From positions 1 to 64,000 of the forward strand of contig NZ_FOOA01000001.1 of assembly GCF_900113065.1 (NCBI RefSeq): DNA of 64,000 nt. The letters are read 5' to 3'. The DNA is from Aureimonas phyllosphaerae (lineage in GTDB: Bacteria; Pseudomonadota; Alphaproteobacteria; Rhizobiales; Rhizobiaceae). The notes below the pieces were generated by a model. That model was not told the DNA's origin, did not search any database, and saw only the letters and a program-made list of their open reading frames with translations. The translations under genes were made by a program, and so were the position numbers. Below are positions 1 to 64,000 of the stretch, in pieces (within the stretch, counting starts at the first letter, position 1; each line of letters begins with the position of its first letter).

Positions 1-1
1 C

Positions 2-1177
<1,176 letters not shown>

Positions 1178-1356
1178 GATCTCTACCTTGGGCCTAGCAC
1201 GACAGGGCCGCGACATAGCGAGTGGGAAAGCGAAACACAAGCGTCCCCCGGCAGATGGCTCATGAAGGCGTGATCGCGACTCAGTGTTTCGACGGGTGGC
1301 GACGGGCACTTTCGAGACGACCGCGCGTTTCGGCAGGGAACGCGAAGGAGATTTGC

Positions 1357-1536
1357 ATGTCGAACATCCCACTCGAAAACGCCGATCCGTCCCGCCCGGA
1401 CCCCGAGGCGGAGGAGATGGCTGCCAAGCACAACATCAGCGTCGAGGACGCCAAACGCCATCTGCGGGAACAGAAACACGATGGCGCCGCCGCCGATGGC
1501 GCAGCTGAAACCGAGAAGCGCGAAAGCTCGCAATAG
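1357..1536 (+). CDS. Small hypothetical protein (59 aa), DUF3606-like
   Basis: The ATG at 1357 follows a good ribosome-binding site (GAAGGAG, 1343-1349); an upstream in-frame start at 1222 lacks one and overlaps the tuf leader. The product is acidic and Ala/Glu/Lys-rich, with the central stretch [17 protein letters not shown] resembling the helix-turn-helix-like core of DUF3606 proteins. No signal or membrane segment is visible. Its stop codon is immediately followed, with zero spacing, by the ATG of the exoD-like gene, so the two are very probably co-translated. The function is unknown and the DUF3606 resemblance is tentative. Confidence 0.6.
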
Positions 1537-2166
1537 ATGTCGGACGTCACGGGAGAGGTTCGGTCGGGTCAGGTGATCGAACCCCATGATGAGGCCAGCG
1601 TCGGAAAGACGCTGGACGAGTTGAACGACGCGGCGGAGGGAAAACCGTCCCTCAATCTGCGAAGCATCGTCAGGGCGTTCGATACCCGAAGCTACGGACC
1701 CTTTCTGCTTCTGCCGGCGCTGCTGGAAATTTCACCGATCGGGGGCATACCGGGCGTGCCGACCGTCATCGCCATCATCATTGCGCTCTTCGCGATGCAG
1801 ATTCTGGCGGGACGTCAGACGATGTGGCTGCCGGGCTTCCTCGCCAGGCAGACGTTGTCGTCGCGAAAATTGAGGATTGCCACCGACAAGCTCCGGCCGA
1901 TCGCGCGCTTCCTGGACCGATGGTTCCACGGTCGTCTGGCATGGCTGACAGAGGGTGTTTTCCTCAAGGGAGCCGCACTGGCCTGTCTGGCATTGACGCT
2001 CACGGTTCCACCGCTGGAACTCGTGCCCTTCGCCAGCACGGCACCGATGGCCGCCATTGCAGCCTTCGGGTTGGCGATGATGGTTCGCGACGGCGCCCTG
2101 ATGATTCTCGCCTACGCGCTGACGATTCTGACCGCGGTCATCGGACTGACGATCTGGCTCGGATGA
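1537..2166 (+). CDS. exoD: ExoD-family membrane protein
   Basis: The protein has 209 residues and matches the ExoD family in layout: a soluble N-terminus of about 40 residues, then the conserved SLNLRSIVRAFDTRSYGPFLLLPALL region, a short hydrophobic hairpin (about residues 60-90) and two or three membrane spans towards the C-terminus. ExoD was named from Sinorhizobium meliloti mutants affected in exopolysaccharide and alkali tolerance; its biochemical role is not established. It starts directly at the stop codon of the preceding small gene. Two tRNA genes on the other strand follow it. The family call is firm, the function is not. Confidence 0.85.
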   Translation: MSDVTGEVRSGQVIEPHDEASVGKTLDELNDAAEGKPSLNLRSIVRAFDTRSYGPFLLLPALLEISPIGGIPGVPTVIAIIIALFAMQILAGRQTMWLPGFLARQTLSSRKLRIATDKLRPIARFLDRWFHGRLAWLTEGVFLKGAALACLALTLTVPPLELVPFASTAPMAAIAAFGLAMMVRDGALMILAYALTILTAVIGLTIWLG

Positions 2167-2188
2167 TCGACGACAATGATCGATGGGT

Positions 2189-2262
2189 TGGAGCGGGTAG
2201 AGGGAATCGAACCCTCGTATTCAGCTTGGAAGGCTGCTGCTCTACCATTGAGCTATACCCGC
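2189..2262 (-). tRNA. tRNA-Gly (anticodon TCC)
   Basis: On the minus strand the cloverleaf begins GCGGGTA and closes with TACCCGC, discriminator T and an encoded CCA (74 nt). The anticodon loop CTTCCAA carries TCC, decoding GGA. The T arm GGGTTCGATTCCC is canonical. Fifteen bases separate it from tRNA-Tyr, and the two are probably one transcript leading towards tuf only if they read through exoD in antisense, so separate processing is likely. Confidence 0.95.
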
Positions 2263-2276
2263 GCCGGATGGGTGAA

Positions 2277-2361
2277 TGGTGGAGGGAGTTGGATTTGAAC
2301 CAACGTAGGCTAAGCCAACGGATTTACAGTCCGTCCCCTTTAACCACTCGGGCATCCCTCC
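2277..2361 (-). tRNA. tRNA-Tyr (anticodon GTA)
   Basis: This is an 85-nt class II tRNA on the minus strand with acceptor GGAGGGA/TCCCTCC, discriminator A and an encoded CCA. The anticodon loop CTGTAAA carries GTA. A long variable arm lies between the anticodon arm and the T arm, as expected for bacterial tRNA-Tyr. Confidence 0.95.
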
Positions 2362-2532
2362 AGGTCACCCTGCGCCCCTCGCGGGCCGCCGAAAGCAGCG
2401 GGCGGTGCCCGTTCGCTTCGAGCGGCGTTATGGCGACAGGCCGGGCCCGTGTCAACATGCCGACGGCACCGATATGACGGGAGCTCGAACGCTCGCCTTT
2501 GCTCGCCTGCCGAACTCCGATAAAGCGTCGTC

Positions 2533-3387
2533 ATGACAGATCATCCCAAGAGCCACACTCCGAAGGATTCGCACTACGCCCGGTTGCGGCGGGCGCATCG
2601 CGATCAGGCCGCCGGCGGACCGGCCGCTCCGTCCGCCCGGCCGCCCAAGCCACAGCATGCGGGCCGGCCTGCCCCGGCCGACCGCGTTCGGCTCTACGGC
2701 ATCCACACGGTGCAGGCGGCGCTCGCGAACCCGCGCCGTCGCTTCATGCAGATTTACGTGACGCGCAACGCGCTGAACCGTCTCGAGCTCGACGAGAATG
2801 CGGCGCCCTGCCCGATCGAAATCGTCGAGCCCCGCTTCCTCGATCAGGAACTCGGGTCGGACGCCGTTCATCAAGGCGTGCTCCTCGAAACGGCGCCGCT
2901 GAACCCGGCGCGGCTCGGCGATCTCGGCGAGACCGATCTGGTGCTCGTGCTCGACCAGGTGACCGATCCGCACAATGTCGGAGCGATTCTCCGTTCGGCC
3001 GTCGCCTTCGGAGCGGGTGCCGTGGTGACGACCTCGCGCCATTCTCCTCAGGAGTCCGGCGTTCTCGCCAAGTCCGCTTCGGGGGCGCTTGAGCTCATCG
3101 CCTATGTGCAGGTGACCAACCTTGCCGACGCCCTCGGCGAATTGAAGGATCGCGGCTACCGGACGATCGGGCTCGATTCGGCAGGGGCCGACGAACTTGA
3201 ACCCGCATTGGACGGCGGCAAGCTCGCGCTGGTGCTGGGCTCCGAAGGCAAGGGCCTGCGCCAGAAAACCCGCGAGACCGTGGACGTCCTCGCTCGCCTT
3301 GAAGTGCCCGGTGCAATCCGTTCCCTAAATGTGTCGAACGCGGCCGCTGTATCGCTCTACGCGGCGCGACGGCATCTGAAGGGCTGA
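2533..3387 (+). CDS. rlmB: 23S rRNA (guanosine-2'-O-)-methyltransferase RlmB (TrmH/SpoU family)
   Basis: A SPOUT-class methyltransferase of 284 residues that uses S-adenosylmethionine to 2'-O-methylate a guanosine in 23S rRNA. The N-terminal 50 residues are basic and Ala/Pro-rich; the TrmH substrate-binding domain begins at YGIH (55-58). SPOUT motif 1 is DQVTDPHNVGAILRSA (141-156), motif 2 LGSEGKGLR (about 236-244) and motif 3 NVSNAAAVSLYAAR (about 265-278), which together form the trefoil-knot SAM site. Placement beside tRNA genes and tuf is common in related bacteria. The basic N-terminal extension is longer than in the E. coli protein but usual for alphaproteobacteria. Confidence 0.93.
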   Translation: MTDHPKSHTPKDSHYARLRRAHRDQAAGGPAAPSARPPKPQHAGRPAPADRVRLYGIHTVQAALANPRRRFMQIYVTRNALNRLELDENAAPCPIEIVEPRFLDQELGSDAVHQGVLLETAPLNPARLGDLGETDLVLVLDQVTDPHNVGAILRSAVAFGAGAVVTTSRHSPQESGVLAKSASGALELIAYVQVTNLADALGELKDRGYRTIGLDSAGADELEPALDGGKLALVLGSEGKGLRQKTRETVDVLARLEVPGAIRSLNVSNAAAVSLYAARRHLKG

Positions 3388-3391
3388 TCCC

Positions 3392-3622
3392 TCAACCCGC
3401 CTTCCCCTCCGCCTCGGCCCGGCGGAGAAGCGCGGCCGCATAGACCTCGGCCAGAGATCGCATCGGGGCGACCTCCGTCCGTTCGGTCCGGACGGCGCCG
3501 CGGCCGCGCATGCGCTTCAGGAGCAGGAGTTCGAAGCGCAACTCGCGCGCCAGCCGAGCGACGGTCTCCACCTGACGATCGATCCGCGCCTCGTCCAAGA
3601 CATGCTCCTCTTTGCCGTCCAT
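3392..3622 (-). CDS. Small hypothetical protein (76 aa)
   Basis: A minus-strand frame ends four bases beyond the rlmB stop, convergent with it. Starting at the ATG at 3622 it encodes a charged protein beginning MDGKEEHVLDEARIDRQVE and ending RRAEAEGKAG, apparently all helical, without a membrane span. The frame itself stays open far upstream, but there it is antisense to the TRAP permease and is not credible. The Shine-Dalgarno signal is weak. I include it because the strand has no alternative gene in this 376-bp gap and the helical, amphipathic composition looks protein-like. No family recognised. Confidence 0.45.
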   Translation of the reverse strand: MDGKEEHVLDEARIDRQVETVARLARELRFELLLLKRMRGRGAVRTERTEVAPMRSLAEVYAAALLRRAEAEGKAG

Positions 3623-3763
3623 CGTTCCGACATCTTCACGGAACGCCGCGACCGCGACCGATCGCCGAGAAAACGCTGGCCTTGCCAGCATTTGCTGTCG
3701 TAGGCCAGAACGTGTCGCAGATTTGCCTTGATTGGCACGGTCCGCGACCCGATCCAGGGAGGG

Positions 3764-4306
3764 ATGATGGGAGTTCTTCTGGCTTTCAGCCGAGGCGTCG
3801 ACAGGCTCAGCGCGGGCTTCGCGGTGATCGCGGACTATCTCGTCCTGATCGCGGTGCTGATCAGCGCCGGCAACGCCCTCATCCGCTACACGCTGAACAT
3901 GAGTTCCAATGGTCTTCTCGAGATCCAGTGGTACATGTTCGCCGGCATGGTACTCCTCGGCGCGTCCTATACGCTGAGGCTCAACGAGCACGTTCGCGTC
4001 GACCTCGTCTATTCGGCGTTGAGCACCAAGGGCCGGCTCTTCGTCGACATCTTCGGGTTCATTGTCCTCTTCCTGCCCGTCATCGGCTACCTCTTCGCCC
4101 TGACGTTCCCGTTCTTCTGGCGCTCCTTCACGAGCGGCGAAGTCTCGATGAATGCCGGGGGGCTGATCCTGTGGCCCGCCAAGGCGACGCTGCCGCTCGG
4201 GTTTGCGCTGCTCTTCCTCCAGGGCCTGTCCGAACTCATCAAGCGGTTCGCCGCTCTGGCCGGGCTCATCACGATCGAAACGAAGTACGAGAAGCCGCTG
4301 CAGTAA
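3764..4306 (+). CDS. dctQ: TRAP transporter small permease (DctQ-like)
   Basis: This is the small membrane subunit of a tripartite ATP-independent periplasmic transporter. It has four hydrophobic segments, at about residues 16-36, 50-70, 92-112 and 135-155 of the 180-residue product, and the family-typical EIQWYMFAGMVLLGASYTLRLNEHVRVD block. A TTG start 36 bases upstream is possible, but AGGGAGGG at 3756-3763 points to ATG 3764 or, with better spacing, the adjacent ATG 3767. The large permease follows 25 bases downstream, so the two form a QM operon. The binding-protein genes lie beyond it on the opposite strand. The substrate is probably a carboxylate or sugar acid and cannot be read from this subunit. 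Confidence 0.9.
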   Translation: MMGVLLAFSRGVDRLSAGFAVIADYLVLIAVLISAGNALIRYTLNMSSNGLLEIQWYMFAGMVLLGASYTLRLNEHVRVDLVYSALSTKGRLFVDIFGFIVLFLPVIGYLFALTFPFFWRSFTSGEVSMNAGGLILWPAKATLPLGFALLFLQGLSELIKRFAALAGLITIETKYEKPLQ

Positions 4307-4331
4307 GCGGCCGCGCGGGGGAAACACGCGA

Positions 4332-5918
4332 ATGTTTGAATACGGGCCGATGCCGCCGCTGATGTTCGGCGGCATGATCGTCTTCCTGCTCATGGGCTTT
4401 CCGGTCGCCTTCTCGCTGGCGGCAGTCGGCCTCCTCTTCGGCGCGCTCGGTGTCTACTTCGAGCATTTCAGCCCGGCGCTCCTCAACGCGCTGCCGCTGC
4501 GCTTCTATGGCGTGATTTCCAACGATCTCCTGCTGGCGATCCCGTTCTTCACCTTCATGGGTGCGATCCTGGAGCGCTGCGGCCTTGCCGAGGATCTCCT
4601 CGAAGGGTCCGGCCAGCTTTTCGGCCCGACGCCGGGCGGCCTCGCCTACGCGGTCATCCTCGTCGGCGCCGTGCTGGGTGCCATCACGGGCACGGTCGCA
4701 GCCTCCGTGATCGCCATGGGCGTCGTGTCCCTGCCGGTGATGATGCGCTACGGCTACGACATGCGGCTCGCGACCGGCGTCATCGCGGCCTCCGGCACGA
4801 TCACGCAGGTCATCCCCCCCTCGCTCGTCCTCATTATTCTGGCCGATCAGCTCGGTCGGTCGGTCGGCGACATGTATGCCGGCGCCATCGGCCCGTCGCT
4901 GCTGCAGATTCTCCTCTTCCTCGGCTTCATCTTCGTCATGTCGAAGCTGCAGCCGCACAAGATGCCGCCGCTGCCGCCGGAAGCGCGCACCAAGAGCGGC
5001 CGCGAACTCTGGTGGCAGGTCGCCAAGGGCATGGTGCCCTCGCTCGCCCTGATCTTCCTCGTGCTCGGGACCATGTTCATGGGCCTCGCGACGCCGACGG
5101 AAGCCGGCGCGATGGGCTCGGTCGGCGCGATCCTGCTGGCCGCACTCCACCGTCGCCTCAGCTGGACGCTGACGCGTCAGGCGATGGCGACGACGATGCG
5201 CCTCACCGCCATGGTGGTGTTCATCCTCATCGGCTCGACCGTCTTCAGCCTCGTATTCCAGGGCATGGATGGCGGCCACTGGATCCAGTACCTCCTCTCC
5301 CACATCCCGGGCGGCGTCGTCGGCTTCCTGCTCTTCGTCAACATCTTCATCTTCTTCGTCGCGTTCTTCCTCGACTTCTTCGAGATCGCCTTCATCATCG
5401 TGCCGCTGCTGGCGCCCGCCGCGCATGCGCTGGGCATCGATCTCGTATGGTTCGGCGTGCTTCTGTGCGTGAACATGCAGACGGCCTTCATGCACCCGCC
5501 GTTCGGCTTCGCGCTGTTCTACCTGCGCGGCATCGCACCGGCGAACGTGAAGAGCTCCGACATCTATCTCGGCGCGATTCCCTGGCTCGGCCTGCAGCTG
5601 ATCCTTGTCGCGATCCTAATCGTGTGGCCGCAGTCGGTGACATACTTCCTCAAGGAGGAGCGGGTGATCGATCCCTCGACCATCCAGCTCAACGTGCCGA
5701 TGCCGGGCTCCGTGACGCCGACGCCCGGCGGCGTGGCACCGCCCTCCTTCGGTGCGCCTCCAGCGCCATCGTTCGGCTCTCCGCCGCCGCCGAGCTTCGG
5801 CGCACCGGCCGCTCCGTCCTTCGGCACGCAACCTGCCAACCCCGCCTCGGCACCCGCTGCGCCCAGCTTCGGGTCACCGGCACCGCCGAGCTTTGGATCT
5901 CCGGCACCGCAGCAGTAG
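4332..5918 (+). CDS. dctM: TRAP transporter large permease (DctM-like) with PSFG-repeat tail
   Basis: The ion-coupled transport subunit of the TRAP system, 528 residues with about twelve membrane spans. Family blocks include GFPVAFSLAAVGLLFG near the N-terminus, ILVGAVLGAITGTVAAS, the SGTITQVIPPSLVLII segment and HPPFGFALFYLRG. The start at 4332 has a GGGGGA site; the longer upstream frame overlaps dctQ and is not credible. The last 75 or so residues (from about 5690) are unlike the usual family end: a cytoplasmic or periplasmic tail of Pro/Ala/Ser/Gly carrying seven PSFG units separated by short Ala/Pro spacers. Codon use does not change at the junction. The role of the tail is unknown. Confidence 0.93.
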   Translation: MFEYGPMPPLMFGGMIVFLLMGFPVAFSLAAVGLLFGALGVYFEHFSPALLNALPLRFYGVISNDLLLAIPFFTFMGAILERCGLAEDLLEGSGQLFGPTPGGLAYAVILVGAVLGAITGTVAASVIAMGVVSLPVMMRYGYDMRLATGVIAASGTITQVIPPSLVLIILADQLGRSVGDMYAGAIGPSLLQILLFLGFIFVMSKLQPHKMPPLPPEARTKSGRELWWQVAKGMVPSLALIFLVLGTMFMGLATPTEAGAMGSVGAILLAALHRRLSWTLTRQAMATTMRLTAMVVFILIGSTVFSLVFQGMDGGHWIQYLLSHIPGGVVGFLLFVNIFIFFVAFFLDFFEIAFIIVPLLAPAAHALGIDLVWFGVLLCVNMQTAFMHPPFGFALFYLRGIAPANVKSSDIYLGAIPWLGLQLILVAILIVWPQSVTYFLKEERVIDPSTIQLNVPMPGSVTPTPGGVAPPSFGAPPAPSFGSPPPPSFGAPAAPSFGTQPANPASAPAAPSFGSPAPPSFGSPAPQQ

Positions 5919-5933
5919 GTGCAGCTCAAAAGA

Positions 5934-5961
5934 AAGGCCGGCGGATCGCTCCGCCGGCCTT
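5934..5961. terminator. Bidirectional intrinsic terminator between dctM and dctP1
   Basis: A perfect 12-bp stem (5934-5945 with 5950-5961) with a four-base loop sits between convergent genes. Read on the minus strand it ends in CCTTTCTTTT, a good uridine tract for the binding-protein gene; on the plus strand the tail is TTGTTCGTTC, so it may also stop dctQM transcripts. Confidence 0.85.
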
Positions 5962-5984
5962 GTTCGTTCAGGACGCCGTCACGC

Positions 5985-7214
<1,230 letters not shown>

Positions 7215-7226
7215 TCAATTTGACCG

Positions 7227-8330
7227 TCACTTCCCGGCGGCCTGCTGGCTGTAGTTGTACGTGTCGTTGGTGTACTCGGCCACGCGGAACCACTCGTAGA
7301 TCTGGGTGCGGAACTGGCTCCACGGATCGTACATCGCCTTCCACTTCGGGTTCGACGCCGAGAGCTTGGCATACAAATCCTGCGAGGACGCGAGCGCCGC
7401 GTCGAGCACGTCGCGCGGCAGCGGACGAAGCTGGACGCCCTTGCCCACCAGCGAGCGGATCGCGCGCATGTTCTTCACGTCGTAGTCGGCGAGCATGCGC
7501 GTGTTGCAGACGGCCGCCGCGTTCTCCAGCGCCGCCTTGTAGCTGTCGGGCAGCTCGTCGTACTTCGCCTGGTTGAACATGTAGTGGACCGTCGGGCCGG
7601 CCTCCCAGAAGGCCGGATAGTAGTAGTACGGCGCGACCTGGTAGAAGCCGAGCTTCTCGTCGTCGTAGGGACCGACGAACTCGGTCGCGTCCAGCGTGCC
7701 CCGCTCGAGCGCCGGATAGACGTCGCCGCCCGCAAGCTGCTGCGCCACGACGCCGAGCGGCGCGAGCACCTGCCCCGCAATGCCTGCGATGCGCATCTTG
7801 AGCCCCTGCAGGTCGTTCAGCGAGTTGATCTCCTTGCGGAACCAGCCGCCCATCTGGGTACCGGTGTTGCCGCCGGGATAGGCGCGCACGCCGTAGGAGG
7901 TCAGGAACTCGTTGATCGCCTCGTTGCCACCGCCGTTGTAGAGCCAGGCGTTCTGCTGGCGCGCGTTCAGGCCGAAGGGGATCGAGCTGCCGATCGCGAA
8001 GGTCGGGTCCTTGCCGACATAATAGTAGAGGACCGTGTGCGCCGCCTCGACCGTGCCGTCCTGCGTCGCGTCGAGCGCCTGCAGGCCCGGCACCAGTTCG
8101 CCGGCGGGGAAGACGTCGATCGTGAACTTGCCGTCCGTCAGCTTGGAGACGATCTCCGAGAAGAGGCGCGAGGAGCCGAACAGCGTGTCGAGCGTGTTCG
8201 GGAAGCTCGACGTCATGCGCCAGCGCAGCGTCGGCGCCTCCTGCGCGATCGCGGGTGCCGCAAGCCCGGTTCCAGCCACGGCACCACCGGCGACGACCCC
8301 GGCCTGACGAATGAATTGACGACGATCCAT
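7227..8330 (-). CDS. TRAP transporter substrate-binding protein, copy 2 (DctP-like)
   Basis: A second 367-residue Tat-exported binding protein: MDRRQFIRQAG opens the signal, which ends LAAPAIAQE. The ATG at 8330 has GGGAGGAA in front. It aligns with copy 1 without gaps from end to end and is roughly three quarters identical by eye, with the ligand-pocket blocks ([45 protein letters not shown]) kept. Differences cluster in the signal peptide and in the segment around residues 280-300. The pair is clearly a tandem duplication; both presumably feed the DctQM pair at 3.8-5.9 kb or another permease elsewhere, with shifted ligand range or regulation. Confidence 0.92.
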   Translation of the reverse strand: MDRRQFIRQAGVVAGGAVAGTGLAAPAIAQEAPTLRWRMTSSFPNTLDTLFGSSRLFSEIVSKLTDGKFTIDVFPAGELVPGLQALDATQDGTVEAAHTVLYYYVGKDPTFAIGSSIPFGLNARQQNAWLYNGGGNEAINEFLTSYGVRAYPGGNTGTQMGGWFRKEINSLNDLQGLKMRIAGIAGQVLAPLGVVAQQLAGGDVYPALERGTLDATEFVGPYDDEKLGFYQVAPYYYYPAFWEAGPTVHYMFNQAKYDELPDSYKAALENAAAVCNTRMLADYDVKNMRAIRSLVGKGVQLRPLPRDVLDAALASSQDLYAKLSASNPKWKAMYDPWSQFRTQIYEWFRVAEYTNDTYNYSQQAAGK

Positions 8331-8487
8331 CGGGTTCCTCCCACACTGCGGACCCGAACCGTATGCCCGTAAAACGCGTGCCGTGAAAGGACTTGCGGGC
8401 GTTTTTGTCACGCCTTCGCGAACGGTCCGCATCCTCCAAAAATTTGCGGATGCCATCGTGATATCGCTGTGCTAGATCGACCGCAGG

Positions 8488-8562
8488 GCCGGCTTAGCTC
8501 AGCGGTAGAGCAGCGGTTTTGTAAACCGAAGGTCGGGGGTTCAATCCCCTCAGCCGGCACCA
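8488..8562 (+). tRNA. tRNA-Thr (anticodon TGT)
   Basis: A 75-nt tRNA with acceptor GCCGGCT/AGCCGGC, discriminator A and an encoded CCA. The anticodon loop TTTGTAA carries TGT, decoding ACA. D and T arms are canonical (GCTCAGCGGTAGAGC; GGGGGTTCAATCCCC). Confidence 0.95.
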
Positions 8563-8583
8563 GATTTTCGTCCAGACCGGCCT

Positions 8584-8775
8584 TCAGCGAAGAAGGGTAT
8601 CGACGCTCACACCGAAGTAGCTCGCAAGCGATCGCAGTGACTTCGGCGGCGGCTGGCGGCGGCCGCCTTCGACGGCGGTGATGAGCGCGACGGGAAGTCC
8701 CGTGCCGCGTGCCACATCCTCGATCGTCTTGCCGTCCGTCACCCTGAGGCGGGCGATGTTCTCGGCCAAGGGCAT
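8584..8775 (-). CDS. Mini HTH DNA-binding protein (XRE-like, 63 aa)
   Basis: The whole 63-residue product is one helix-turn-helix domain: ENIARLRVTDGKTIEDVARGTGLPV forms helices 1-2 and ALITAVEGGRRQPPPKSLRSLASYFGV the recognition helix, turn and closing helices, as in Cro/C1-type regulators. No effector or dimerisation domain follows. It lies tail to tail with tRNA-Thr, 21 bases away. The target and partner are unknown. Short proteins of this kind can regulate their own promoter or a toxin, but no toxin-like gene is adjacent. Confidence 0.75.
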   Translation of the reverse strand: MPLAENIARLRVTDGKTIEDVARGTGLPVALITAVEGGRRQPPPKSLRSLASYFGVSVDTLLR

Positions 8776-8872
8776 GTGGCTTTGGTCCCCATTGGTTCGT
8801 GCAGGCGTTCTAGACGCGCTGGCTAGGCTTTGCCAGTCCGGCGCCCGGCGTCTTGCGAAGCCTCGACGGGAA

Positions 8873-9364
8873 CTAGCGCGAGGGTCCGCGCAGGCTTTCG
8901 GTGATCTCCTTCAGGAGGCCGTCGTAGCGGTCGCGCAGCGCTTCCGGATAGCGGACGGACACGGAATGCGTCAGCCGACCGCGGAAGATGTACCGCTCGT
9001 AGAAGATGCGGCCATCCTTTAGGAAGCCCGAAACCACCGCCCAGTCCGAGCCCGTGCGTTGGTAGGTCACGTCATCGAGGGACCTCCGCCAGCGAACGAG
9101 ATCGCGGGGCGTGGACCATTCAGGGTCCTCGATCGCATAGACGACGAGTTCGGCCCCGGCGTCGGAGCGCCAGATCTGGCCCTCGGGCGTCGAGGGTTCG
9201 ATGTTGGGAAACGCGCGGGCGGGGAAGGTCGCGGACGTGCCGAAGTTCGGGTTCGTATAGGTGTAGGCATCCGCGATGCCTGGAATCAGCAAAGCCGAAC
9301 CCAAGGCAAGCGCTGCGACACATCTGCGGACGATACGCGCGTTACGTTCGAGCCGATCGATCAT
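8873..9364 (-). CDS. Exported hypothetical protein (163 aa)
   Basis: The product begins with a Sec-type signal (basic MIDRLERNARIVRR, a hydrophobic core VAALALGSALLIPGI, cleavage near ADA-YTY), so the mature protein is periplasmic. The mature part is about 130 residues with mixed alpha/beta character (FGTSATFPARAFPNIEPSTPEGQIWRSDAG) and no cysteine pair. I choose ATG 9364 since it places the signal at the N-terminus; an in-frame ATG at 9523 has a stronger Shine-Dalgarno (GGGAGACGAG) but would bury the signal 53 residues in. No function recognised. The next gene in the same direction begins 177 bases upstream. Confidence 0.75.
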   Translation of the reverse strand: MIDRLERNARIVRRCVAALALGSALLIPGIADAYTYTNPNFGTSATFPARAFPNIEPSTPEGQIWRSDAGAELVVYAIEDPEWSTPRDLVRWRRSLDDVTYQRTGSDWAVVSGFLKDGRIFYERYIFRGRLTHSVSVRYPEALRDRYDGLLKEITESLRGPSR

Positions 9365-9540
9365 GGCAAGTTTTTCCCAGCGTCCCGCGTCTCCAACGAG
9401 CATGTGCGCAAGGTGGTTCACCGCCGGCTGGATGGCGTTGTCGCAGTCTGCGCGGTTTCTCAGAGAACCAGTTGTCGCTCGACCGCGTGGAGCGTGGCAT
9501 CGATCCGCAAAGACCTTCGCCATCTCGTCTCCCGTGATGA

Positions 9541-10041
9541 TCACGCCTTCGATACGGCGTCCTGATCCTCGTCCTCGGGCGGATCCTTCGCCTCGTTCTC
9601 GACGCTGACGGACAGCCGCTGGTAGACGCCGAGTCCGACCATCAGAAGGATGCCGGATACCAGCAGGAGCGTCGGATAGAGCATCAGCGGCATCGACTGC
9701 TTGCCGGCCTGGAACACGGTGACGACCCCTTCCAGAAGAACGGCGATCACGATGGTCGAGATGAACTTGGTCAGGCTGCGCCGTGCCTCGCCGGCGCTGC
9801 GCATCTCGCGGCCGCGGATGGCCTCTTCCTCGAGAAGGTACTTGCCGACATCGAAGACCGCGATGGCGATGACTGTGTAGCCGACGGCTTCCAACAGCGA
9901 GGAGCCGACGTCGAGATCGGCCGCGTTGTAGCTCGTCCAGACGCCGGCGACGGCATAGACGATGAGGCCGCAGGCCAGGATCATCAAGATGAGGCTGGCC
10001 AGACCGAAGGCAGCCCTCGTGAACAAATCGAACGCACGCAT
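9541..10041 (-). CDS. Conserved inner-membrane protein (166 aa), function unknown
   Basis: Four hydrophobic segments are visible, at about residues 11-34, 52-66 (amphipathic), 92-112 and 119-140, with a charged loop EEEAIRGREMRSAGEARRSLTKF between the second and third and an acidic tail ENEAKDPPEDEDQDAVSKA. I recall a widespread conserved family with the ARRSLTKFISTI and YPTLLLVSGILLMVGLGVYQRLS blocks in proteobacteria, usually annotated as hypothetical membrane protein; a PsiE-like fold is possible. The ABC transporter operon ends 99 bases upstream on the same strand, but a shared transcript cannot be shown. Confidence 0.75.
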   Translation of the reverse strand: MRAFDLFTRAAFGLASLILMILACGLIVYAVAGVWTSYNAADLDVGSSLLEAVGYTVIAIAVFDVGKYLLEEEAIRGREMRSAGEARRSLTKFISTIVIAVLLEGVVTVFQAGKQSMPLMLYPTLLLVSGILLMVGLGVYQRLSVSVENEAKDPPEDEDQDAVSKA

Positions 10042-10140
10042 GCAACATGATCCCGCACGACACTCCGCCGGGGAACTGCCCCGAATGATCGGTCCGACAA
10101 GGGCTGGCGGCCCGCGAGGTCGGGTCGTCAGCGAGAAGCA

Positions 10141-11040
10141 CTATTCCTTCACGGCGCCCGTCATCGACGAGACGTAGTAGTCGACGAAGAAGGAGTAGAG
10201 GATCACGACCGGCAGCGAGCCGATCAGTGCGCCGGCCATCAGCGAGCCCCACTCGTAGACGTCGCCGCGCACGAGTTCGGTGAGGACGCCCACCGGCACG
10301 GTCTTGTTCTCCGACGACTGGATGAACGTCAGCGCGTAGATGAACTCGTTCCAGGCGAGCGTGAAGGCGAAGATGCCGGCGGAGATCAGCCCCGGCACCG
10401 CCAGCGGCAGCACCACCTTGGTCAGGATCTGCCAGCGTGTCGCCCCGTCCACCAGCGCGCTTTCCTCAAGCTCGAAGGGGATCGAGCGGAAGTAGCCCAT
10501 CAGCAGCCACGTGCAGAAGGGAATGAGGAAGGTCGGATAGGTGAGGATCAGCGCCAGCCGCGAGTCGAACATGCCGAGCTGGAACACGATGAAGGCCAAC
10601 GGAATGAACAGGATCGACGGCGGGATGAGGTAGGCGAGGAACACCATGAGTCCCGTCACTCGTGCCCCGGTAAAGCGCACGCGCTCGATCGCGTAGGCCG
10701 CGAAGACCGAGGCGGCCAGCGCGATGATCGTCGAGCAGACGGCGACGATCACCGTGTTCCAGAGCCAGCCGGGATAGGAGGTCTCGAACAGAAGATACTT
10801 GATGTGGTCGAGTGTCGGCCCGACCACCCAGAACGGGCTGTAGACCGAGTAGTTCGTCAGCTGGTCGTTGGGCTTCACCGCCGTGATGGCCATCCAGTAG
10901 AACGGGAAGAGCAGCACGAAGATGAAGACAGCGAGCGGCAGGTAGATCACCAGGATCTTGCGCGCCAGTGTGTCGTGATGGGACATGCCGACCACGTCAT
11001 CGGTGAGGTGGCCTGCGGTTTCGGTCGTGTTGGCGGTCAT
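10141..11040 (-). CDS. Sugar ABC transporter permease, MalG-like
   Basis: The second membrane subunit of a CUT1-type carbohydrate importer, 299 residues with six spans. The cytoplasmic EAA loop, which docks on the ATPase, reads LEESALVDGATRWQILTKVVLPLAVPGL. An N-terminal soluble stretch of about 30 residues precedes the first span. Its ATG lies 11 bases after the stop of the first permease, so the two are co-translated. It is the last gene of the seven-gene minus-strand operon that starts with the GntR regulator. Confidence 0.93.
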   Translation of the reverse strand: MTANTTETAGHLTDDVVGMSHHDTLARKILVIYLPLAVFIFVLLFPFYWMAITAVKPNDQLTNYSVYSPFWVVGPTLDHIKYLLFETSYPGWLWNTVIVAVCSTIIALAASVFAAYAIERVRFTGARVTGLMVFLAYLIPPSILFIPLAFIVFQLGMFDSRLALILTYPTFLIPFCTWLLMGYFRSIPFELEESALVDGATRWQILTKVVLPLAVPGLISAGIFAFTLAWNEFIYALTFIQSSENKTVPVGVLTELVRGDVYEWGSLMAGALIGSLPVVILYSFFVDYYVSSMTGAVKE

Positions 11041-11051
11041 CGCAGGTCTCC

Positions 11052-11993
11052 TCAATCGTTTCCGCCCTGCTGCCACTTGCGGCGCTGCAGGCCGAAGAAG
11101 CTGAACAGGATCGCCGCCAGCAGGAACGGCACCATGGCGACGGCGATCGCCGCCCCCTCGCCCAACGCGCCGCCGGGGATGCCGCGCTGGAACGACAGGG
11201 TCGCCATCAGATGCGTGGCGTTCACCGGCCCGCCCTTGGTCAGGACGTAGATCAGCTGGAAGTCGGTGAAGGTGAACAACACCGAGAAGGTCATGACGAC
11301 GGCGATGATCGGGGTCAGCAGCGGCAGCGTGATGCGCCGGAACCGCTGCCAGGACGTCGCGCCGTCGAGCGCTGCCGCCTCGTGCAGCGAGACGGGAATG
11401 GTCTGGAGGCCGGCGAGCAGCGAGATCGCGACGAACGGGATGCCGCGCCAGACATTGGCGGCGATGACCGACAGGCGTGCATTCGTGGCGTCGCCGAGGA
11501 AGTTGATCGGCGCGTCGATCACACCCCACTGCATCAGCACCCAGGAGATGATCGAGAACTGCGAGTCGAAGATCCACCAGAACGCCAGCGCCGAGAGCAC
11601 CGTCGGCACCACCCACGGCAGAAGGATGATGGCGCGGAAGAACGTCTTGAACGGCAGGCTCTCGTTCAGGATGATCGCCAGCCACAGGCCGAGCGCGAAC
11701 TTCAGGATCGAAGCGACCGCGGTGTAGACGATCGTGTTGAACACCGAGAGCCAGAAGACCTTGTCCTCCATCAGGTACTGGTAGTTTTCCAGTCCGATGA
11801 AGATGCCGGGGCGCCCGATCCGCGTGTCGGTGAAACCCAGCCAGACGCCGAGGCCGAGCGGATAGGTCAGGAAGCACAGAAGGAAGACGGCCGCCGGCAG
11901 CATGAACAGGAGGCCGAGCCCGTTCCGGCTCTGCGACAGCCGCTCGAAGAAGGACGGTTTGGGTGGCTGGTCGCCCGCCGTGATGCTGGACAT
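11052..11993 (-). CDS. Sugar ABC transporter permease, MalF-like
   Basis: The first membrane subunit of the CUT1 importer, 313 residues and six predicted spans; the first follows RNGLGLLFMLPAAVFLLCFL. The EAA loop reads LHEAAALDGATSWQRFRRITLPLLTPI. It is followed by the MalG-like partner and preceded, 76 bases upstream, by the binding-protein gene, which is the standard order SBP-permease-permease. Confidence 0.93.
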   Translation of the reverse strand: MSSITAGDQPPKPSFFERLSQSRNGLGLLFMLPAAVFLLCFLTYPLGLGVWLGFTDTRIGRPGIFIGLENYQYLMEDKVFWLSVFNTIVYTAVASILKFALGLWLAIILNESLPFKTFFRAIILLPWVVPTVLSALAFWWIFDSQFSIISWVLMQWGVIDAPINFLGDATNARLSVIAANVWRGIPFVAISLLAGLQTIPVSLHEAAALDGATSWQRFRRITLPLLTPIIAVVMTFSVLFTFTDFQLIYVLTKGGPVNATHLMATLSFQRGIPGGALGEGAAIAVAMVPFLLAAILFSFFGLQRRKWQQGGND

Positions 11994-12069
11994 GGCAAGT
12001 CCCGATCGCGCGTGAGGGATGGAACCGCGCCCGCCCCCGAGGGCAGGCGCGGCATCGGCGATGACGGGG

Positions 12070-13386
12070 CTAGACCCGGTAGTAGCGGTTGGCGCGACGC
12101 TCGGCGTTCTTGATCGCGTCCTCCGGCGAGGACTGTCCGGTCACGGCCTCGGCATACATGTCGACGAGAACGTAGTCCGCCATCACGCCGGCGGACGCCG
12201 CGCCGAGCGGTCCCGCGTAGCCGTTCGGCCGCAAGCTGGCCGATGCCTTCGCATAGGCTGCGTGGATCGGCTTTGCCGTCCAGACCGGATTGCTCTCATA
12301 GGCCTTGAGCGGCTGGCAGCAGTAGGCGCTGGCGCCCTGAATCCAGGCGCTCATGTTGTCCGGCTGGTACAGGAACTGGAGATAGGCCTTGGCCGCCTCG
12401 GGGAACTTCGTGTGCTTGAAGATCGAGATCGTGGACGCCTGGTGGAGTTCCACGGACTGGCCGACCGGGCCGATCGGCAGGTTCACCGAGCGCATGTCGT
12501 CGGCGATCTCCTTCAGCGCCGGGTCCTTCAGCGCGGCGTAGTAAACCGACACGCCATTGGCGGTCAGCGACACCTGGCCGGCGAGGAATGCGCGGTTGTT
12601 GTTGACGTCCTGCCAGCTCTCGGTGCCCGGGATGAAGGTCTTGTAGAGTTCCATCGCATACTTGACGGACTCCAGCGTCTCCGGGCTGTTGATGGTGACG
12701 GTGCCGTTCTCGTCCACCATGCGGCCACCGTGGCTCCACAGGAGCCAGTGGGCATAGTTGTTGCCGTCGCCGACGGCCTTGCCGTGCGGGAAGCCGGCCG
12801 GAGTGCCCTTCGCCTTCATCGCCTTGCACAGCTCGAGGAAGCCGGCCGTGTCCTTCGGAAACTCCTGGAAGCCGGCAGCCTTCATGTGGCTGTCGCGATA
12901 GACGACCGCGTTGCCGATCGCGCAGAGCGGCAGGGCGATGAAGCTGTCGCCGCGGCGCGCATAGCTTTCGAGGCCGGGATACCAGCCGCCGCCCGCCGCG
13001 CCGATCGAGGTGCCGAGGTCGGTCACGTCGACGAGCTTGTCCGGGTACTGCTGCGGATCGTCGAACCAGCTCATCACCATGTCCGGCCCGGAGCCGACAT
13101 TGGCCGCAACGGCCGCCTTCGGACGCACGTCCTCCCAGCTTTCCTTATCGACGCGCACCTGCACGCCCGTCGCGTCGGTGAACTTCTTGGTGTTGGCGAG
13201 GAACGCCTCTTCCTCGGCCGGCACGAAGGGCACCCAGCGCAGGAGGCGCAGGCTCGCGCCGGCTTCCGGCGTGAAGGTCGGCGCGGCCGTTTGTGCGAAG
13301 GCCTGCCCCATGCCGAGCCGACCGCTAAGGGCTGCACCGGCCACGATGCCGGCCGTGCCGGCGAGGATCTGTCTACGGTTGATCAC
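12070..13386 (-). CDS. Sugar ABC transporter substrate-binding protein (Tat signal)
   Basis: A 438-residue extracellular solute-binding protein of the MalE-like family 1. The GTG at 13386 is chosen because TGAGGAGG lies just before it; the in-frame TTG five codons upstream is part of that Shine-Dalgarno. The N-terminus VINRRQILAGTAGIVAGAAL has a twin-arginine signature and the signal ends near AFAQTAAP. Two lobes typical of the family follow, with NRAFLAGQVSLTANG and SAWIQGASAYCCQPLKAYE at the ligand cleft. The neighbouring enzymes suggest a sugar acid or a polyol derivative as ligand; this is inference from context only. Confidence 0.92.
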   Translation of the reverse strand: MINRRQILAGTAGIVAGAALSGRLGMGQAFAQTAAPTFTPEAGASLRLLRWVPFVPAEEEAFLANTKKFTDATGVQVRVDKESWEDVRPKAAVAANVGSGPDMVMSWFDDPQQYPDKLVDVTDLGTSIGAAGGGWYPGLESYARRGDSFIALPLCAIGNAVVYRDSHMKAAGFQEFPKDTAGFLELCKAMKAKGTPAGFPHGKAVGDGNNYAHWLLWSHGGRMVDENGTVTINSPETLESVKYAMELYKTFIPGTESWQDVNNNRAFLAGQVSLTANGVSVYYAALKDPALKEIADDMRSVNLPIGPVGQSVELHQASTISIFKHTKFPEAAKAYLQFLYQPDNMSAWIQGASAYCCQPLKAYESNPVWTAKPIHAAYAKASASLRPNGYAGPLGAASAGVMADYVLVDMYAEAVTGQSSPEDAIKNAERRANRYYRV

Positions 13387-13472
13387 GATGTTCCTCCTCA
13401 AGGATCGGGGCGTTCTTTTGAGATTTTCGCGCCGGTCGTGCCCCTTGCCGCCGGCGCCGATACGCTCAGACG

Positions 13473-14531
<1,059 letters not shown>

Positions 14532-14665
14532 CACTATCCTCCCGAAGGCCGGGACGCGCGAGCCCGGCTTATGCTGCCGGTTGCCTCGCCTCCGCGGCCG
14601 TGTCTGTCTCCTGGGGGCGGCGCCCCCGCGTTTGGTCGGCGACCCTTTGGGGCCGCGCTGACTGG

Positions 14666-15469
14666 TTAGCCTCGCCCGACGAAGGGCATCTTGGTGGCCA
14701 TGATGGTCATGGTCAGAACGTTGGCCTCCAGCGGCAACGCGGCCATGTGAACGACCGCCGCCCCCACATGGGCCGGGTCCATCGTCGGCTCGGAAGCCGT
14801 GCGACCGTCGGCCTGCAAGACGCCGGCCGACATCGCGGCGGTCATGTCGCTGGCCGCGTTGCCGATGTCGATCTGGCCGCAGGCGATGTCGAACGGGCGG
14901 CCGTCCAGCGCGGTCGACTTGGTGAGACCGGCGATCGCGTGCTTCGTCGCGGTGTAGGGTGCCGAGTTCGGCCGCGGCGTCGTCGCCGAGATCGAGCCGT
15001 TGTTGATGATCCGCCCGCCATGCGGTTGCTGCGACTTCATCAGGCGGAACGCCTGCTGGGTGCAGAGAAAGGCGCCCGTCAGGTTGGCCGAGACGACCGT
15101 GCTCCACTGCTCGAACGAGAGGTCTTCGAGCGGGATCGGCGGCGCGACCGAGCCCGCGTTGTTGACGAGAAGGTCGAGACGCCCGAACCGCCCGGCAATC
15201 CCCTTGAACAGCGCTGCGACGGACGCGGGATCGCCGATATCAGCCACCATCGCCACTGCGCCGTGGCCGATCTCGCCCGCCGCCGCTTCCAGAACATCCT
15301 GGCGCCGACCGCAGATCACGACGGTCCATCCGGCCGCCGCCAGCGCCTTCGAGATGGCCTTGCCGACACCGGTGCCGCCACCCGTCACCAGCGCTATGCG
15401 GCTTGCCGTCCCGGAGTTTGCCGTCTCGTCCGCCATGCCGTCCAATCCTTCCGTTGCCGTCGTCGTCAT
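14666..15469 (-). CDS. SDR-family oxidoreductase
   Basis: A short-chain dehydrogenase/reductase with the NAD(P) loop [11 protein letters not shown] (about 30-40), NNAG (about 109-112) and the active site Ser-Tyr-Lys as [20 protein letters not shown]. The ATG at 15469 overlaps nearly with the denD stop (three bases between); a second ATG at 15436 has a clearer Shine-Dalgarno (GGAAGGA) and would remove eleven residues. It lies between denD and the ABC ATPase in the operon, so it probably oxidises or reduces a sugar-acid intermediate of the same pathway. Exact substrate unknown. Confidence 0.9.
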
Positions 15470-15472
15470 TCG

Positions 15473-16468
15473 TCAGGCCGGGGCCCGAACGGAGCCGCCG
15501 AGTTCATCCTCGATATGCGCACGCACGATTTCCTCGAAGGAATCCTCGACGGTGAAGCCGAGGTCTCGCGCACGCTTCGCCTCGATATCCGGCGCCCAGC
15601 CGTCGACGATGCGGATAATCGTCTCGTCCGGCACTTGCTTCACCAGCGACAGGGCTGCGTCTCCAGCCACGGTGCGCAGCGCGTCCAGTTCGTCGCCGAC
15701 CGTCGCGGAGAGACCGGGCATGTTGAGGTTGCGCCGGGGCCCGATCGCGCTGGTGTCCATCGTCGCGGCATGGAGGAAGAAGCCGACCGCCGCGCGCGGG
15801 CTGGCGAAGTAGTGGCGCACTGTGTCGGCCACCGGCAGCACGGCTTCCTTGCCCGACATCGGCTCGCGCAGGATGTTGGAGAAGAAGCCGGACGCGGCCT
15901 TGTTGGGAGCGCCGGGGCGCACGCAGATCGTGGGCAGACGAAGCCCCACGCCGTCGAAGAAGCCGCGACGGGTGTAGTCGGCGAGGAGCAGCTCGCCGAT
16001 CGCCTTCTGCGTACCGTAGCTCGTCAGCGGCGTCAGTGCGAAATCCTCCGGCACTCGCGCGTCGAAGGGTGCGCCGAACACGGCGATCGACGAGGCGAAC
16101 ACCACGCGCGGCTTGTAGCCGGAGCGCCCGTGCTCGTGCCGGATCGCGTCGAACAGGTCACGCGTCCCGCCGAGGTTGATGCGATAGCCCTTCTCGAAGT
16201 CGGCTTCCGCCTCCCCCGAAACGATCGCGGCAAGATGGAAGACGACGTCCGGCCGCTCGGCGATCAGAGGCTCGGTGGCTCCCGACGCGGAAACGTCGAT
16301 CGCCTTGCAGACGATGTCGGCAATCTTGCCGCCGGGCGCCTTCGGCTCGACGACGTCCACCATCACCAATTGCTCGACAGGCTGGCCGCCGAGCCCGCCG
16401 TCGGCCGCGATCCGCTCGGCGAGCTTGCGCCCGATCATTCCGGCCGCGCCGACGATCAGAACCTTCAT
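15473..16468 (-). CDS. denD: D-erythronate dehydrogenase-like NAD-dependent epimerase/dehydratase family protein
   Basis: A 331-residue extended-SDR protein. It has the Rossmann loop GAAGMIGRKL (7-16), the FHLAAIVSGEAEADFEKGY block and active-site YGTQKAIGELLLADYTRRG, followed by LRLPTICVRPGAPNKAASGFFSNI. This last block is characteristic of DenD, the D-erythronate dehydrogenase of four-carbon sugar-acid catabolism, in which the 2-hydroxyl is oxidised with NAD. The usual partners of that pathway, a DUF1537 kinase (OtnK), an OtnC aldolase and an OtnI isomerase, are not in this window. The FCD-GntR regulator lies 61 bases upstream on the same strand. Confidence 0.85.
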   Translation of the reverse strand: MKVLIVGAAGMIGRKLAERIAADGGLGGQPVEQLVMVDVVEPKAPGGKIADIVCKAIDVSASGATEPLIAERPDVVFHLAAIVSGEAEADFEKGYRINLGGTRDLFDAIRHEHGRSGYKPRVVFASSIAVFGAPFDARVPEDFALTPLTSYGTQKAIGELLLADYTRRGFFDGVGLRLPTICVRPGAPNKAASGFFSNILREPMSGKEAVLPVADTVRHYFASPRAAVGFFLHAATMDTSAIGPRRNLNMPGLSATVGDELDALRTVAGDAALSLVKQVPDETIIRIVDGWAPDIEAKRARDLGFTVEDSFEEIVRAHIEDELGGSVRAPA

Positions 16469-16529
16469 GCCTCTTCCTCCCCCTTTACGCCGGATGCCGC
16501 CTCCCCGCGGTCAGCCGGCGCCTATTCCG

Positions 16530-17297
16530 TCATGCGGCGTAAGTCTCGTCGCCGCGCGAGAGCGACATGCCCATCACACGCAACGTCGTTTCGTAGATCC
16601 TTTGGATGTGCACCTCGAAGGCGCTCATCGTCGCGTCGCGATCCCGCCCCTCCAACGCCCGCACGATGTTCGTATGGTCGGCATGGCTCCGAGCGATCGC
16701 ACCGGGCTCCGAGACCGCGCGATGCCGCTGCTGCATCATGTATCCGAACAGGTCGCCGACGAATTCGGCCAGCACCGGGTTCGCGCAGCGGCGATAGATC
16801 GCCAGATGGAACTCGCGGTCGAGCACGAGGAACCGCACAGGGTCCTCGAGAGCGGTCTCCTGCATTTTCAGGGACTGGTTGAGGAGGCGGAGCGTTTCCT
16901 CGTCCATCCGCCCGGCAGCGTCGCCGACCACCACGAGTTCGTTCAGGAGCCGAGCCTGATGAACGTCGTCGAGACCGTAGCTGTTGATCAGCCGCGGTTC
17001 ACGCGATCGGTGGAACTCGGGTCCGACGTCATCCGAGCGAACACGCGTGCGGGCGCCATGCAGAACGGCCAGCAGACCCTTGGCCGCCAGGATTTGCACA
17101 CCGCCGCGAACCGACTCGCGGCTCACCTGCAGCGCGGCCGCGAGATCGCGCTCGCTCGGCAGATCGTCGCCCACCTTGAAGATGCCGGACGCGATCAGCA
17201 TCGCGATCTTTTCCGCCACAACGTCCCGCACGTTCCGGCGCACGATGGCCTCGCGCAGCTCGGGCGTGTTCTCCAGGACGAATTCCGACAGCGACAT
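16530..17297 (-). CDS. GntR-family regulator, FCD subfamily
   Basis: The 255-residue protein has an N-terminal winged helix (DDLPSERDLAAALQVSRESVRGGVQILAAKGLL, about residues 45-78) and a C-terminal FCD effector domain whose metal-ligand helices show DREFHLAIYRRC and HADHTNIVRALEGRD. I start it at ATG 17297, spaced correctly after AGAGG; the GTG three codons earlier overlaps that site. It is the first gene of the denD-SDR-ABC operon and presumably controls it in response to a carboxylate or sugar acid. In the 222-bp gap before prfC, the sequences TGGTCGTGCCA and TTGTCTGTCAA each differ by one base from the FCD consensus TNGTNNNACNA and are candidate operators. Confidence 0.9.
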   Translation of the reverse strand: MSLSEFVLENTPELREAIVRRNVRDVVAEKIAMLIASGIFKVGDDLPSERDLAAALQVSRESVRGGVQILAAKGLLAVLHGARTRVRSDDVGPEFHRSREPRLINSYGLDDVHQARLLNELVVVGDAAGRMDEETLRLLNQSLKMQETALEDPVRFLVLDREFHLAIYRRCANPVLAEFVGDLFGYMMQQRHRAVSEPGAIARSHADHTNIVRALEGRDRDATMSAFEVHIQRIYETTLRVMGMSLSRGDETYAA

Positions 17298-17519
17298 GCG
17301 ATCCACCTCTGGCCACTGGCACGACCAGCGGACCAGTTGAGCCTTTCAGGCGTCGTTTTGTCTGTCAATTGGTCGCATGTGCTGCGCTGCGGTGGCGCTC
17401 GGCCTCGATAGAGAGGAAGCGGCGAAACCCTTGCGATCGCTCAGGTAAGCCGTCATTGGAGGGGCAAAGAATTCGGCATCGGCCCGAGCCGGTGCCCAGA
17501 CGATCGGGAAAGGGCGACC

Positions 17520-19154
17520 ATGAGCGCCGCAACGGACATCACGACAGGCGCCCGCCAAGGCGATTCGCCAGCACCCAAGGGCTTCGCCGCGCGGCGGACC
17601 TTCGCCATCATCTCGCACCCGGACGCCGGCAAGACCACGCTGACCGAAAAGCTCTTGCTCGCCGGTGGCGCCATCAACATGGCCGGCGCCGTCAAGGCGC
17701 GCGGTGAGAACCGGCGCGCCCGGTCGGACTGGATGGAAATCGAGCAGTCGCGCGGCATCTCGGTCACGTCCTCGGTGATGACGTTCGAGCGCGAGGGTAT
17801 CACCTTCAATCTGCTCGATACGCCCGGCCACAGCGACTTTTCCGAAGACACCTACCGAACGCTCACTGCGGTCGACAGCGCCATCATGGTCGTCGACGTC
17901 GCCAAGGGCATCGAGAGCCAGACGCGCAAGCTCTTCGAGATCTGCCGGCTGCGCGACATCCCGATCATCACCTTCGCTAACAAGGTGGACCGCGAGGGCC
18001 GCAACGCGTTCGAGGTTATGGACGAGGTCGAGGAGGCGCTGCAGCTCAGCGTCTCGCCGCAGGTCTGGCCGGTCGGCATGGGCTCCGACTTCCATGGCTG
18101 CTACGACCTCTTCACCAACGAATACCTCTATTCGTCGCTGCGAGCTGGCGGACCGTGCGACAGCGTCAAGCAGATGACCGGCATCGACGATCCGGCACTC
18201 GACGCGATGGTGCCGGAACACGTCCTGACCCGCTTTCGCGAAGAGGCGGAACTCGCGCGCGAGGGCTACGCGCCCTTCGACGCCGACGCCTATCGCCAGG
18301 GACACCTGACGCCCGTCGTCTTCGGCAGCGCGCTGCGGGACTTCTCGGTCGACCAGCTCCTGCGCATCGTCGCGCGCTTCGCACCGCCGCCGCGCTCGCA
18401 GCCCTCGGACAAGGGTCCGGTCGATCCACGCACGAACGCGGTTTCGGCCTTCGTCTTCAAGGTTCAGGCCAACATGGACCCGAACCACCGCGACCGCGTC
18501 GCCTTCGTCCGCTTCTGCTCCGGCCACTTCAAGCGCGGCATGAAGCTGAACCACGTGCGTTCGGGAAAGCCCCTCGCGGTCAACAACCCGATCTACTTCT
18601 TCGCACAGGAACGCGACCTCGCCGAGGAAGCCTTCGCAGGCGACGTGATCGGCATTCCGAACCACGGGACGTTGCGCGTCGGCGACACGCTGACCGAAGG
18701 CGAGACCTTCCGATTCACCGGCCTGCCCTCCTTCGCGCCGGAGGTGATGCGCCGCGTCCGGCTCGAAGATACGATGCGCATGAAGCAGTTGCGCCGGGCT
18801 CTTGAGGATCTGGCTGAAGAAGGTCTTGTGCAGGTCTTCAAGCCGGTCATCGGCTCGAATTGGATCGTCGGCGTCGTCGGCCCTCTCCAGCTCGACGTCC
18901 TCGCCTCGCGCATCAAGCAGGAATACAAGACCGACATCGGCTTCGAGCCCGTGCCGTTCTCCACGGCGCGCTGGATCTCGTCGCCCGACGAGAAGAAGCT
19001 GAAGACCTTCATCGACGAGAACAAGATGTCGGTGGCCGAGGACCGGGACGGTCGTCCCGTCTTCCTGCCGAAGGGTGACTGGGAGCTGCGCTACGCTCGG
19101 GAGCGCAATCCCGACCTGCGCTTCGACGAGACGCGCGAACTCGTCGCCACCTAA
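17520..19154 (+). CDS. prfC: Peptide chain release factor 3
   Basis: A 544-residue translational GTPase that recycles class I release factors from the ribosome. G1 is HPDAGKTT (33-40), the switch II motif DTPGH (100-104) and NKVD (154-157); the EF-Tu-like domain II and the RF3-specific C-terminal domain follow. The start is ATG 17520 behind GGGAAAGGG. It is transcribed divergently from the GntR regulator and has no obvious functional link with it. Confidence 0.96.
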   Translation: MSAATDITTGARQGDSPAPKGFAARRTFAIISHPDAGKTTLTEKLLLAGGAINMAGAVKARGENRRARSDWMEIEQSRGISVTSSVMTFEREGITFNLLDTPGHSDFSEDTYRTLTAVDSAIMVVDVAKGIESQTRKLFEICRLRDIPIITFANKVDREGRNAFEVMDEVEEALQLSVSPQVWPVGMGSDFHGCYDLFTNEYLYSSLRAGGPCDSVKQMTGIDDPALDAMVPEHVLTRFREEAELAREGYAPFDADAYRQGHLTPVVFGSALRDFSVDQLLRIVARFAPPPRSQPSDKGPVDPRTNAVSAFVFKVQANMDPNHRDRVAFVRFCSGHFKRGMKLNHVRSGKPLAVNNPIYFFAQERDLAEEAFAGDVIGIPNHGTLRVGDTLTEGETFRFTGLPSFAPEVMRRVRLEDTMRMKQLRRALEDLAEEGLVQVFKPVIGSNWIVGVVGPLQLDVLASRIKQEYKTDIGFEPVPFSTARWISSPDEKKLKTFIDENKMSVAEDRDGRPVFLPKGDWELRYARERNPDLRFDETRELVAT

Positions 19155-19170
19155 CGGATCGGCGACGATC
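19151..19170 (+). terminator. Hairpin immediately after prfC
   Basis: An 8-bp perfect stem (19151-19158 with 19163-19170) and GCGA loop start within the prfC stop codon region. No uridine tract follows, so it may be a weak or factor-assisted terminator or a 3' end stabiliser. Confidence 0.4.
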
Positions 19171-19253
19171 CGTTCACGACACGCGACCGCCAACGGTGGT
19201 TGCAGCGCACAATCGGAAGCGGCACATAGGGATCAACTTTTCAGGAGGTCCCC

Positions 19254-19841
19254 ATGACTGACGTCGCCGTCCTTGTCGGCTCGCTGCGCCGCGAATCGAT
19301 CAACCGCAAGCTGGCGCTGGCCCTCGGCAAGCTCGCCGCGCCGCGCCTGAACTTTCGCATCGTCGAACTCGGCGACGTGCCGATGTACAACGACGATCTG
19401 TTCCCGAACGTCCCGGAGGCCGTTCTGCGCATGAAGCGGGAGATCGAGACGGCGGACGCGGTTCTGTTCGTCACGCCCGAGTACAATCGGTCCTTCCCCG
19501 CCGTCCTGAAGAATGCCATCGACTGGGGCACGCGCCCTTACGGCCAGAACGCCTTCAGCGCCAAGCCCGGCGGTCTCGTCGGGACCTCTCCCGGTGGTAC
19601 GGGAGCGGCGGCCGGGCAGAACCACCTGAAGAGCGTCCTTAACGTGGTGGACGTCGTCTTGATGGGTCAGCCGGAGGTCTACCTCGTCTGGAAGGCCGAG
19701 GACTTCACCGAGGACGGCACGATCCGCAACGACCACACTCGCGAGTTCCTTCAGCGCTACATCGACCGCTTCGTGAAGTGGATCGAGCGCACCTCGGAGC
19801 CGAAGACCTCGGCGCAGGCCGACGCCAACGGGACGAACTGA
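19254..19841 (+). CDS. NAD(P)H-dependent FMN reductase (flavodoxin-like)
   Basis: A 195-residue flavodoxin-fold quinone or chromate-type reductase. The FMN phosphate loop is VGSLRRESINRKLA (8-21) and the second flavin loop TPEYNRSFPAVLKNAIDW (about 75-92) is diagnostic of the NADPH-dependent FMN reductase family (ChrR, YieF). A strong Shine-Dalgarno AGGAGG precedes ATG 19254. The C-terminal 20 residues are hydrophilic and appear disordered. It is convergent with pncA. Substrate quinones, azo dyes or metals cannot be told apart from sequence. Confidence 0.9.
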   Translation: MTDVAVLVGSLRRESINRKLALALGKLAAPRLNFRIVELGDVPMYNDDLFPNVPEAVLRMKREIETADAVLFVTPEYNRSFPAVLKNAIDWGTRPYGQNAFSAKPGGLVGTSPGGTGAAAGQNHLKSVLNVVDVVLMGQPEVYLVWKAEDFTEDGTIRNDHTREFLQRYIDRFVKWIERTSEPKTSAQADANGTN

Positions 19842-19859
19842 CCCGTCGAGGCTTCCGCC

Positions 19860-20489
19860 TCACACGAGGTCGGAGGCCTCGATTCTACGGATGCCGCGCT
19901 TGTCGAACTCGGCAAACGCGCGCTCCAGCGAACCACCGAGGTCGATCGCGCGGCAGGCGTCCACGATGACGAAGACCGGCCAGCCCGCTTCCGCCGCATC
20001 GAAGGCAGTCCAGGCAACGCAGAAATCGGTGGCTAGTCCGCACACGAACACCCGTTCGGCGCCACGCTCCCGCAAATAGCCGGCAAGACCCGTCACCGTG
20101 ATGCGGTCCGCTTCGCGGAGCCCCGAGTAGCTGTCGATTCCCAGCTGATGCCCCTTGCGCACGATGGCGTGAGCGTTCGGCACGTCGAGTTCGGGATGAA
20201 ATTCGGCCCCGCGCGTCCCCTGCACGCAATGATCGGGCCAGAGGACTTGCGTTCCGTAAGCGACCTCGATCGTCGTGAACGCATCGCGTCCGTGCGTACT
20301 GGCGAACGAGATATGCCCGGCGGGATGCCAGTCCTGCGTCAGCGCGACGATCGCAAAGCGCGGGGCCAGCGCGTTGACCAGCGGGACCACCGCGTCGCCG
20401 TCCGCCACGGCGAGCGCTCCGCCCGGACAGAAATCGTTCTGCACGTCGACGACCACCAGCGCGTCTCGCCGTCCCACTGCCTCCGGCAT
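19860..20489 (-). CDS. pncA: Nicotinamidase (pyrazinamidase)
   Basis: Hydrolyses nicotinamide to nicotinate for NAD salvage. The 209-residue protein has the catalytic Asp in VVDVQNDFCPGG, the metal ligands in TQDWHPAGHISF with a downstream His, the Lys in AIVRKG, and the nucleophile Cys in VCGLATDFCVAWTA. ATG 20489 has a GGAGAAGAT site; the longer frame upstream is compositionally odd. It is convergent with the FMN reductase and divergent from the DUF4174 gene. Confidence 0.95.
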   Translation of the reverse strand: MPEAVGRRDALVVVDVQNDFCPGGALAVADGDAVVPLVNALAPRFAIVALTQDWHPAGHISFASTHGRDAFTTIEVAYGTQVLWPDHCVQGTRGAEFHPELDVPNAHAIVRKGHQLGIDSYSGLREADRITVTGLAGYLRERGAERVFVCGLATDFCVAWTAFDAAEAGWPVFVIVDACRAIDLGGSLERAFAEFDKRGIRRIEASDLV

Positions 20490-20604
20490 ACGATCTTCTC
20501 CGTCCAGCGCGATCCCTGGAACAGGCTTACGGGTGCGCGTCGCGTCTGCCAAGGAACACCGGCGTCGTCGCCTCGTTGTTCGCAGCATTCGAGGAGGCGA
20601 ACCG

Positions 20605-21027
20605 ATGGACTTTCACCTCGTGGCCCCGATCCTGATGGCCTCCAGCATCGCGGCGTCAGCGGCATCGCTGGATGCCCTGCGCTGGGAAAGCCGCGTGCTG
20701 CTGATCGTGTCCAGCGAGTCCGGCGCGGCGGAGGCCGAACGGCAGGAGGCGTTCCTGCGCGGGCGCGACCGGGACCTCTCGGAACGGCAGATGACCGTGA
20801 TCGCGGTTCGCGGCGATGAGGTTCGCACGCTGGCGGGCAGGTCGCCGACGGGTTTGTCCGCAGCTGCGCTCCGCCGAGACGCCGGCCTCGGCGACGCCCC
20901 CTTCGTCGCCGTCCTGATCGGCCTTGACGGCGGCGTCAAATGGACGTCCCCCACGCCCGCATCGCTCGACGAAATCAATGCCGTCGTCGATGCCATGCCG
21001 ATGCGGCGTGCCGGGCTCGATCGCTGA
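20605..21027 (+). CDS. DUF4174-like exported protein (140 aa)
   Basis: ATG 20605 follows GAGGAGG. The N-terminus MDFHLVAPILMASSIAASAAS is a plausible signal, and the next segment LDALRWESRVLLIVSSES with WESRVLL and a later GDAPFVAVLIGLDGGVKW block matches the thioredoxin-like DUF4174 family. No CxxC is present, so it is not a thiol oxidoreductase. The gene ends nine bases before the convergent ppk2 stop. Function unknown. Confidence 0.8.
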   Translation: MDFHLVAPILMASSIAASAASLDALRWESRVLLIVSSESGAAEAERQEAFLRGRDRDLSERQMTVIAVRGDEVRTLAGRSPTGLSAAALRRDAGLGDAPFVAVLIGLDGGVKWTSPTPASLDEINAVVDAMPMRRAGLDR

Positions 21028-21036
21028 TGGAGCGCG

Positions 21037-21861
21037 TCAGCGCGTCTCCTTTTCGTGCAGCTTTTGCAGTTTCTCGAACTGCTTCTCGATCTCCTTGCCG
21101 ACAGGCTCGGGCTTGAGGTCGACACCCTCCGCGAGCTTGTGGGCGATGTGCTCCAGCACCGTGATGCGGGCGTAGCGCTTGTCATTGGCGGGGACGACGA
21201 GCCAGGGCGCGTTGGTGGTCGATGTGCGCTCCAGCATCTCGTTGGCCGCATTCTCGTATTCCGACCAGCGTTCCCGATTGCGAAAGTCCTCGTAGGACAG
21301 TTTCCAGCGCTTCAGCGGATCTTCCATCCGGTCCTTGAACCGCTGAAGCTGTTCATCCGGCGTGATGTAGAGAAAGACCTTGGTGATGCGGGTTCCCGCA
21401 TCCGTCAGCAGCTTCTCGAACCCGTTGATCTCGTCAAAGGCCCGCCCCCATTCGGCCGGCTTGGCGAAGCCCTCGACACGCTCGACGAGAACGCGACCAT
21501 ACCACGAGCGGTCGAAGACGCAGATTTCCCCCTTGCCCGGCAGGCGCTGCCAGAAGCGGGCGAGGTAATGGTGGCGCAAATCCTCTGGCGAGGGTGCCGC
21601 GATCGGCCAGACCTTGAAGCCCCGTGGGTCCATGACGGCTGCCATCCGACGGATCGTCCCGCCCTTGCCCGCGGCATCCCAGCCTTCGAAGACGCAGACG
21701 GCCGCATCGCCAGTATGGAGATACGCCTGGTGAATCTCCATGAATCGGACCTGCACCGCCTTCAGGCGGTCCTCGTACTCGTCCTTCTCGATCGTCTTCG
21801 ACATGTCGAGGCGCCCGAGCGGACGATGCGAGCCAGCTGCGTCGGTCGTGTGATGGGTCAT
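21037..21861 (-). CDS. ppk2: Polyphosphate kinase 2 family protein
   Basis: PPK2 enzymes transfer phosphate between polyphosphate and nucleotides. In this 274-residue, single-domain protein the Walker A loop is GWDAAGKGG (60-68), Walker B DRSWYGR (117-123), and the lid region ERVEGFAKPAEWGRAFDEINGFE follows. A single P-loop domain of this length fits class I or III; whether it uses ADP/GDP or AMP cannot be assigned by eye. ATG 21861 has a GGGGAG site. It is divergent from the Mfd-like helicase, sharing a 138-bp intergenic region. Confidence 0.93.
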   Translation of the reverse strand: MTHHTTDAAGSHRPLGRLDMSKTIEKDEYEDRLKAVQVRFMEIHQAYLHTGDAAVCVFEGWDAAGKGGTIRRMAAVMDPRGFKVWPIAAPSPEDLRHHYLARFWQRLPGKGEICVFDRSWYGRVLVERVEGFAKPAEWGRAFDEINGFEKLLTDAGTRITKVFLYITPDEQLQRFKDRMEDPLKRWKLSYEDFRNRERWSEYENAANEMLERTSTTNAPWLVVPANDKRYARITVLEHIAHKLAEGVDLKPEPVGKEIEKQFEKLQKLHEKETR

Positions 21862-21999
21862 TCGTCGCTCCCCTGCCGCCCGGCCTCGCGGCACCGGGCG
21901 CACGATCGTTGGCGACACATTGAACCAGCTTCCGGCGGCGAGGATCGGAGTCCCCCATCGCGCGTTTCCCACGCGATCCGGCTTTCGCCGCCAAGAGTG

Positions 22000-24900
22000 A
22001 TGCGTAATATGCTCCAGTCCGTCGACCTCGACACCCGCATTTCGGCCGCCGAGACGATCTCGCCGCTGCATCCCGTGGGTGCGACCGCTGTCCGGCTGAT
22101 CGATCGCAAGGGCCGCTCGCCTCAGTCCCCTCTCGTCTTCGTTGCCCAGACCGCGCGTCGCGCCAGCGACATCGCATCGATCCTGCGGGCGCTCGAGCCC
22201 GGCGCCAAGATCGCCTACTTCCCGCCCTGGGACTGCCTGCCCTATGACGGCCTGTCCCCGGCCCGCGCCGTGATGGGACAGCGCATGGGCGTCCTGCGCT
22301 GGCTGACCAACCGCGGGAACCTGCCGGAAATCGTCGTCACCACCGCGGAAGCCTTGTTGAGGCGCGTGCCGCCCCGCTCCATCTGGAAGACGCTGCACCA
22401 AGAGTTTCGGGCCGGCGACGTGTTCGACGTCAAGGCGATGCGTCCGTTCCTCCAAAGCCTTGGCTACCTGTTCGACGACCGCGTCGACGAACCCGGCGAA
22501 GCGGCGATCCGCGGCCGGGTCGTGGACTTCTTCCCCGCTGGCGGAGAGCTTCCCTGCCGCATCGAACACGAGGAAGGCCGGATCGTTTCCATCCGGTCCT
22601 ATGATCCGGTCACCCAGCGGACTATCGACGAGATCGAGTGCCTGATCGTCGATCCCGCCAGCGAGATCATCGGGGACGAGACCGCGCCCGAGCCGGTGAC
22701 CGACGCTCGGCTGGCGAAGGGTCGCCGGAAGCTCGAGACGGTCTTCGACTATCTCGGCGCGACCGAGCTTCTTCTCGAAGAAGGGTCGGATCGTCGCGCG
22801 GAGGCCTTTCTCGAGGCTGCGAAGGCGGCCTTCGAGGAAGCTCATGATGCGGCCGGTTCGAGGTCACGCTCCACGTTACCAACGTCGGAGAAGATTCTTC
22901 TCACGCCGGCCGAATGGCGCGAGCAGGTGTCCGGCAGTCTGGCGGCCGTGATCGACGACCCGGCCGAAGACGATGTCGAAGCGGTCGCGCGCCTTCCGAA
23001 CTTCGCTGCGGAGAGCGCGCCCTGGGCGGCCCTGCGCGCGTTCGTCGGCAAGGGCAAGTCGCCATTGCGCGTCGTGATCGCCGCCGGTTCGCGGCCCCTT
23101 CTCAACGACTGGCATCGACGCGCCCGGCGGAACCTCGGCGGCGAATGGGAGCGTGCGACCGGATGGTCGACCGTCGAAGCCTCTCCGCCGGGCAGCAACT
23201 GGTCGATGCTGCTTCCGCTCAACGAAGGCTTCGTGCTGCGCGACCGCGGCGTGGTCGTCGTCACCCCTCAGGATCTCGGTGGACGCAACGCCGCGAACGC
23301 GCATAGCCAGGGTCACGCCGCGCTGCTTGGCCATCTCGACGATTACGAGATCGGCGACGCCGTGGTGCATATCGACCATGGTGTCGGCATCCTGCGCGGA
23401 CTGGAGACGATCGAGCGCGACGGCCGCACCATGGACGCATTGCGGCTTTCCTATGCCGACGACGCCTCGCTCCTGGTTCCGATGGAGGAAATCGGTGCGC
23501 TCTGGCGCTACGGCGCCGATCCCGGAGACCTGAAGCTCGACCGCCTGAAGGGCGAGGGCTGGATCAACCGGCGCAACGACCTACTGCAGCGCGTGCAGGA
23601 CACCGCGCGGGGAATGGTCGATTTGATGAGCGCCCGCCGCAGGTCCAAGGCGCGTGCCCTAAAACCCGAGCGGCGAGCCTTCGAGCGCTTCTGCGCCGGC
23701 TTCCCGCATGCCCTTTCGCCGGATCAGTCGTCCGCAGTGGACGCGGTTCTGGCGGATCTCGCATCCGGCCGTCCGATGGACCGGCTGGTGTGCGGCGACG
23801 TCGGGTTCGGCAAGACCGAAGTCGGCCTTCGCGCAGCTGCCGTAGCGGTCTCCGCGGGCCGGCAGGTGGCGATCGTGGCGCCGACGACGGTTCTCGCACA
23901 GCAGCATACGCGCTCGGCCGCCCGGCGTTTCCGCGCCCTCGGGATCGAGGTTGCTCATCTCTCCCGCCTGTCCGCCCCCGATGAGGTTCGGCGCGTCAAG
24001 GAGGGCCTGAAGAGCGGCGAGATCCGCATCGTCGTCGGCACCCATGCGCTCTGTGCAGCCGACGTCGCCTTCAGGGATCTCGCGCTCGTCGTGATCGACG
24101 AGGAGCAGCGCTTCGGCGCACGCCACAAGGCGCGCCTGAGGGAACTTGCGCCGGGCGGTCACGTCCTGACCATGACGGCGACGCCCATTCCGCGGACCCT
24201 GCAGGCCAGCTTCGTCGGACTGAACGAGATCAGTGTCATCGCGACACCGCCGATCCTGCGACGGCCCATCCGCACGATCCTGAAAGACTTCGACGACGAT
24301 CTGGTGCGCGACGCCCTGCTGCGGGAAAAGCGGCGGCAGGGACAGAGCTTCGTCGTCTGTCCGCGCGTCGAGGACATCGCGCCGATGGCGGAGCGCCTGA
24401 AGTCGCTCGTGCCGGAACTCGAGGTCGCGGTCGTCCACGGCAAGCTGCCGGTGGAGACGATCGACGAGGTGATGCTGCGCTTCGGCGAAGGCGGCGGCGA
24501 CGTTCTTCTGGCCACCAACATCATCGAAAGCGGCCTCGATGTGCCTGCCGCCAATACCATGATCGTTTGGCGCCCGGACCGCTTCGGTCTTGCCCAGCTG
24601 CATCAGCTGCGCGGCCGGGTGGGCCGCGGATCGCGTCGCGGTGCGGCCTTCCTCCTGACCGACCCGAAATCCGATCTCGGCGAGACAACCCTGTCGCGCC
24701 TGCGTACGCTGGAATCTCTCTCGGGCCTCGGCGCCGGCTTCACGATCTCGACCCGCGACCTTGACCTTCGGGGCGCGGGCGAACTTCTCGGCGAAGAACA
24801 GGCGGGACATCTCCAGCTCGTCGGCCTCAGCCTCTATCGCCACCTCATCGAACGCGCGCTTGCGGTGGCTGAGGGCAAGCCTGTCGACGACGACTGGACA

Positions 24901-25326
24901 CCCGATATCGTGCTCGGCGCGAGCGGATCCGTTCCGGCCGACTACGTGCCGGATCCCGCGGCGCGCATCAATCTCTACAGCCGCATCGACCGGCTGCGCG
25001 AGCGGGCCTCGCTGGAGCTTCTCGTGGAAGAGATCGACGACCGCTTCGGCCCGATCCCGCCGGAAACCAAGATCCTCCTGAAGACCGCCGAACTCCGCCT
25101 CCGGTGCCGCGAGCTGGGCGTCAGCAAGCTGGCGTCTGGCCCGAAAGGGACAGCGGCGACCTTCCGGACCAAGGACGATGCCGCACGCCACACGGCGGTG
25201 AAGCTTTCGGCGGGATGGAAGTGGGGCGACATGAAGCTTGTCTCCCCGAAGGGAGGAGACACCGTTGCCGAGCGTTTCGTTGCGGCCAGGATTCTGCTGG
25301 AGACGATCGACGCCCCCGCTTCATGA
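22000..25326 (+). CDS. Mfd-like helicase (transcription-repair coupling factor paralogue)
   Basis: A 1,108-residue SF2 translocase laid out like Mfd: an UvrB-like N-terminal module (FPPWDCLPYDGLSPARAVMGQRM), an RNA-polymerase-interacting CarD-like domain at about 448-520 (YEIGDAVVHIDHGVGILRGLE), the helicase core with Walker A GDVGFGKT (599-606), DEEQ box (700-703), TATPIPRTL and QLRGRVGRG, then the TRG-type LDLRGAGELLGEEQAGH motif and a TRCF C-terminal domain. It is shorter than the 1,150-1,170 residues usual for alphaproteobacterial Mfd, and the N-terminal half is divergent. Related genomes carry an additional full Mfd elsewhere, so I read this as a paralogue. ATG 22000 has AAGAG before it; ATG 22009 is possible. 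Confidence 0.85.
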   Translation: MRNMLQSVDLDTRISAAETISPLHPVGATAVRLIDRKGRSPQSPLVFVAQTARRASDIASILRALEPGAKIAYFPPWDCLPYDGLSPARAVMGQRMGVLRWLTNRGNLPEIVVTTAEALLRRVPPRSIWKTLHQEFRAGDVFDVKAMRPFLQSLGYLFDDRVDEPGEAAIRGRVVDFFPAGGELPCRIEHEEGRIVSIRSYDPVTQRTIDEIECLIVDPASEIIGDETAPEPVTDARLAKGRRKLETVFDYLGATELLLEEGSDRRAEAFLEAAKAAFEEAHDAAGSRSRSTLPTSEKILLTPAEWREQVSGSLAAVIDDPAEDDVEAVARLPNFAAESAPWAALRAFVGKGKSPLRVVIAAGSRPLLNDWHRRARRNLGGEWERATGWSTVEASPPGSNWSMLLPLNEGFVLRDRGVVVVTPQDLGGRNAANAHSQGHAALLGHLDDYEIGDAVVHIDHGVGILRGLETIERDGRTMDALRLSYADDASLLVPMEEIGALWRYGADPGDLKLDRLKGEGWINRRNDLLQRVQDTARGMVDLMSARRRSKARALKPERRAFERFCAGFPHALSPDQSSAVDAVLADLASGRPMDRLVCGDVGFGKTEVGLRAAAVAVSAGRQVAIVAPTTVLAQQHTRSAARRFRALGIEVAHLSRLSAPDEVRRVKEGLKSGEIRIVVGTHALCAADVAFRDLALVVIDEEQRFGARHKARLRELAPGGHVLTMTATPIPRTLQASFVGLNEISVIATPPILRRPIRTILKDFDDDLVRDALLREKRRQGQSFVVCPRVEDIAPMAERLKSLVPELEVAVVHGKLPVETIDEVMLRFGEGGGDVLLATNIIESGLDVPAANTMIVWRPDRFGLAQLHQLRGRVGRGSRRGAAFLLTDPKSDLGETTLSRLRTLESLSGLGAGFTISTRDLDLRGAGELLGEEQAGHLQLVGLSLYRHLIERALAVAEGKPVDDDWTPDIVLGASGSVPADYVPDPAARINLYSRIDRLRERASLELLVEEIDDRFGPIPPETKILLKTAELRLRCRELGVSKLASGPKGTAATFRTKDDAARHTAVKLSAGWKWGDMKLVSPKGGDTVAERFVAARILLETIDAPAS

Positions 25327-25338
25327 AGGCAAAAAAAG

Positions 25339-25358
25339 GGGCGGCACAGAGGCCGCCC
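25339..25358 (-). terminator. Hairpin downstream of the Mfd-like gene
   Basis: A 7-bp stem GGGCGGC/GCCGCCC (25339-25345 with 25352-25358) with a run of seven A on its left. The uridine tract is therefore on the minus strand although the gene before it is on the plus strand; plus-strand tail is only AGTTT. Orientation and use are uncertain. Confidence 0.45.
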
Positions 25359-25422
25359 AGTTTGGCTGGAGTATCAGGTCCATGAAAAACCCGATGCCCT
25401 TTAATTGGTTACGGGGGTCGAT

Positions 25423-25490
25423 GGTTGCGACGAAGCTTACGGAAATTTAAGCCTCTCGCTGCCGTTCGGATTTCACCTCGCGTCGCAACC
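25423..25490. repeat. 10-bp inverted repeat in the SOUL gene leader
   Basis: GGTTGCGACG (25423-25432) and its exact complement CGTCGCAACC (25481-25490) are 48 bases apart; each is followed directly by AAGCTT. They lie 90-160 bases before the SOUL-domain gene and could form a long hairpin or bind a regulator. Confidence 0.5.
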
Positions 25491-25580
25491 AAGCTTCTCC
25501 CGCCACGTTACAACGGCGCCGCACGCTCGCATCCTGCGTGACCGCCGCGGCACCTTGTTTGTGGAAGTAAGGAGAACGAG

Positions 25581-26618
25581 ATGTTCCGCGATAAGCCTTC
25601 GGCCTACGATCGGATCAGCGACGCGATCGGCGACATCGGCGAGCGGCTTTCGGACGTCGAGGCGCGGATCGTCGAGAGGCTTCACCCCCGCCCGTCCAAG
25701 GCCGAGAAGCTGCGCCGCGCCGTCGAGCGCGAGGTCAACCGTCTCTACGCTTCCGCCGAGCCGTCCTATGCCCGCTACCTCCCGAGCTTCCTGACGGGTT
25801 GGTCCCTTCCCTCCACCGAAGACGCACGCTCCGGGATCCACAGCGCCCGCCGTTCGCTATCCGACGGCGCCCATGATCTTGCCGATCATGCTTCGGGTCT
25901 CAGCCGCTACCTGCCGTCCAGATCCTCGCTGTTGCCGTCCTGGGGTCACCAGGCGAGCTTCCGTACGGGCCGCGGATACCAGCGCAGCAAGGACTATCTG
26001 CGCGAGAATCCGAACGTTTCGACCGCGCTGATCGCGGGCGGCGCGATCCTTGCCGTGGCCGGCGCGATCTACGTGACGAAGAAGATCGCGGACCACGCCG
26101 AGGAGCCCGACTTCGATACCGTTCGCAAGGACGGCGACATCGAGATCCGCGATTACGACGCACTGGTGGTCGCTGAGACGATTAAGACCGGTTACCATGA
26201 GAAGGCCCGTCGTCGCGGCTTCGAGAGCCTCTACGACTACATCGCCTCGAACAACCGTTCGGGCAAGAAGATCGCGATGACCGTGCCGGTGCTCCAGCAG
26301 CTCTCCGAGGGCGAGGGCCGCACCAAGGGCTGGGCCATCCGTTTCATCATGCCGAAGAAGTACACCAAGTCGAGCCTTCCGACGCCGAACAACAACGACG
26401 TGGCGATCCATGAGGTGCCGGCCAAGCGTGTCGTCGCGATCCGCTTCAGCGGCAACTTCACCGCCACCACGGCGTCGAAGAAGCTGATGACCCTCTACAA
26501 CTACATCTCCGATGAGAACCTGAAGCAGAAGGGCGACCCGATCTACGCCTTCTACGACGCGCCCTGGACGCCGGGCTTTCTGAAGCGCAACGAGATCATG
26601 ATCGAAGTCGAGCGCTGA
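25581..26618 (+). CDS. SOUL heme-binding family protein with N-terminal membrane anchor
   Basis: The 345-residue protein has a polar, helical N-terminal region of about 145 residues (SAYDRISDAIGDIGERLSDVE; paired YLPS motifs), one hydrophobic span at about 147-165, and a C-terminal SOUL/HBP domain from about 176, recognisable by IEIRDYDALVVAET, SGKKIAMTVPVLQQ and the terminal WTPGFLKRNEIMIEVE. SOUL proteins bind tetrapyrroles; the bacterial role is unclear. AAGGAGAACGAG is a strong ribosome-binding site for ATG 25581. The N-terminal region is unusual for the family, whose bacterial members are mostly a signal peptide plus the domain. Confidence 0.88.
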   Translation: MFRDKPSAYDRISDAIGDIGERLSDVEARIVERLHPRPSKAEKLRRAVEREVNRLYASAEPSYARYLPSFLTGWSLPSTEDARSGIHSARRSLSDGAHDLADHASGLSRYLPSRSSLLPSWGHQASFRTGRGYQRSKDYLRENPNVSTALIAGGAILAVAGAIYVTKKIADHAEEPDFDTVRKDGDIEIRDYDALVVAETIKTGYHEKARRRGFESLYDYIASNNRSGKKIAMTVPVLQQLSEGEGRTKGWAIRFIMPKKYTKSSLPTPNNNDVAIHEVPAKRVVAIRFSGNFTATTASKKLMTLYNYISDENLKQKGDPIYAFYDAPWTPGFLKRNEIMIEVER

Positions 26619-26643
26619 GCTTCCTCAGCTCTGCCTGAGACAT

Positions 26644-26667
26644 GGGCGTCCGCTTCGGCGGGCGCCC
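26644..26667. terminator. Terminator between SOUL and cupin genes
   Basis: A 10-bp stem with one G-T pair (26644-26653 with 26658-26667) and TTCG loop between convergent genes, followed by TATTCGTTT on the plus strand. Likely terminator for the SOUL gene. Confidence 0.7.
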
Positions 26668-26683
26668 TATTCGTTTGGGCGTA

Positions 26684-27028
26684 TCAGAGGCGGATCACGT
26701 AGGTCTTGCGGGTCGTCTCCAGCACGCGCCACGTTCCCTTGAAGCCCGGCCGGATCACCACCGCGTCGCCGGGTCGAAGGTCGCGCGCGTCCCCGCCCTC
26801 TTCGGTCAGGACCGAATGGCCCTCCAGGATCTGGCAGAACTCCCACTCGTCGTAGGACACACGCCACTCGCCCGGCGTCGACTCCCAGATTCCCGCATAG
26901 AGTCCGCCCTCCTGTTCCTCGAGATTCCAGGTCCGATGGACGGGGTCCCCCGCGACGATCTTTTCCGATGAGGGTCGCGAGATCTCGGGTTCATGGCCGT
27001 CGATTGCAACGCGGATGGCATGGCTCAC
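26684..27028 (-). CDS. Cupin-domain protein (DUF861 / ureidoglycine-aminohydrolase-like)
   Basis: A single small cupin of 114 residues. The GTG at 27028 is placed after AGGAG with good spacing. The motifs RTWNLEEQEGGLYAGIWESTPGEWRV and YDEWEFCQILEGHSVLTEEGG are typical of the DUF861 cupin family, with EFC in place of a full HxHxE metal set and a C-terminal PGFKGTWRVLETTRKTYVI strand. Family members are usually of unknown function. Expression is convergent with the SOUL gene. Confidence 0.88.
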   Translation of the reverse strand: MSHAIRVAIDGHEPEISRPSSEKIVAGDPVHRTWNLEEQEGGLYAGIWESTPGEWRVSYDEWEFCQILEGHSVLTEEGGDARDLRPGDAVVIRPGFKGTWRVLETTRKTYVIRL

Positions 27029-27084
27029 CGGCAACTCCTGTGGCTGATAGCAGCTGGTCTACGCTTCGCAGCCACGTCGCGTCT

Positions 27085-27175
27085 ATGCGGTATTCCGTTA
27101 CCAAATTTACGGTATCTTATAACCACAAATCTATGACGTTGTTTTTGTTAGATATTTTGATTTTCAGACCGGCCG
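27085..27175 (+). promoter_or_regulatory. AT-rich promoter region of rplM-rpsI
   Basis: This stretch is strikingly AT-rich compared with its surroundings and contains several -10-like hexamers (TATCTT, TATAAC, TATTTT) and T runs such as GTTTTTGTTAGATATTTTG. It precedes a 140-base untranslated leader of rplM. A strong ribosomal-protein promoter is the likely role; the exact start site cannot be set. Confidence 0.55.
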
Positions 27176-27313
27176 TTCGGCGACTCTCAGCGCTTGCATC
27201 GGTTTCAACCCGTGTGTATGGAGACCGTCAAGGAGCGCGGCCCGGTCTGCGCTTTTTCCGCCGCGGGCAGGTTTCGTTCCGCCCCGCGCCATGAACGACC
27301 CAAGGATACCCCC

Positions 27314-27778
27314 ATGAAGACCTTCTCGCAGAAGTCCGAGACGGTGGAGAAGAAGTGGATCGTCATCGACGCCGAAGGGCTCGTTGTCGGTCGCCTCGCC
27401 TCCCTCGTTGCGCTTCGCCTCCGCGGCAAGCACAAGCCCTCCTTCACCCCGCATGTCGATGATGGCGACAACGTCATCATCGTGAACGCCGACAAGGTCG
27501 TGTTCACGGGCAAGAAGTACCAGGACAAGACCTACTACTGGCACACCGGCTATGCCGGCGGCATCAAGGAGCGCAAGGCGCGCGAGATCCTCGAGGGTCG
27601 CTTCCCCGAGCGCGTGCTCGAGAAGGCCGTCGAGCGCATGCTGCCGCGCGGTCCGCTCGGCCGTCGCCAGCTCAAGAACCTGCGCGTCTATGCCGGTGCC
27701 GAGCACCCGCACACCGCCCAGTCGCCCGAGGCGTTCGACGTCAAGGCGCTGAACTCCAAGAACGCGAGGGCTGCATAA
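27314..27778 (+). CDS. rplM: 50S ribosomal protein L13
   Basis: The 154-residue L13 has the family blocks [35 protein letters not shown] and [24 protein letters not shown] 27314 gives the expected MKTFSQK start; the upstream in-frame ATG would add 40 residues without homology. Its stop overlaps the rpsI start by one base (TAATG). Confidence 0.97.
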
Positions 27779-28254
27779 TGGCCGACCTGAATTCGCTGCA
27801 GGATCTGGGCTCCGCGAACGTCGCCGAGACCTCGTCCGCCCCGGTGCGCGTCCAGAAGCTCGACGCTCACGGCCGCGCCTACGCGACCGGTAAGCGCAAG
27901 GACGCGGTCGCCCGCGTCTGGGTCAAGCCGGGCTCCGGCAAGATCACGGTCAACGACAAGAACTACGTCGACTACTTCGCCCGTCCGGTTCTCCAGATGG
28001 TGCTGCAGCAGCCGATCGTCGCCGCTTCGCGCGACGGCCAGTTCGATATCGTCGTGACGGTCGCCGGTGGCGGTCTGTCCGGTCAGGCCGGTGCGGTTCG
28101 CCACGGCATCTCGCGCGCCCTCACCTACTATGAGCCGGGCCTGCGCTCGGTCCTCAAGAAGGGCGGCTTCCTGACCCGCGACTCGCGCACCGTCGAGCGC
28201 AAGAAGTACGGCCGCGCCAAGGCCCGTCGTTCGTTCCAGTTCTCGAAGCGCTAA
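27778..28254 (+). CDS. rpsI: 30S ribosomal protein S9
   Basis: S9 of 158 residues. The N-terminal 30 residues are an alphaproteobacterial extension; the core begins [21 protein letters not shown] and ends with the tRNA-contacting tail [11 protein letters not shown]. It is translationally coupled with rplM and followed by a strong terminator. Confidence 0.97.
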
Positions 28255-28281
28255 TCGCTTCCACTGCTGGATCGCCGATCG

Positions 28282-28310
28282 AAGGGCCCTGGGAAACCGG
28301 GGCCCTTTTT
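28282..28310 (+). terminator. Terminator of rplM-rpsI
   Basis: Stem AAGGGCCC/GGGCCCTT (28282-28289 with 28300-28307), extended inward by G-C pairs around a GAAA loop and followed by TTTTT. Confidence 0.88.
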
Positions 28311-28369
28311 CGTTCTTCAAGCCGTCGCGCTTCTCCCCTATCTGTGGCGCCGACGACGGAGACTGTTTC

Positions 28370-29332
28370 ATGGCCGGACAAACGATCGACCACGCCTTCA
28401 CCGCGACGCAAGCCATCGGCGCGGCGAGCGATCCGACCTATGCCGGTGCCTTGTCCTTCATGCGCCGGCGGCTCACGAAGGATGTCGCGGGCTCGGACGT
28501 AACGGTATGGGGCATCCCGTTCGACGCCTCGGTCTCCAACCGTCCCGGCACGCGCTTTGGCCCGCAGGCGCTTCGACGCGCCTCCGCGATCTTCGACAAC
28601 GATCCGCAATATCCGTTTCACGCCGACCTCTTCGAGGCGCTCGGTGTCGTCGACTACGGCGATTGCCTATTGGATTACCGACTGCCCGAGCGCGCCCATC
28701 TCGCCATGCGGACGGAGGCTGAGGCGCTTCTGGCAAAGACCGGCTTCCTCCTGACGCTGGGCGGCGACCATTCGATCACGTTCCCCCTGCTGCAGGCGCA
28801 TGCCGCCAAGCATGGACCGCTCAGCCTCGTCCACTTCGACGCGCACCAGGACACGTGGCCGCTCGCGACCGACACGCACGGTCGCCCCCGCGTCGACCAC
28901 GGTTCCTTCGTCTCGGCCGCCCTACGCGAGAGCCTGATCGACCCCGAAAGCTCGATCCAGATCGGCATCCGCACCCACGCGCCGGAAACCGGGGGCATCG
29001 AGATCCTGCACGGCTACGAGGTCGAGGACCTTTCCTCGTCCGCCATCGCCGAGCGTATCGCCGCGCGTGTCGGCGGCCGCCGCTGCTACCTCACCTTCGA
29101 CATCGACTGCCTCGACGTCGCCTTTGCGCCGGGCACCGGCACGCCGGTCGCGGGTGGCCCGAGCAGCGCCAAGATGCTGGCCGTCCTGCGTCAGCTCGGA
29201 AAGCTCGACATCGTCGGCGCCGATCTCGTTGAGGTCTCGCCGCCCTACGACCACGCCGACATGACAGCCGTGGCCGGCGCGACGATCGCGATGTACGTCC
29301 TCGGCCTTCTCGCCGAAAAGAAGACGCGCTGA
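28370..29332 (+). CDS. speB: Agmatinase (ureohydrolase family)
   Basis: Hydrolyses agmatine to putrescine and urea with two Mn ions. The six metal ligands are present: GGDHS, DAHQD and DIDCLD in a 320-residue protein, with the family end [11 protein letters not shown]. The usual DIDxxDPxxAPG block reads [12 protein letters not shown] here, a conservative change. A short gap (41 bp) leads to argC, but the pair is not known as an operon. An arginase or guanidinobutyrase activity cannot be ruled out by eye. Confidence 0.9.
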
Positions 29333-29373
29333 TCCCGGCGCCCGCAGTTTCACCTCTCAGGACGGAGCGCAGC

Positions 29374-30297
29374 ATGAAGCCCCGCATTTTCATCGACGGC
29401 GAGCACGGCACGACGGGCCTTCAGATCCGCTCGCGCATGGAGGGGCGCAACGACGTCGAACTCCTGTCGATTCCGGAAGCGGAGCGGCGCAACGAGGCGA
29501 TGCGCGAAGATCTCCTGAACTCGGCCGATATCGCGATCCTCTGCCTTCCCGACGACGCGGCGCGGCAGGCCGTCGCGCTCCTTAGCGGCAACAATCGGGC
29601 CCGCGTCATCGACACGTCGACCGCGCACCGCACGGCCGAGGGTTGGGCCTATGGCTTCGCCGAGCTTTCGCGCGGCCAGCCGGAGGCGATCCGCACGGCG
29701 CGTCTGGTCGCCAATCCCGGCTGCTATCCGACCGGCGCGATCGCGCTCGTGCGTCCCTTGCGCGATGCGGGCCTCCTGCCCGACGGCGAGACCATCACCG
29801 TGAACGCGGTGTCGGGCTACACGGGCGGCGGCAAGCAGATGATCGCGCAGATGGAGGATCCCTCGCGCGAGGATGCGATCACCGCGCCGCACTTCCTCTA
29901 CGGGCTCGACCTCAACCACAAGCATCTGCCGGAAATGCGGGTCTACGGACGGCTTCCGCGCGATCCGCTGTTCTCACCCTCCGTCGGCAAGTTTCCGCAG
30001 GGGATGATCGTTCAGGTGCCGCTGCTGCTCAACGGCACGGTCACGGCCGAGCGGCTGCACGAGGCTTTGGCGGCGCACTATGCCGGCAGCGAGGTCGTGA
30101 CCGTATCCTCGCTGGCGGAAAGCGCTGCGTTGAAGCGCATCGACGCGACGGAACTCGCGGGCACCGATCGCATGGTGCTTCATGTGTTCGGCTCGAAGGA
30201 CGGCGAGCGCGCCAACCTCGTCGCGGTTCTAGACAACCTTGGCAAGGGCGCTTCGGGCGCCGCGGTCCAGAACATGGACCTGATGCTGTCGGCCTGA
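29374..30297 (+). CDS. argC: N-acetyl-gamma-glutamyl-phosphate reductase (short type)
   Basis: Third step of arginine synthesis, reducing the acyl phosphate to the semialdehyde with NADPH. The protein has 307 residues, as in the short ArgC subfamily. The dinucleotide loop is [10 protein letters not shown] (7-16), the nucleophilic Cys lies in NPGCYPTGA (about 114-122), and [12 protein letters not shown] and [10 protein letters not shown] belong to the substrate domain. It ends six bases before the convergent ctaA stop. Confidence 0.94.
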
Positions 30298-30303
30298 CGA
30301 CGA

Positions 30304-31380
30304 TCAGGCCGCAGCCGGCACCGGATAGCGGCCGAAGAGACCGCGGGCGTGGAAGACCGCGCCCGCGAGCACCACGAGGGCACCGGCCTGATGCATCAAG
30401 GCCGCATCGATCGGCACGTGCATCAGAAGCGTGGTGATGCCGATCATCGCCTGGGCCAGAACCGCCACCGCCAGCCATGTCGCGCCCCGCGCGTGGTGCG
30501 ACCCCGGCGCCATCCGGCGCGCCGCGATCGCATGGAGGATCGCGACCGTCAGCAGCGCGTAGGCTCCAAGGCGATGGACGAACTGGACCGTCATCGGGTT
30601 CTCGAAGAAGTTGCGCCAAGTGGGCGTCATCGCAAGGAGATTGGACGGGATCACCTGCCCATCCATCAGCGGCCACGTGTTGTAGCTGAGGCCGGCGTTG
30701 AGCCCTGCGACGAGGCCGCCGAGATAGATCTGGAACAGCACCATCGCGACCAGGAGGAAGCCGACGAGATAGGAGTGGTCCGTCGGCGCCCGTTCCGTCG
30801 GTCGGTTGACGAGGCCGCGCGCGATCCAGAGCGTCGCCGTCAGGATGATGCAGGCCATGGTCAGGTGGACGGCCAGCCGGTACTGGCTGACGTCGGTGCG
30901 CTCGACAAGGCCAGAGGCCACCATCCACCAGCCGATGCCGCCCTGGAGGCCGCCGAGCGCCAGAAGGCCGACGAGGCGCGGCTTCAGCCAGGGCTCGATC
31001 CGCCCGGTAACCCAGAAGAACAGGAGCGGCAGTGCGAAGGCGATGCCGACGGACCGCGCCAGAAACCGGTGAGACCATTCCCACCAGTAGATCACCTTGA
31101 ACTCCGACAGCGCCATGCCGCGGTTGATCTGCTGGTACTGCGGGATCTGACGGTAGAGGTCGAACTCCTCCTGCCATTCCGTGTCCGACAGCGGCGGCAC
31201 CACACCGTGGATCGGCTTCCATTCGGTGATGGAAAGCCCCGATTCCGTCAGCCGCGTCGCCCCGCCGACCACGACCAGCGCCATGACCATGGCGGCGATG
31301 ACATAGAGCCAGATGCGGATCAGGCGCCGATTGTCGGCGATGCGGGGCGGAACGAAGGTTGCGTCGGTCAGGGTCGTCAT
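30304..31380 (-). CDS. ctaA: Heme A synthase
   Basis: Eight-span inner-membrane enzyme that converts heme O to heme A for cytochrome c oxidase. The 358-residue protein has the four conserved histidine regions: [13 protein letters not shown] then [28 protein letters not shown] and [13 protein letters not shown]. Convergent with argC and divergent from the DUF2842 gene, with 216 bases of promoter region between. Confidence 0.95.
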
Positions 31381-31596
31381 GGAACTCGCTGACGGCCTCC
31401 GGCGCCACGGCGCGGAACCGTCCCTTCTGGAATGACGGCTCGGCGACGCGCACCGATCCGAGCGTCGGCGCCGAGCTTCTTGCGACGTGATGTGTTACGA
31501 AGCGAGCGCAATGGCAAGGATCATATTGTCCTACCCGCTTGCCGCTGCCGCCGGAACTTGCGAGGACACCGGCGAACCATCCCGAGCGAGACCCGC

Positions 31597-31806
31597 ATGC
31601 CCGTCCGTCTGAAGAAGCTCATCGGCGTCGTTATTCTACTGGCGCTCGTCGTGATCTACGCCGTCGTCGCCACCGCGTTTGCCTCGCTGCGCCTCGCCGA
31701 TGCACCGGGCTGGGTGCATCTCCTGTACTTCCTGATCACCGGCCTGTTCTGGATCGTCCCCGCGATGTTCGTCATCAGTTGGATGCAGCGGGAGCCGAAG
31801 GCTTAA
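31597..31806 (+). CDS. DUF2842 small membrane protein (69 aa)
   Basis: The ATG at 31597 opens a 69-residue protein with two spans (about 9-28 and 40-60), MPVRLKKLIGVVILLALVV followed by YFLITGLFWIVPAMFVISWMQR. These are the defining blocks of DUF2842, a short family found almost only in alphaproteobacteria, function unknown. It ends 12 bases before the convergent Wzc-like gene. Confidence 0.88.
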   Translation: MPVRLKKLIGVVILLALVVIYAVVATAFASLRLADAPGWVHLLYFLITGLFWIVPAMFVISWMQREPKA

Positions 31807-31818
31807 GCTCATCGTCGC

Positions 31819-33804
31819 TCAGAGGGCGAACTGCCGCCCGTTGGCAAGGATCATGTCGGACAATCCGGCTTCGCGCAGGCGCCTGATCCCGGCCGTGACG
31901 ATCGCTTCGTCCTCACCGTCGACCGTGACCACCAAGGCCGCATCCGGCGTCAGCAGGGACTTCACAGTCTCCGGCGCGACGCCGCCGCAGACGACGAGCA
32001 GCACCTCGAAGTTTCGCTCGATGAAGTCGAGAACGTTGCGTCGTTCCATCGCGAGGAATGCCGCCTCCCCGATCACCGCCTGACCGCGACCGAAGACCTC
32101 GGCCTGCGTGGGGACGTCCCGGCGGGCAATCTCGGCGAACGTCGCCTCCCCGGCGATCATGTCGGAAACGCCGAGCGAGCCGTCCTCTACACCCATCGCC
32201 CGGGCCGCGAGCTGTCGTTCGCTGAGGTCGAGAAGCGCTGCCTGCGATCCGCGGAGCGAGAGCCGGCGCACGATCTCGACGGCAACCGGCCGCTCGTCTT
32301 CCGCGACCGGAACGATCACCACGCGGCTGACTTCGCTGGCGAGAATCCCGGCGATCAATTCGTCGGCCGGCGTGATGTCGATCCCCAGCGCTTGCGGGTG
32401 CGGGATCGCAGCGCTCCCGGCGGAGGCCGTAGCACCCCGCCGTGTGCGGGCCGGCGCGTTCTGCGGGAAAGCCGCCGGAGCGAAGACGCCGCGAGGGGAC
32501 GCGAAGATGGCAAGAAGCGAGGCGGCGATGAAGCCGAATGCTGCCGACCCGGCGACGATGGGCCAGATGTTCGGTCGAAGCTCCCGGACTGTCACGTCCA
32601 TCGAAACAGCCGGCTTTTGCTGAGGTACCGCAGGCTGGTTCACCACGGGCGGGACGACAGGCTCCGGTGTCGGCGCGACGGGAGTGGCGGCGACCGCGGC
32701 GGCGCGCGCCGACAATAAGGCGTCGAGCGTCTGCCGGGCGGCCGCGACCTCGGCTTCGACCTCGGCACGCGCGGCAGTCGCCTGTTGGTCTGCCTTCGAG
32801 GCAGCCGCGTCTTGCGCAATCGCCTGCTCGGTGTTCACCAGATTTCGGCGAAGCCCGCCGATTCTCCGCTGGATCGCCGTCGCCAGTCGATCACGCGCCT
32901 CGTCGAGTTCGGAATTCAGATCGTCGAGGCGAAGGCGCAACGTCGCCATGCGCGGATGCCCGTCGAGAAGCGTGCGCGAGAGCTCCGTGATCTGGGTGGC
33001 GACCGTGTCGCGCTGCACGCGCGCGTTGCGCCAGGTCCGCCACTCCTCGCTTTCACGAAGGCTGGCAGGCGCGTCGCTCGGGGCCGCCGAGGGCAACGAG
33101 CGTGCGAAGCGCACCAGTCCTTCGAGGTCCCGGCGAAGACTCAGCGCGTTGCGGTTGGCCGCATCCTGCGACGAACGGCTCGACGTCTTCGCCTGATCGG
33201 ACGGCCGCGGAGGCGGCAGCGCAGCCTGGCGGTCTTCGGCACTGGCCAGGGTCGCGCGCGCCGACGCGATGGACGCGTCCAAGGCTTCGATCGCACCATT
33301 CCGCTGCGACGTCTCCGGCGGCGGGGCCGGCAGCGGAACCGGCTTTCCCGCAGGCGTCGAGACATCGGCAACGACCGGGTCGAGGTCGGCGATCAACTGC
33401 TCCGCCAGCGCCTCGGCGTGCGCTCGCGCGATCTCCGCCTGCCGGTCCCGCGCCCAGACCTCGACCGACCCGTCCGGCCGACGTTCAGCACCCGTTTCAG
33501 CACGGTCGCCCTCGGTCTGATTCAGCAGTTCAAGCCACGCCGACAGGACCGCCGATCGAGACGGCTCCGGTCGACGCGGCGCTTCGGAGACAACGCGCTG
33601 CAACGTGGCATCATCCCAGCGCGCCGACACTTCCGGGGGGGCGGACAGGCGCACCGTGGCCTGCTGGACCGGCGGCACGAGCGATCCAGCCGCGAACGCC
33701 GCAAAGCCCAGCGCAGCGGTCGAAGCCAGGATACGGTTGCGGTTCGACCAAAGGGCGTGGGCGATGCCTCGCTCCTCATCGATCCGCTCGTCCGCACTGG
33801 CCAT
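31819..33804 (-). CDS. Wzc/ExoP-like polysaccharide chain-length protein lacking a P-loop
   Basis: A 661-residue inner-membrane protein with the Wzz layout: one span near 25-43, a large periplasmic region with long coiled coil (about 155-380, rich in Ala/Glu/Arg heptads) and a second span at about 412-434. The C-terminal 190 residues have the fold pattern of a BY-kinase (GIDITPADELIAGILASE; FEVLLVVCGG; DAALVVTVDG), but where Walker A should be there is VPVAEDERPVAVEI, with no GKT/S, and no tyrosine-rich tail. I infer a structural, non-catalytic chain-length or export regulator. It is divergent from the Wza-like gene. Confidence 0.82.
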   Translation of the reverse strand: MASADERIDEERGIAHALWSNRNRILASTAALGFAAFAAGSLVPPVQQATVRLSAPPEVSARWDDATLQRVVSEAPRRPEPSRSAVLSAWLELLNQTEGDRAETGAERRPDGSVEVWARDRQAEIARAHAEALAEQLIADLDPVVADVSTPAGKPVPLPAPPPETSQRNGAIEALDASIASARATLASAEDRQAALPPPRPSDQAKTSSRSSQDAANRNALSLRRDLEGLVRFARSLPSAAPSDAPASLRESEEWRTWRNARVQRDTVATQITELSRTLLDGHPRMATLRLRLDDLNSELDEARDRLATAIQRRIGGLRRNLVNTEQAIAQDAAASKADQQATAARAEVEAEVAAARQTLDALLSARAAAVAATPVAPTPEPVVPPVVNQPAVPQQKPAVSMDVTVRELRPNIWPIVAGSAAFGFIAASLLAIFASPRGVFAPAAFPQNAPARTRRGATASAGSAAIPHPQALGIDITPADELIAGILASEVSRVVIVPVAEDERPVAVEIVRRLSLRGSQAALLDLSERQLAARAMGVEDGSLGVSDMIAGEATFAEIARRDVPTQAEVFGRGQAVIGEAAFLAMERRNVLDFIERNFEVLLVVCGGVAPETVKSLLTPDAALVVTVDGEDEAIVTAGIRRLREAGLSDMILANGRQFAL

Positions 33805-33906
33805 TCGGCTTCCCCTTCGGTCCAGAACGACTCCTCTTGGTCGGCCTTCCGCTACGTCCACAGGATAAGGTCACCGCTTCTCCAAGCAATGCAGCATCGT
33901 TTTTAC

Positions 33907-33918
33907 GGTTAATTAACC
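33907..33918. promoter_or_regulatory. 12-bp palindrome in the divergent exopolysaccharide promoter
   Basis: GGTTAATTAACC is a perfect palindrome in the AT-rich part of the 184-bp gap between the Wzc-like gene and the Wza-like gene, so one regulator could act on both. Confidence 0.45.
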
Positions 33919-33988
33919 ACGTTGCTCATAGGTTTGAGCCTGAAACGAGGCGTCGGCCTCCCCGCCCGCCACGCTCCCGGAGACCACC

Positions 33989-34549
33989 ATGCGAGTCGCA
34001 CGCGCAGCCCTCGTGGCGCTATCGGCCAGCCTTCTGGGCGGCTGCGTGACGACCCCTCCACCGCCGGAAGCCTTTCATGCCGCGTTGAATCAGGAATATC
34101 GCCTGGACGCGGGCGATCGCCTGCGCGTCACCGTTTTCGAGCAGGACAGCCTCAGCGCGATCTATGCCGTCGACAAGGCCGGCTACCTGTCGCTTCCGCT
34201 GATCGGCTCCGTGCCGGCGCGCGGAAAGACACCCGACGAGGTGCGCAGCGCCATCACGGCGGCCCTGCGCAACGGCTTCCTGCGCGATCCCGACGTCTCG
34301 GTGCAGGTCGAGCAGTATCGTCCGTTCTTCGTCATGGGCGAGGTCGCGACGGGTGGGCAGTATTCCTACGTTCCAGGCATGACGGTTCAGAACGCGGTGG
34401 CGATCGCCGGCGGCTTCTCGCCGCGGGCCGAAAAGCGCACCGTCGACATCACGCGTCAGGTCAACGGCCAGGTGATCACGGGTCGCGTCGTCCTGTCCGA
34501 CCCCGTGCTGCCAGGCGATACGGTGACGATCCGAGAGCGTCTGTTCTAG
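33989..34549 (+). CDS. Polysaccharide export lipoprotein, Wza/ExoF-like (short)
   Basis: A 186-residue outer-membrane export protein. The lipobox is LLGGC (about 14-18), so it is a lipoprotein. A Poly_export domain begins at YRLDAGDRLRVTVFEQD and is followed by one SLBB-type segment FFVMGEVATGGQYSYVPGMTV. It is half the length of E. coli Wza and lacks the C-terminal membrane helix, like the short export proteins of Rhizobiales. It leads the plus-strand side of the export module. Confidence 0.9.
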   Translation: MRVARAALVALSASLLGGCVTTPPPPEAFHAALNQEYRLDAGDRLRVTVFEQDSLSAIYAVDKAGYLSLPLIGSVPARGKTPDEVRSAITAALRNGFLRDPDVSVQVEQYRPFFVMGEVATGGQYSYVPGMTVQNAVAIAGGFSPRAEKRTVDITRQVNGQVITGRVVLSDPVLPGDTVTIRERLF

Positions 34550-34678
34550 TCAGCCGGCCAAGAATTCGCCAACTCCTTCGAATGATGTCTATTGTTGTGA
34601 GCCTTCATTAGCCTATCGATGAGAGTGTGCCAGTCGAGCACGATCCAGGATCGCGCCATACGACGGGGACTCTCGATC

Positions 34679-36208
34679 ATGGCTTTGAAGCGGAGCGAAC
34701 AGGCTCTTTTCGCGCGTGAAGCGATTCGAACGTTTCAACCCGATCACCCGCCGCGCCTCGTCGAGGTAAGCGTTCTTAATCCGCATGCTCGACGCATCGC
34801 CGAGCAGTTCAACAAGAACGTCCTGTCGCCGCGACTCCTCTCCGGCCTGTTCGGCCTTGGCGAGTTCGCGGTGCTGCTGATCATCGCGATCACAATATTT
34901 TCCGCCTACGGCCGTCTTGCAGACGCCCCCCTCGCACTGCCTCTCTCCGGGCTGGCGATCGCGACGCTCGCGCTTCTCCACGGCTACGAACCCTCGCAGC
35001 TTCGATCGCAGCGACGCCAGCCGGTGCGCGTCGCGCTCGCGATGGTGGCCGGGATCGCCGCGACGGTTCCCTGCGCAGCCTGGACCGGCAGCCTCGACGC
35101 GCCGCTCGGCGCCTGCCTCCTGACCTACGCCGCAGTTTCGATCGGCGCGCTGACGCTCGGACGGCGCATTCTGGCCCGCCGCATCCGGCACTGGAGCCGC
35201 ACGGGTCGGCTGGAGCGCCGCGTGGTACTCGTCGGCGGCGGCGGCGCGGCCGAGCAGTTCATCCGGCAGCTCGACGCCGTCCCTGACAGCGATATCCGCA
35301 TCTGCGGCATCTTCGACGACCGCGACGGCGACCGTTCGCCACCGCTCGTCGCGGGCTATCCGAAGCTCGGCACGATCGCCGAGCTCACCGAGTTCGCGCG
35401 CATCGCCAAGATCGACATGCTGGTCGTCACCCTGCCGCTGTCGGCCGAGAAGCGCATCCTGACGATCCTCAAGTCGCTCTGGGTCCTGCCTCTCGACATC
35501 CGGATCTCGGCGCTGTCGCAGAACCTGCGCTTCCGCTCGCGCTCCTATTCCTACATGGGCGACGTGCCGATGCTGGACGTGATGGATCGTCCGATCGCCG
35601 ACTGGAACCAGGTCGCCAAGCGCGGCTTCGATCTCGTCTTCGGCATTGCCGCTCTGATCGCGGTCGCGCCGATCATGGTCGTCACAGCCATCGCCATCAA
35701 GCTCGACACGCCCGGCCCCGTCTTCTTCCGGCAGAAGCGGCACGGCTTCAACAACGAGGAAATCCTCGTCTGGAAGTTCCGCTCGCTGCGGCACGACATG
35801 GCCGATCCGACCGCGCGCAAGCTGGTGACCAAGGGAGACCCGCGTGTCACCCGCGTCGGCCGCTTCATCCGCCGCTCGTCGATCGACGAACTGCCGCAGC
35901 TCTTCAACGTCCTGATCGGCAATCTGTCGCTGGTCGGCCCGCGCCCGCATGCCGTGCATGCCCAATCCAGCACGCAGGTCACCTTCACCGAGATCGTCGA
36001 CGGCTACTTTGGTCGCCACAAGGTGAAGCCCGGCATTACCGGCTACGCGCAGCTGAAGGGATGGCGGGGCGAGATCGACGACGACGTGAAGCTGCAGAAG
36101 CGCTTCGAACACGATCTCTTCTACATCGAGAACTGGTCGCTGCTCCTCGACCTCTACATCTTGTTCGCCACGCCCTACAGCCTTCTCAACCCCAAGGGCG
36201 CGTACTGA
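34679..36208 (+). CDS. Undecaprenyl-phosphate sugar phosphotransferase (WcaJ/PssY-like priming glycosyltransferase)
   Basis: Starts polysaccharide repeat units by placing a hexose-1-phosphate on undecaprenyl phosphate. The 509-residue protein has four or five N-terminal spans, a CoA-binding-like domain (RRVVLVGGGGAAEQFIRQL; GYPKLGTIAELTEF) and the catalytic C-terminal half from about residue 315: KRGFDLVFGIAALIAVAP, the DTPGPVFFRQKRHGFN loop, RRSSIDELPQLFNVL and GPRPHA. The product resembles the WcaJ family, probably glucose-specific. ATG 34679 is preferred over ATG 34619, which would add 20 residues; neither has a strong ribosome-binding site. Confidence 0.9.
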   Translation: MALKRSEQALFAREAIRTFQPDHPPRLVEVSVLNPHARRIAEQFNKNVLSPRLLSGLFGLGEFAVLLIIAITIFSAYGRLADAPLALPLSGLAIATLALLHGYEPSQLRSQRRQPVRVALAMVAGIAATVPCAAWTGSLDAPLGACLLTYAAVSIGALTLGRRILARRIRHWSRTGRLERRVVLVGGGGAAEQFIRQLDAVPDSDIRICGIFDDRDGDRSPPLVAGYPKLGTIAELTEFARIAKIDMLVVTLPLSAEKRILTILKSLWVLPLDIRISALSQNLRFRSRSYSYMGDVPMLDVMDRPIADWNQVAKRGFDLVFGIAALIAVAPIMVVTAIAIKLDTPGPVFFRQKRHGFNNEEILVWKFRSLRHDMADPTARKLVTKGDPRVTRVGRFIRRSSIDELPQLFNVLIGNLSLVGPRPHAVHAQSSTQVTFTEIVDGYFGRHKVKPGITGYAQLKGWRGEIDDDVKLQKRFEHDLFYIENWSLLLDLYILFATPYSLLNPKGAY

Positions 36209-36306
36209 CGGCGGCCAAAAAAGCGCAGGCTCCTGCCAAATCACGCGTTCTTCCGCCTCCTCGTCCGTGCGATACGAAGCGATCGTCGACGAGGAGGATT
36301 TCAGCG

Positions 36307-37164
36307 ATGAGCGTACAGGGATTTGGCGTCCACACGGCCATGTGGTCGATGGAGTGGGACCACGCGGCGGCGGAGTTCGCGATCCCGGAAGCGGTGAAGT
36401 ACGGGATCGACTTCCTCGAGATCACCATTCCCGACCCGCGCGTCATCGATGCCGCGCACACGCGCGCGCTTCTCGAGCGGCACGAGGTCGACTGCGTCTG
36501 CTCGCTGGGCATGCCGCTCGACCGCCTGCCGACCAACAATCCCGAGGGCGCCTGGGAGTACCTGAAGATCGCGCTCGACCAGTCGAAGGCGATCGGCGCC
36601 AAGGCGCTGAGCGGCGTCGTCTATGGCGGCATCGGACAGCGCACGGGCTTCCCGCCGACGCAGGACGAAATCGACGCGACCGCACGCATCGTCGAGAAGG
36701 CGGCGAACTACGCCAACGATCTCGGCATGCTCTACGGCCTCGAGGCCGTGAACCGCTACGAGAACCACATCCTCAACACCGCGCGGCAGGCGGTGGACAT
36801 GGTGGAGCGGGTGGGCGCGCCCAACCTCTTCGTCCACCTCGACACGTATCACATGAACATCGAGGAGAAGGGCATCGCGAACGGCATCCTGACCGCGCGC
36901 GAGCACCTGAAATACATCCACCTGTCGGCCAGCGACCGCGGCACGCCGGGTGCCGACACCGTAGCCTGGGACGAGGTCTTCGGCGCCCTCGCGGCCATCG
37001 GCTTCAAGGGCGGCATGGCGATGGAAAGCTTCATCACCGTTCCGCCGGCGCTCGCCGCCGCGCTGTCGGTGTGGCGGCCCGTGGCGCCCGCGCGCGAGAT
37101 CGTGCTGGGCGAAGGCCTTCCGTTTCTGCGCAACAAGGCGCACCAGTACGGCCTGATCTCGTAA
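36307..37164 (+). CDS. D-tagatose/D-psicose 3-epimerase-like sugar isomerase
   Basis: A TIM-barrel epimerase of 285 residues for C3 of ketohexoses or related sugars. The four metal ligands appear in LEAVNRYENH, HLDTYHMNIEE, IHLSASDRG and MAMESF, matching the D-psicose 3-epimerase of Agrobacterium in order and spacing. GAGGAGG precedes ATG 36307. The neighbours are a priming glycosyltransferase on one side and RidA on the other; its pathway is not apparent from context. Confidence 0.88.
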   Translation: MSVQGFGVHTAMWSMEWDHAAAEFAIPEAVKYGIDFLEITIPDPRVIDAAHTRALLERHEVDCVCSLGMPLDRLPTNNPEGAWEYLKIALDQSKAIGAKALSGVVYGGIGQRTGFPPTQDEIDATARIVEKAANYANDLGMLYGLEAVNRYENHILNTARQAVDMVERVGAPNLFVHLDTYHMNIEEKGIANGILTAREHLKYIHLSASDRGTPGADTVAWDEVFGALAAIGFKGGMAMESFITVPPALAAALSVWRPVAPAREIVLGEGLPFLRNKAHQYGLIS

Positions 37165-37175
37165 GGACGAAGCAA

Positions 37176-37198
37176 GGCGGAGGCCCGAAGCCTCCGCC
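37176..37198. terminator. Hairpin between epimerase and ridA
   Basis: A 9-bp G/C stem GGCGGAGGC/GCCTCCGCC (37176-37184 with 37190-37198) with a CCGAA loop between convergent genes. No uridine tract, so it may act with Rho or in both directions. Confidence 0.5.
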
Positions 37199-37206
37199 CT
37201 GCAGGA

Positions 37207-37551
37207 TCAGATCGCCGCGACGACAATGATCTCGACGCGGTATTCCGGTGCGGCCAGAGCCGACTCGCCCGTCGCGCGCGCCGGGGGATTGGCAGGATCG
37301 ACCCACGCGTCCCACACGGCGTTCATGGCGGCGAAGTCCTTCATGTCGGCGAGCCAGATGGTCGCCTGCAGGATCTTCGACTTGTCCGAACCAGCCTCGG
37401 CCAGCAGGCGGTCGATCTCGGCGAGCACGGTCTCGGTCTGCTTGGAGACGTCCTCGCCGGGATTGCCGACCTGACCGGCGAGGTAGACCGTGTTGCCGTG
37501 GACCACGGCGGCGCTCATGCGACGGCCGGGCTCGATGCGACGAATGCTCAT
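37207..37551 (-). CDS. RidA family protein
   Basis: A 114-residue member of the RidA/YjgF/UK114 family, which hydrolyses reactive enamine or imine intermediates. The family blocks RMSAAVVHGNTVYLAGQVG and ATIWLADMKDFAAMNAVWDAWV are clear, as is the terminal PEYRVEIIVVAAI. The Arg that binds the carboxylate in true RidA is not in the usual position (YRVEIIVVAAI against RxxVEV), so a RidA paralogue (Rid2-Rid7) is likely. Convergent with the epimerase gene. Confidence 0.9.
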   Translation of the reverse strand: MSIRRIEPGRRMSAAVVHGNTVYLAGQVGNPGEDVSKQTETVLAEIDRLLAEAGSDKSKILQATIWLADMKDFAAMNAVWDAWVDPANPPARATGESALAAPEYRVEIIVVAAI

Positions 37552-37623
37552 GAAACTCTCCGAATCGTTCGGTTCTGCGAGAGCTTCATACGGCGTGCCG
37601 GTCGGCTTGGACAGCGGCCGGGG

Positions 37624-37797
37624 TCAGCGACCCGCGTGGATCCGCGCCGTCGCCTGACGGTCGCGGGGCGACCATCCGGCGGGCTGGGCGTCGCGCTTGT
37701 AGAGCTGGTTCAGATCGTCGACGAGCCCCTGCTCGATCGCCTCGTTACGCGTGATCAGACCGGCCTCGTAGGCCTCGATGATATCGGTCGTGCTCAT
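37624..37797 (-). CDS. Small hypothetical protein (57 aa)
   Basis: The ATG at 37797 follows GGAAGG at a nine-base distance and yields an acidic N-terminal half (STTDIIEAYEAGLITRNEAIEQGLVDDLNQLY) that looks like two helices, then a polar tail. No membrane segment. There is 72 bp to ridA and no recognisable family; start and existence rest on the Shine-Dalgarno site and the ordered helical composition. Confidence 0.5.
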   Translation of the reverse strand: MSTTDIIEAYEAGLITRNEAIEQGLVDDLNQLYKRDAQPAGWSPRDRQATARIHAGR

Positions 37798-38009
37798 GTG
37801 TCCCACCCTTCCTTTGTCCAGTTCGCGGAATCCGCGGATCAGGGTTCGGTTCCGAGTCTGTTAAGATTTTGAGGCGGCAAAGCGGCGCACCCTGTCGTCG
37901 CATGGGAACTTCCTTGCGCCTCGCCCCTTGAGAACGCCCGCTTCGGCGACAGAATCCGAAGGGCGCGCAGCCGATCCCCGGCGCGAAGCGCGAGGGGAAT
38001 GTAACGGTC

Positions 38010-38921
38010 ATGCGTCTGAAGTCTTTTGCGCTCGCCCTGACGGCGGCAGTGTTGCTGTCGCAGACGGCACTTGCCGCGCCGGTCGTCGTGTCCTCGAAGA
38101 TCGACACCGAAGGCGGCGTCCTCGGCAACATGATCCTTCTGGTGCTCCAGAACGCCGGCATTGAGACGACGGACCGTATCCAGCTCGGCGGAACGCCGGT
38201 CGTGCGCAACGCGATCACAGCCGGCGAGATCGACATCTATCCGGAATACACCGGGAACGCGGCCTTCTTCTTCAACAAGGCCGACGACGCGCTCTGGAAG
38301 GACGCGGCGAAGGCTTACGAAGAAGCCAAGAAGCTCGACTACGACGCCAACAAGATCGTCTGGCTGACGCCCTCGCCCGCGAACAACACCTGGGGCATGG
38401 CGGCGCGAAAGGACGTGGCGGACGAGAACAAGCTCGTCACTCTGTCGGACTTCGGCAAATGGATTGCGGGCGGCGGTGCGGCCAAGCTCGCGGCCTCGGC
38501 CGAGTTCGTCAATTCGGCGTCGGCGCTGCCCTCGTTTCAGACCGCCTACGGCTTCCAGCTAAAGCCGGACCAGCTGCTGACGCTGTCCGGCGGCGACACG
38601 GCGGCCACAATCGCCGCGGCGGCGCAAGGGACCAACGGCGTCAACGTCGCGATGGTCTACGGCACCGATGGCGGCATCGCCCCGTCCGGCCTCGTCGTTC
38701 TGGAAGACGACAAGAGCGTCCAGCCGGTCTACCAGCCGGCGCCGATCGTGCGCGAGGACGTGCTGAAGGCCAATCCGCAGATCGCCGACCTCCTGAAGCC
38801 CGTGTTCGAGGGTCTCGACCTCGTGACGCTGCAGGAACTCAACGGACGCGTCCAGGTCGGCGGCGAACCGGCGAAGGCGGTGGCCGAAGCCTATCTCCGC
38901 TCGAAGAACCTGATGAAGTAA
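38010..38921 (+). CDS. Glycine betaine/osmoprotectant-type ABC substrate-binding protein
   Basis: A 303-residue periplasmic protein with a Sec signal ending LAAPVVVSSK. The OpuAC domain is shown by SKIDTEGGVLGNMILLVLQNAGI, DIYPEYTGNAAFFF and TPSPANNTWGMAARKD. It groups with OsmF/OpuBC-type osmolyte binders, but no permease or ATPase gene lies nearby on either strand, so the transporter must be elsewhere. Upstream is 212 bases with a large GC dyad region before the ATG. It ends in front of a strong bidirectional terminator. Confidence 0.88.
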   Translation: MRLKSFALALTAAVLLSQTALAAPVVVSSKIDTEGGVLGNMILLVLQNAGIETTDRIQLGGTPVVRNAITAGEIDIYPEYTGNAAFFFNKADDALWKDAAKAYEEAKKLDYDANKIVWLTPSPANNTWGMAARKDVADENKLVTLSDFGKWIAGGGAAKLAASAEFVNSASALPSFQTAYGFQLKPDQLLTLSGGDTAATIAAAAQGTNGVNVAMVYGTDGGIAPSGLVVLEDDKSVQPVYQPAPIVREDVLKANPQIADLLKPVFEGLDLVTLQELNGRVQVGGEPAKAVAEAYLRSKNLMK

Positions 38922-38948
38922 CGCCGCCAAGGCGTTGCCTCGTAAAAG

Positions 38949-38982
38949 AAAGGGCCCGACAGCGTCGCTGCCGGGCCCTTTT
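38949..38982. terminator. Bidirectional terminator between the osmolyte-binding gene and the min operon
   Basis: A 10-bp outer stem AAAGGGCCCG/CGGGCCCTTT (38949-38958 with 38972-38981), with an inner AGC/GCT helix. Plus-strand tail TTTTCG and minus-strand tail TTTCTTTTACG both fit intrinsic termination. Confidence 0.88.
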
Positions 38983-38984
38983 CG

Positions 38985-39149
38985 TCACTGGCGGATCGCC
39001 GCCTTCTCGGCCTGCGCTTCGCAGACCTCGACATGCTTGAGCAGTGCCTCGGTCGAGAGCACGGCCGCAATGCTGCGGATGTTGCGTCCCTGCATCTGCG
39101 GCAGCTGCTGCACGCGCTGCAGGCGGACGAGGAGTTCGGCTCGGTTCAT
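38985..39149 (-). CDS. Small unrecognised protein at the end of the min operon (54 aa)
   Basis: A 54-codon frame starts at ATG 39149, five bases after a strong AAGGAG site, 58 bp beyond the minE stop, and ends just before the terminator. The product begins MNRAELLVRLQRVQQLPQMQ and ends EAQAEKAAIRQ; it is predicted to be an amphipathic helix of Leu/Gln/Arg/Glu with a single cysteine, no membrane span. I do not recognise a family. It shares strand, transcript and terminator with minCDE and could be a Min accessory factor or a chance ORF; the ribosome-binding site argues for expression. Confidence 0.6.
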   Translation of the reverse strand: MNRAELLVRLQRVQQLPQMQGRNIRSIAAVLSTEALLKHVEVCEAQAEKAAIRQ

Positions 39150-39207
39150 CGCTATCTCCTTTTTCGCGATGGCGGAGGTCGGCCGGCGGCGTGATGCCGC
39201 CGGTCGA

Positions 39208-39477
39208 TCAGTGCGTGGCGGCTGTCGCGAGCTGCGGCAGCTCGATGTCGACTTCGAGGGTCGAGATTTGCTCGCCCCGGTCCATCTTCACCTTCACCTT
39301 GTCGCGGTTGACCGGCATATGCTTGGCGATCACAGCAAGGATCTCCTCGCGCAGCACGGCGACGAGGTCGTTCTGGCCGATCTCGGCGCGCTCGTGCGCC
39401 AGAAGGACCTGCAACCGCTCACGCGCGGCGGGCGCCGTCGTGGTCGATCGCTTCTGGAAGAAACCGAACAGGCTCAT
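39208..39477 (-). CDS. minE: Cell division topological specificity factor MinE
   Basis: MinE activates the MinD ATPase and drives the polar oscillation of MinCD. The 89-residue protein has the amphipathic N-terminus SLFGFFQKR, the MinD-contact helix [13 protein letters not shown], and the dimerisation strand [22 protein letters not shown]. Its ATG overlaps the minD stop by four bases. Confidence 0.96.
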
Positions 39478-40289
39478 GCGGCCCTCCGGTTGAAGAACTT
39501 GCCGAAGAGACCCTTCTTGTCGGAGGGCACGTTCATCGGAATGGTCTGACCCATCAGACGCTTGGCGGCGTCCATGTAGGCGCGGGCCGGGGCGCTCGCG
39601 GCATCCGAGAGCGTGACCGGTGTGCCGAGGTTCGAGGCGCGCAGGACTTCCGGGCTCTCCGGCACGATGCCGAGAAGCGGGATCGACAGGATCTCGAGGA
39701 CGTCGTCGACCTTCAGCATGTCGCCGCGCTCGGCGCGGGCCGTGTCGTAGCGGGTGAGAAGCAGATGCTTGTCGATGCGGCCGCCGCTCTCGGCGCGCAG
39801 CGTCTTGGAGTCGAGGAGGCCGATGATGCGATCGGAATCGCGCACCGACGAGACTTCCGGGTTGGTGACGACCACGGCGACGTTCGCGTGGCGCATCGCC
39901 AGCGTCGCGCCGCGCTCGATGCCGGCCGGGCTGTCGCAGATCACCCAGTCGAACATCGACCGGAGCTGATCCATCACACGATCGACGCCGTCCTGGGTCA
40001 GGTTGTCCTTGTCGCGGGTCTGCGAGGCCGGCAGCAGGCAGAGCGAATCGACGCGCTTGTCGCGGATCAGCGCCTGGTTGAGATTGGCGTCGCCCTGGAC
40101 GACGTTGATCAGATCGTAGACAACGCGGCGCTCGGCGCCCATCACGAGGTCGAGGTTGCGCAGGCCGACGTCGAAATCGACGACCACCACCTTCTGGCCG
40201 TTCTGTGCCAGCGCGGCGCCGAGCGCGGCTGTCGAGGTCGTCTTTCCGACGCCTCCCTTGCCCGATGTCACCACCATCACTTCAGCCAT
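39474..40289 (-). CDS. minD: Septum-site determining ATPase MinD
   Basis: A ParA/MinD-class ATPase of 271 residues. The deviant Walker A is GKGGVGKTT (10-18), followed by the KTTSTAALG helix and Walker [12 protein letters not shown]. The C-terminal [14 protein letters not shown] is the amphipathic membrane-targeting helix. Middle gene of the operon. Confidence 0.97.
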
Positions 40290-40348
40290 TGGGGCCCGTC
40301 CTCTTCATGGTTGTCTATCCGGTCGTCCTGCCGTCGCCGTCATGGCGA

Positions 40349-41125
40349 TCAGTTCGCGAGGGCGACCGTCCTCAGCACGGTATCGTCGAGCCAGACGTGA
40401 ACCGCCTGACCACGCATCTTGGGGTCGATGTCCTCGGCGGTCTTGTAGAGACCGTCGATCGCGATGAGTTCCGCTTCCAGCTTGCGGCAGAAGATGCGCG
40501 CATTGGCGTTTCCGGCCGAACCCGCCAGCGCCCGGCCGCGCAGCGCGCCGTAGACGTGGATCGAGCCGCCGGCGATCACTTCGGCGCCCGAGGAGACGGA
40601 GCCGAGCACGGTCACGTCGCCTTCGGGGAAGATGATCGACTGGCCGGAACGGACCGGCTCATCGATCAAGAGCGAGGGCGTCGTCGCGACATGCGTCGCG
40701 CGCACCGGTTCGGGCGTCTTCGGCGCGTCGGCGCCCGCAGGGGTCGGCTTCGCTTCCTTGGCCGCCGCGCCGCCTTCCGGCGTCTCCGGCGCCTCGATAT
40801 CGGCGGCGTTGCGGCCGCCCTTCATCTCCGGCGGCATGCCGGGCGAAAGAATGGAGGGCAGCGCGCCCTCGATGCCCATCACCCGCACGTTGCGCTTGGT
40901 GAGCTCGGCCAGAAGGTCGGTGAGCTGCTCGCGCGTGATCGGCAGACCCGCCACGTCCAGCACGATCGGCCGGCCGAGGAAGAAGCCGGTCGAGCGGCGC
41001 GCGAGGTCGTCCAGCTGGGTCAGCCATTCGCCGAAGGGAAGCTCGGGCGACAGCACCAGGGCCAGGAAGGACCGGCCGCGAAGGCGGACCGCTTTGCGTG
41101 TGGGTAAGGCTTCGGTCATCTTCAT
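40349..41125 (-). CDS. minC: Septum-site determining protein MinC
   Basis: Inhibits FtsZ ring assembly away from mid-cell. The 258-residue protein has an N-terminal FtsZ-binding domain (RLRGRSFLALVLSPELPF), a Pro/Ala/Glu/Lys linker at about 105-135 and a C-terminal beta-helix (GGSIHVYGALRGRALAG). The start ATG 41125 is used; ATG 41119 is an alternative, and neither has a clear Shine-Dalgarno. A perfect CtrA-type box lies 38 bases upstream. Confidence 0.94.
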   Translation of the reverse strand: MKMTEALPTRKAVRLRGRSFLALVLSPELPFGEWLTQLDDLARRSTGFFLGRPIVLDVAGLPITREQLTDLLAELTKRNVRVMGIEGALPSILSPGMPPEMKGGRNAADIEAPETPEGGAAAKEAKPTPAGADAPKTPEPVRATHVATTPSLLIDEPVRSGQSIIFPEGDVTVLGSVSSGAEVIAGGSIHVYGALRGRALAGSAGNANARIFCRKLEAELIAIDGLYKTAEDIDPKMRGQAVHVWLDDTVLRTVALAN

Positions 41126-41162
41126 TAACGTTTCGTTGCCAGCCGATCTAAGCGCCTCAGGC

Positions 41163-41178
41163 TTAACCGAGGGTTAAC
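41163..41178. promoter_or_regulatory. CtrA-type binding site upstream of minCDE
   Basis: TTAA-N7-TTAAC is an exact match to the CtrA consensus (TTAACCGAGGGTTAAC). It is 38 bases before the minC start. CtrA control of min genes is reported in Brucella and Sinorhizobium, so a direct regulatory role is plausible. Confidence 0.75.
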
Positions 41179-41220
41179 TCCTGCAGCACGCGCCAGCCTT
41201 GCGTCGGCGCTGAAACGAAA

Positions 41221-41243
41221 ACGGCCGCCCCAAGGGCGGCCGT
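41221..41243 (-). terminator. Terminator of the SDR gene
   Basis: A 10-bp stem ACGGCCGCCC/GGGCGGCCGT with a three-base loop; on the minus strand it is followed by TTTTCGTTTC. Confidence 0.85.
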
Positions 41244-41269
41244 CGCGGCAGGCTACAAGGGAGGTGCGA

Positions 41270-42022
41270 TCAGAGCGCGCCACCCTCCACCATGAAGTTG
41301 TTGGCCGTGCACATTGCGGCGTCGTCTGAGGCGAGGAACAGCACCATGCGCGCCACATAGACCGGCTCCACCGGCACCGGCAGGCACTGGCGCTCGAGCT
41401 GGGCGTTGAGGCTTTCCTCGGTGACCCAGAGCTGCTTCTGCCGCTCGGTCATGATCCAGCCCGGCACGACCGTGTTGACGCGAATCCCGTGCGGGCCGAG
41501 GTCGCGTGCGAAGGAGCGCGTCATGCCGTGAACGCCCGACTTGGCCGTCGTATAGACCGGCATGCCGCCGCTCGCCTGCATCCAGGAGTTCGAGCCGAAA
41601 TTGATGATCGAGCCGCTCTTGGCCGCGATCATGTCCGGCGCGACGGTCTGCGTCGCGAAGAAGGCATGGCGCAGGTTGGCCGCGATCCGCTCATCATAGT
41701 AGTCCGGCGTCACCGTCTCCCAGCCGTGCCGGTCGTCGCGCGCGGCGTTGTTGACGAGGATGTTGGCGGCGCCGACCCGCTCCTTCAGCCGCCCGAAGGC
41801 CGCCTTCAGCGCCTCAATGTCGCGCAGGTCGCACGGCTCGAAAGCGACGTCGGATCCGAGTTCGGCCGCCAGCGCCGAACCCCGCTCCGCGTCGATGTCG
41901 ACGAAACCGATCCGCGTGCCCTGCTCGGCAAAGGCGCGCACCATGTCGGCACCGATGCCGGACGCGCCGCCGGTGATGAAGGCCGTGCGCCCCTTGAGGC
42001 TCGGATAGATGGCGAAGGTCAT
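41270..42022 (-). CDS. SDR-family oxidoreductase
   Basis: Classical short-chain dehydrogenase of 250 residues. NAD(P) loop TGGASGIGADM (about 18-28), NNAARDD, and active site SNSWMQASGGMPVYTTAKSG with Tyr and Lys four apart. The C-terminus NTVVPGWIMTERQKQLWVTEES resembles sugar or glucose dehydrogenases of Rhizobiales, but no substrate can be assigned. It has its own terminator and lies upstream of the min operon promoter. Confidence 0.9.
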   Translation of the reverse strand: MTFAIYPSLKGRTAFITGGASGIGADMVRAFAEQGTRIGFVDIDAERGSALAAELGSDVAFEPCDLRDIEALKAAFGRLKERVGAANILVNNAARDDRHGWETVTPDYYDERIAANLRHAFFATQTVAPDMIAAKSGSIINFGSNSWMQASGGMPVYTTAKSGVHGMTRSFARDLGPHGIRVNTVVPGWIMTERQKQLWVTEESLNAQLERQCLPVPVEPVYVARMVLFLASDDAAMCTANNFMVEGGAL

Positions 42023-42121
42023 GGTCTCTCTCCCGGCGAAACGCTCGTGTCGCCGCGGCTTTGCGCCGGGCGCAGGATCGGGGTCAAGCCGCTCGATGGA
42101 AATACGCAGACAAGTTTGCGT

Positions 42122-42610
42122 TCAGGCGAACACGCCGCGATCGCGGTTGAGGCGCCAGACCGAGAAGTTCAAACCGAAGGCGACGCAGACCCAGGCGAGA
42201 TACGGCAGGAGAAGCCCTGCGGCCGTTCGGCTGTAGGGCGCGAAGGCGAACGCGGTGGCCGCGACCGCCAAAACAAGAAGCCCGATATCGGCGAGGGCCC
42301 AGAGCGGCTTGCGCAATCCGAAGAAGAGCCACGACCACAGGAAGTTCAGGACCATCTGGATGCCGAACAGCGTGAAGGCGCCCGCCGGCCATCCGGCAGC
42401 CCGCCAGACCAGCCAGCCGGAGACGGCGATGAGCAGATAGAGGATCGACCAGACAATCGGGAACGCGAGGTTCGGCGGCGTCCAACCGGGTTTGCGCAGG
42501 CCGACGTACCATGGACCCGGCTTGAACAGGATGCCGCTCGTGGCGACCAGTCCGGACAGCGCCACGAAACCGAGGAGAACGAGACCGTCTTCGAGCGTCA
42601 TGCGGATCAT
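42122..42610 (-). CDS. tspO: TspO/MBR family tryptophan-rich sensory protein
   Basis: A 162-residue membrane protein with five spans and the TspO blocks KPGPWYVGLRKPGWTPPN, FPIVWSILYLLIAVSGWLVW, LNFLWSWLFFGLRKPLWAL. TspO binds porphyrins and cholesterol-like ligands and affects tetrapyrrole metabolism and stress responses. ATG 42610 is used; the in-frame ATG 42601 is a shorter alternative. The next gene on the plus strand starts 105 bases away. Confidence 0.93.
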   Translation of the reverse strand: MIRMTLEDGLVLLGFVALSGLVATSGILFKPGPWYVGLRKPGWTPPNLAFPIVWSILYLLIAVSGWLVWRAAGWPAGAFTLFGIQMVLNFLWSWLFFGLRKPLWALADIGLLVLAVAATAFAFAPYSRTAAGLLLPYLAWVCVAFGLNFSVWRLNRDRGVFA

Positions 42611-42714
42611 GCCCTTTGCCGTTCGGCGGAAGGTAGCGCCGTTCCCCAGGTCTTTCCATTCGCCGCAACCGCGGCTAACCGGTCAGCGACGTCGACCACC
42701 GCACCGGACGCCCC

Positions 42715-43836
42715 TTGGCCAAGCTCGCATTCATTGTCACCGAGGACTGGTTCTTCGCATCGCACTTCCTGCCGATGGCCCGGGCGGCGGTCGCGATGGG
42801 GCTCGATGTCGTGGTGATCGCACGAGTCCGTGCCCATGCCGCCGCGATCGAGGCGACGGGCGCGCGGGTGCGATCGCTCGAGGCCGAGCGACGCAGCCTC
42901 AACCCGCTGGCGGCAGGCGCGACGGTGCTGCGTCTCGCCCGCATCCTGCGCGAGGAGAAGCCGGACATCGCGCACTGCATTTCGCTGAAGCCCATTCTCG
43001 TCGGCGGTGCCGCCTGTCGTCTCGCCGGCATTCGCCGCCGCGTGTTCGCACTGACCGGTCTCGGCTTTCTCGGCGCCAAGACCGACCGCACGGGCCGTAG
43101 CGCGCGCTGGGCACTCCGCCGGATCATCCGCGGCGGCCTCGCCTCGGACCGCACCCGGTTCGTGTTCGAGAACGAGGACGACCCACGCCTCCTCGGGCTC
43201 GATCCGGCGGCCGACGACGTGACGATTCTCGGAGGCGCGGGTATCGACCCTGAAGCCTATCCCGCGACCGCGCTGCCATCGGGCGACACGCTCCGCCTCG
43301 CCGTGGTGTCGCGCATGCTGTGGTCGAAGGGCGTCGACATTGCGGTGGAGGCCGTCGAGCGCGCCCGCAGAGCGGGGGCGGATGTCACGCTCTCGCTCTA
43401 CGGCGCACCGGATGCCTCGAACCCGAAGGCCATCCCGCTGGCAACGCTGCAGGAGTGGTCGAACCGTCCGGGCATCATCTGGCATGGGCCGACGACGTCG
43501 CCTGCCGCGGTCTGGCGCGAGCATCATGCCGCCTGCCTGCCGTCGCGCGGTGGCGAGGGCCTGCCGCGCACGCTTCTGGAATCCGCCGCCCGTGGGCGGG
43601 CGGCGCTGACCACCGACGTTCCCGGCTGCCGCAGCTTCGTGCGCGACGGCATCGACGGCTTCGTCGTGCCGGTCGATGACGCCGGCGCGCTGGCGACCGC
43701 CATCGGCAAGCTCGCGGCGGATCGAACCCTCGTCGAGCGGATGGGCGCTTCGGCCGCGGTGCGCGTGCGCAACGGGTTCACCGAGGCGGACGTGCGTGAG
43801 GAAATGCAGGCCCTCTACCGAGGTCTCCTCCGCTGA
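42715..43836 (+). CDS. Glycosyltransferase, GT4-like (polysaccharide synthesis)
   Basis: A GT-B glycosyltransferase of 373 residues. The N-terminal Rossmann domain begins AKLAFIVTEDWFFASHFLPMAR, and the C-terminal donor domain shows SRMLWSKGVDIAVEAV and the acidic/Glu-rich RGGEGLPRTLLESAARG motif. The start codon is TTG at 42715, chosen because it keeps the conserved first strand; the ribosome-binding site is weak. The next gene is a sugar aminotransferase, a common pairing in the synthesis of amino-sugar surface glycans. Confidence 0.85.
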   Translation: MAKLAFIVTEDWFFASHFLPMARAAVAMGLDVVVIARVRAHAAAIEATGARVRSLEAERRSLNPLAAGATVLRLARILREEKPDIAHCISLKPILVGGAACRLAGIRRRVFALTGLGFLGAKTDRTGRSARWALRRIIRGGLASDRTRFVFENEDDPRLLGLDPAADDVTILGGAGIDPEAYPATALPSGDTLRLAVVSRMLWSKGVDIAVEAVERARRAGADVTLSLYGAPDASNPKAIPLATLQEWSNRPGIIWHGPTTSPAAVWREHHAACLPSRGGEGLPRTLLESAARGRAALTTDVPGCRSFVRDGIDGFVVPVDDAGALATAIGKLAADRTLVERMGASAAVRVRNGFTEADVREEMQALYRGLLR

Positions 43837-44018
43837 GGATACGCCGTTTCCATCACGCTGCGCCCACCGGACGCACCAAACGTGATGCCTCACCCCTGCA
43901 AGGCGCTTGATTTGCCCGCGCGAACGGGTAGCCCTGCAATTCACGTCTTTCCCCACCGCGACGGGCCGCTCGCCAATCTAGCGATGCGACGCCGGGAGCG
44001 CGAACCGCAGGATCCCCC

Positions 44019-45152
44019 ATGAACCAGGCCATCTCCTTCATCGACCTCGCCACCCAGCGTGACCGTATTCGCGACCGGATCGAGGCCCGCTTCTCGCGCA
44101 TCATGGACCAGGGCTCCTTCATCATGGGCCCGGACGTCATGGAGTTGGAGGCGCAGCTTTCCGACTTCGGCGGCATGGCGCACACCATTTCCTGCGCCTC
44201 CGGCACCGACGCGCTTCTGATGCCGCTGATGGCCTGGAACATCGGCCCGGGCGACGCGGTCTTCGTACCGAGCTTTACCTTCGCGGCGACCGCCGAGGTG
44301 GTCGGCCTCGCCGGCGCCGCCCCCGTCTTCGTCGAGGTGCTGCCGGACACGTTCAACTTGGACCCGGCGCACCTGCGCCGCACGATCGAAGAGACCCTAG
44401 CCAAGGGCGACCTCACGCCGCGCGCCATCATCGCCGTCGATCTCTTCGGCCAGATCGCCGACTACCCGGCCATTCGCGCCGTGGCCGACGAGTTCGGCCT
44501 CAAGCTCATCTCGGACGCCGCCCAGGGCTTCGGCTCGACGCTGGACGGACGGATGGCGGGCGCCTGGGCCGACGTCGTCGCGACGAGCTTCTACCCGGCC
44601 AAGCCGCTCGGCTGCTACGGCGACGGCGGCGCGATCCAGACGGACGATGTGGGTCTCGCCGACGTCCTGCGATCCATCCGCGTCCACGGCAGCGGCAGCG
44701 ACAAGTACGACAACGTGCGCCTCGGCCTGACCGGCCGGCTCGACACGTTCCAGGCCGCGGTGCTGATCGAGAAACTCGCGCTCTTCCCGGAAGAGATCGA
44801 AGCGCGCATGCGCATCGCCGCGCGCTACTCGGAGATGCTGGACGGCATCGTCGCGCCGCAGACCATTGCCCCGAACATCGTCTCGACCTGGGCGCAGTAT
44901 ACGGTCCGTGTGCCGGGCGGACGCCGCGACGCCTTCATGTCGTCGTTGAAGGAAGCCGGCGTTCCCAGCGTAATCTATTACGGAAAGCCGCTCCATCGGC
45001 AGACCGCCTACAGGCATTGGCCGGTCGGCGGAAACGGCCTGCCGGTGACGGATCAGCTCTGCACCGAGGTCGTCAGCCTGCCGATGCACGCCTATCTCGA
45101 TGAGGCGACGCAGGACCGCATCGTCGAGGCGGCACGCGCGGCTCTCGTCTGA
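44019..45152 (+). CDS. DegT/DnrJ/EryC1/StrS-family sugar aminotransferase
   Basis: PLP enzyme that aminates nucleotide-linked keto sugars. The 377-residue protein has ASGTDALLMPLMAWNI, Asp166 in ISDAAQGFGST and the Schiff-base Lys195 in SFYPAKPLGCYGDGGA. RLDTFQAAVL and the C-terminal substrate loop VPSVIYYGKPLHRQ are typical. Close relatives (WbpE, PseC) act on UDP-linked 3- or 4-keto-sugars; the exact substrate is unknown. It follows the glycosyltransferase by 182 bases. Confidence 0.92.
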   Translation: MNQAISFIDLATQRDRIRDRIEARFSRIMDQGSFIMGPDVMELEAQLSDFGGMAHTISCASGTDALLMPLMAWNIGPGDAVFVPSFTFAATAEVVGLAGAAPVFVEVLPDTFNLDPAHLRRTIEETLAKGDLTPRAIIAVDLFGQIADYPAIRAVADEFGLKLISDAAQGFGSTLDGRMAGAWADVVATSFYPAKPLGCYGDGGAIQTDDVGLADVLRSIRVHGSGSDKYDNVRLGLTGRLDTFQAAVLIEKLALFPEEIEARMRIAARYSEMLDGIVAPQTIAPNIVSTWAQYTVRVPGGRRDAFMSSLKEAGVPSVIYYGKPLHRQTAYRHWPVGGNGLPVTDQLCTEVVSLPMHAYLDEATQDRIVEAARAALV

Positions 45153-45265
45153 GGCACTTCGCGAACGCAGTCTGGAATTGGACTAATTATCATCTTTCGT
45201 CAGTGACTTGCGCAGCTTTTCTCACGTGATACGACCGTTGCGGTTCGAGATTGCGGGAGTCGAGG

Positions 45266-45496
45266 ATGAGTGTCGTCACACCGGTCGAAGTGCTGGCCGT
45301 TCTCGGTCCGGTCAGCGCCGTGGTGGTCCATGAAATGGTTCGCAGCCGTGTGTCGGCGGCCGAACTCCGCGAGGCGCTCCGTCGCCTGCGGCATGGCGAA
45401 ATGGATGAGTTCGAGGCCTATGCGGAGCTCGATGGCCGCACGCGCCGCGTCGTCGATCTCCTGAGCAGCGTCGAAGCCGGGGAGCCTCGTGCATGA
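45266..45496 (+). CDS. Small hypothetical protein (76 aa)
   Basis: The ATG at 45266 follows GGGAG. The product has a hydrophobic N-terminal half (VEVLAVLGPVSAVVVHEMV) and a charged helical C-terminal half (REALRRLRHGEMDEFEAYAELD). Its stop overlaps the next gene start by four bases (ATGA). No family recognised. The layout suggests a pair of co-translated small proteins. Confidence 0.55.
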   Translation: MSVVTPVEVLAVLGPVSAVVVHEMVRSRVSAAELREALRRLRHGEMDEFEAYAELDGRTRRVVDLLSSVEAGEPRA

Positions 45497-45795
45497 GCAG
45501 CGATCCTGCGGGCCGGTCCGTCGAAACGGCGCAAAGTCTGGCGCGGCTGTTCGAACTCGCGATGCGCGACGGCCGGACGCCGCCGCTAAAGGCGCTGGAA
45601 CACATCGCGCGGGCGCTCGGCGCCCTCTACCAGGACGTCGCCTCGGCGCATCGCGGCCCCGCCGCCTGCCCATGCGGATGGGTGCCTGCGGGAGACGATC
45701 TCGTCCGACTTGCGGAAGCGCTTCGCTCGGGCTCGCACCGCACGGCAGCGGTGGGGAGAGACCTTCGCGCCATGACGCCAGCGGGCCGCGCGTGA
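45493..45795 (+). CDS. Small hypothetical protein (100 aa) with CxC motif
   Basis: Starts inside the stop of the previous gene (ATGA) and encodes a 100-residue protein: helices in the first half (ETAQSLARLFELAMRDGR; KALEHIARALGALYQDVAS), then RGPAACPCGWVPAGDD with two cysteines one residue apart, and a helical end. There is no signal peptide. The CxC could bind a metal, but with only two cysteines this is uncertain. No family recognised. Confidence 0.55.
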   Translation: MSSDPAGRSVETAQSLARLFELAMRDGRTPPLKALEHIARALGALYQDVASAHRGPAACPCGWVPAGDDLVRLAEALRSGSHRTAAVGRDLRAMTPAGRA

Positions 45796-45919
45796 CGATC
45801 CACCGGTTCTGATCGGAAACCGCGTTCCGCGGGATGGCTTTCCGGCAGCAAGCCCTTCCTTGTCTCGCTCCGCGCCGCACCTTACCGTCCTGCGAAACGA
45901 ATCCGGTCGCCAGGACATC

Positions 45920-46957
45920 ATGCCCCGATATAACTCCGTCATCGACGCCATCGGCAACACGCCGCTGATCCGCCTCGCCAAGGCTTCGGAGCTGACGGGC
46001 TGCGAGATCTACGGCAAGGCCGAGTTCATGAACCCGGGCCAGTCGGTGAAGGACCGCGCGGCGCTCTTCATCATCCGCGACGCGGAGGCCAAGGGCCTGC
46101 TGCAGCCAGGCGGAACGATCGTCGAGGGCACCGCAGGCAACACCGGCATCGGGCTGGCGATGGTGGCCGATGCGCTCGGCTACAAGACAGTGATCGTGAT
46201 TCCGGAAACCCAGAGCCAGGAAAAGAAGGACGCGCTGCGTCTCTGGTGCGCCGAGCTGATCGAGGTTCCGGCGGTCCCCTACAAGAACCCGAACAACTAC
46301 GTGAAGCTGTCCGGGCGACTTGCCGAACAGCTGGCATCGAGCGTTCCCGGCGGCGCGATTTGGGCCAACCAGTTCGACAACACGGCCAACCGCGACGGGC
46401 ACGTCGTCACCACCGCCGAAGAGATCTGGCACCAGACCGACGGCCAAGTCGACGGCTTCATCTGCGCAGTCGGTACGGGCGGAACGCTAGCCGGTACGGC
46501 GATGGGCCTGAAGCGCCGATCCGGCCACATCAAGATCGGTATCGCGGACCCGATGGGCGCGGCGCTGCACAGCTTCTACACGTCCGGCACCTTCGCTTCC
46601 GAGGGAAGCTCCATCACCGAGGGCATCGGCCAGGGCCGCATCACCGCGAACCTCGAGGGCTTCACGCCGGACTTCGCCTACCAGATTCCCGACGAGGAAG
46701 CCCTGCCAATCGTCTTCGACCTGATCGGCGACGAAGGTCTCTGCCTCGGGGGATCGTCCGGCGTGAACATCGCCGGCGCCATTCGCATGGCGCGGGAGAT
46801 GGGACCTGGCCATACGATCGTGACCATCCTCTGCGACTACGGCAATCGCTACCAGTCCAAGCTCTTCAACCCGGACTTCCTGCGCGAGAAGAGCCTCCCC
46901 GTGCCGGCATGGCTGGAGCGCAAGCCTACCATCTCCGTTCCCTACGAGGCGGTCTGA
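45920..46957 (+). CDS. cysK: Cysteine synthase A-like PLP enzyme
   Basis: Makes cysteine from O-acetylserine and sulfide. The 345-residue protein has the PLP Lys44 in NPGQSVKDRAA, the phosphate loop GTGGTLAG and the Asn/Thr loop TAGNTGIGLAMVA. ATG 45920 follows AGGA. It is longer than E. coli CysK by about 20 residues and ends in a Pro-rich VPAWLERKPTISVPYEAV tail. A close relation to cystathionine beta-synthase-like enzymes is possible. The next gene starts two bases after its stop. Confidence 0.9.
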   Translation: MPRYNSVIDAIGNTPLIRLAKASELTGCEIYGKAEFMNPGQSVKDRAALFIIRDAEAKGLLQPGGTIVEGTAGNTGIGLAMVADALGYKTVIVIPETQSQEKKDALRLWCAELIEVPAVPYKNPNNYVKLSGRLAEQLASSVPGGAIWANQFDNTANRDGHVVTTAEEIWHQTDGQVDGFICAVGTGGTLAGTAMGLKRRSGHIKIGIADPMGAALHSFYTSGTFASEGSSITEGIGQGRITANLEGFTPDFAYQIPDEEALPIVFDLIGDEGLCLGGSSGVNIAGAIRMAREMGPGHTIVTILCDYGNRYQSKLFNPDFLREKSLPVPAWLERKPTISVPYEAV

Positions 46958-46959
46958 TC

Positions 46960-47694
46960 ATGGCGCGCACCGAGGCCGCCTACCTCGACGACGCCTACCT
47001 CTCGACGCTGGAAGCTACAGTCGTCGCGCACGAAGGCGATCGCGGCATCGTCGTCGACCGCTGCAACTTCTATCCGGCGGGCGGCGGCCAGCCCGGCGAT
47101 ACCGGTTCGATCGAGCTGGCCGACGGGCGACAGGTCCCGGTCGTCGACACGCGATACGGCGAGGATCGCTCGCAGATCGTCCTGCATCTCGGCGACAGCG
47201 ACAGGCCGGCTGTCGGGGACAGGATGGTCCTGCATGTCGACTGGGCCCGGCGCTACAAGATGATGCGCATGCACACCGCGCTCCATCTCCTGACCGTCGT
47301 CTGCCCTTTCCCCGTCACGGGCGCCGCCGTCGGCGAGGACGAGGGCCGGCTCGACTTCGACATGCCGGAGGCCGACACCGACAAGGACGAGGTGACGAAG
47401 GCGCTCGCCAAGCTCGTGGACGAGAACCACAAGGTGTTCACGCGCTGGATCACCGACGAGGAGCTCGACGCCAATCCGGGGCTCGTGAAGTCGGCCAACG
47501 TCCGGCCGCCGCGCGGAACGGGGCGCGTCCGTGTCGTGGTCATCGGCGAGGACGGCTCGATCGACTCCCAGCCCTGCGGCGGCACCCATGTCGGCGAAAC
47601 GCAGGAGATTGGCGAGATCTACGTCGCCAAAATCGAGAAGAAGGGGCGCACGAATCGCCGCTTCCGCCTGCGCTTCGGTCATCCGGCCGTCTGA
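46960..47694 (+). CDS. Alanyl-tRNA editing protein (AlaX type)
   Basis: A free-standing deacylase that clears mischarged Ser- or Gly-tRNA(Ala). The 244-residue protein starts with FYPAGGGQPGDTG and has zinc ligands HTALH and CGGTH, as in the editing domain of AlaRS. It follows cysK by two bases, so translation is coupled. Pairing with cysteine synthesis is reasonable, since the family guards against serine and possibly related amino acids. Confidence 0.93.
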   Translation: MARTEAAYLDDAYLSTLEATVVAHEGDRGIVVDRCNFYPAGGGQPGDTGSIELADGRQVPVVDTRYGEDRSQIVLHLGDSDRPAVGDRMVLHVDWARRYKMMRMHTALHLLTVVCPFPVTGAAVGEDEGRLDFDMPEADTDKDEVTKALAKLVDENHKVFTRWITDEELDANPGLVKSANVRPPRGTGRVRVVVIGEDGSIDSQPCGGTHVGETQEIGEIYVAKIEKKGRTNRRFRLRFGHPAV

Positions 47695-47720
47695 CCCCCT
47701 ACGATCGCCGAGGTCCTGTC

Positions 47721-48581
47721 ATGACCAGCAATCCGTTCCTGATCTCCACCGAACACCTCGCCCGCGAGATCGGCCACCCCGGCCTGTCGATCGTCGACGC
47801 CTCCTGGTACCTGCCGGCACAGAAGCGCTTCGCGCATCCGGAGTTTCTCGCCGAGCACGTTCCCGGCGCGGTCTTCTTCGATCAGGACGCGGTGGTCGCG
47901 CCGTCGTCCGACCTTCCTCACACCCTTCCCTCGGCGGAGAGTTTCGCGAAGGCTGCCGAGGCGCTCGGCATCCGTCACACCGATACGATCGTCGTCTATG
48001 ACGGCCTCGGCCTCTTCAGTGCGCCGCGCGTCTGGTGGATGTTCCGCACATTCGGCGCAAAGGACGTGCGCATCCTCGACGGCGGCTTTCCCGCATGGAT
48101 CGCGGAGAGCCGCCCGGTCGAGACCGGGGAGCCAGTGATCGAGCCGGCCACCTTCGAAGCGACGTTCGACGCATCGGCGGTGGCGACGTTCGACGAGATG
48201 CGCGCGGTCGTCGAGCATGGCTCCAGGCAGATCGCGGATGCCCGGCCCGCCGCCCGCTTCACGGCCGAAGCGCCGGAGCCGAGGCCCGGCGTGCGGGGCG
48301 GACACATGCCCGGCGCGCGTTCCCTGCCCGCCTCTGACCTGTCCGTTGACGGCCGCCTGAAGTCGCCGGAGGAACTCTCGCGCCTGTTTGCCGAGGCTGG
48401 CGTCGACGTCGATGCGCCGATCGTGACCTCGTGCGGATCGGGCGTAACGGCCGCGACGATCAATTTCGCGCTCGCCTCGCTCCACAAGAGCGACGTGAAG
48501 CTCTATGACGGCTCCTGGACCGAATGGGGCTCGCGCCCCGACACGCCTGTGGAAGGCGGACCAGCCAGCCCAAGGACTTGA
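47721..48581 (+). CDS. sseA: 3-mercaptopyruvate sulfurtransferase
   Basis: A two-domain rhodanese of 286 residues. The active-site loop has Cys238 in SCGSGVTA, the sequence typical of mercaptopyruvate (CGSGVTA) rather than thiosulfate sulfurtransferases. The N-terminal domain is inactive with no cysteine at the equivalent site. It follows alaX by 26 bases in the cysK run. Confidence 0.94.
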   Translation: MTSNPFLISTEHLAREIGHPGLSIVDASWYLPAQKRFAHPEFLAEHVPGAVFFDQDAVVAPSSDLPHTLPSAESFAKAAEALGIRHTDTIVVYDGLGLFSAPRVWWMFRTFGAKDVRILDGGFPAWIAESRPVETGEPVIEPATFEATFDASAVATFDEMRAVVEHGSRQIADARPAARFTAEAPEPRPGVRGGHMPGARSLPASDLSVDGRLKSPEELSRLFAEAGVDVDAPIVTSCGSGVTAATINFALASLHKSDVKLYDGSWTEWGSRPDTPVEGGPASPRT

Positions 48582-48591
48582 ACCGACCTAC

Positions 48592-49116
48592 ATGCGCATT
48601 CTGAGGACCACTGTCACTCAGCTCGTGATGCACCAGCCTCCCGAGCACCCGACGCCTGCGCCGCGCAACGGCCGGGCCTACGAGGTCCTGAAGGTTCGCC
48701 AGATCCCGCTGGCCTACTACCGCTTCCTCTATGCGGCGGTCGGTCGCGGGCATCATTGGACGTCGCGCAATCTCGGCGACGAGGCCTTGGCGCGCGAGAT
48801 CCATGCACCGAACGTGCGTATGCGCATCCTCTACTGCGACGGCGCGCCGGCGGGCTGGTTCGAGCTCGACGCAGGCCGCGCGCCCCGCGAGACGCGCCTC
48901 GTGCATTTCGGCATCATGCCAGAGTTTCGCGGCCAGGGCCTCGCGCGTCACCTTCTCGGCCAGGCGATCGTCGCGGGCTTCGAGGAAATGCCGAGCGCAC
49001 TGACCGTCGAGACCAACACGCTCGATCACCCCGCCGCCCTGCCGCTCTACCGGAAGCTCGGCTTCCGCCCTGTCTCCACGCGCGAAGTCACGACGGCCGC
49101 TCATGACGACGACTGA
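48592..49116 (+). CDS. GNAT-family N-acetyltransferase
   Basis: A 174-residue acetyl-CoA transferase. The acetyl-CoA loop is PEFRGQGLARHLLGQAI (about 118-134), and TLDHPAALPLYRKLGFRPV closes the fold. ATG 48592 has a distant AAGGA; the frame begins in the sseA gene. It lies 10 bases after sseA and its 3' end overlaps the hydrolase start by 14 bases. Substrate unknown. Confidence 0.88.
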   Translation: MRILRTTVTQLVMHQPPEHPTPAPRNGRAYEVLKVRQIPLAYYRFLYAAVGRGHHWTSRNLGDEALAREIHAPNVRMRILYCDGAPAGWFELDAGRAPRETRLVHFGIMPEFRGQGLARHLLGQAIVAGFEEMPSALTVETNTLDHPAALPLYRKLGFRPVSTREVTTAAHDDD

Positions 49117-50137
49117 CACGGCTCCCCCTTCATCGCAACCGGCCCCTGCGGCTCGCGGCCGCGGCCTTCTCGGACGCGTCGTGCTGGTGCTCGTCGGTCT
49201 CGTTCTCGTCGGCCTCGCGCTCGCCTTCGTCTTCGGACCGCGCGAACCCGTCCGACTGACGACGTCGTTCGATCCGGCCGTGATCGGCAGCGATTCCGCC
49301 CGCTACCTTGCGGGCGAAGAGGCCAACGTGCCGAACCTTCGCCCACAGGCGGAGAAGGAGATCGTCTGGGCCTACCCGGCCTCTCGCGCCAAGACACCGC
49401 TCGCGATCGTCTACATTCACGGCTTCTCGGCTTCGAAGGGCGAGACGCGCCCGCTGGCCGACGCTGTCGCCAAGGAACTTGGCGCCAATCTCTTCTACAC
49501 GCGCCTTGCCGGACACGGACGCGATGCCGCCGCGATGGAGCAGGCCGAGGTCGGCGACTGGATCGACGACTTCGCCGAAGCGATGGCGATCGGCCGGGCG
49601 ATCGGCGAGCGGGTGGTGGTGATCGGCACGTCCAACGGCGGAACGCTGGCGACGATCGGCGCCAGCCGGCCCGATCTTTCGCAAGGGCTTGCCGCGCTCG
49701 TCGAAATCTCGCCGAACTTCGCGCTTCGCGAATGGCGCTCCTTCATCCTGACGCTGCCGTTCGCTCGCGACCTCCTTCCCTATCTCGGCCCGGCGACCTA
49801 CGGCTCGGGCAACGGAGCGAACGGCGTCTGGACCACGAACTATCCCTCGGCGGCTCTCTTGCCGATGGCTCGGCTCGTGGAGGTGGCGCGTCGGATCGAT
49901 CCGGCGACGATCAAGACACCAGCGCTGTTCCTGTTCTCGCCGAACGACGCCACGGTTGACCCGCAGGGAACCCGCGAGGTCGCCGCGCGCTGGGGTGGGC
50001 CGCACGAGGTGATCGAGGTGACCGACAGCACCGATCCGACGCAGCACATGATCGCCGGCGACATTCGCTCGCCCGCCACCACCGCACCGCTCGCCCGGCA
50101 GATCAGCGACTGGATCCGCCGGACGCTCGGCAGCTGA
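49103..50137 (+). CDS. Membrane-anchored alpha/beta hydrolase
   Basis: The 344-residue protein has an N-terminal span at about 24-45 (LLGRVVLVLVGLVLVGLALAF) and then a periplasmic alpha/beta-hydrolase domain. The catalytic Ser lies in GTSNGG, the Asp in SPNDATVDP and the His in PTQHMIAGD; the oxyanion region is YIHGFSASKGE. It resembles lysophospholipase-like or carboxylesterase proteins. Convergent with ilvA, with three bases between the stops. Confidence 0.88.
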   Translation: MTTTDTAPPSSQPAPAARGRGLLGRVVLVLVGLVLVGLALAFVFGPREPVRLTTSFDPAVIGSDSARYLAGEEANVPNLRPQAEKEIVWAYPASRAKTPLAIVYIHGFSASKGETRPLADAVAKELGANLFYTRLAGHGRDAAAMEQAEVGDWIDDFAEAMAIGRAIGERVVVIGTSNGGTLATIGASRPDLSQGLAALVEISPNFALREWRSFILTLPFARDLLPYLGPATYGSGNGANGVWTTNYPSAALLPMARLVEVARRIDPATIKTPALFLFSPNDATVDPQGTREVAARWGGPHEVIEVTDSTDPTQHMIAGDIRSPATTAPLARQISDWIRRTLGS

Positions 50138-50140
50138 CAA

Positions 50141-51394
50141 TCAGATCAGGAGATCCGACATGATCTGGTTGTCGGTGATGTCCTGATAGCGGATGCCGGC
50201 TTCGGCAAAGCGCTGCAGCAGCGTGTCGAAGTTGCCGGCATGCCGGGTCTCGATGCCGAGGAGGATCGAGCCGAAGTCGCGGGCCGACTTCTTGAGGTAC
50301 TCGAAGCGCGCCACGTCGTCCTCGGGCCCGAGGAGGTCGAGAAAGTCGCGCAGGGCGCCGGGGCGCTGAGCGAGGCGCAGGATGAAGTACTTCTTCAGCC
50401 CCTCGAAGCGCAGCGCCCGCTCCTTCACGTCAGGCAGGCGCTCGAAGTCGAAGTTGCCGCCGGAGACGACGAGGACGACAGTCTTCCCGCGCACTTCGCT
50501 TCCGAGCGCGCGCAAGGCATCGATGGCAAGCGCGCCGGCCGGCTCCAGCACGATGCCCTCGACGTTCAGCATCTCGATCATCGTCTGACAGAGCCGCCCT
50601 TCCGGGCACAGCAGCACGTGCTCGGGCGTGAAGCGGCTGAGGATCTCGAACGGCAACGCGCCGATCTCGGCGACCGCCGCGCCGTCGACGAATCCGTCGA
50701 CCTGCTCAAGCCGAACCCTCCGACGCTCGATCAGGCTAGTGCGAAGGCTCGGCGCGCCGAGCGGCTCGACGAGGCGGATGTCAGGGCTCGACAACCCCTC
50801 GAAGACGCGCGTCATGCCCGACGCGAGACCGCCGCCGCCGACCGGCAGGATCAGCATCTCGGGATGTTCATGGCCCAGTTGCTGCATCACCTCGAGCCCG
50901 ACCGTCGCCTGTCCCTCGACGATATCCGGGTGGTCGAAGGGCGGCACCATGGCGGCCCCCGTCTCCTCGGCGTAGCGGCGGGCGGCGGCATAGCTTTCGT
51001 CGAAAATGTCGCCGACGAGTTCGATCTCGATCGCGTCACCGCCGAACATGCGCGTCTTGGCGATCTTCTGCTGAGGCGTGGTGACGGGCATGAAGACCCG
51101 GCCCTTCAGCCCGAAGTGCTTGCAGGCGAAGGCGAAGCCTTGCGCATGATTGCCGGCGGACGCGCAGGTGAAGCTCGCGGCGGTCTCGCCCGCCTCGATG
51201 CGCTTGCGCATGAAGTTGAAGGCGCCGCGAATCTTGTAGGAGCGAACGGGCGTCAGATCTTCCCGCTTGAGGAAGACGCGCGCGCCGTAGCGGTTCGACA
51301 AGTGCTCGTTGAGCTGGAGCGGCGTCTCGGGAAACAGGTCGCGCAGCGCGCCGAGGGCGGCCTCGACGCCGGTACGAAAATCGACGTTGGTCAT
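50141..51394 (-). CDS. ilvA: Threonine ammonia-lyase (threonine dehydratase)
   Basis: PLP enzyme that forms 2-oxobutyrate from threonine, the first step to isoleucine. The 417-residue protein has the PLP Lys54 in RSYKIRGAFNF, CASAGNHAQGFA, the phosphate loop VGGGGLASG and a C-terminal ACT-like regulatory domain (FILRLAQRPGALRDFLDLLG; GIETRHAGNFDTLLQRF). It is shorter than E. coli IlvA, with one ACT-like module. ATG 51394 is chosen; the frame extends but without family similarity. Confidence 0.94.
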   Translation of the reverse strand: MTNVDFRTGVEAALGALRDLFPETPLQLNEHLSNRYGARVFLKREDLTPVRSYKIRGAFNFMRKRIEAGETAASFTCASAGNHAQGFAFACKHFGLKGRVFMPVTTPQQKIAKTRMFGGDAIEIELVGDIFDESYAAARRYAEETGAAMVPPFDHPDIVEGQATVGLEVMQQLGHEHPEMLILPVGGGGLASGMTRVFEGLSSPDIRLVEPLGAPSLRTSLIERRRVRLEQVDGFVDGAAVAEIGALPFEILSRFTPEHVLLCPEGRLCQTMIEMLNVEGIVLEPAGALAIDALRALGSEVRGKTVVLVVSGGNFDFERLPDVKERALRFEGLKKYFILRLAQRPGALRDFLDLLGPEDDVARFEYLKKSARDFGSILLGIETRHAGNFDTLLQRFAEAGIRYQDITDNQIMSDLLI

Positions 51395-51540
51395 GGATGA
51401 TCCAGGATACTTCAGAAAAAGCGCGACACGGGACCGGTGCGCCGAAAGGGTTCGGGGCGATGTCCCCGGCGGTCGGATCGGGACGATGCGCCGGATCGGC
51501 GCCGGATCGTCTCCGCCGGACGTGCCCCCGTTGACCGTGC

Positions 51541-51621
51541 TTATCGGGCGGCGGTCAGCGAAAGGACGCCGGCGCCGATAATGAGGAGAAAGGCTCCGCC
51601 GATCGAAGCAACAAATGGCAT
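51541..51621 (-). CDS. Predicted 26-residue single-span membrane peptide
   Basis: An ATG at 51621 follows AAGGGAG at five bases and encodes 26 residues (PFVASIGGAFLLIIGAGVLSL, then TAAR and stop), essentially one hydrophobic span. The length and composition are those of small bacterial membrane peptides (MgtR- or CydX-like). It lies between ilvA and tRNA-Leu on the minus strand. Too short for family assignment. Confidence 0.5.
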   Translation of the reverse strand: MPFVASIGGAFLLIIGAGVLSLTAAR

Positions 51622-51743
51622 CGCGCGCTCCCTTTTTCCTTGCGTTTCCTGTGCGCGTTCCATGGGCCAACATCGCCGACTTGTAAAGTCGGAAGCCCCT
51701 TCCGCTGACGCGTTGGCCGCATTAGAAGCGACCGGGGCCCATG

Positions 51744-51825
51744 GCAGGCGTGGCGAAATGGTATACGCGACGGACTTAAAATCCGTTGTCCGAGTGGCAT
51801 GCGGGTTCGAGTCCCGCCGCCTGCA
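51744..51825 (+). tRNA. tRNA-Leu (anticodon TAA)
   Basis: A class II tRNA with a long variable arm, acceptor GCAGGCG/CGCCTGC and discriminator A. The anticodon loop CTTAAAA carries TAA, reading UUA/UUG. Unlike the three other tRNAs in the window it is followed by CCC, so the final A of CCA is added after transcription. Confidence 0.93.
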
Positions 51826-52084
51826 CCCCGTAACACGATGGGTCATCACGATGTCGGCCGGATCAAATGTTCAGCTTGCATCGTGTCTTCGACGTAATCA
51901 TCAGACTAAATAAACGTCGGCGGAACACGGGCTGTCGAACGATTGTCGGACAGATGATAAGCCGACTTACGCCTGCTGAAGTGTCGCAGCGACTGATCGA
52001 AGATTTGTTTGTCTTCCCCGCGGGGACGTGTTCTTCTCGGGCGGTTAACGGAGGAACGGCAGCAGCTCGAGAAGGGATCGATCT

Positions 52085-52270
52085 ATGCCCGACATCAAGC
52101 GCATTCCATTGTCCGCCTCGATACCGTCCGATCCCTGGCTGGATTCGGAGGACGAAACCGCGTCCGACCTTCTTCAGCACCTCCAGAGCGACAATCTGGC
52201 GCTCTCTCGGCTGCGCGACGCTCTGGTCGCCGACGGCGAACAGGTCGGATCGGCGAACGCCTTTTCTTGA
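52085..52270 (+). CDS. Small hypothetical protein (61 aa)
   Basis: ATG 52085 is preceded by GAGAAGGGA at nine bases. The product starts MPDIKRIPLSASIPSDPW, has an acidic helical middle (SEDETASDLLQHLQSDNLALSRLRDALVADGE) and no membrane segment. It lies downstream of tRNA-Leu in a 500-bp stretch that otherwise has no gene. No family recognised. Confidence 0.45.
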   Translation: MPDIKRIPLSASIPSDPWLDSEDETASDLLQHLQSDNLALSRLRDALVADGEQVGSANAFS

Positions 52271-52331
52271 CCTGCCGTCATTGGCCGACAGTCCGGCCCC
52301 TCTCGTGTGAGAGAAGCCGGAGACCTTGGCG

Positions 52332-52931
52332 TCAGGCCGTGAGCTTGGCGGCGATCTGAGCGATGTGACGGCCCTGGAAGCGGGCGCCGTCGAGCTCGAT
52401 CGCGCTCGGCTGGCGCGAACCGTCGCCGTTGGCGATCGTGGTCGCGCCGTAGGGCGAGCCACCGACGATCTGGTCGGAGGCCATCTGGCCCTGGAAGGAA
52501 TACGGCAGGCCGACGATCACCAGGCCATGGTGCAGCAGCGTCTTATGCACCGAAAGGATCGTCGCCTCGTTGCCGCCGTGCTGGGTGGCCGAGGACGAAA
52601 ACACGCCACCGACCTTGCCGATCAGCTTGCCTTGCGCCCAAAGGCCGCCGGTGCGGTCCCAGAACGAGGCCATCTGCGAGGCCATGTTGCCGTAGCGCGT
52701 GGGAACGCCGACGATGATCGCATCATACTGGGCAAGCTCGTCCGGCTGGGCTTCGGGGAAGTCGTGGTTCGTTTTGAAATGCGCGGCGGCGACCACCTCG
52801 GCCGGCGCGGTTTCGGGCACACGCTTGATGTCCACCTCGGCGCCGCCGTCGCGTGCGCCCTCGGCCACGGCTTTCGCCATGGTCTCGATGTGGCCGTAGC
52901 TCGAATAATAGAGAACCAGTACCTTCGCCAT
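52332..52931 (-). CDS. wrbA: NAD(P)H:quinone oxidoreductase WrbA
   Basis: A tetrameric FMN-dependent quinone reductase, 199 residues. The flavodoxin-type FMN loop is [18 protein letters not shown] (9-26), and [22 protein letters not shown] and [16 protein letters not shown] are the family-specific loops. ATG 52931 follows GAGGATGCG. It is divergent from the CinA-like gene, with 192 bases between. Confidence 0.95.
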
Positions 52932-53123
52932 CGCATCCTCGTCCATTGCCGGAAACTCCGTGCGGCGTCCGGGCCTCGCCGTGTGTCGCACTTAGAGCGT
53001 TCGCGTTACAAGAATACGAGGCCTCGGCGACGTGACGCACCGTTTACCGATCGGCCGCGTCGGGCGCCCCCTTTCCTTCCGCCGTGTTCCGCCCCAAACC
53101 ATCGGCTTTGGCGGAGAGAGCGA

Positions 53124-53870
53124 ATGACGGACGCGCAGAAGGTTCACACGGCGGCGATGCTGGCGATCGGGGACGAGCTCCTGTCCGGCCGCACCAAGGA
53201 CCGCAACATCGCCCATCTCGCCAGCGTCCTGACGCTGGCCGGGCTCGACCTTCGCGAAGTGCGCATCGTTCCGGACGTCGAGGAGGAGATCGTGGCCGCG
53301 CTCGACGCGCTGCGCACGCGCTACGACTTCGTCTTCACTTCCGGCGGCATCGGACCGACGCATGACGACATCACGGCCGACGCGATCGGGCGCGCCTTCG
53401 GTCTGCCGGTCGAGCCTCATCCCGAGGCCATGCAACTGCTTGCCGCCTATTACGAAAGCCGGTCCCTGCCCTTCACCGATGCGCGCCGTCGGATGACCCG
53501 CACGCCGCGCGGCGCGTCGCTGATCGACAACCCAGTGTCGAAGGCGCCGGGCTTCCGCATCGGCAACGTCTTCGTCATGGCGGGCGTGCCCGGCATCTTC
53601 ACCGCGATGCTCGACAACATCCTGCCGACCCTGCCGACAGGCCCGGTGATGTTGAGCACGGCGATCGCCTGCCCGTTCGGCGAAGGCGATATCGGCGGCC
53701 CGCTTTCCGAAATCCAGAAGCGCCACCCGGAGACGGCGATCGGCTCCTATCCGAAGTTCGACGGGCAGCGGTACTCGACCGAACTCGTAGTGCGCTCGCG
53801 CAGCGAAGCGGCACGTGATGCCGCAGCAGCGGAAATCCAAGCAATGATCGAAGGCCTTGCCGAGTCCTGA
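53124..53870 (+). CDS. CinA-like molybdopterin-binding domain protein
   Basis: A 248-residue protein with the MoCF-biosynthesis fold of CinA: AAMLAIGDELLSGRTKDRNIAHLAS, FVFTSGGIGPTHDDITADAIGRAFG and KAPGFRIGNVFVMAGVPGIF. The C-terminal nicotinamide-nucleotide amidase domain of full-length CinA is absent. ATG 53124 follows GGAGAGAGCGA. Pyrophosphatase activity on nicotinamide or ADP-ribose nucleotides is known in some relatives, but cannot be inferred here. Confidence 0.9.
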   Translation: MTDAQKVHTAAMLAIGDELLSGRTKDRNIAHLASVLTLAGLDLREVRIVPDVEEEIVAALDALRTRYDFVFTSGGIGPTHDDITADAIGRAFGLPVEPHPEAMQLLAAYYESRSLPFTDARRRMTRTPRGASLIDNPVSKAPGFRIGNVFVMAGVPGIFTAMLDNILPTLPTGPVMLSTAIACPFGEGDIGGPLSEIQKRHPETAIGSYPKFDGQRYSTELVVRSRSEAARDAAAAEIQAMIEGLAES

Positions 53871-53902
53871 CGGGACGCCGCCCGAGGTCCGCGGCGTCTT
53901 TC

Positions 53903-54595
53903 CTATGAGCCGTCGAGGACGAGGATGCGCGCATCGCCGTCCGTCCTGTACGGACTGCCCTCGCCGTTCCGCCCGTCCTGCTCCGGTCCGATCCCGGTGA
54001 CGGTGCGGACTGCGGTGACCATACCCGTGGCGTCGAGGTCTGCGACGAGACCGTTACGAGCGGCATCGACGTCGGGCGCGATCATGTGGGTCACGGCGCC
54101 CGTGTAATGGCTGAAGCCGACCCCGGCATCGAATGTCACCGATCCGAGGAACGACACCCCGTCGCCGAAGGTTGGCTGCGCCCAGAACCTGACATGCTGG
54201 CGGCGGTCGGCACTTCGTCCGTCGGGCTTCTCGAAGGCGACGGTCTCGACATGGCCGTCGTAGAGGAGCGGACTGACGGGCGCCTGCGGATACGGCCTGT
54301 CGAACAGGACGCTCGCCGCAATGCGCAGGCTCGAGACGACCGTGACGGGATCGGCGAGATGCCAGCCGGCGGCCGCCATCGCGCGATCGAGGGCCGCACG
54401 ATCGCCGACGATCCCGATATTGATCGGGTCGCCGGGTCGCCCCTGCAGCGTCACCGTCACCATCGGCCGCAGCAGGCCGGCACTGCGCTCGTCGTAGCGG
54501 GTCCAGATGCGGGGCAGAACAAGATAGGCCGCAAGGCCGTAGGTTGTGAGAGCCAGGACGACCGCGAGGAGGCCGTGGGCGAGGATCCGTCGCAT
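53903..54595 (-). CDS. LssY C-terminal domain protein
   Basis: The 230-residue protein has an N-terminal signal or anchor (RRILAHGLLAVVLALTTYGLAAYLV) and a globular part starting PMVTVTLQGRPGDPINIGIVGD, with GWHLADPVTVVSSLRIAASVLFDRPYP and VRFWAQPTFGDGVSFLGSVTFDAGVG, which are the blocks of the LssY_C domain. Function unknown. ATG 54595 follows GGGAAG. It lies on the strand opposite its neighbours. Confidence 0.85.
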   Translation of the reverse strand: MRRILAHGLLAVVLALTTYGLAAYLVLPRIWTRYDERSAGLLRPMVTVTLQGRPGDPINIGIVGDRAALDRAMAAAGWHLADPVTVVSSLRIAASVLFDRPYPQAPVSPLLYDGHVETVAFEKPDGRSADRRQHVRFWAQPTFGDGVSFLGSVTFDAGVGFSHYTGAVTHMIAPDVDAARNGLVADLDATGMVTAVRTVTGIGPEQDGRNGEGSPYRTDGDARILVLDGS

Positions 54596-54672
54596 TATGC
54601 TTCCCGTCCGGCCGTCTTGCGCCGGCCACGACGACAAGCTATCGCGCCCGTCAGCCTTGAGGAGATCCGCCG

Positions 54673-55170
54673 ATGTCGACGCCCGAAAAGTCCTTCCCCG
54701 TCTCCTGGGAACAGTTCCACCGCGATGCGCGCGCGCTCGCTTGGCGTCTCGCGGGGCAGCGGTCGGAGTGGAAGGCGATCGTCTGCATCACCCGCGGCGG
54801 GCTCGTGCCGGCGGCGATCATCGCCCGCGAACTCGGCACCCGTCTGATCGAGACGGTCTGCATCGCCTCCTACCACGAGTACGACACGCAAGGGGAACTG
54901 CGCGTCCTCAAGGACATCGCCCCCGCCCTGCGCGAGGACGACGGCGACGGCATCCTGATCGTCGACGACCTGACCGATACCGGCAAGACGGCCGCCCTCG
55001 TGCGCGCCATGCTGCCGAAAGCCCACTTCGCCACGGTCTACGCCAAGCCGAAGGGCCGCCCGCTGGTTGACACATTCATCACGGAAGTCAGCCAGGACAC
55101 GTGGATCTTCTTCCCTTGGGATCTCGGCTTGTCGTTCCAGGCACCGATCGCCAAGGGCTCGGCGGGCTGA
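54673..55170 (+). CDS. gpt: Xanthine (xanthine-guanine) phosphoribosyltransferase
   Basis: Salvages xanthine or guanine with PRPP. The 165-residue protein has [17 protein letters not shown] and the PRPP loop [13 protein letters not shown], and resembles E. coli Gpt in length and order ([19 protein letters not shown] at the start). GAGGAG precedes ATG 54673. The 435-bp regulatory region of nrdJ follows. Confidence 0.93.
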
Positions 55171-55217
55171 GCCCGCCCCTGGGGCGCTACCCCGCCGGGG
55201 CAATTCGCAAGTCAGCC

Positions 55218-55554
55218 TTATCCCCAGCTTCCACACCCGTCCCACGCCCTTTTTCGGGGCGTCTGGCGTCGTCATCCACGCGTCATTAACGTCGTCTGCA
55301 GAACCGAACCGTCGGGGCGCTCCCACCAACCTGTGGATAAGCATTTCGCTCGGGAACCGATGGTTCCATCGAGGTTTGAATCGCGAGACACGGACGGTCG
55401 AAATTCGTTCGAATTTTAACCATCCTCCAAGATGTGGATATCCGACTCCTAGAATTGGTAGTCGATCGAAACATCGACACCATATATGGTAGGGTCTACC
55501 AATTGAGAATCATCTGCCACCGGTACGACCGGGTCGGGCATCGGCTGAGGAGTC
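55218..55554. promoter_or_regulatory. Regulatory region of nrdJ with DnaA boxes and GANTC sites
   Basis: The 435-bp gap between gpt and nrdJ has no gene. It holds a perfect DnaA box on the minus strand (TTATCCACA, 55332-55340), and two boxes with one mismatch (TTATCCCCA 55218-55226 plus strand; ATATCCACA 55433-55441 minus strand). Four GANTC sites lie at 55378, 55444, 55507 and 55550. A TTAAC half-site and AT-rich stretches complete the region. These are signs of cell-cycle control. Confidence 0.7.
55479..55490. promoter_or_regulatory. 12-bp palindrome ACCATATATGGT (candidate NrdR box)
   Basis: A perfect palindrome 115 bases before the nrdJ start, with an ATATAT core as in NrdR boxes. A second, weaker dyad GGTAG/CTACC overlaps its right side. 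NrdR boxes usually occur in pairs; I did not find a second good copy. Confidence 0.45.
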
Positions 55555-55605
55555 GATGAAGGCCACGTCGCGTCCGTATGTGGCGAGAGGCATCGGAGCT
55601 GGACC

Positions 55606-58600
55606 ATGGGCATGAAGATCGACCGCCGCTACACGCGGACAGACCAGGGCGCCTATGACTCGATCGAGTTCCGAAAGGCGACGAGCGAGATCCGCAATCC
55701 CGACGGCTCGGTCGTGTTCCGGCTCGCCGATATCGACGTGCCTGCCCAGTTCAGCCAGGTGGCGTCCGACATCCTTGCCCAGAAGTACTTCCGCAAGGCG
55801 GGCGTGCCCAAGGCCCTTCGCAAGGTCGAGGAGAACGACGTCCCCTCCTGGCTCTGGCGCTCGGTCGCCGACGAGGAGGCGCTGAACCAGCTGCCCGAGG
55901 GCGAGCGCTACGGGTCCGAGATGGACGCGCGTCAGGTGTTCGATCGCCTGTCCGGTACCTGGACCTACTGGGGCTGGAAGGGCGGCTACTTCCAGTCCGA
56001 GGAGGATGCGCGCGCCTTCCGCGACGAACTCGCCTACATGCTCGCGACCCAGAAGGTCGCTCCCAACTCGCCGCAGTGGTTCAACACCGGCCTCCATTGG
56101 GCCTATGGCATCGACGGCCCGGGCCAGGGCCACTTCTACGTCGACTACCGCACGGGCGAGCTGACGCGCTCGGCCTCGTCCTACGAGCACCCGCAGCCGC
56201 ACGCCTGCTTCATCCAGTCCGTCGCCGACGACCTCGTCAACGAGGGCGGCATCATGGACCTGTGGGTGCGCGAGGCGCGCCTCTTCAAGTACGGCTCCGG
56301 CACCGGCTCGAACTTCTCGGCCCTGCGCGGCGAAGGCGAAAAGCTCGCCGGCGGCGGCAAGTCCTCGGGCCTGATGAGCTTCCTCAAGATCGGCGACCGC
56401 GCGGCGGGCGCCATCAAGTCGGGCGGCACGACGCGCCGCGCGGCCAAGATGGTCGTGGTCGACATCGACCATCCGGACATCGAAAACTACGTGATGTGGA
56501 AGGTGCGCGAGGAGGAGAAGGTCGCGGCGCTCGTGACGGGCTCGAAGACCGTCTCCAAGCACCTGAAGGCGATTCTGTCGGCCTGCGTCAACTGCGAGGG
56601 CGGCACGGGCGAGGAGTGCTTCGATCCGAACGTGAACCCTGCCCTCAAGCGCGCCGTGAAGGACGCCAAGAAGGCGCAGGTTCCCGAGAACTACGTCAAG
56701 CGCGTCATCCAGTTCGCGCGGCAGGGCTACACGGACATCGATTTCCCCGTCTACAACACGGACTGGGACTCCGAGGCCTATCTGACCGTCGCCGGGCAGA
56801 ACTCCAACAACTCCGTTCGCGTCACCGACGACTTCCTCCAGGCGGTCGAGCAGGACGGCGAGCACAAGCTGATCGGCCGGACCACCGGCAAGGTCACCAA
56901 GACCCTCAAGGCTCGCGAGCTCTGGGACCAGATCGGCTATGCCGCCTGGGCCTCGGCCGATCCCGGCATCCAGTTCCACACCACGATCAACGACTGGCAC
57001 ACCTGCGCGGCGGCCGGCGCGATCAACGCGTCGAATCCCTGCTCGGAATACATGTTCCTGGACGACACGGCCTGTAACCTGGCGTCCATGAACCTCCTGC
57101 AGTTCCGCGAGGCGAACGGCCGGTTCGACATCGACGCCTACGAGCACGCGACGCGTCTCTGGACGATCGTGCTCGAGATCTCGGTGCTGATGGCGCAGTT
57201 CCCCTCGAAGGAGATCGCGCAGCGCTCCTACGACTACCGCACGCTCGGCCTCGGCTTCGCCAATATCGGCGGCCTCCTGATGACCGCCGGCATTCCCTAT
57301 TCCTCGGCCGAGGGCCGTGCGATCTGCGGTGCGCTGTCGGCGATCATGACCGGCATCTCCTATGCGACCTCGGCCGAGATGGCGCGTGAGCTTGGTCCCT
57401 TCCCGGACTACGAGCGCAACGCCGCCGGCATGCTGCGCGTCATCCGCAACCATTCGCGTGCCGCTCAGGGGCTTGCCAACGGCTACGAGGGCCTCGCCGT
57501 CGATCCGGTGCCGCTCGACCATGCCTCCCTGAAGGACAAGCGCCTCTCCGCCCGCGCCAAGCAGGCCTGGGTGCTCGCGCAGGAACTCGGTGAGAAGCAC
57601 GGCTATCGCAACGCGCAGGTCTCGGTCATCGCGCCTACCGGCACGATCGGCCTCGTGATGGATTGCGACACGACGGGCATCGAACCGGACTTCGCGCTGG
57701 TCAAGTTCAAGAAGCTCGCTGGTGGCGGCTACTTCAAGATCATCAACCGCGCGGTGCCCGAGGCGCTGCGCACGCTCGGCTACTCCGAGGCGCAGATCGC
57801 CGAGATCGAGGCCTACGCCGTCGGCCACGGCAACCTCAACCAGGCGCCGGCCATCAACCCAGGCTCGCTCCGCGCCAAGGGCTTTGGCGACGACCAGATC
57901 GCCGCCATCAACGATGGCCTGAAGAGCGCCTTCGACATCAAGTTCGCCTTCAACAAGTGGACGCTCGGCGAAGCCTTCTGCAAGGAGACGCTCGGCATCA
58001 CCGACGAGCAGCTGAACGACTTCTCGTTCGAGCTCCTGCCCTTCCTCGGCTTCAGCCGAAAGGACATCGAGGCGGCGAACATTCACGTCTGCGGTGCGAT
58101 GACGCTGGAAGGCGCGCCTTTCCTGAAGGCCGAGCATCTGCCGGTGTTCGACTGTGCCTCGCCGTGCGGCCGGATCGGCAAGCGCTCGCTCTCGGTGGAA
58201 TCGCACATCCGCATGATGGCGGCTTCGCAGCCGTTCATCTCGGGTGCGATCTCCAAGACCATCAACATGCCGAACGATGCGACGGTCGAGGACTGTAACA
58301 GCGCCTACATGCTGTCGTGGAAGCTCGCCCTCAAGGCGAACGCCCTCTATCGCGACGGCTCCAAGCTTTCGCAGCCCCTCAACGCCTCGCTGATCTCCGA
58401 CGAGGACGACGAGGACGATCTGGTCGAGGAGACCGCGGCGGCCATCGCCGCGGCTCCGGCCGCGGTGCAGGCGACCGAGATCGCCGAGCGTATCGTGGAG
58501 CGCGTCATCGAGCGCGTCACTCGCGAGCGCGAGAAGCTGCCGAACCGGCGCAAGGGCTACACGCAGAAGGCCATCGTCGGCGGGCACAAGGTGTACCTGC

Positions 58601-59427
58601 GCACCGGCGAGTTCGACGACGGCCGCCTCGGCGAGATCTTCATCGACATGCACAAGGAAGGCGCCGCCTTCCGCGCGATGATGAACAACTTCGCCATCGC
58701 GATCTCGCTCGGCCTGCAGTTCGGCGTGCCGCTCGACGAATACGTGGAGGCCTTCACCTTCACGCGCTTCGAGCCGGCCGGCATGGTCCAGGGCAACGAG
58801 GCGATCAAGAACGCGACGTCGATCCTCGACTACGTGTTCCGGGAGCTCGCGGTCTCCTATCTCGGCCGCCACGATCTCGCGCATGTCCAGCCGGAGGACT
58901 TCGGCGCCTCGACCATCGGGCGCGGCGTGGAAGGCGACAAGCCGGCCGCTCTGCCGATCTCGAGCGGCATGGTGCGGGGCCAGACGGCGAAGTTCCGCCT
59001 CGTCTCCTCCGACACGCAGGGCACGACGGCTCCCGCCGGCCAGTCGAAGCCGGCCGGCGTGACCGCGGTCGCCCGTCCGGTGACGACGGCGAGCGCCGCC
59101 CCGCGCGCCGCGGCGACGCTCGGCAGCGGTCAGGCTACCGCCTTCAAGCGCGACTACGAGGCGGCCCCGCTCGACGAGCCCGCTCCGACCGCCGACGCGT
59201 CACCGGCGCAGGGCCTCTTCGACAGCCCGCTCGCCTACGCCGCCTCCCCACGCGACGTCTCGCGCGTCGAGGCGCCCGCCAAGGCGACGAGCGCCGAACG
59301 CCGAGCCCAGGCCCTGATGAAGGGCTACACCGGCGATAGCTGCTCGGAGTGCTCGAACTTCACGATGGTCCGAAACGGCACCTGCCTGAAGTGCGACACC
59401 TGCGGTTCGACCAGCGGCTGCTCCTGA
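55606..59427 (+). CDS. nrdJ: Vitamin B12-dependent (class II) ribonucleotide reductase
   Basis: Makes deoxyribonucleotides with adenosylcobalamin in the cytoplasm. The 1,273-residue protein has the active-site [16 protein letters not shown], finger loop and [12 protein letters not shown] and the radical-relay and cofactor blocks of the large class II enzymes. The C-terminus carries CSECSNF...[14 protein letters not shown], a zinc-binding and thiol-relay tail. An acidic stretch ([13 protein letters not shown]) and a coiled region near residues 925-985 are inserted between core and tail domain. ATG 55606 (or 55612) is chosen. No class I genes are seen here. Confidence 0.96.
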
Positions 59428-59900
59428 TCCGGCGTCAGGATGGTTCTCGGCGCCCGAAGATCGTCTTCGGACGTCGTCGACCCCACCGCGAAACGCCTCG
59501 GCGTCAGTTGGAAGGCGGTCTAACCCTACGAATGCCGCCGACCGCCTCGCAAGGGCGGTCGGCGATTCTCGTGGGAACCTTGAGTGTTTGCGGAGGAGCG
59601 ACTCGGTTCGCGAGAAGCGAGCGGACTTGCCGCACGAGCCCCGCATCGCGGTCTGACATCGGAGCTCAGCGCGGATGAGAGCTCTCGATGACAAGAGAAT
59701 CTGACCCTCCGTTCCGGAGGTTGATGCGACCGGAACCACAAGAAGACAACTCCTTCGGACGCGTTAGAGGGACGTGAACATCGTTCCGACGCCTTTTGCG
59801 GGGGACGGCAGATGTCCCGAAGCGCCGACTGCCAGCACCAAATCGAATTGCGATCAGGCGCTGACAGGCTGGTGCTTCGCCGGCTCCTCTCGCCCGACCC
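59428..59900. other. Gene-free stretch with hairpins downstream of nrdJ
   Basis: I find no credible gene in these 473 bases. They contain an 11-bp perfect stem (59536-59546 with 59554-59564), a six-base hairpin CCTCCG/CGGAGG (59706-59711 with 59715-59720), and two crossing potential helices at 59821-59876. A terminator for nrdJ is likely the first hairpin. Confidence 0.6.
59536..59564 (+). terminator. Terminator-like hairpin downstream of nrdJ
   Basis: Perfect 11-bp G/C stem with a seven-base loop, 109 bases past the nrdJ stop. The tail ATTCTCGTGG is poor in uridine, so Rho-independent termination is uncertain. Confidence 0.5.
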
Positions 59901-61055
59901 TCAACCGGCTTGGCGCAAGGGGTTCTCGGCGAGCAGCGACAGGGCCTCGTCGTCGCTCATGGCGGCGGGTCGCTCGCAGCGCGAGGCGACGGCCAGGCTT
60001 CGGCCTTCTTCCGCGGAGCGCAGGATGGTGAGCATGACGTCGAGGATGTGGAAGGCCCACTCGCCGCTGACGCGCGGTGGGCGTCCGGCTTCGATCGCAT
60101 GCGCCATCTCCGCAAGACCGAGTCCCCGGTAGTTGGCATGGATCGGCTTGGCCGCGGGATAGTTCGCGCGGCCAAAGAAGCGGTCGGCCATGTCCTGGTC
60201 GGACCAGGCGTCGCGATCGACAGCACGCTCGATGCGCCCCCCGAAGAAGTTCGGATCGGGAACCCGCAAGGAAGCCGTTTCGCCATGCAGCTCGATCGGC
60301 GCATGCGCGTGTTTCCAGACGTCCCAGCTCGCGAGCAACGTCACCTGCGCGCCGCTCTCGAAGCAGAGGACCGCATGGACCGTCGTCGGCACCTCGACCG
60401 GAATGCGCTGGCCGACGTTGGGCCCTTCGGCGGTGACGATCCGTTCCTTCAGTCCGATTCGACCAACCGCAGTAACGGTCGAGACCGGCCCGAGGAGCGT
60501 GACCAGAGCGCCGATGTAATAGGGCCCCATGTCCAGCACCGGCCCGCCGCCCGGCTGGAAGTAGTAGGCCGGTGCCGGATGCCAGTGCTCCATCCCGTGC
60601 GACATGATCGTGGCGACGCCCGAGATGACCGCACCGACCGTTCCGTCGTCTATCATCCGGCGGCAGGTCTGAAGACCGGGTCCGAGGATCGTGTCGGGCG
60701 CGGAGCCGACCTGCAGTCCCTTCTCCCGAGCCTTCATCACGATCGCCTCGCCATCCGCGCGCGAGGTCGCGAGCGGCTTCTCCGTGTAGACGTGCTTGCC
60801 GGCATCGAGTGCGCGGAGCGAAACGGCGGCATGCGCCTCGGGATTTGTGAGGTTGAGGACGATATCGACGTCGGACGATGCGTAGAGTTCGTCGAGCGTC
60901 ATTGCACGGAGGCCGTACTGTCCTGCCCGTGCCTCCGCCGCTTCGGGCCGCATGTCGGCGCAGGCGGTAAACCGGATGTCGTTGAAGAGTGCGGCATTGC
61001 GGAGGTAGATGTCGGAGATCACCCCGCAGCCGACGAGGCCGATGCGCTGCACCAT
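59901..61055 (-). CDS. Gfo/Idh/MocA-family oxidoreductase
   Basis: An NAD(P)-dependent sugar or inositol dehydrogenase of 384 residues. The Rossmann loop is GLVGCGVISDIY (6-17), the conserved EKPL motif reads YTEKPLATS (about 93-101), and the catalytic region includes GGGPVLDMGPYY (about 164-175). GAAGGGG lies before ATG 61055. It lies four bases from the isomerase gene and forms the last gene of the minus-strand ABC operon. Confidence 0.92.
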   Translation of the reverse strand: MVQRIGLVGCGVISDIYLRNAALFNDIRFTACADMRPEAAEARAGQYGLRAMTLDELYASSDVDIVLNLTNPEAHAAVSLRALDAGKHVYTEKPLATSRADGEAIVMKAREKGLQVGSAPDTILGPGLQTCRRMIDDGTVGAVISGVATIMSHGMEHWHPAPAYYFQPGGGPVLDMGPYYIGALVTLLGPVSTVTAVGRIGLKERIVTAEGPNVGQRIPVEVPTTVHAVLCFESGAQVTLLASWDVWKHAHAPIELHGETASLRVPDPNFFGGRIERAVDRDAWSDQDMADRFFGRANYPAAKPIHANYRGLGLAEMAHAIEAGRPPRVSGEWAFHILDVMLTILRSAEEGRSLAVASRCERPAAMSDDEALSLLAENPLRQAG

Positions 61056-61059
61056 GGTC

Positions 61060-61818
61060 TCAGTTCCCCTTCTCGAAGCGCCCGAACGCGTCGATCGTCC
61101 GGCGCGCGAAACGGCTGAAGTCGCTCGGATTGTCGTGCTCGGCGATCATCAGGTCCGCACCGGCGGCACGGCCCCTGGCCCAGAGCGACGACCAGTCGAG
61201 CGTTCCATCACCCACATCGGCCCAGCCGTCCTCGTCGGTCCTGGTCTCGGCTTCGGCGATGTCTTTCACATGGAGAGCGGAGACCCGCCCGGAATAGCGC
61301 TCCAGCCACGCAGCAGGATCTTCGCCGCCGCGCACCACCCAGGCGAGATCGGCCTCCCACTCGATCGCGGAATCGGCGTCGAGGATGTACTCGAGCGGAC
61401 GGCCGCCGCCCTCGACCTCGCGCAGTTCGAAGTCGTGGTTGTGCCAGGACGCCCTCAGACCCTCGCCCTTGATGCGCCGGGCAATGGCACCGATGCGCGC
61501 GCCGAAGTCGCGCCATCCCGCCGCGTCCTTCGGCCGCTGGTCCGGCACGACATAGGGTAGCACGAGGATTTCGTTTCCGAGCATGCGGGCGATCTCGAGC
61601 GAGCGGTCGAATTCGTTCTCCAAGAGATCGACGCTGAAATGACCGCTGCGGGCGGTCAGGCCGTTGGCCTCCAACTCGGCCTTCAAAGCCGGAACGTCGT
61701 CGTAGAGCCCGCGAAAGCACTCGACGTCGGTATAGCCGAGTTCGGCAAGTTCGCGCAGCCGATCGGCGAGCGGCGGTGCGTTCCGGGCGGAATAAAGCTG
61801 CATGGAGAAGGTCGTCAT
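61060..61818 (-). CDS. Sugar phosphate isomerase/epimerase-family protein
   Basis: A TIM-barrel (AP endonuclease 2 family) protein of 252 residues, akin to inosose or xylose isomerase-like enzymes. Metal and substrate residues lie in SWHNHDFE, HVKDIAEAET and MIAEHDNPSD. The start ATG 61818 follows AGGGAG. It is next to the Gfo/Idh/MocA gene and 109 bases after the ABC ATPase; such pairs act on a keto-sugar or keto-inositol. Confidence 0.9.
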   Translation of the reverse strand: MTTFSMQLYSARNAPPLADRLRELAELGYTDVECFRGLYDDVPALKAELEANGLTARSGHFSVDLLENEFDRSLEIARMLGNEILVLPYVVPDQRPKDAAGWRDFGARIGAIARRIKGEGLRASWHNHDFELREVEGGGRPLEYILDADSAIEWEADLAWVVRGGEDPAAWLERYSGRVSALHVKDIAEAETRTDEDGWADVGDGTLDWSSLWARGRAAGADLMIAEHDNPSDFSRFARRTIDAFGRFEKGN

Positions 61819-61927
61819 GAGGCGCTCCCTGTAACGAAAGAGATGGTGGCATCCGGCCATGGCGCAGCCGATGGACCGTCCGGGCGACCGTCGGCATCGC
61901 GTGGCGGCGTGGCGCGGTGGTTCGGGC

Positions 61928-63022
61928 CTAGAGGCGCGCGCCGTCGGGCGCGAAGATCGATGCCTTAGGCAGGTCGAGGGTGAAACGCAGCGCCTCGCCG
62001 ACGCGGTGCCGGCTTTCGCCGTCCGTGCGGATCGCGAGCGGCTGGCCGCCGAGCCGGGTCCAGAGCAGGGTGTCGGCACCCATCGGCTCCACCACTTCGA
62101 CCTTCGCCTCAGCCTCGACGAGCCCTGGCGCATCTGCGAAGCCGAGGCGGATGTGCTCCGGCCGCAGGCCGAGCGTCGCCTCGCCGAAGGGCGGTTCGCC
62201 GCCCGACACCTCGTAGCCCTGAAGCGGCAGCACGTCGGTGCCGACGAGAAACCGGCCGTTCTCGATCCGCCCTTCGATGAAGTTCATGGCGGGCGAGCCG
62301 ATGAACCCGGCGACGAACCGGTTCACCGGGCGGCGATAGACCTCGCCCGGCGGGCCGATCTGCTGGATCAGGCCGTTCTTCATCACGACGATCCGGTCGG
62401 CCAGCGTCAGCGCCTCGATCTGATCATGCGTGACGTAGATCATCGTGTTGCCGAGGCTTTGGTGGAGACGCTTGATCTCGACCCGAAGCTCCGCCCGCAG
62501 CTTGGCGTCGAGGTTCGAGAGCGGCTCGTCGAACAGGAAGACGTCGACCTCGCGCACCAACGCGCGGCCGATGGCGACGCGCTGCCGCTGGCCACCCGAC
62601 AACTCGGCCGGCCGCCGCTTCAGGTAGGGCTCGAGCTGCAGCATTTTGGCCGCCTTGGCGATCCGCGTCTGGATCTCGGCCCTCGACACCCCGTTCATCC
62701 GAAGACCGAAGGAGAGGTTTTCCTCGACGCTCATGCGCGGGTAGAGCGCATAGGACTGGAACACCATGCCGATGCCGCGATCCTTGGGTTCGGCCCAGGT
62801 GACGTTGCGGCCGGAGATCCAGATCTCGCCGTCTGTGATGTCGAGAAGCCCGGCGATCGCGTTGAGGAGCGTCGACTTTCCGCAGCCGGACGGCCCGAGC
62901 AACACCAGGAACTCGCCCTGCCGCACTTCAAGATCGAGCCCGTCGATCGCCTTGTGCGCGCCGTAGTGGATGTCGAGCTCGCGCACCGCGACGCTCGCCG
63001 GATGGACCGTGGATATCATCAT
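61928..63022 (-). CDS. Sugar ABC transporter ATP-binding protein (UgpC/MalK type)
   Basis: The ATPase subunit of a second CUT1-type importer, 364 residues. Walker [10 protein letters not shown] (about 43-51), Q-loop MVFQSYALYP, signature [14 protein letters not shown], Walker [17 protein letters not shown] and H-loop [10 protein letters not shown], followed by the MalK-type C-terminal domain. The ATG at 63022 overlaps the permease stop (ATGA). It is a different clade from the ATPase at 13.5 kb. Confidence 0.95.
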   Translation of the reverse strand: MMISTVHPASVAVRELDIHYGAHKAIDGLDLEVRQGEFLVLLGPSGCGKSTLLNAIAGLLDITDGEIWISGRNVTWAEPKDRGIGMVFQSYALYPRMSVEENLSFGLRMNGVSRAEIQTRIAKAAKMLQLEPYLKRRPAELSGGQRQRVAIGRALVREVDVFLFDEPLSNLDAKLRAELRVEIKRLHQSLGNTMIYVTHDQIEALTLADRIVVMKNGLIQQIGPPGEVYRRPVNRFVAGFIGSPAMNFIEGRIENGRFLVGTDVLPLQGYEVSGGEPPFGEATLGLRPEHIRLGFADAPGLVEAEAKVEVVEPMGADTLLWTRLGGQPLAIRTDGESRHRVGEALRFTLDLPKASIFAPDGARL

Positions 63023-63939
63023 CCCTTGACGCTCCCCGCTGCGATGCCCCGCACGAACCAGCGGCCGGACAGGAGGTAGACGACGAGCGGCACCAGCGCC
63101 GTGAGGATCGTCGCCGCCATGTTGACGTTGTAGAGCTTCTCGCCCTGGGCCGAATTGACGATGTTGTTGAGCTGAACCGTCATCGGCAGGTTCTCGCGGC
63201 CGGCGAAGACGAGGCCGAGAATGAAGTCGTTCCAGATGCCCGTGACCTGCAGGATCACCGCCACGACCAGCATCGGCGTCGACATCGGCAGCATCACGTG
63301 GACGAAGATCTGCCAGAAGCCGCCTCCGTCGATACGGGCGGCCTTGAACAGCTCGACCGGCAGCCCCGCGTAGAAGTTGCGGAAGAGAAGCGTCATCACC
63401 GGCAGGCCGAAGATGACGTGGACCAGCACGATGCCGGGAAGCGAGCCGTAGATGCCGAGCGTCGAGAAGATGCGCACCAGCGGATAGATGAAGACCTGAT
63501 AGGGGATGAAGGCGCCGAGCAGCAGCACCACGAACAGGATGTTCGCCCCCTTCACGCGCCAGAGCGATAGGGCGTAGCCCGTCACCGACCCGAGGGCGAT
63601 CGATGCGATCACCGATGGAATCAGGATCTTCACGGAATTGAGGAAGCCGACCTGAATGCCGGAGCAGTCGAGCCCTGTGCAGGCGGTGGACCAGGCGGCG
63701 ACCCAGGCCTGGAAACCGGGATCGGACGGCCATGCGAAGATGTTGGCAAGGCGCACCTCATCCATCGTCTTCAGCGAGGTGACGACCATGATGTAAAGCG
63801 GCAGGAGGAAGAAGGCCGCCGACAGCCCGAGGAAGGCGTAGAGGCCGACGCGGCCTGCGGTGAGCCGACGAGGCCGGCGGCCGCGATGGGCCGCGGCGCG
63901 ATCGAGCGTTGCGGGCGAAATCGTATCGATCGCAGCCAT
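63019..63939 (-). CDS. Sugar ABC transporter permease, MalG-like
   Basis: The 306-residue inner-membrane subunit has six spans; the EAA loop reads ELFKAARIDGGGFWQIFVHVMLPMSTPM. ATG 63939 follows GGGGAGG and overlaps the stop of the preceding permease. The C-terminal SGRWFVRGIAAGSVKG is the typical end. Upstream of it lies a second permease cut by the window edge. Confidence 0.93.
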   Translation of the reverse strand: MAAIDTISPATLDRAAAHRGRRPRRLTAGRVGLYAFLGLSAAFFLLPLYIMVVTSLKTMDEVRLANIFAWPSDPGFQAWVAAWSTACTGLDCSGIQVGFLNSVKILIPSVIASIALGSVTGYALSLWRVKGANILFVVLLLGAFIPYQVFIYPLVRIFSTLGIYGSLPGIVLVHVIFGLPVMTLLFRNFYAGLPVELFKAARIDGGGFWQIFVHVMLPMSTPMLVVAVILQVTGIWNDFILGLVFAGRENLPMTVQLNNIVNSAQGEKLYNVNMAATILTALVPLVVYLLSGRWFVRGIAAGSVKG

Positions 63940-64000
63940 CAGGCGCCTCCCCTCTCCTTGCGGAAGTATTCGGCGTAGATCCACGGCGCGAGCACGCATA
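63939..64000 (-). CDS. Sugar ABC transporter permease, MalF-like (C-terminal fragment)
   Basis: The last 19 codons of a permease enter from the right edge: reading on the minus strand it ends VLAPWIYAEYFRKERGGA followed by TGA that overlaps the next ATG (ATGA). The WIYxxYFRKER end is typical of MalF-like permeases of CUT1 transporters. The rest of the gene, and probably the binding-protein gene, lie outside the window. Confidence 0.75.
   Translation of the reverse strand, partial: CVLAPWIYAEYFRKERGGA

Follow-up and report, generated by a model that had tools for sequence, protein, structure and literature searches.

The window, a stretch of 64,000 nucleotides from Aureimonas phyllosphaerae (contig NZ_FOOA01000001.1, positions 1 to 64,000), carries a min locus on its minus strand. 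In the order of reading, this locus is made up of minC (40349..41125; MinC_C PF03775, E 2e-30; TIGR01222 over cut-off), minD (39474..40289; TIGR01968, 344 bits, over cut-off), and minE (39208..39477; Pfam PF03776, E 5e-19; NCBIfam NF001422 over cut-off). A 54-codon ORF then follows on the same strand (38985..39149), which its homologues, purifying selection, and its place designate as the fourth gene of the min locus, belonging to an unnamed family. Its ATG codon is at 39149, the TGA codon ends at 38985, and the product has 54 amino acids. The 58-nt spacer separating the ORF from the end of minE at 39208 (39150..39207, minus strand, by coordinates) contains a Shine-Dalgarno sequence, AAGGAG (39156..39161, minus strand, read from the sequence), 6 nt away from the ATG. 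An earlier note on this DNA had described a strong Shine-Dalgarno sequence, a distance of 58 bp to minE, and a strand common to the ORF and minCDE. All three descriptions are borne out, with the identities of minC, minD, and minE backed by Pfam and NCBIfam.

Next to the 3' end of the ORF, a hairpin of 15 pairs (38949..38981, both strands) is likely a terminator common to convergent transcripts. Its folding energy stands out from that of shuffled sequences on both strands, at -31.6 kcal/mol (z -5.5) on the minus and -26.1 kcal/mol (z -4.9) on the plus strand, in agreement with the strong bidirectional terminator that had been placed directly after the ORF. The word "bidirectional" is fair, since an OpuAC-type gene convergent to the ORF (38010-38921, plus strand) stops at 38921, upstream of the hairpin. 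A simple terminator scan reported no terminator at the 3' end of the ORF, probably because its rule demands more T residues past the stem. Finally, no Rfam match at the gathering threshold was obtained within 37500-41500.

The coding status of the ORF was approached through its homologues. In a search of 101 genomes, the source genome included, the ORF was found in 20 of 20 congeners, and nine clear homologues (E 2e-13 to 1e-8) were found in other genera of the family. In all 30 loci of this search, the same frame is kept behind minE, at 35-101 nt, with an ATG start. Within the genus, 155 differences were counted in eight disjoint pairs, and these fall at codon positions 1, 2, and 3 in the numbers 22, 12, and 121. 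This count was made on 19 congeners in hand-picked pairs, leaving out the two most distant ones, L020 and L021, and with one additional Ser codon of L014 removed so that the frame is preserved. Nonsynonymous changes make up a share of 0.23, vs. 0.73 under random placement, and none of 500 simulations gave a value as low. Over 21 congeners, the pooled pN/pS is 0.31 for the ORF, 0.24 for MinE, and 0.16 for the available part of MinD; the corresponding mean identities are 77, 81, and 91%. The two refuting outcomes named in the earlier note, no conserved frame downstream of minE in relatives and equally frequent synonymous and nonsynonymous changes, were looked for and neither was observed: the frame is present in every congener and in other genera, and synonymous changes are in marked excess. 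Taken together, the kept frame and this excess support the view that the ORF is a real, previously unrecognised gene of the min locus. Purifying selection speaks against a chance ORF, and so does the fact that frame, start, ribosome-binding site, and place are all conserved.

A profile built from 30 homologues was used to follow the family further. It gave matches (E<=0.01) in 93 of 394 Rhizobiaceae genomes, MinE being found in 210 of the same 394. Of the 93 matches with E <0.001, those with an E of 2.2e-19 or better are counted as strong; there are 87 of them, spread over 30 genera, and 86 of the 87 lie no more than 400 nt 3' of minE on the same strand, as established by coordinates for 61 and by reading of the locus for 25. 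This adjacency count covers 93 of the 97 profile rows, four with E >0.001 being left out. The 87th strong match comes from a genome, G206, that also has a copy adjoining minE. This extra copy (L136, contig C15 of G206) is a near-identical duplicate (96% over 267 nt) that has kept Cys43, and no minE is found in the stretch read around it. The six weaker matches (E 3e-12 to 5e-7) are located away from minE, two of them in genomes devoid of MinE. Conversely, no homologue was detected behind minE in 124 of the 210 genomes that have MinE, so that the Min system can do without the ORF. Named carriers include Aureimonas, Aurantimonas, Jiella, Fulvimarina, Mesorhizobium, Nitratireductor, Shinella, Brucella/Ochrobactrum, and Phyllobacterium. 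No Agrobacterium was among the named genomes matched by a scan that requires a conserved peptide pattern. Outside the Rhizobiaceae, the profile found no credible homologue in samples of the order (347 genomes) and of the class (289 genomes), sets that include some members of the family. The nine weak matches obtained there, with E from 9e-4 to 0.05, each cover only part of the profile; three of them were inspected. As to plasmids, a single tblastn search with one homologue as the query matched 14 plasmid records, none of them from Rhizobium or Sinorhizobium; plasmid records matching MinE number 326, including 152 from Rhizobium and 80 from Sinorhizobium. Two annotated records were examined, and in both, minC, minD, and minE are followed by a "hypothetical protein."

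The signals seen in A. phyllosphaerae recur around the Min-linked homologues. Among 73 distinct genes, an SD-like motif is present in all 73 and an ATG start in 72, and the gap between minE and the ORF ranges from 35 to 229 nt with a median of 67. A longer gap, 330 nt, occurs at L122, which is outside this set. Terminator-like hairpins are found 3' of the ORF in 33 of 73 cases, where 16.2 are expected, and inside the gap between minE and the ORF in 7 of 73, vs. 4.0 expected from shuffles. Along with the short gap, an excess of hairpins past the ORF rather than before it fits a single transcript carrying the min genes and the ORF, an arrangement with which these sequence signals agree without proving it.

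The minE loci devoid of the ORF were also considered. Of the 124, 31 were read, hand-picked and mostly one or two per genus, and in 30 of them nothing ORF-like was found (best 4.6 bits) in up to 600 nt past minE (268 nt for L169). At L175, in genome G189, the ORF survives as a degenerate remnant, in frame but interrupted by a stop codon, about 50 nt past minE (19-23 bits); it is a sign of ORF loss in a lineage that has retained minE.

A quick tree of MinD plus MinE, rooted at its midpoint, was then compared with the presence of the ORF. The tree has 127 rows, 96 with the ORF and 31 without. Presence requires 10 changes on this tree vs. a mean of 28 after shuffling, and none of 500 shuffles was as low as 10; the starred branches alone force 4. 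Out of 123 inner branches, 24 are starred and 57 are open, and the tally of gains and losses is rough because these 57 are weakly supported. Ten operons, all without the ORF, form a deep branch (length 0.79, support 100), and the remaining 117 rows comprise 96 with the ORF and 21 without. The members of the deep branch are L140, L141, L147, L165, L168, L171, L174, and L176-L178. Three genera, g92, g114, and g148, hold both types of operon, ORF-bearing and ORF-free: their rows include six deep-branch operons without the ORF and four operons of the other type with it. This pattern implies that the ORF is inherited with the operon, and its clustering on the tree partly reflects plain vertical descent; within the carrying lineage, the ORF seems to have been lost now and then. 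More generally, the tree points to two deeply different min-operon lineages in the Rhizobiaceae, at times within one genus, and hence to operon replacement. One of these lineages has, in the ORF, a genuine fourth gene that is conserved and accessory.

Some members of the family are found in other surroundings. L128-L133, the six weaker profile matches, are divergent homologues from two other genera, without minE in the stretch read. They share 29-37% identity with the Min-linked rows compared and retain R3, L10, L36, H39, and E44. At L129, L132, and L133, the adjacent gene encodes a copper-type P-ATPase (TIGR01511, over cut-off), and at L129 a kynureninase gene is located on the opposite side; judged by eye, the surroundings of L128, L130, and L131 are partly similar. 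A query of this type led to two further homologues on Shinella plasmids, L160 and L161, which lie in other surroundings with no minE in the stretch read; in both, His39 is conserved and position 43 is occupied by Ile or Leu. Thus, all eight unlinked distant copies have His39 and lack Cys43. The fold of L132 is predicted to be the same as that of the Min-linked protein, in a model whose alignment includes Min-linked rows. Homologues away from the min locus, together with the many minE loci that have no detected homologue, indicate that family and Min system can each occur without the other. The family is broader than Min, and the Min-linked subfamily forms a distinct branch with a Cys and a Pro fixed in its own right. 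The setting beside copper-type P-ATPase genes deserves a separate study.

In this minCDE lineage, the protein is 49-69 amino acids long. Fourteen residues are invariant in a first alignment of 30 rows, and M1, R3, L10, L36, H39, and E44 remain so over 59 rows. Of the rows in this larger alignment, 53 carry Cys at position 43, matching the count of Min-linked rows, and six carry Phe or Tyr; at position 17, 53 rows carry Pro and six carry Asp or Glu. The six rows with Phe/Tyr at 43 and Asp/Glu at 17 are the unlinked ones. A wider count found Cys43 in 94 of 95 entries, which are not independent since they contain some alternative starts and near-copies; the true ORF of the remaining entry, L197, also has the Cys. 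Hence, every Min-linked copy parsed has both His39 and Cys43. The earlier note had pictured a short helical product rich in Gln, Leu, and Arg, and both composition (A8 L7 Q7 R6) and modeling go in this direction. Using the 59-row alignment, AlphaFold2 predicts helices at residues 3-14, 26-30, and 33-53 (pLDDT 94, pTM 0.78), that is, with confidence, a helical hairpin. The protein is probably soluble.

Searches against known families gave little. No Pfam family matches the ORF protein at E<=1, the MinC, MinD, and MinE profiles do not match it, and NCBIfam gives chance-level scores far below cut-off. One of these candidates, the C-terminal part of a peroxiredoxin (PRK15000), scores 12.8 bits vs. 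a cut-off of 301, with weak matches in 12 of 30 relatives (best E 0.0021). This match is taken as chance because the GRNI...VCEA stretch, its presumed cause, is kept near Aureimonas only. PHROGs gave weak matches for 2 of 30 members of the family (best E 0.0049), and a sequence search of the PDB returned three matches with E from 0.6 to 3.9. At the structural level, the best Foldseek match has an E of 2.0, and the best VIA-align match (Z 7.1, with 52 residues at an rmsd of 1.7) is to a protein designed de novo. No convincing match emerges from these comparisons: designed helical proteins, MntR, and MLLE domains come up at about the level expected of small helical bundles and point to no function.

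A fourth gene behind minE has precedents. According to PMC5908139, Neisseria gonorrhoeae has a minCDE-oxyR operon, in which the fourth gene encodes a LysR-type regulator of 306 amino acids, and in Chromobacterium violaceum a LysR-type gene is the fourth one of a minCDE-depR operon, for which co-transcription was demonstrated. The position of the fourth gene is the same as here, but the gene described here encodes a 54-amino acid protein with no Pfam match, and its co-transcription is putative. Owing to this size and to the lack of a Pfam match, the ORF product is not an OxyR- or LysR-type protein. The four-gene min operon is already known elsewhere with another kind of gene; the small family described here has no match in Pfam or NCBIfam. 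MinE itself (PF03776) is also a small protein of the same locus, but the ORF protein does not match its profile and is predicted to be all-helical, without strands. Small helical-hairpin inhibitors, Sda and MciZ, are known in Bacillus and illustrate that a protein of about 50 amino acids can tune a cell-cycle machine. They resemble the ORF product in size and helical build; however, they belong to another phylum and no sequence relation is claimed. In the Rhizobiaceae, Min work has been published for Agrobacterium (PMC5900048) and Sinorhizobium (PMC4433202), and the accessible parts of these articles and of PMC10117765 do not mention a fourth small min gene. Among the matches listed in a search of the open-access literature, no paper deals with such a gene in this group.

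What, then, might the protein do? A role in the regulation of division-site placement is only suggested, by the location of 86 of 87 strong matches behind minE and by co-inheritance with one operon lineage. We consider that the chances are about even that the fourth gene of this minCDE lineage encodes a helical-hairpin protein that binds a Min protein and thereby tunes the Min system. In such a scheme, the ORF would be translated from the minCDE transcript, co-transcription being inferred, and its product would bind a Min protein, for which MinD and MinE are equally good first guesses. Binding could involve the conserved charged residues R3, R9, R22, H39, and E44, and the bound protein would tune either MinCD inhibition or the oscillation. 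A more elaborate version is unlikely in our opinion. In one Rhizobiaceae lineage, with Aureimonas, Aurantimonas, Jiella, Brucella/Ochrobactrum, Phyllobacterium, Shinella, and some Mesorhizobium, it makes the protein a fourth component of the Min oscillator, bound to MinD or MinE, with His39 and Cys43 making the choice of division site depend on cellular thiol or metal state.

The main competing idea, to which we attach a substantial if less than even likelihood, is that the ORF is a genuine gene of the min locus with another job, for instance thiol, metal, or stress sensing via His39-x3-Cys43. The pair of residues is indeed present in all Min-linked copies parsed, homologues occur by copper-type P-ATPase genes and on Shinella plasmids, 124 of 210 MinE-bearing relatives have no detected homologue behind minE, and minCDE-oxyR and minCDE-depR offer a precedent (PMC5908139). 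However, a passenger would be expected elsewhere more often, whereas 86 of 87 close homologues stay behind minE on the same strand, and in three genera the ORF goes with the operon type. Moreover, the ATPase-adjacent copies lack Cys43, so that this residue is not a metal trait shared by the family. Two other readings carry little weight. Small size and the existence of some plasmid copies might evoke part of a toxin-antitoxin system or a mobile module that landed behind minE, but no partner gene is seen between minE and the terminator, the place is kept in 30 genera, and the comparison with PHROGs gave only weak matches (best E 0.0049, 2/30) with none in Pfam; we regard this as very improbable. 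The least credible of all is that a chance ORF, or else some conserved RNA element such as a terminator leader, has been mistaken for a gene, as the shortness of the ORF and the strong adjoining hairpin could suggest. It is in the main already refuted by the codon-position counts (121 of 155 differences in third positions) and pN/pS, and it also runs against the strong profile matches across 30 genera and the lack of an Rfam match at the gathering threshold.

Among pattern-forming systems in biology, the Min system is one of the most thoroughly studied, and it is usually described as having three parts. As a tiny gene directly behind minCDE in many Rhizobiaceae, protected by evolution and with an unnamed product, the ORF is a promising candidate for a further, unstudied player in the placement of the division site. 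Its constraint, near that of MinE in sister lineages, raises a testable question: is there an extra Min part in the polar-growing Rhizobiaceae? Min operons with and without the ORF inside single genera provide a natural comparison.

On the other side of the OpuAC-type gene, between it and a RidA-like gene, we also observed a second small ORF (37624-37797, minus strand; 57 codons from an inner ATG). It has no Pfam match and no homologue in 20 more distant genomes; homologues are present in 13 of 20 congeners (E<=0.001), and it is likely a fast-evolving small gene at the level of the genus.
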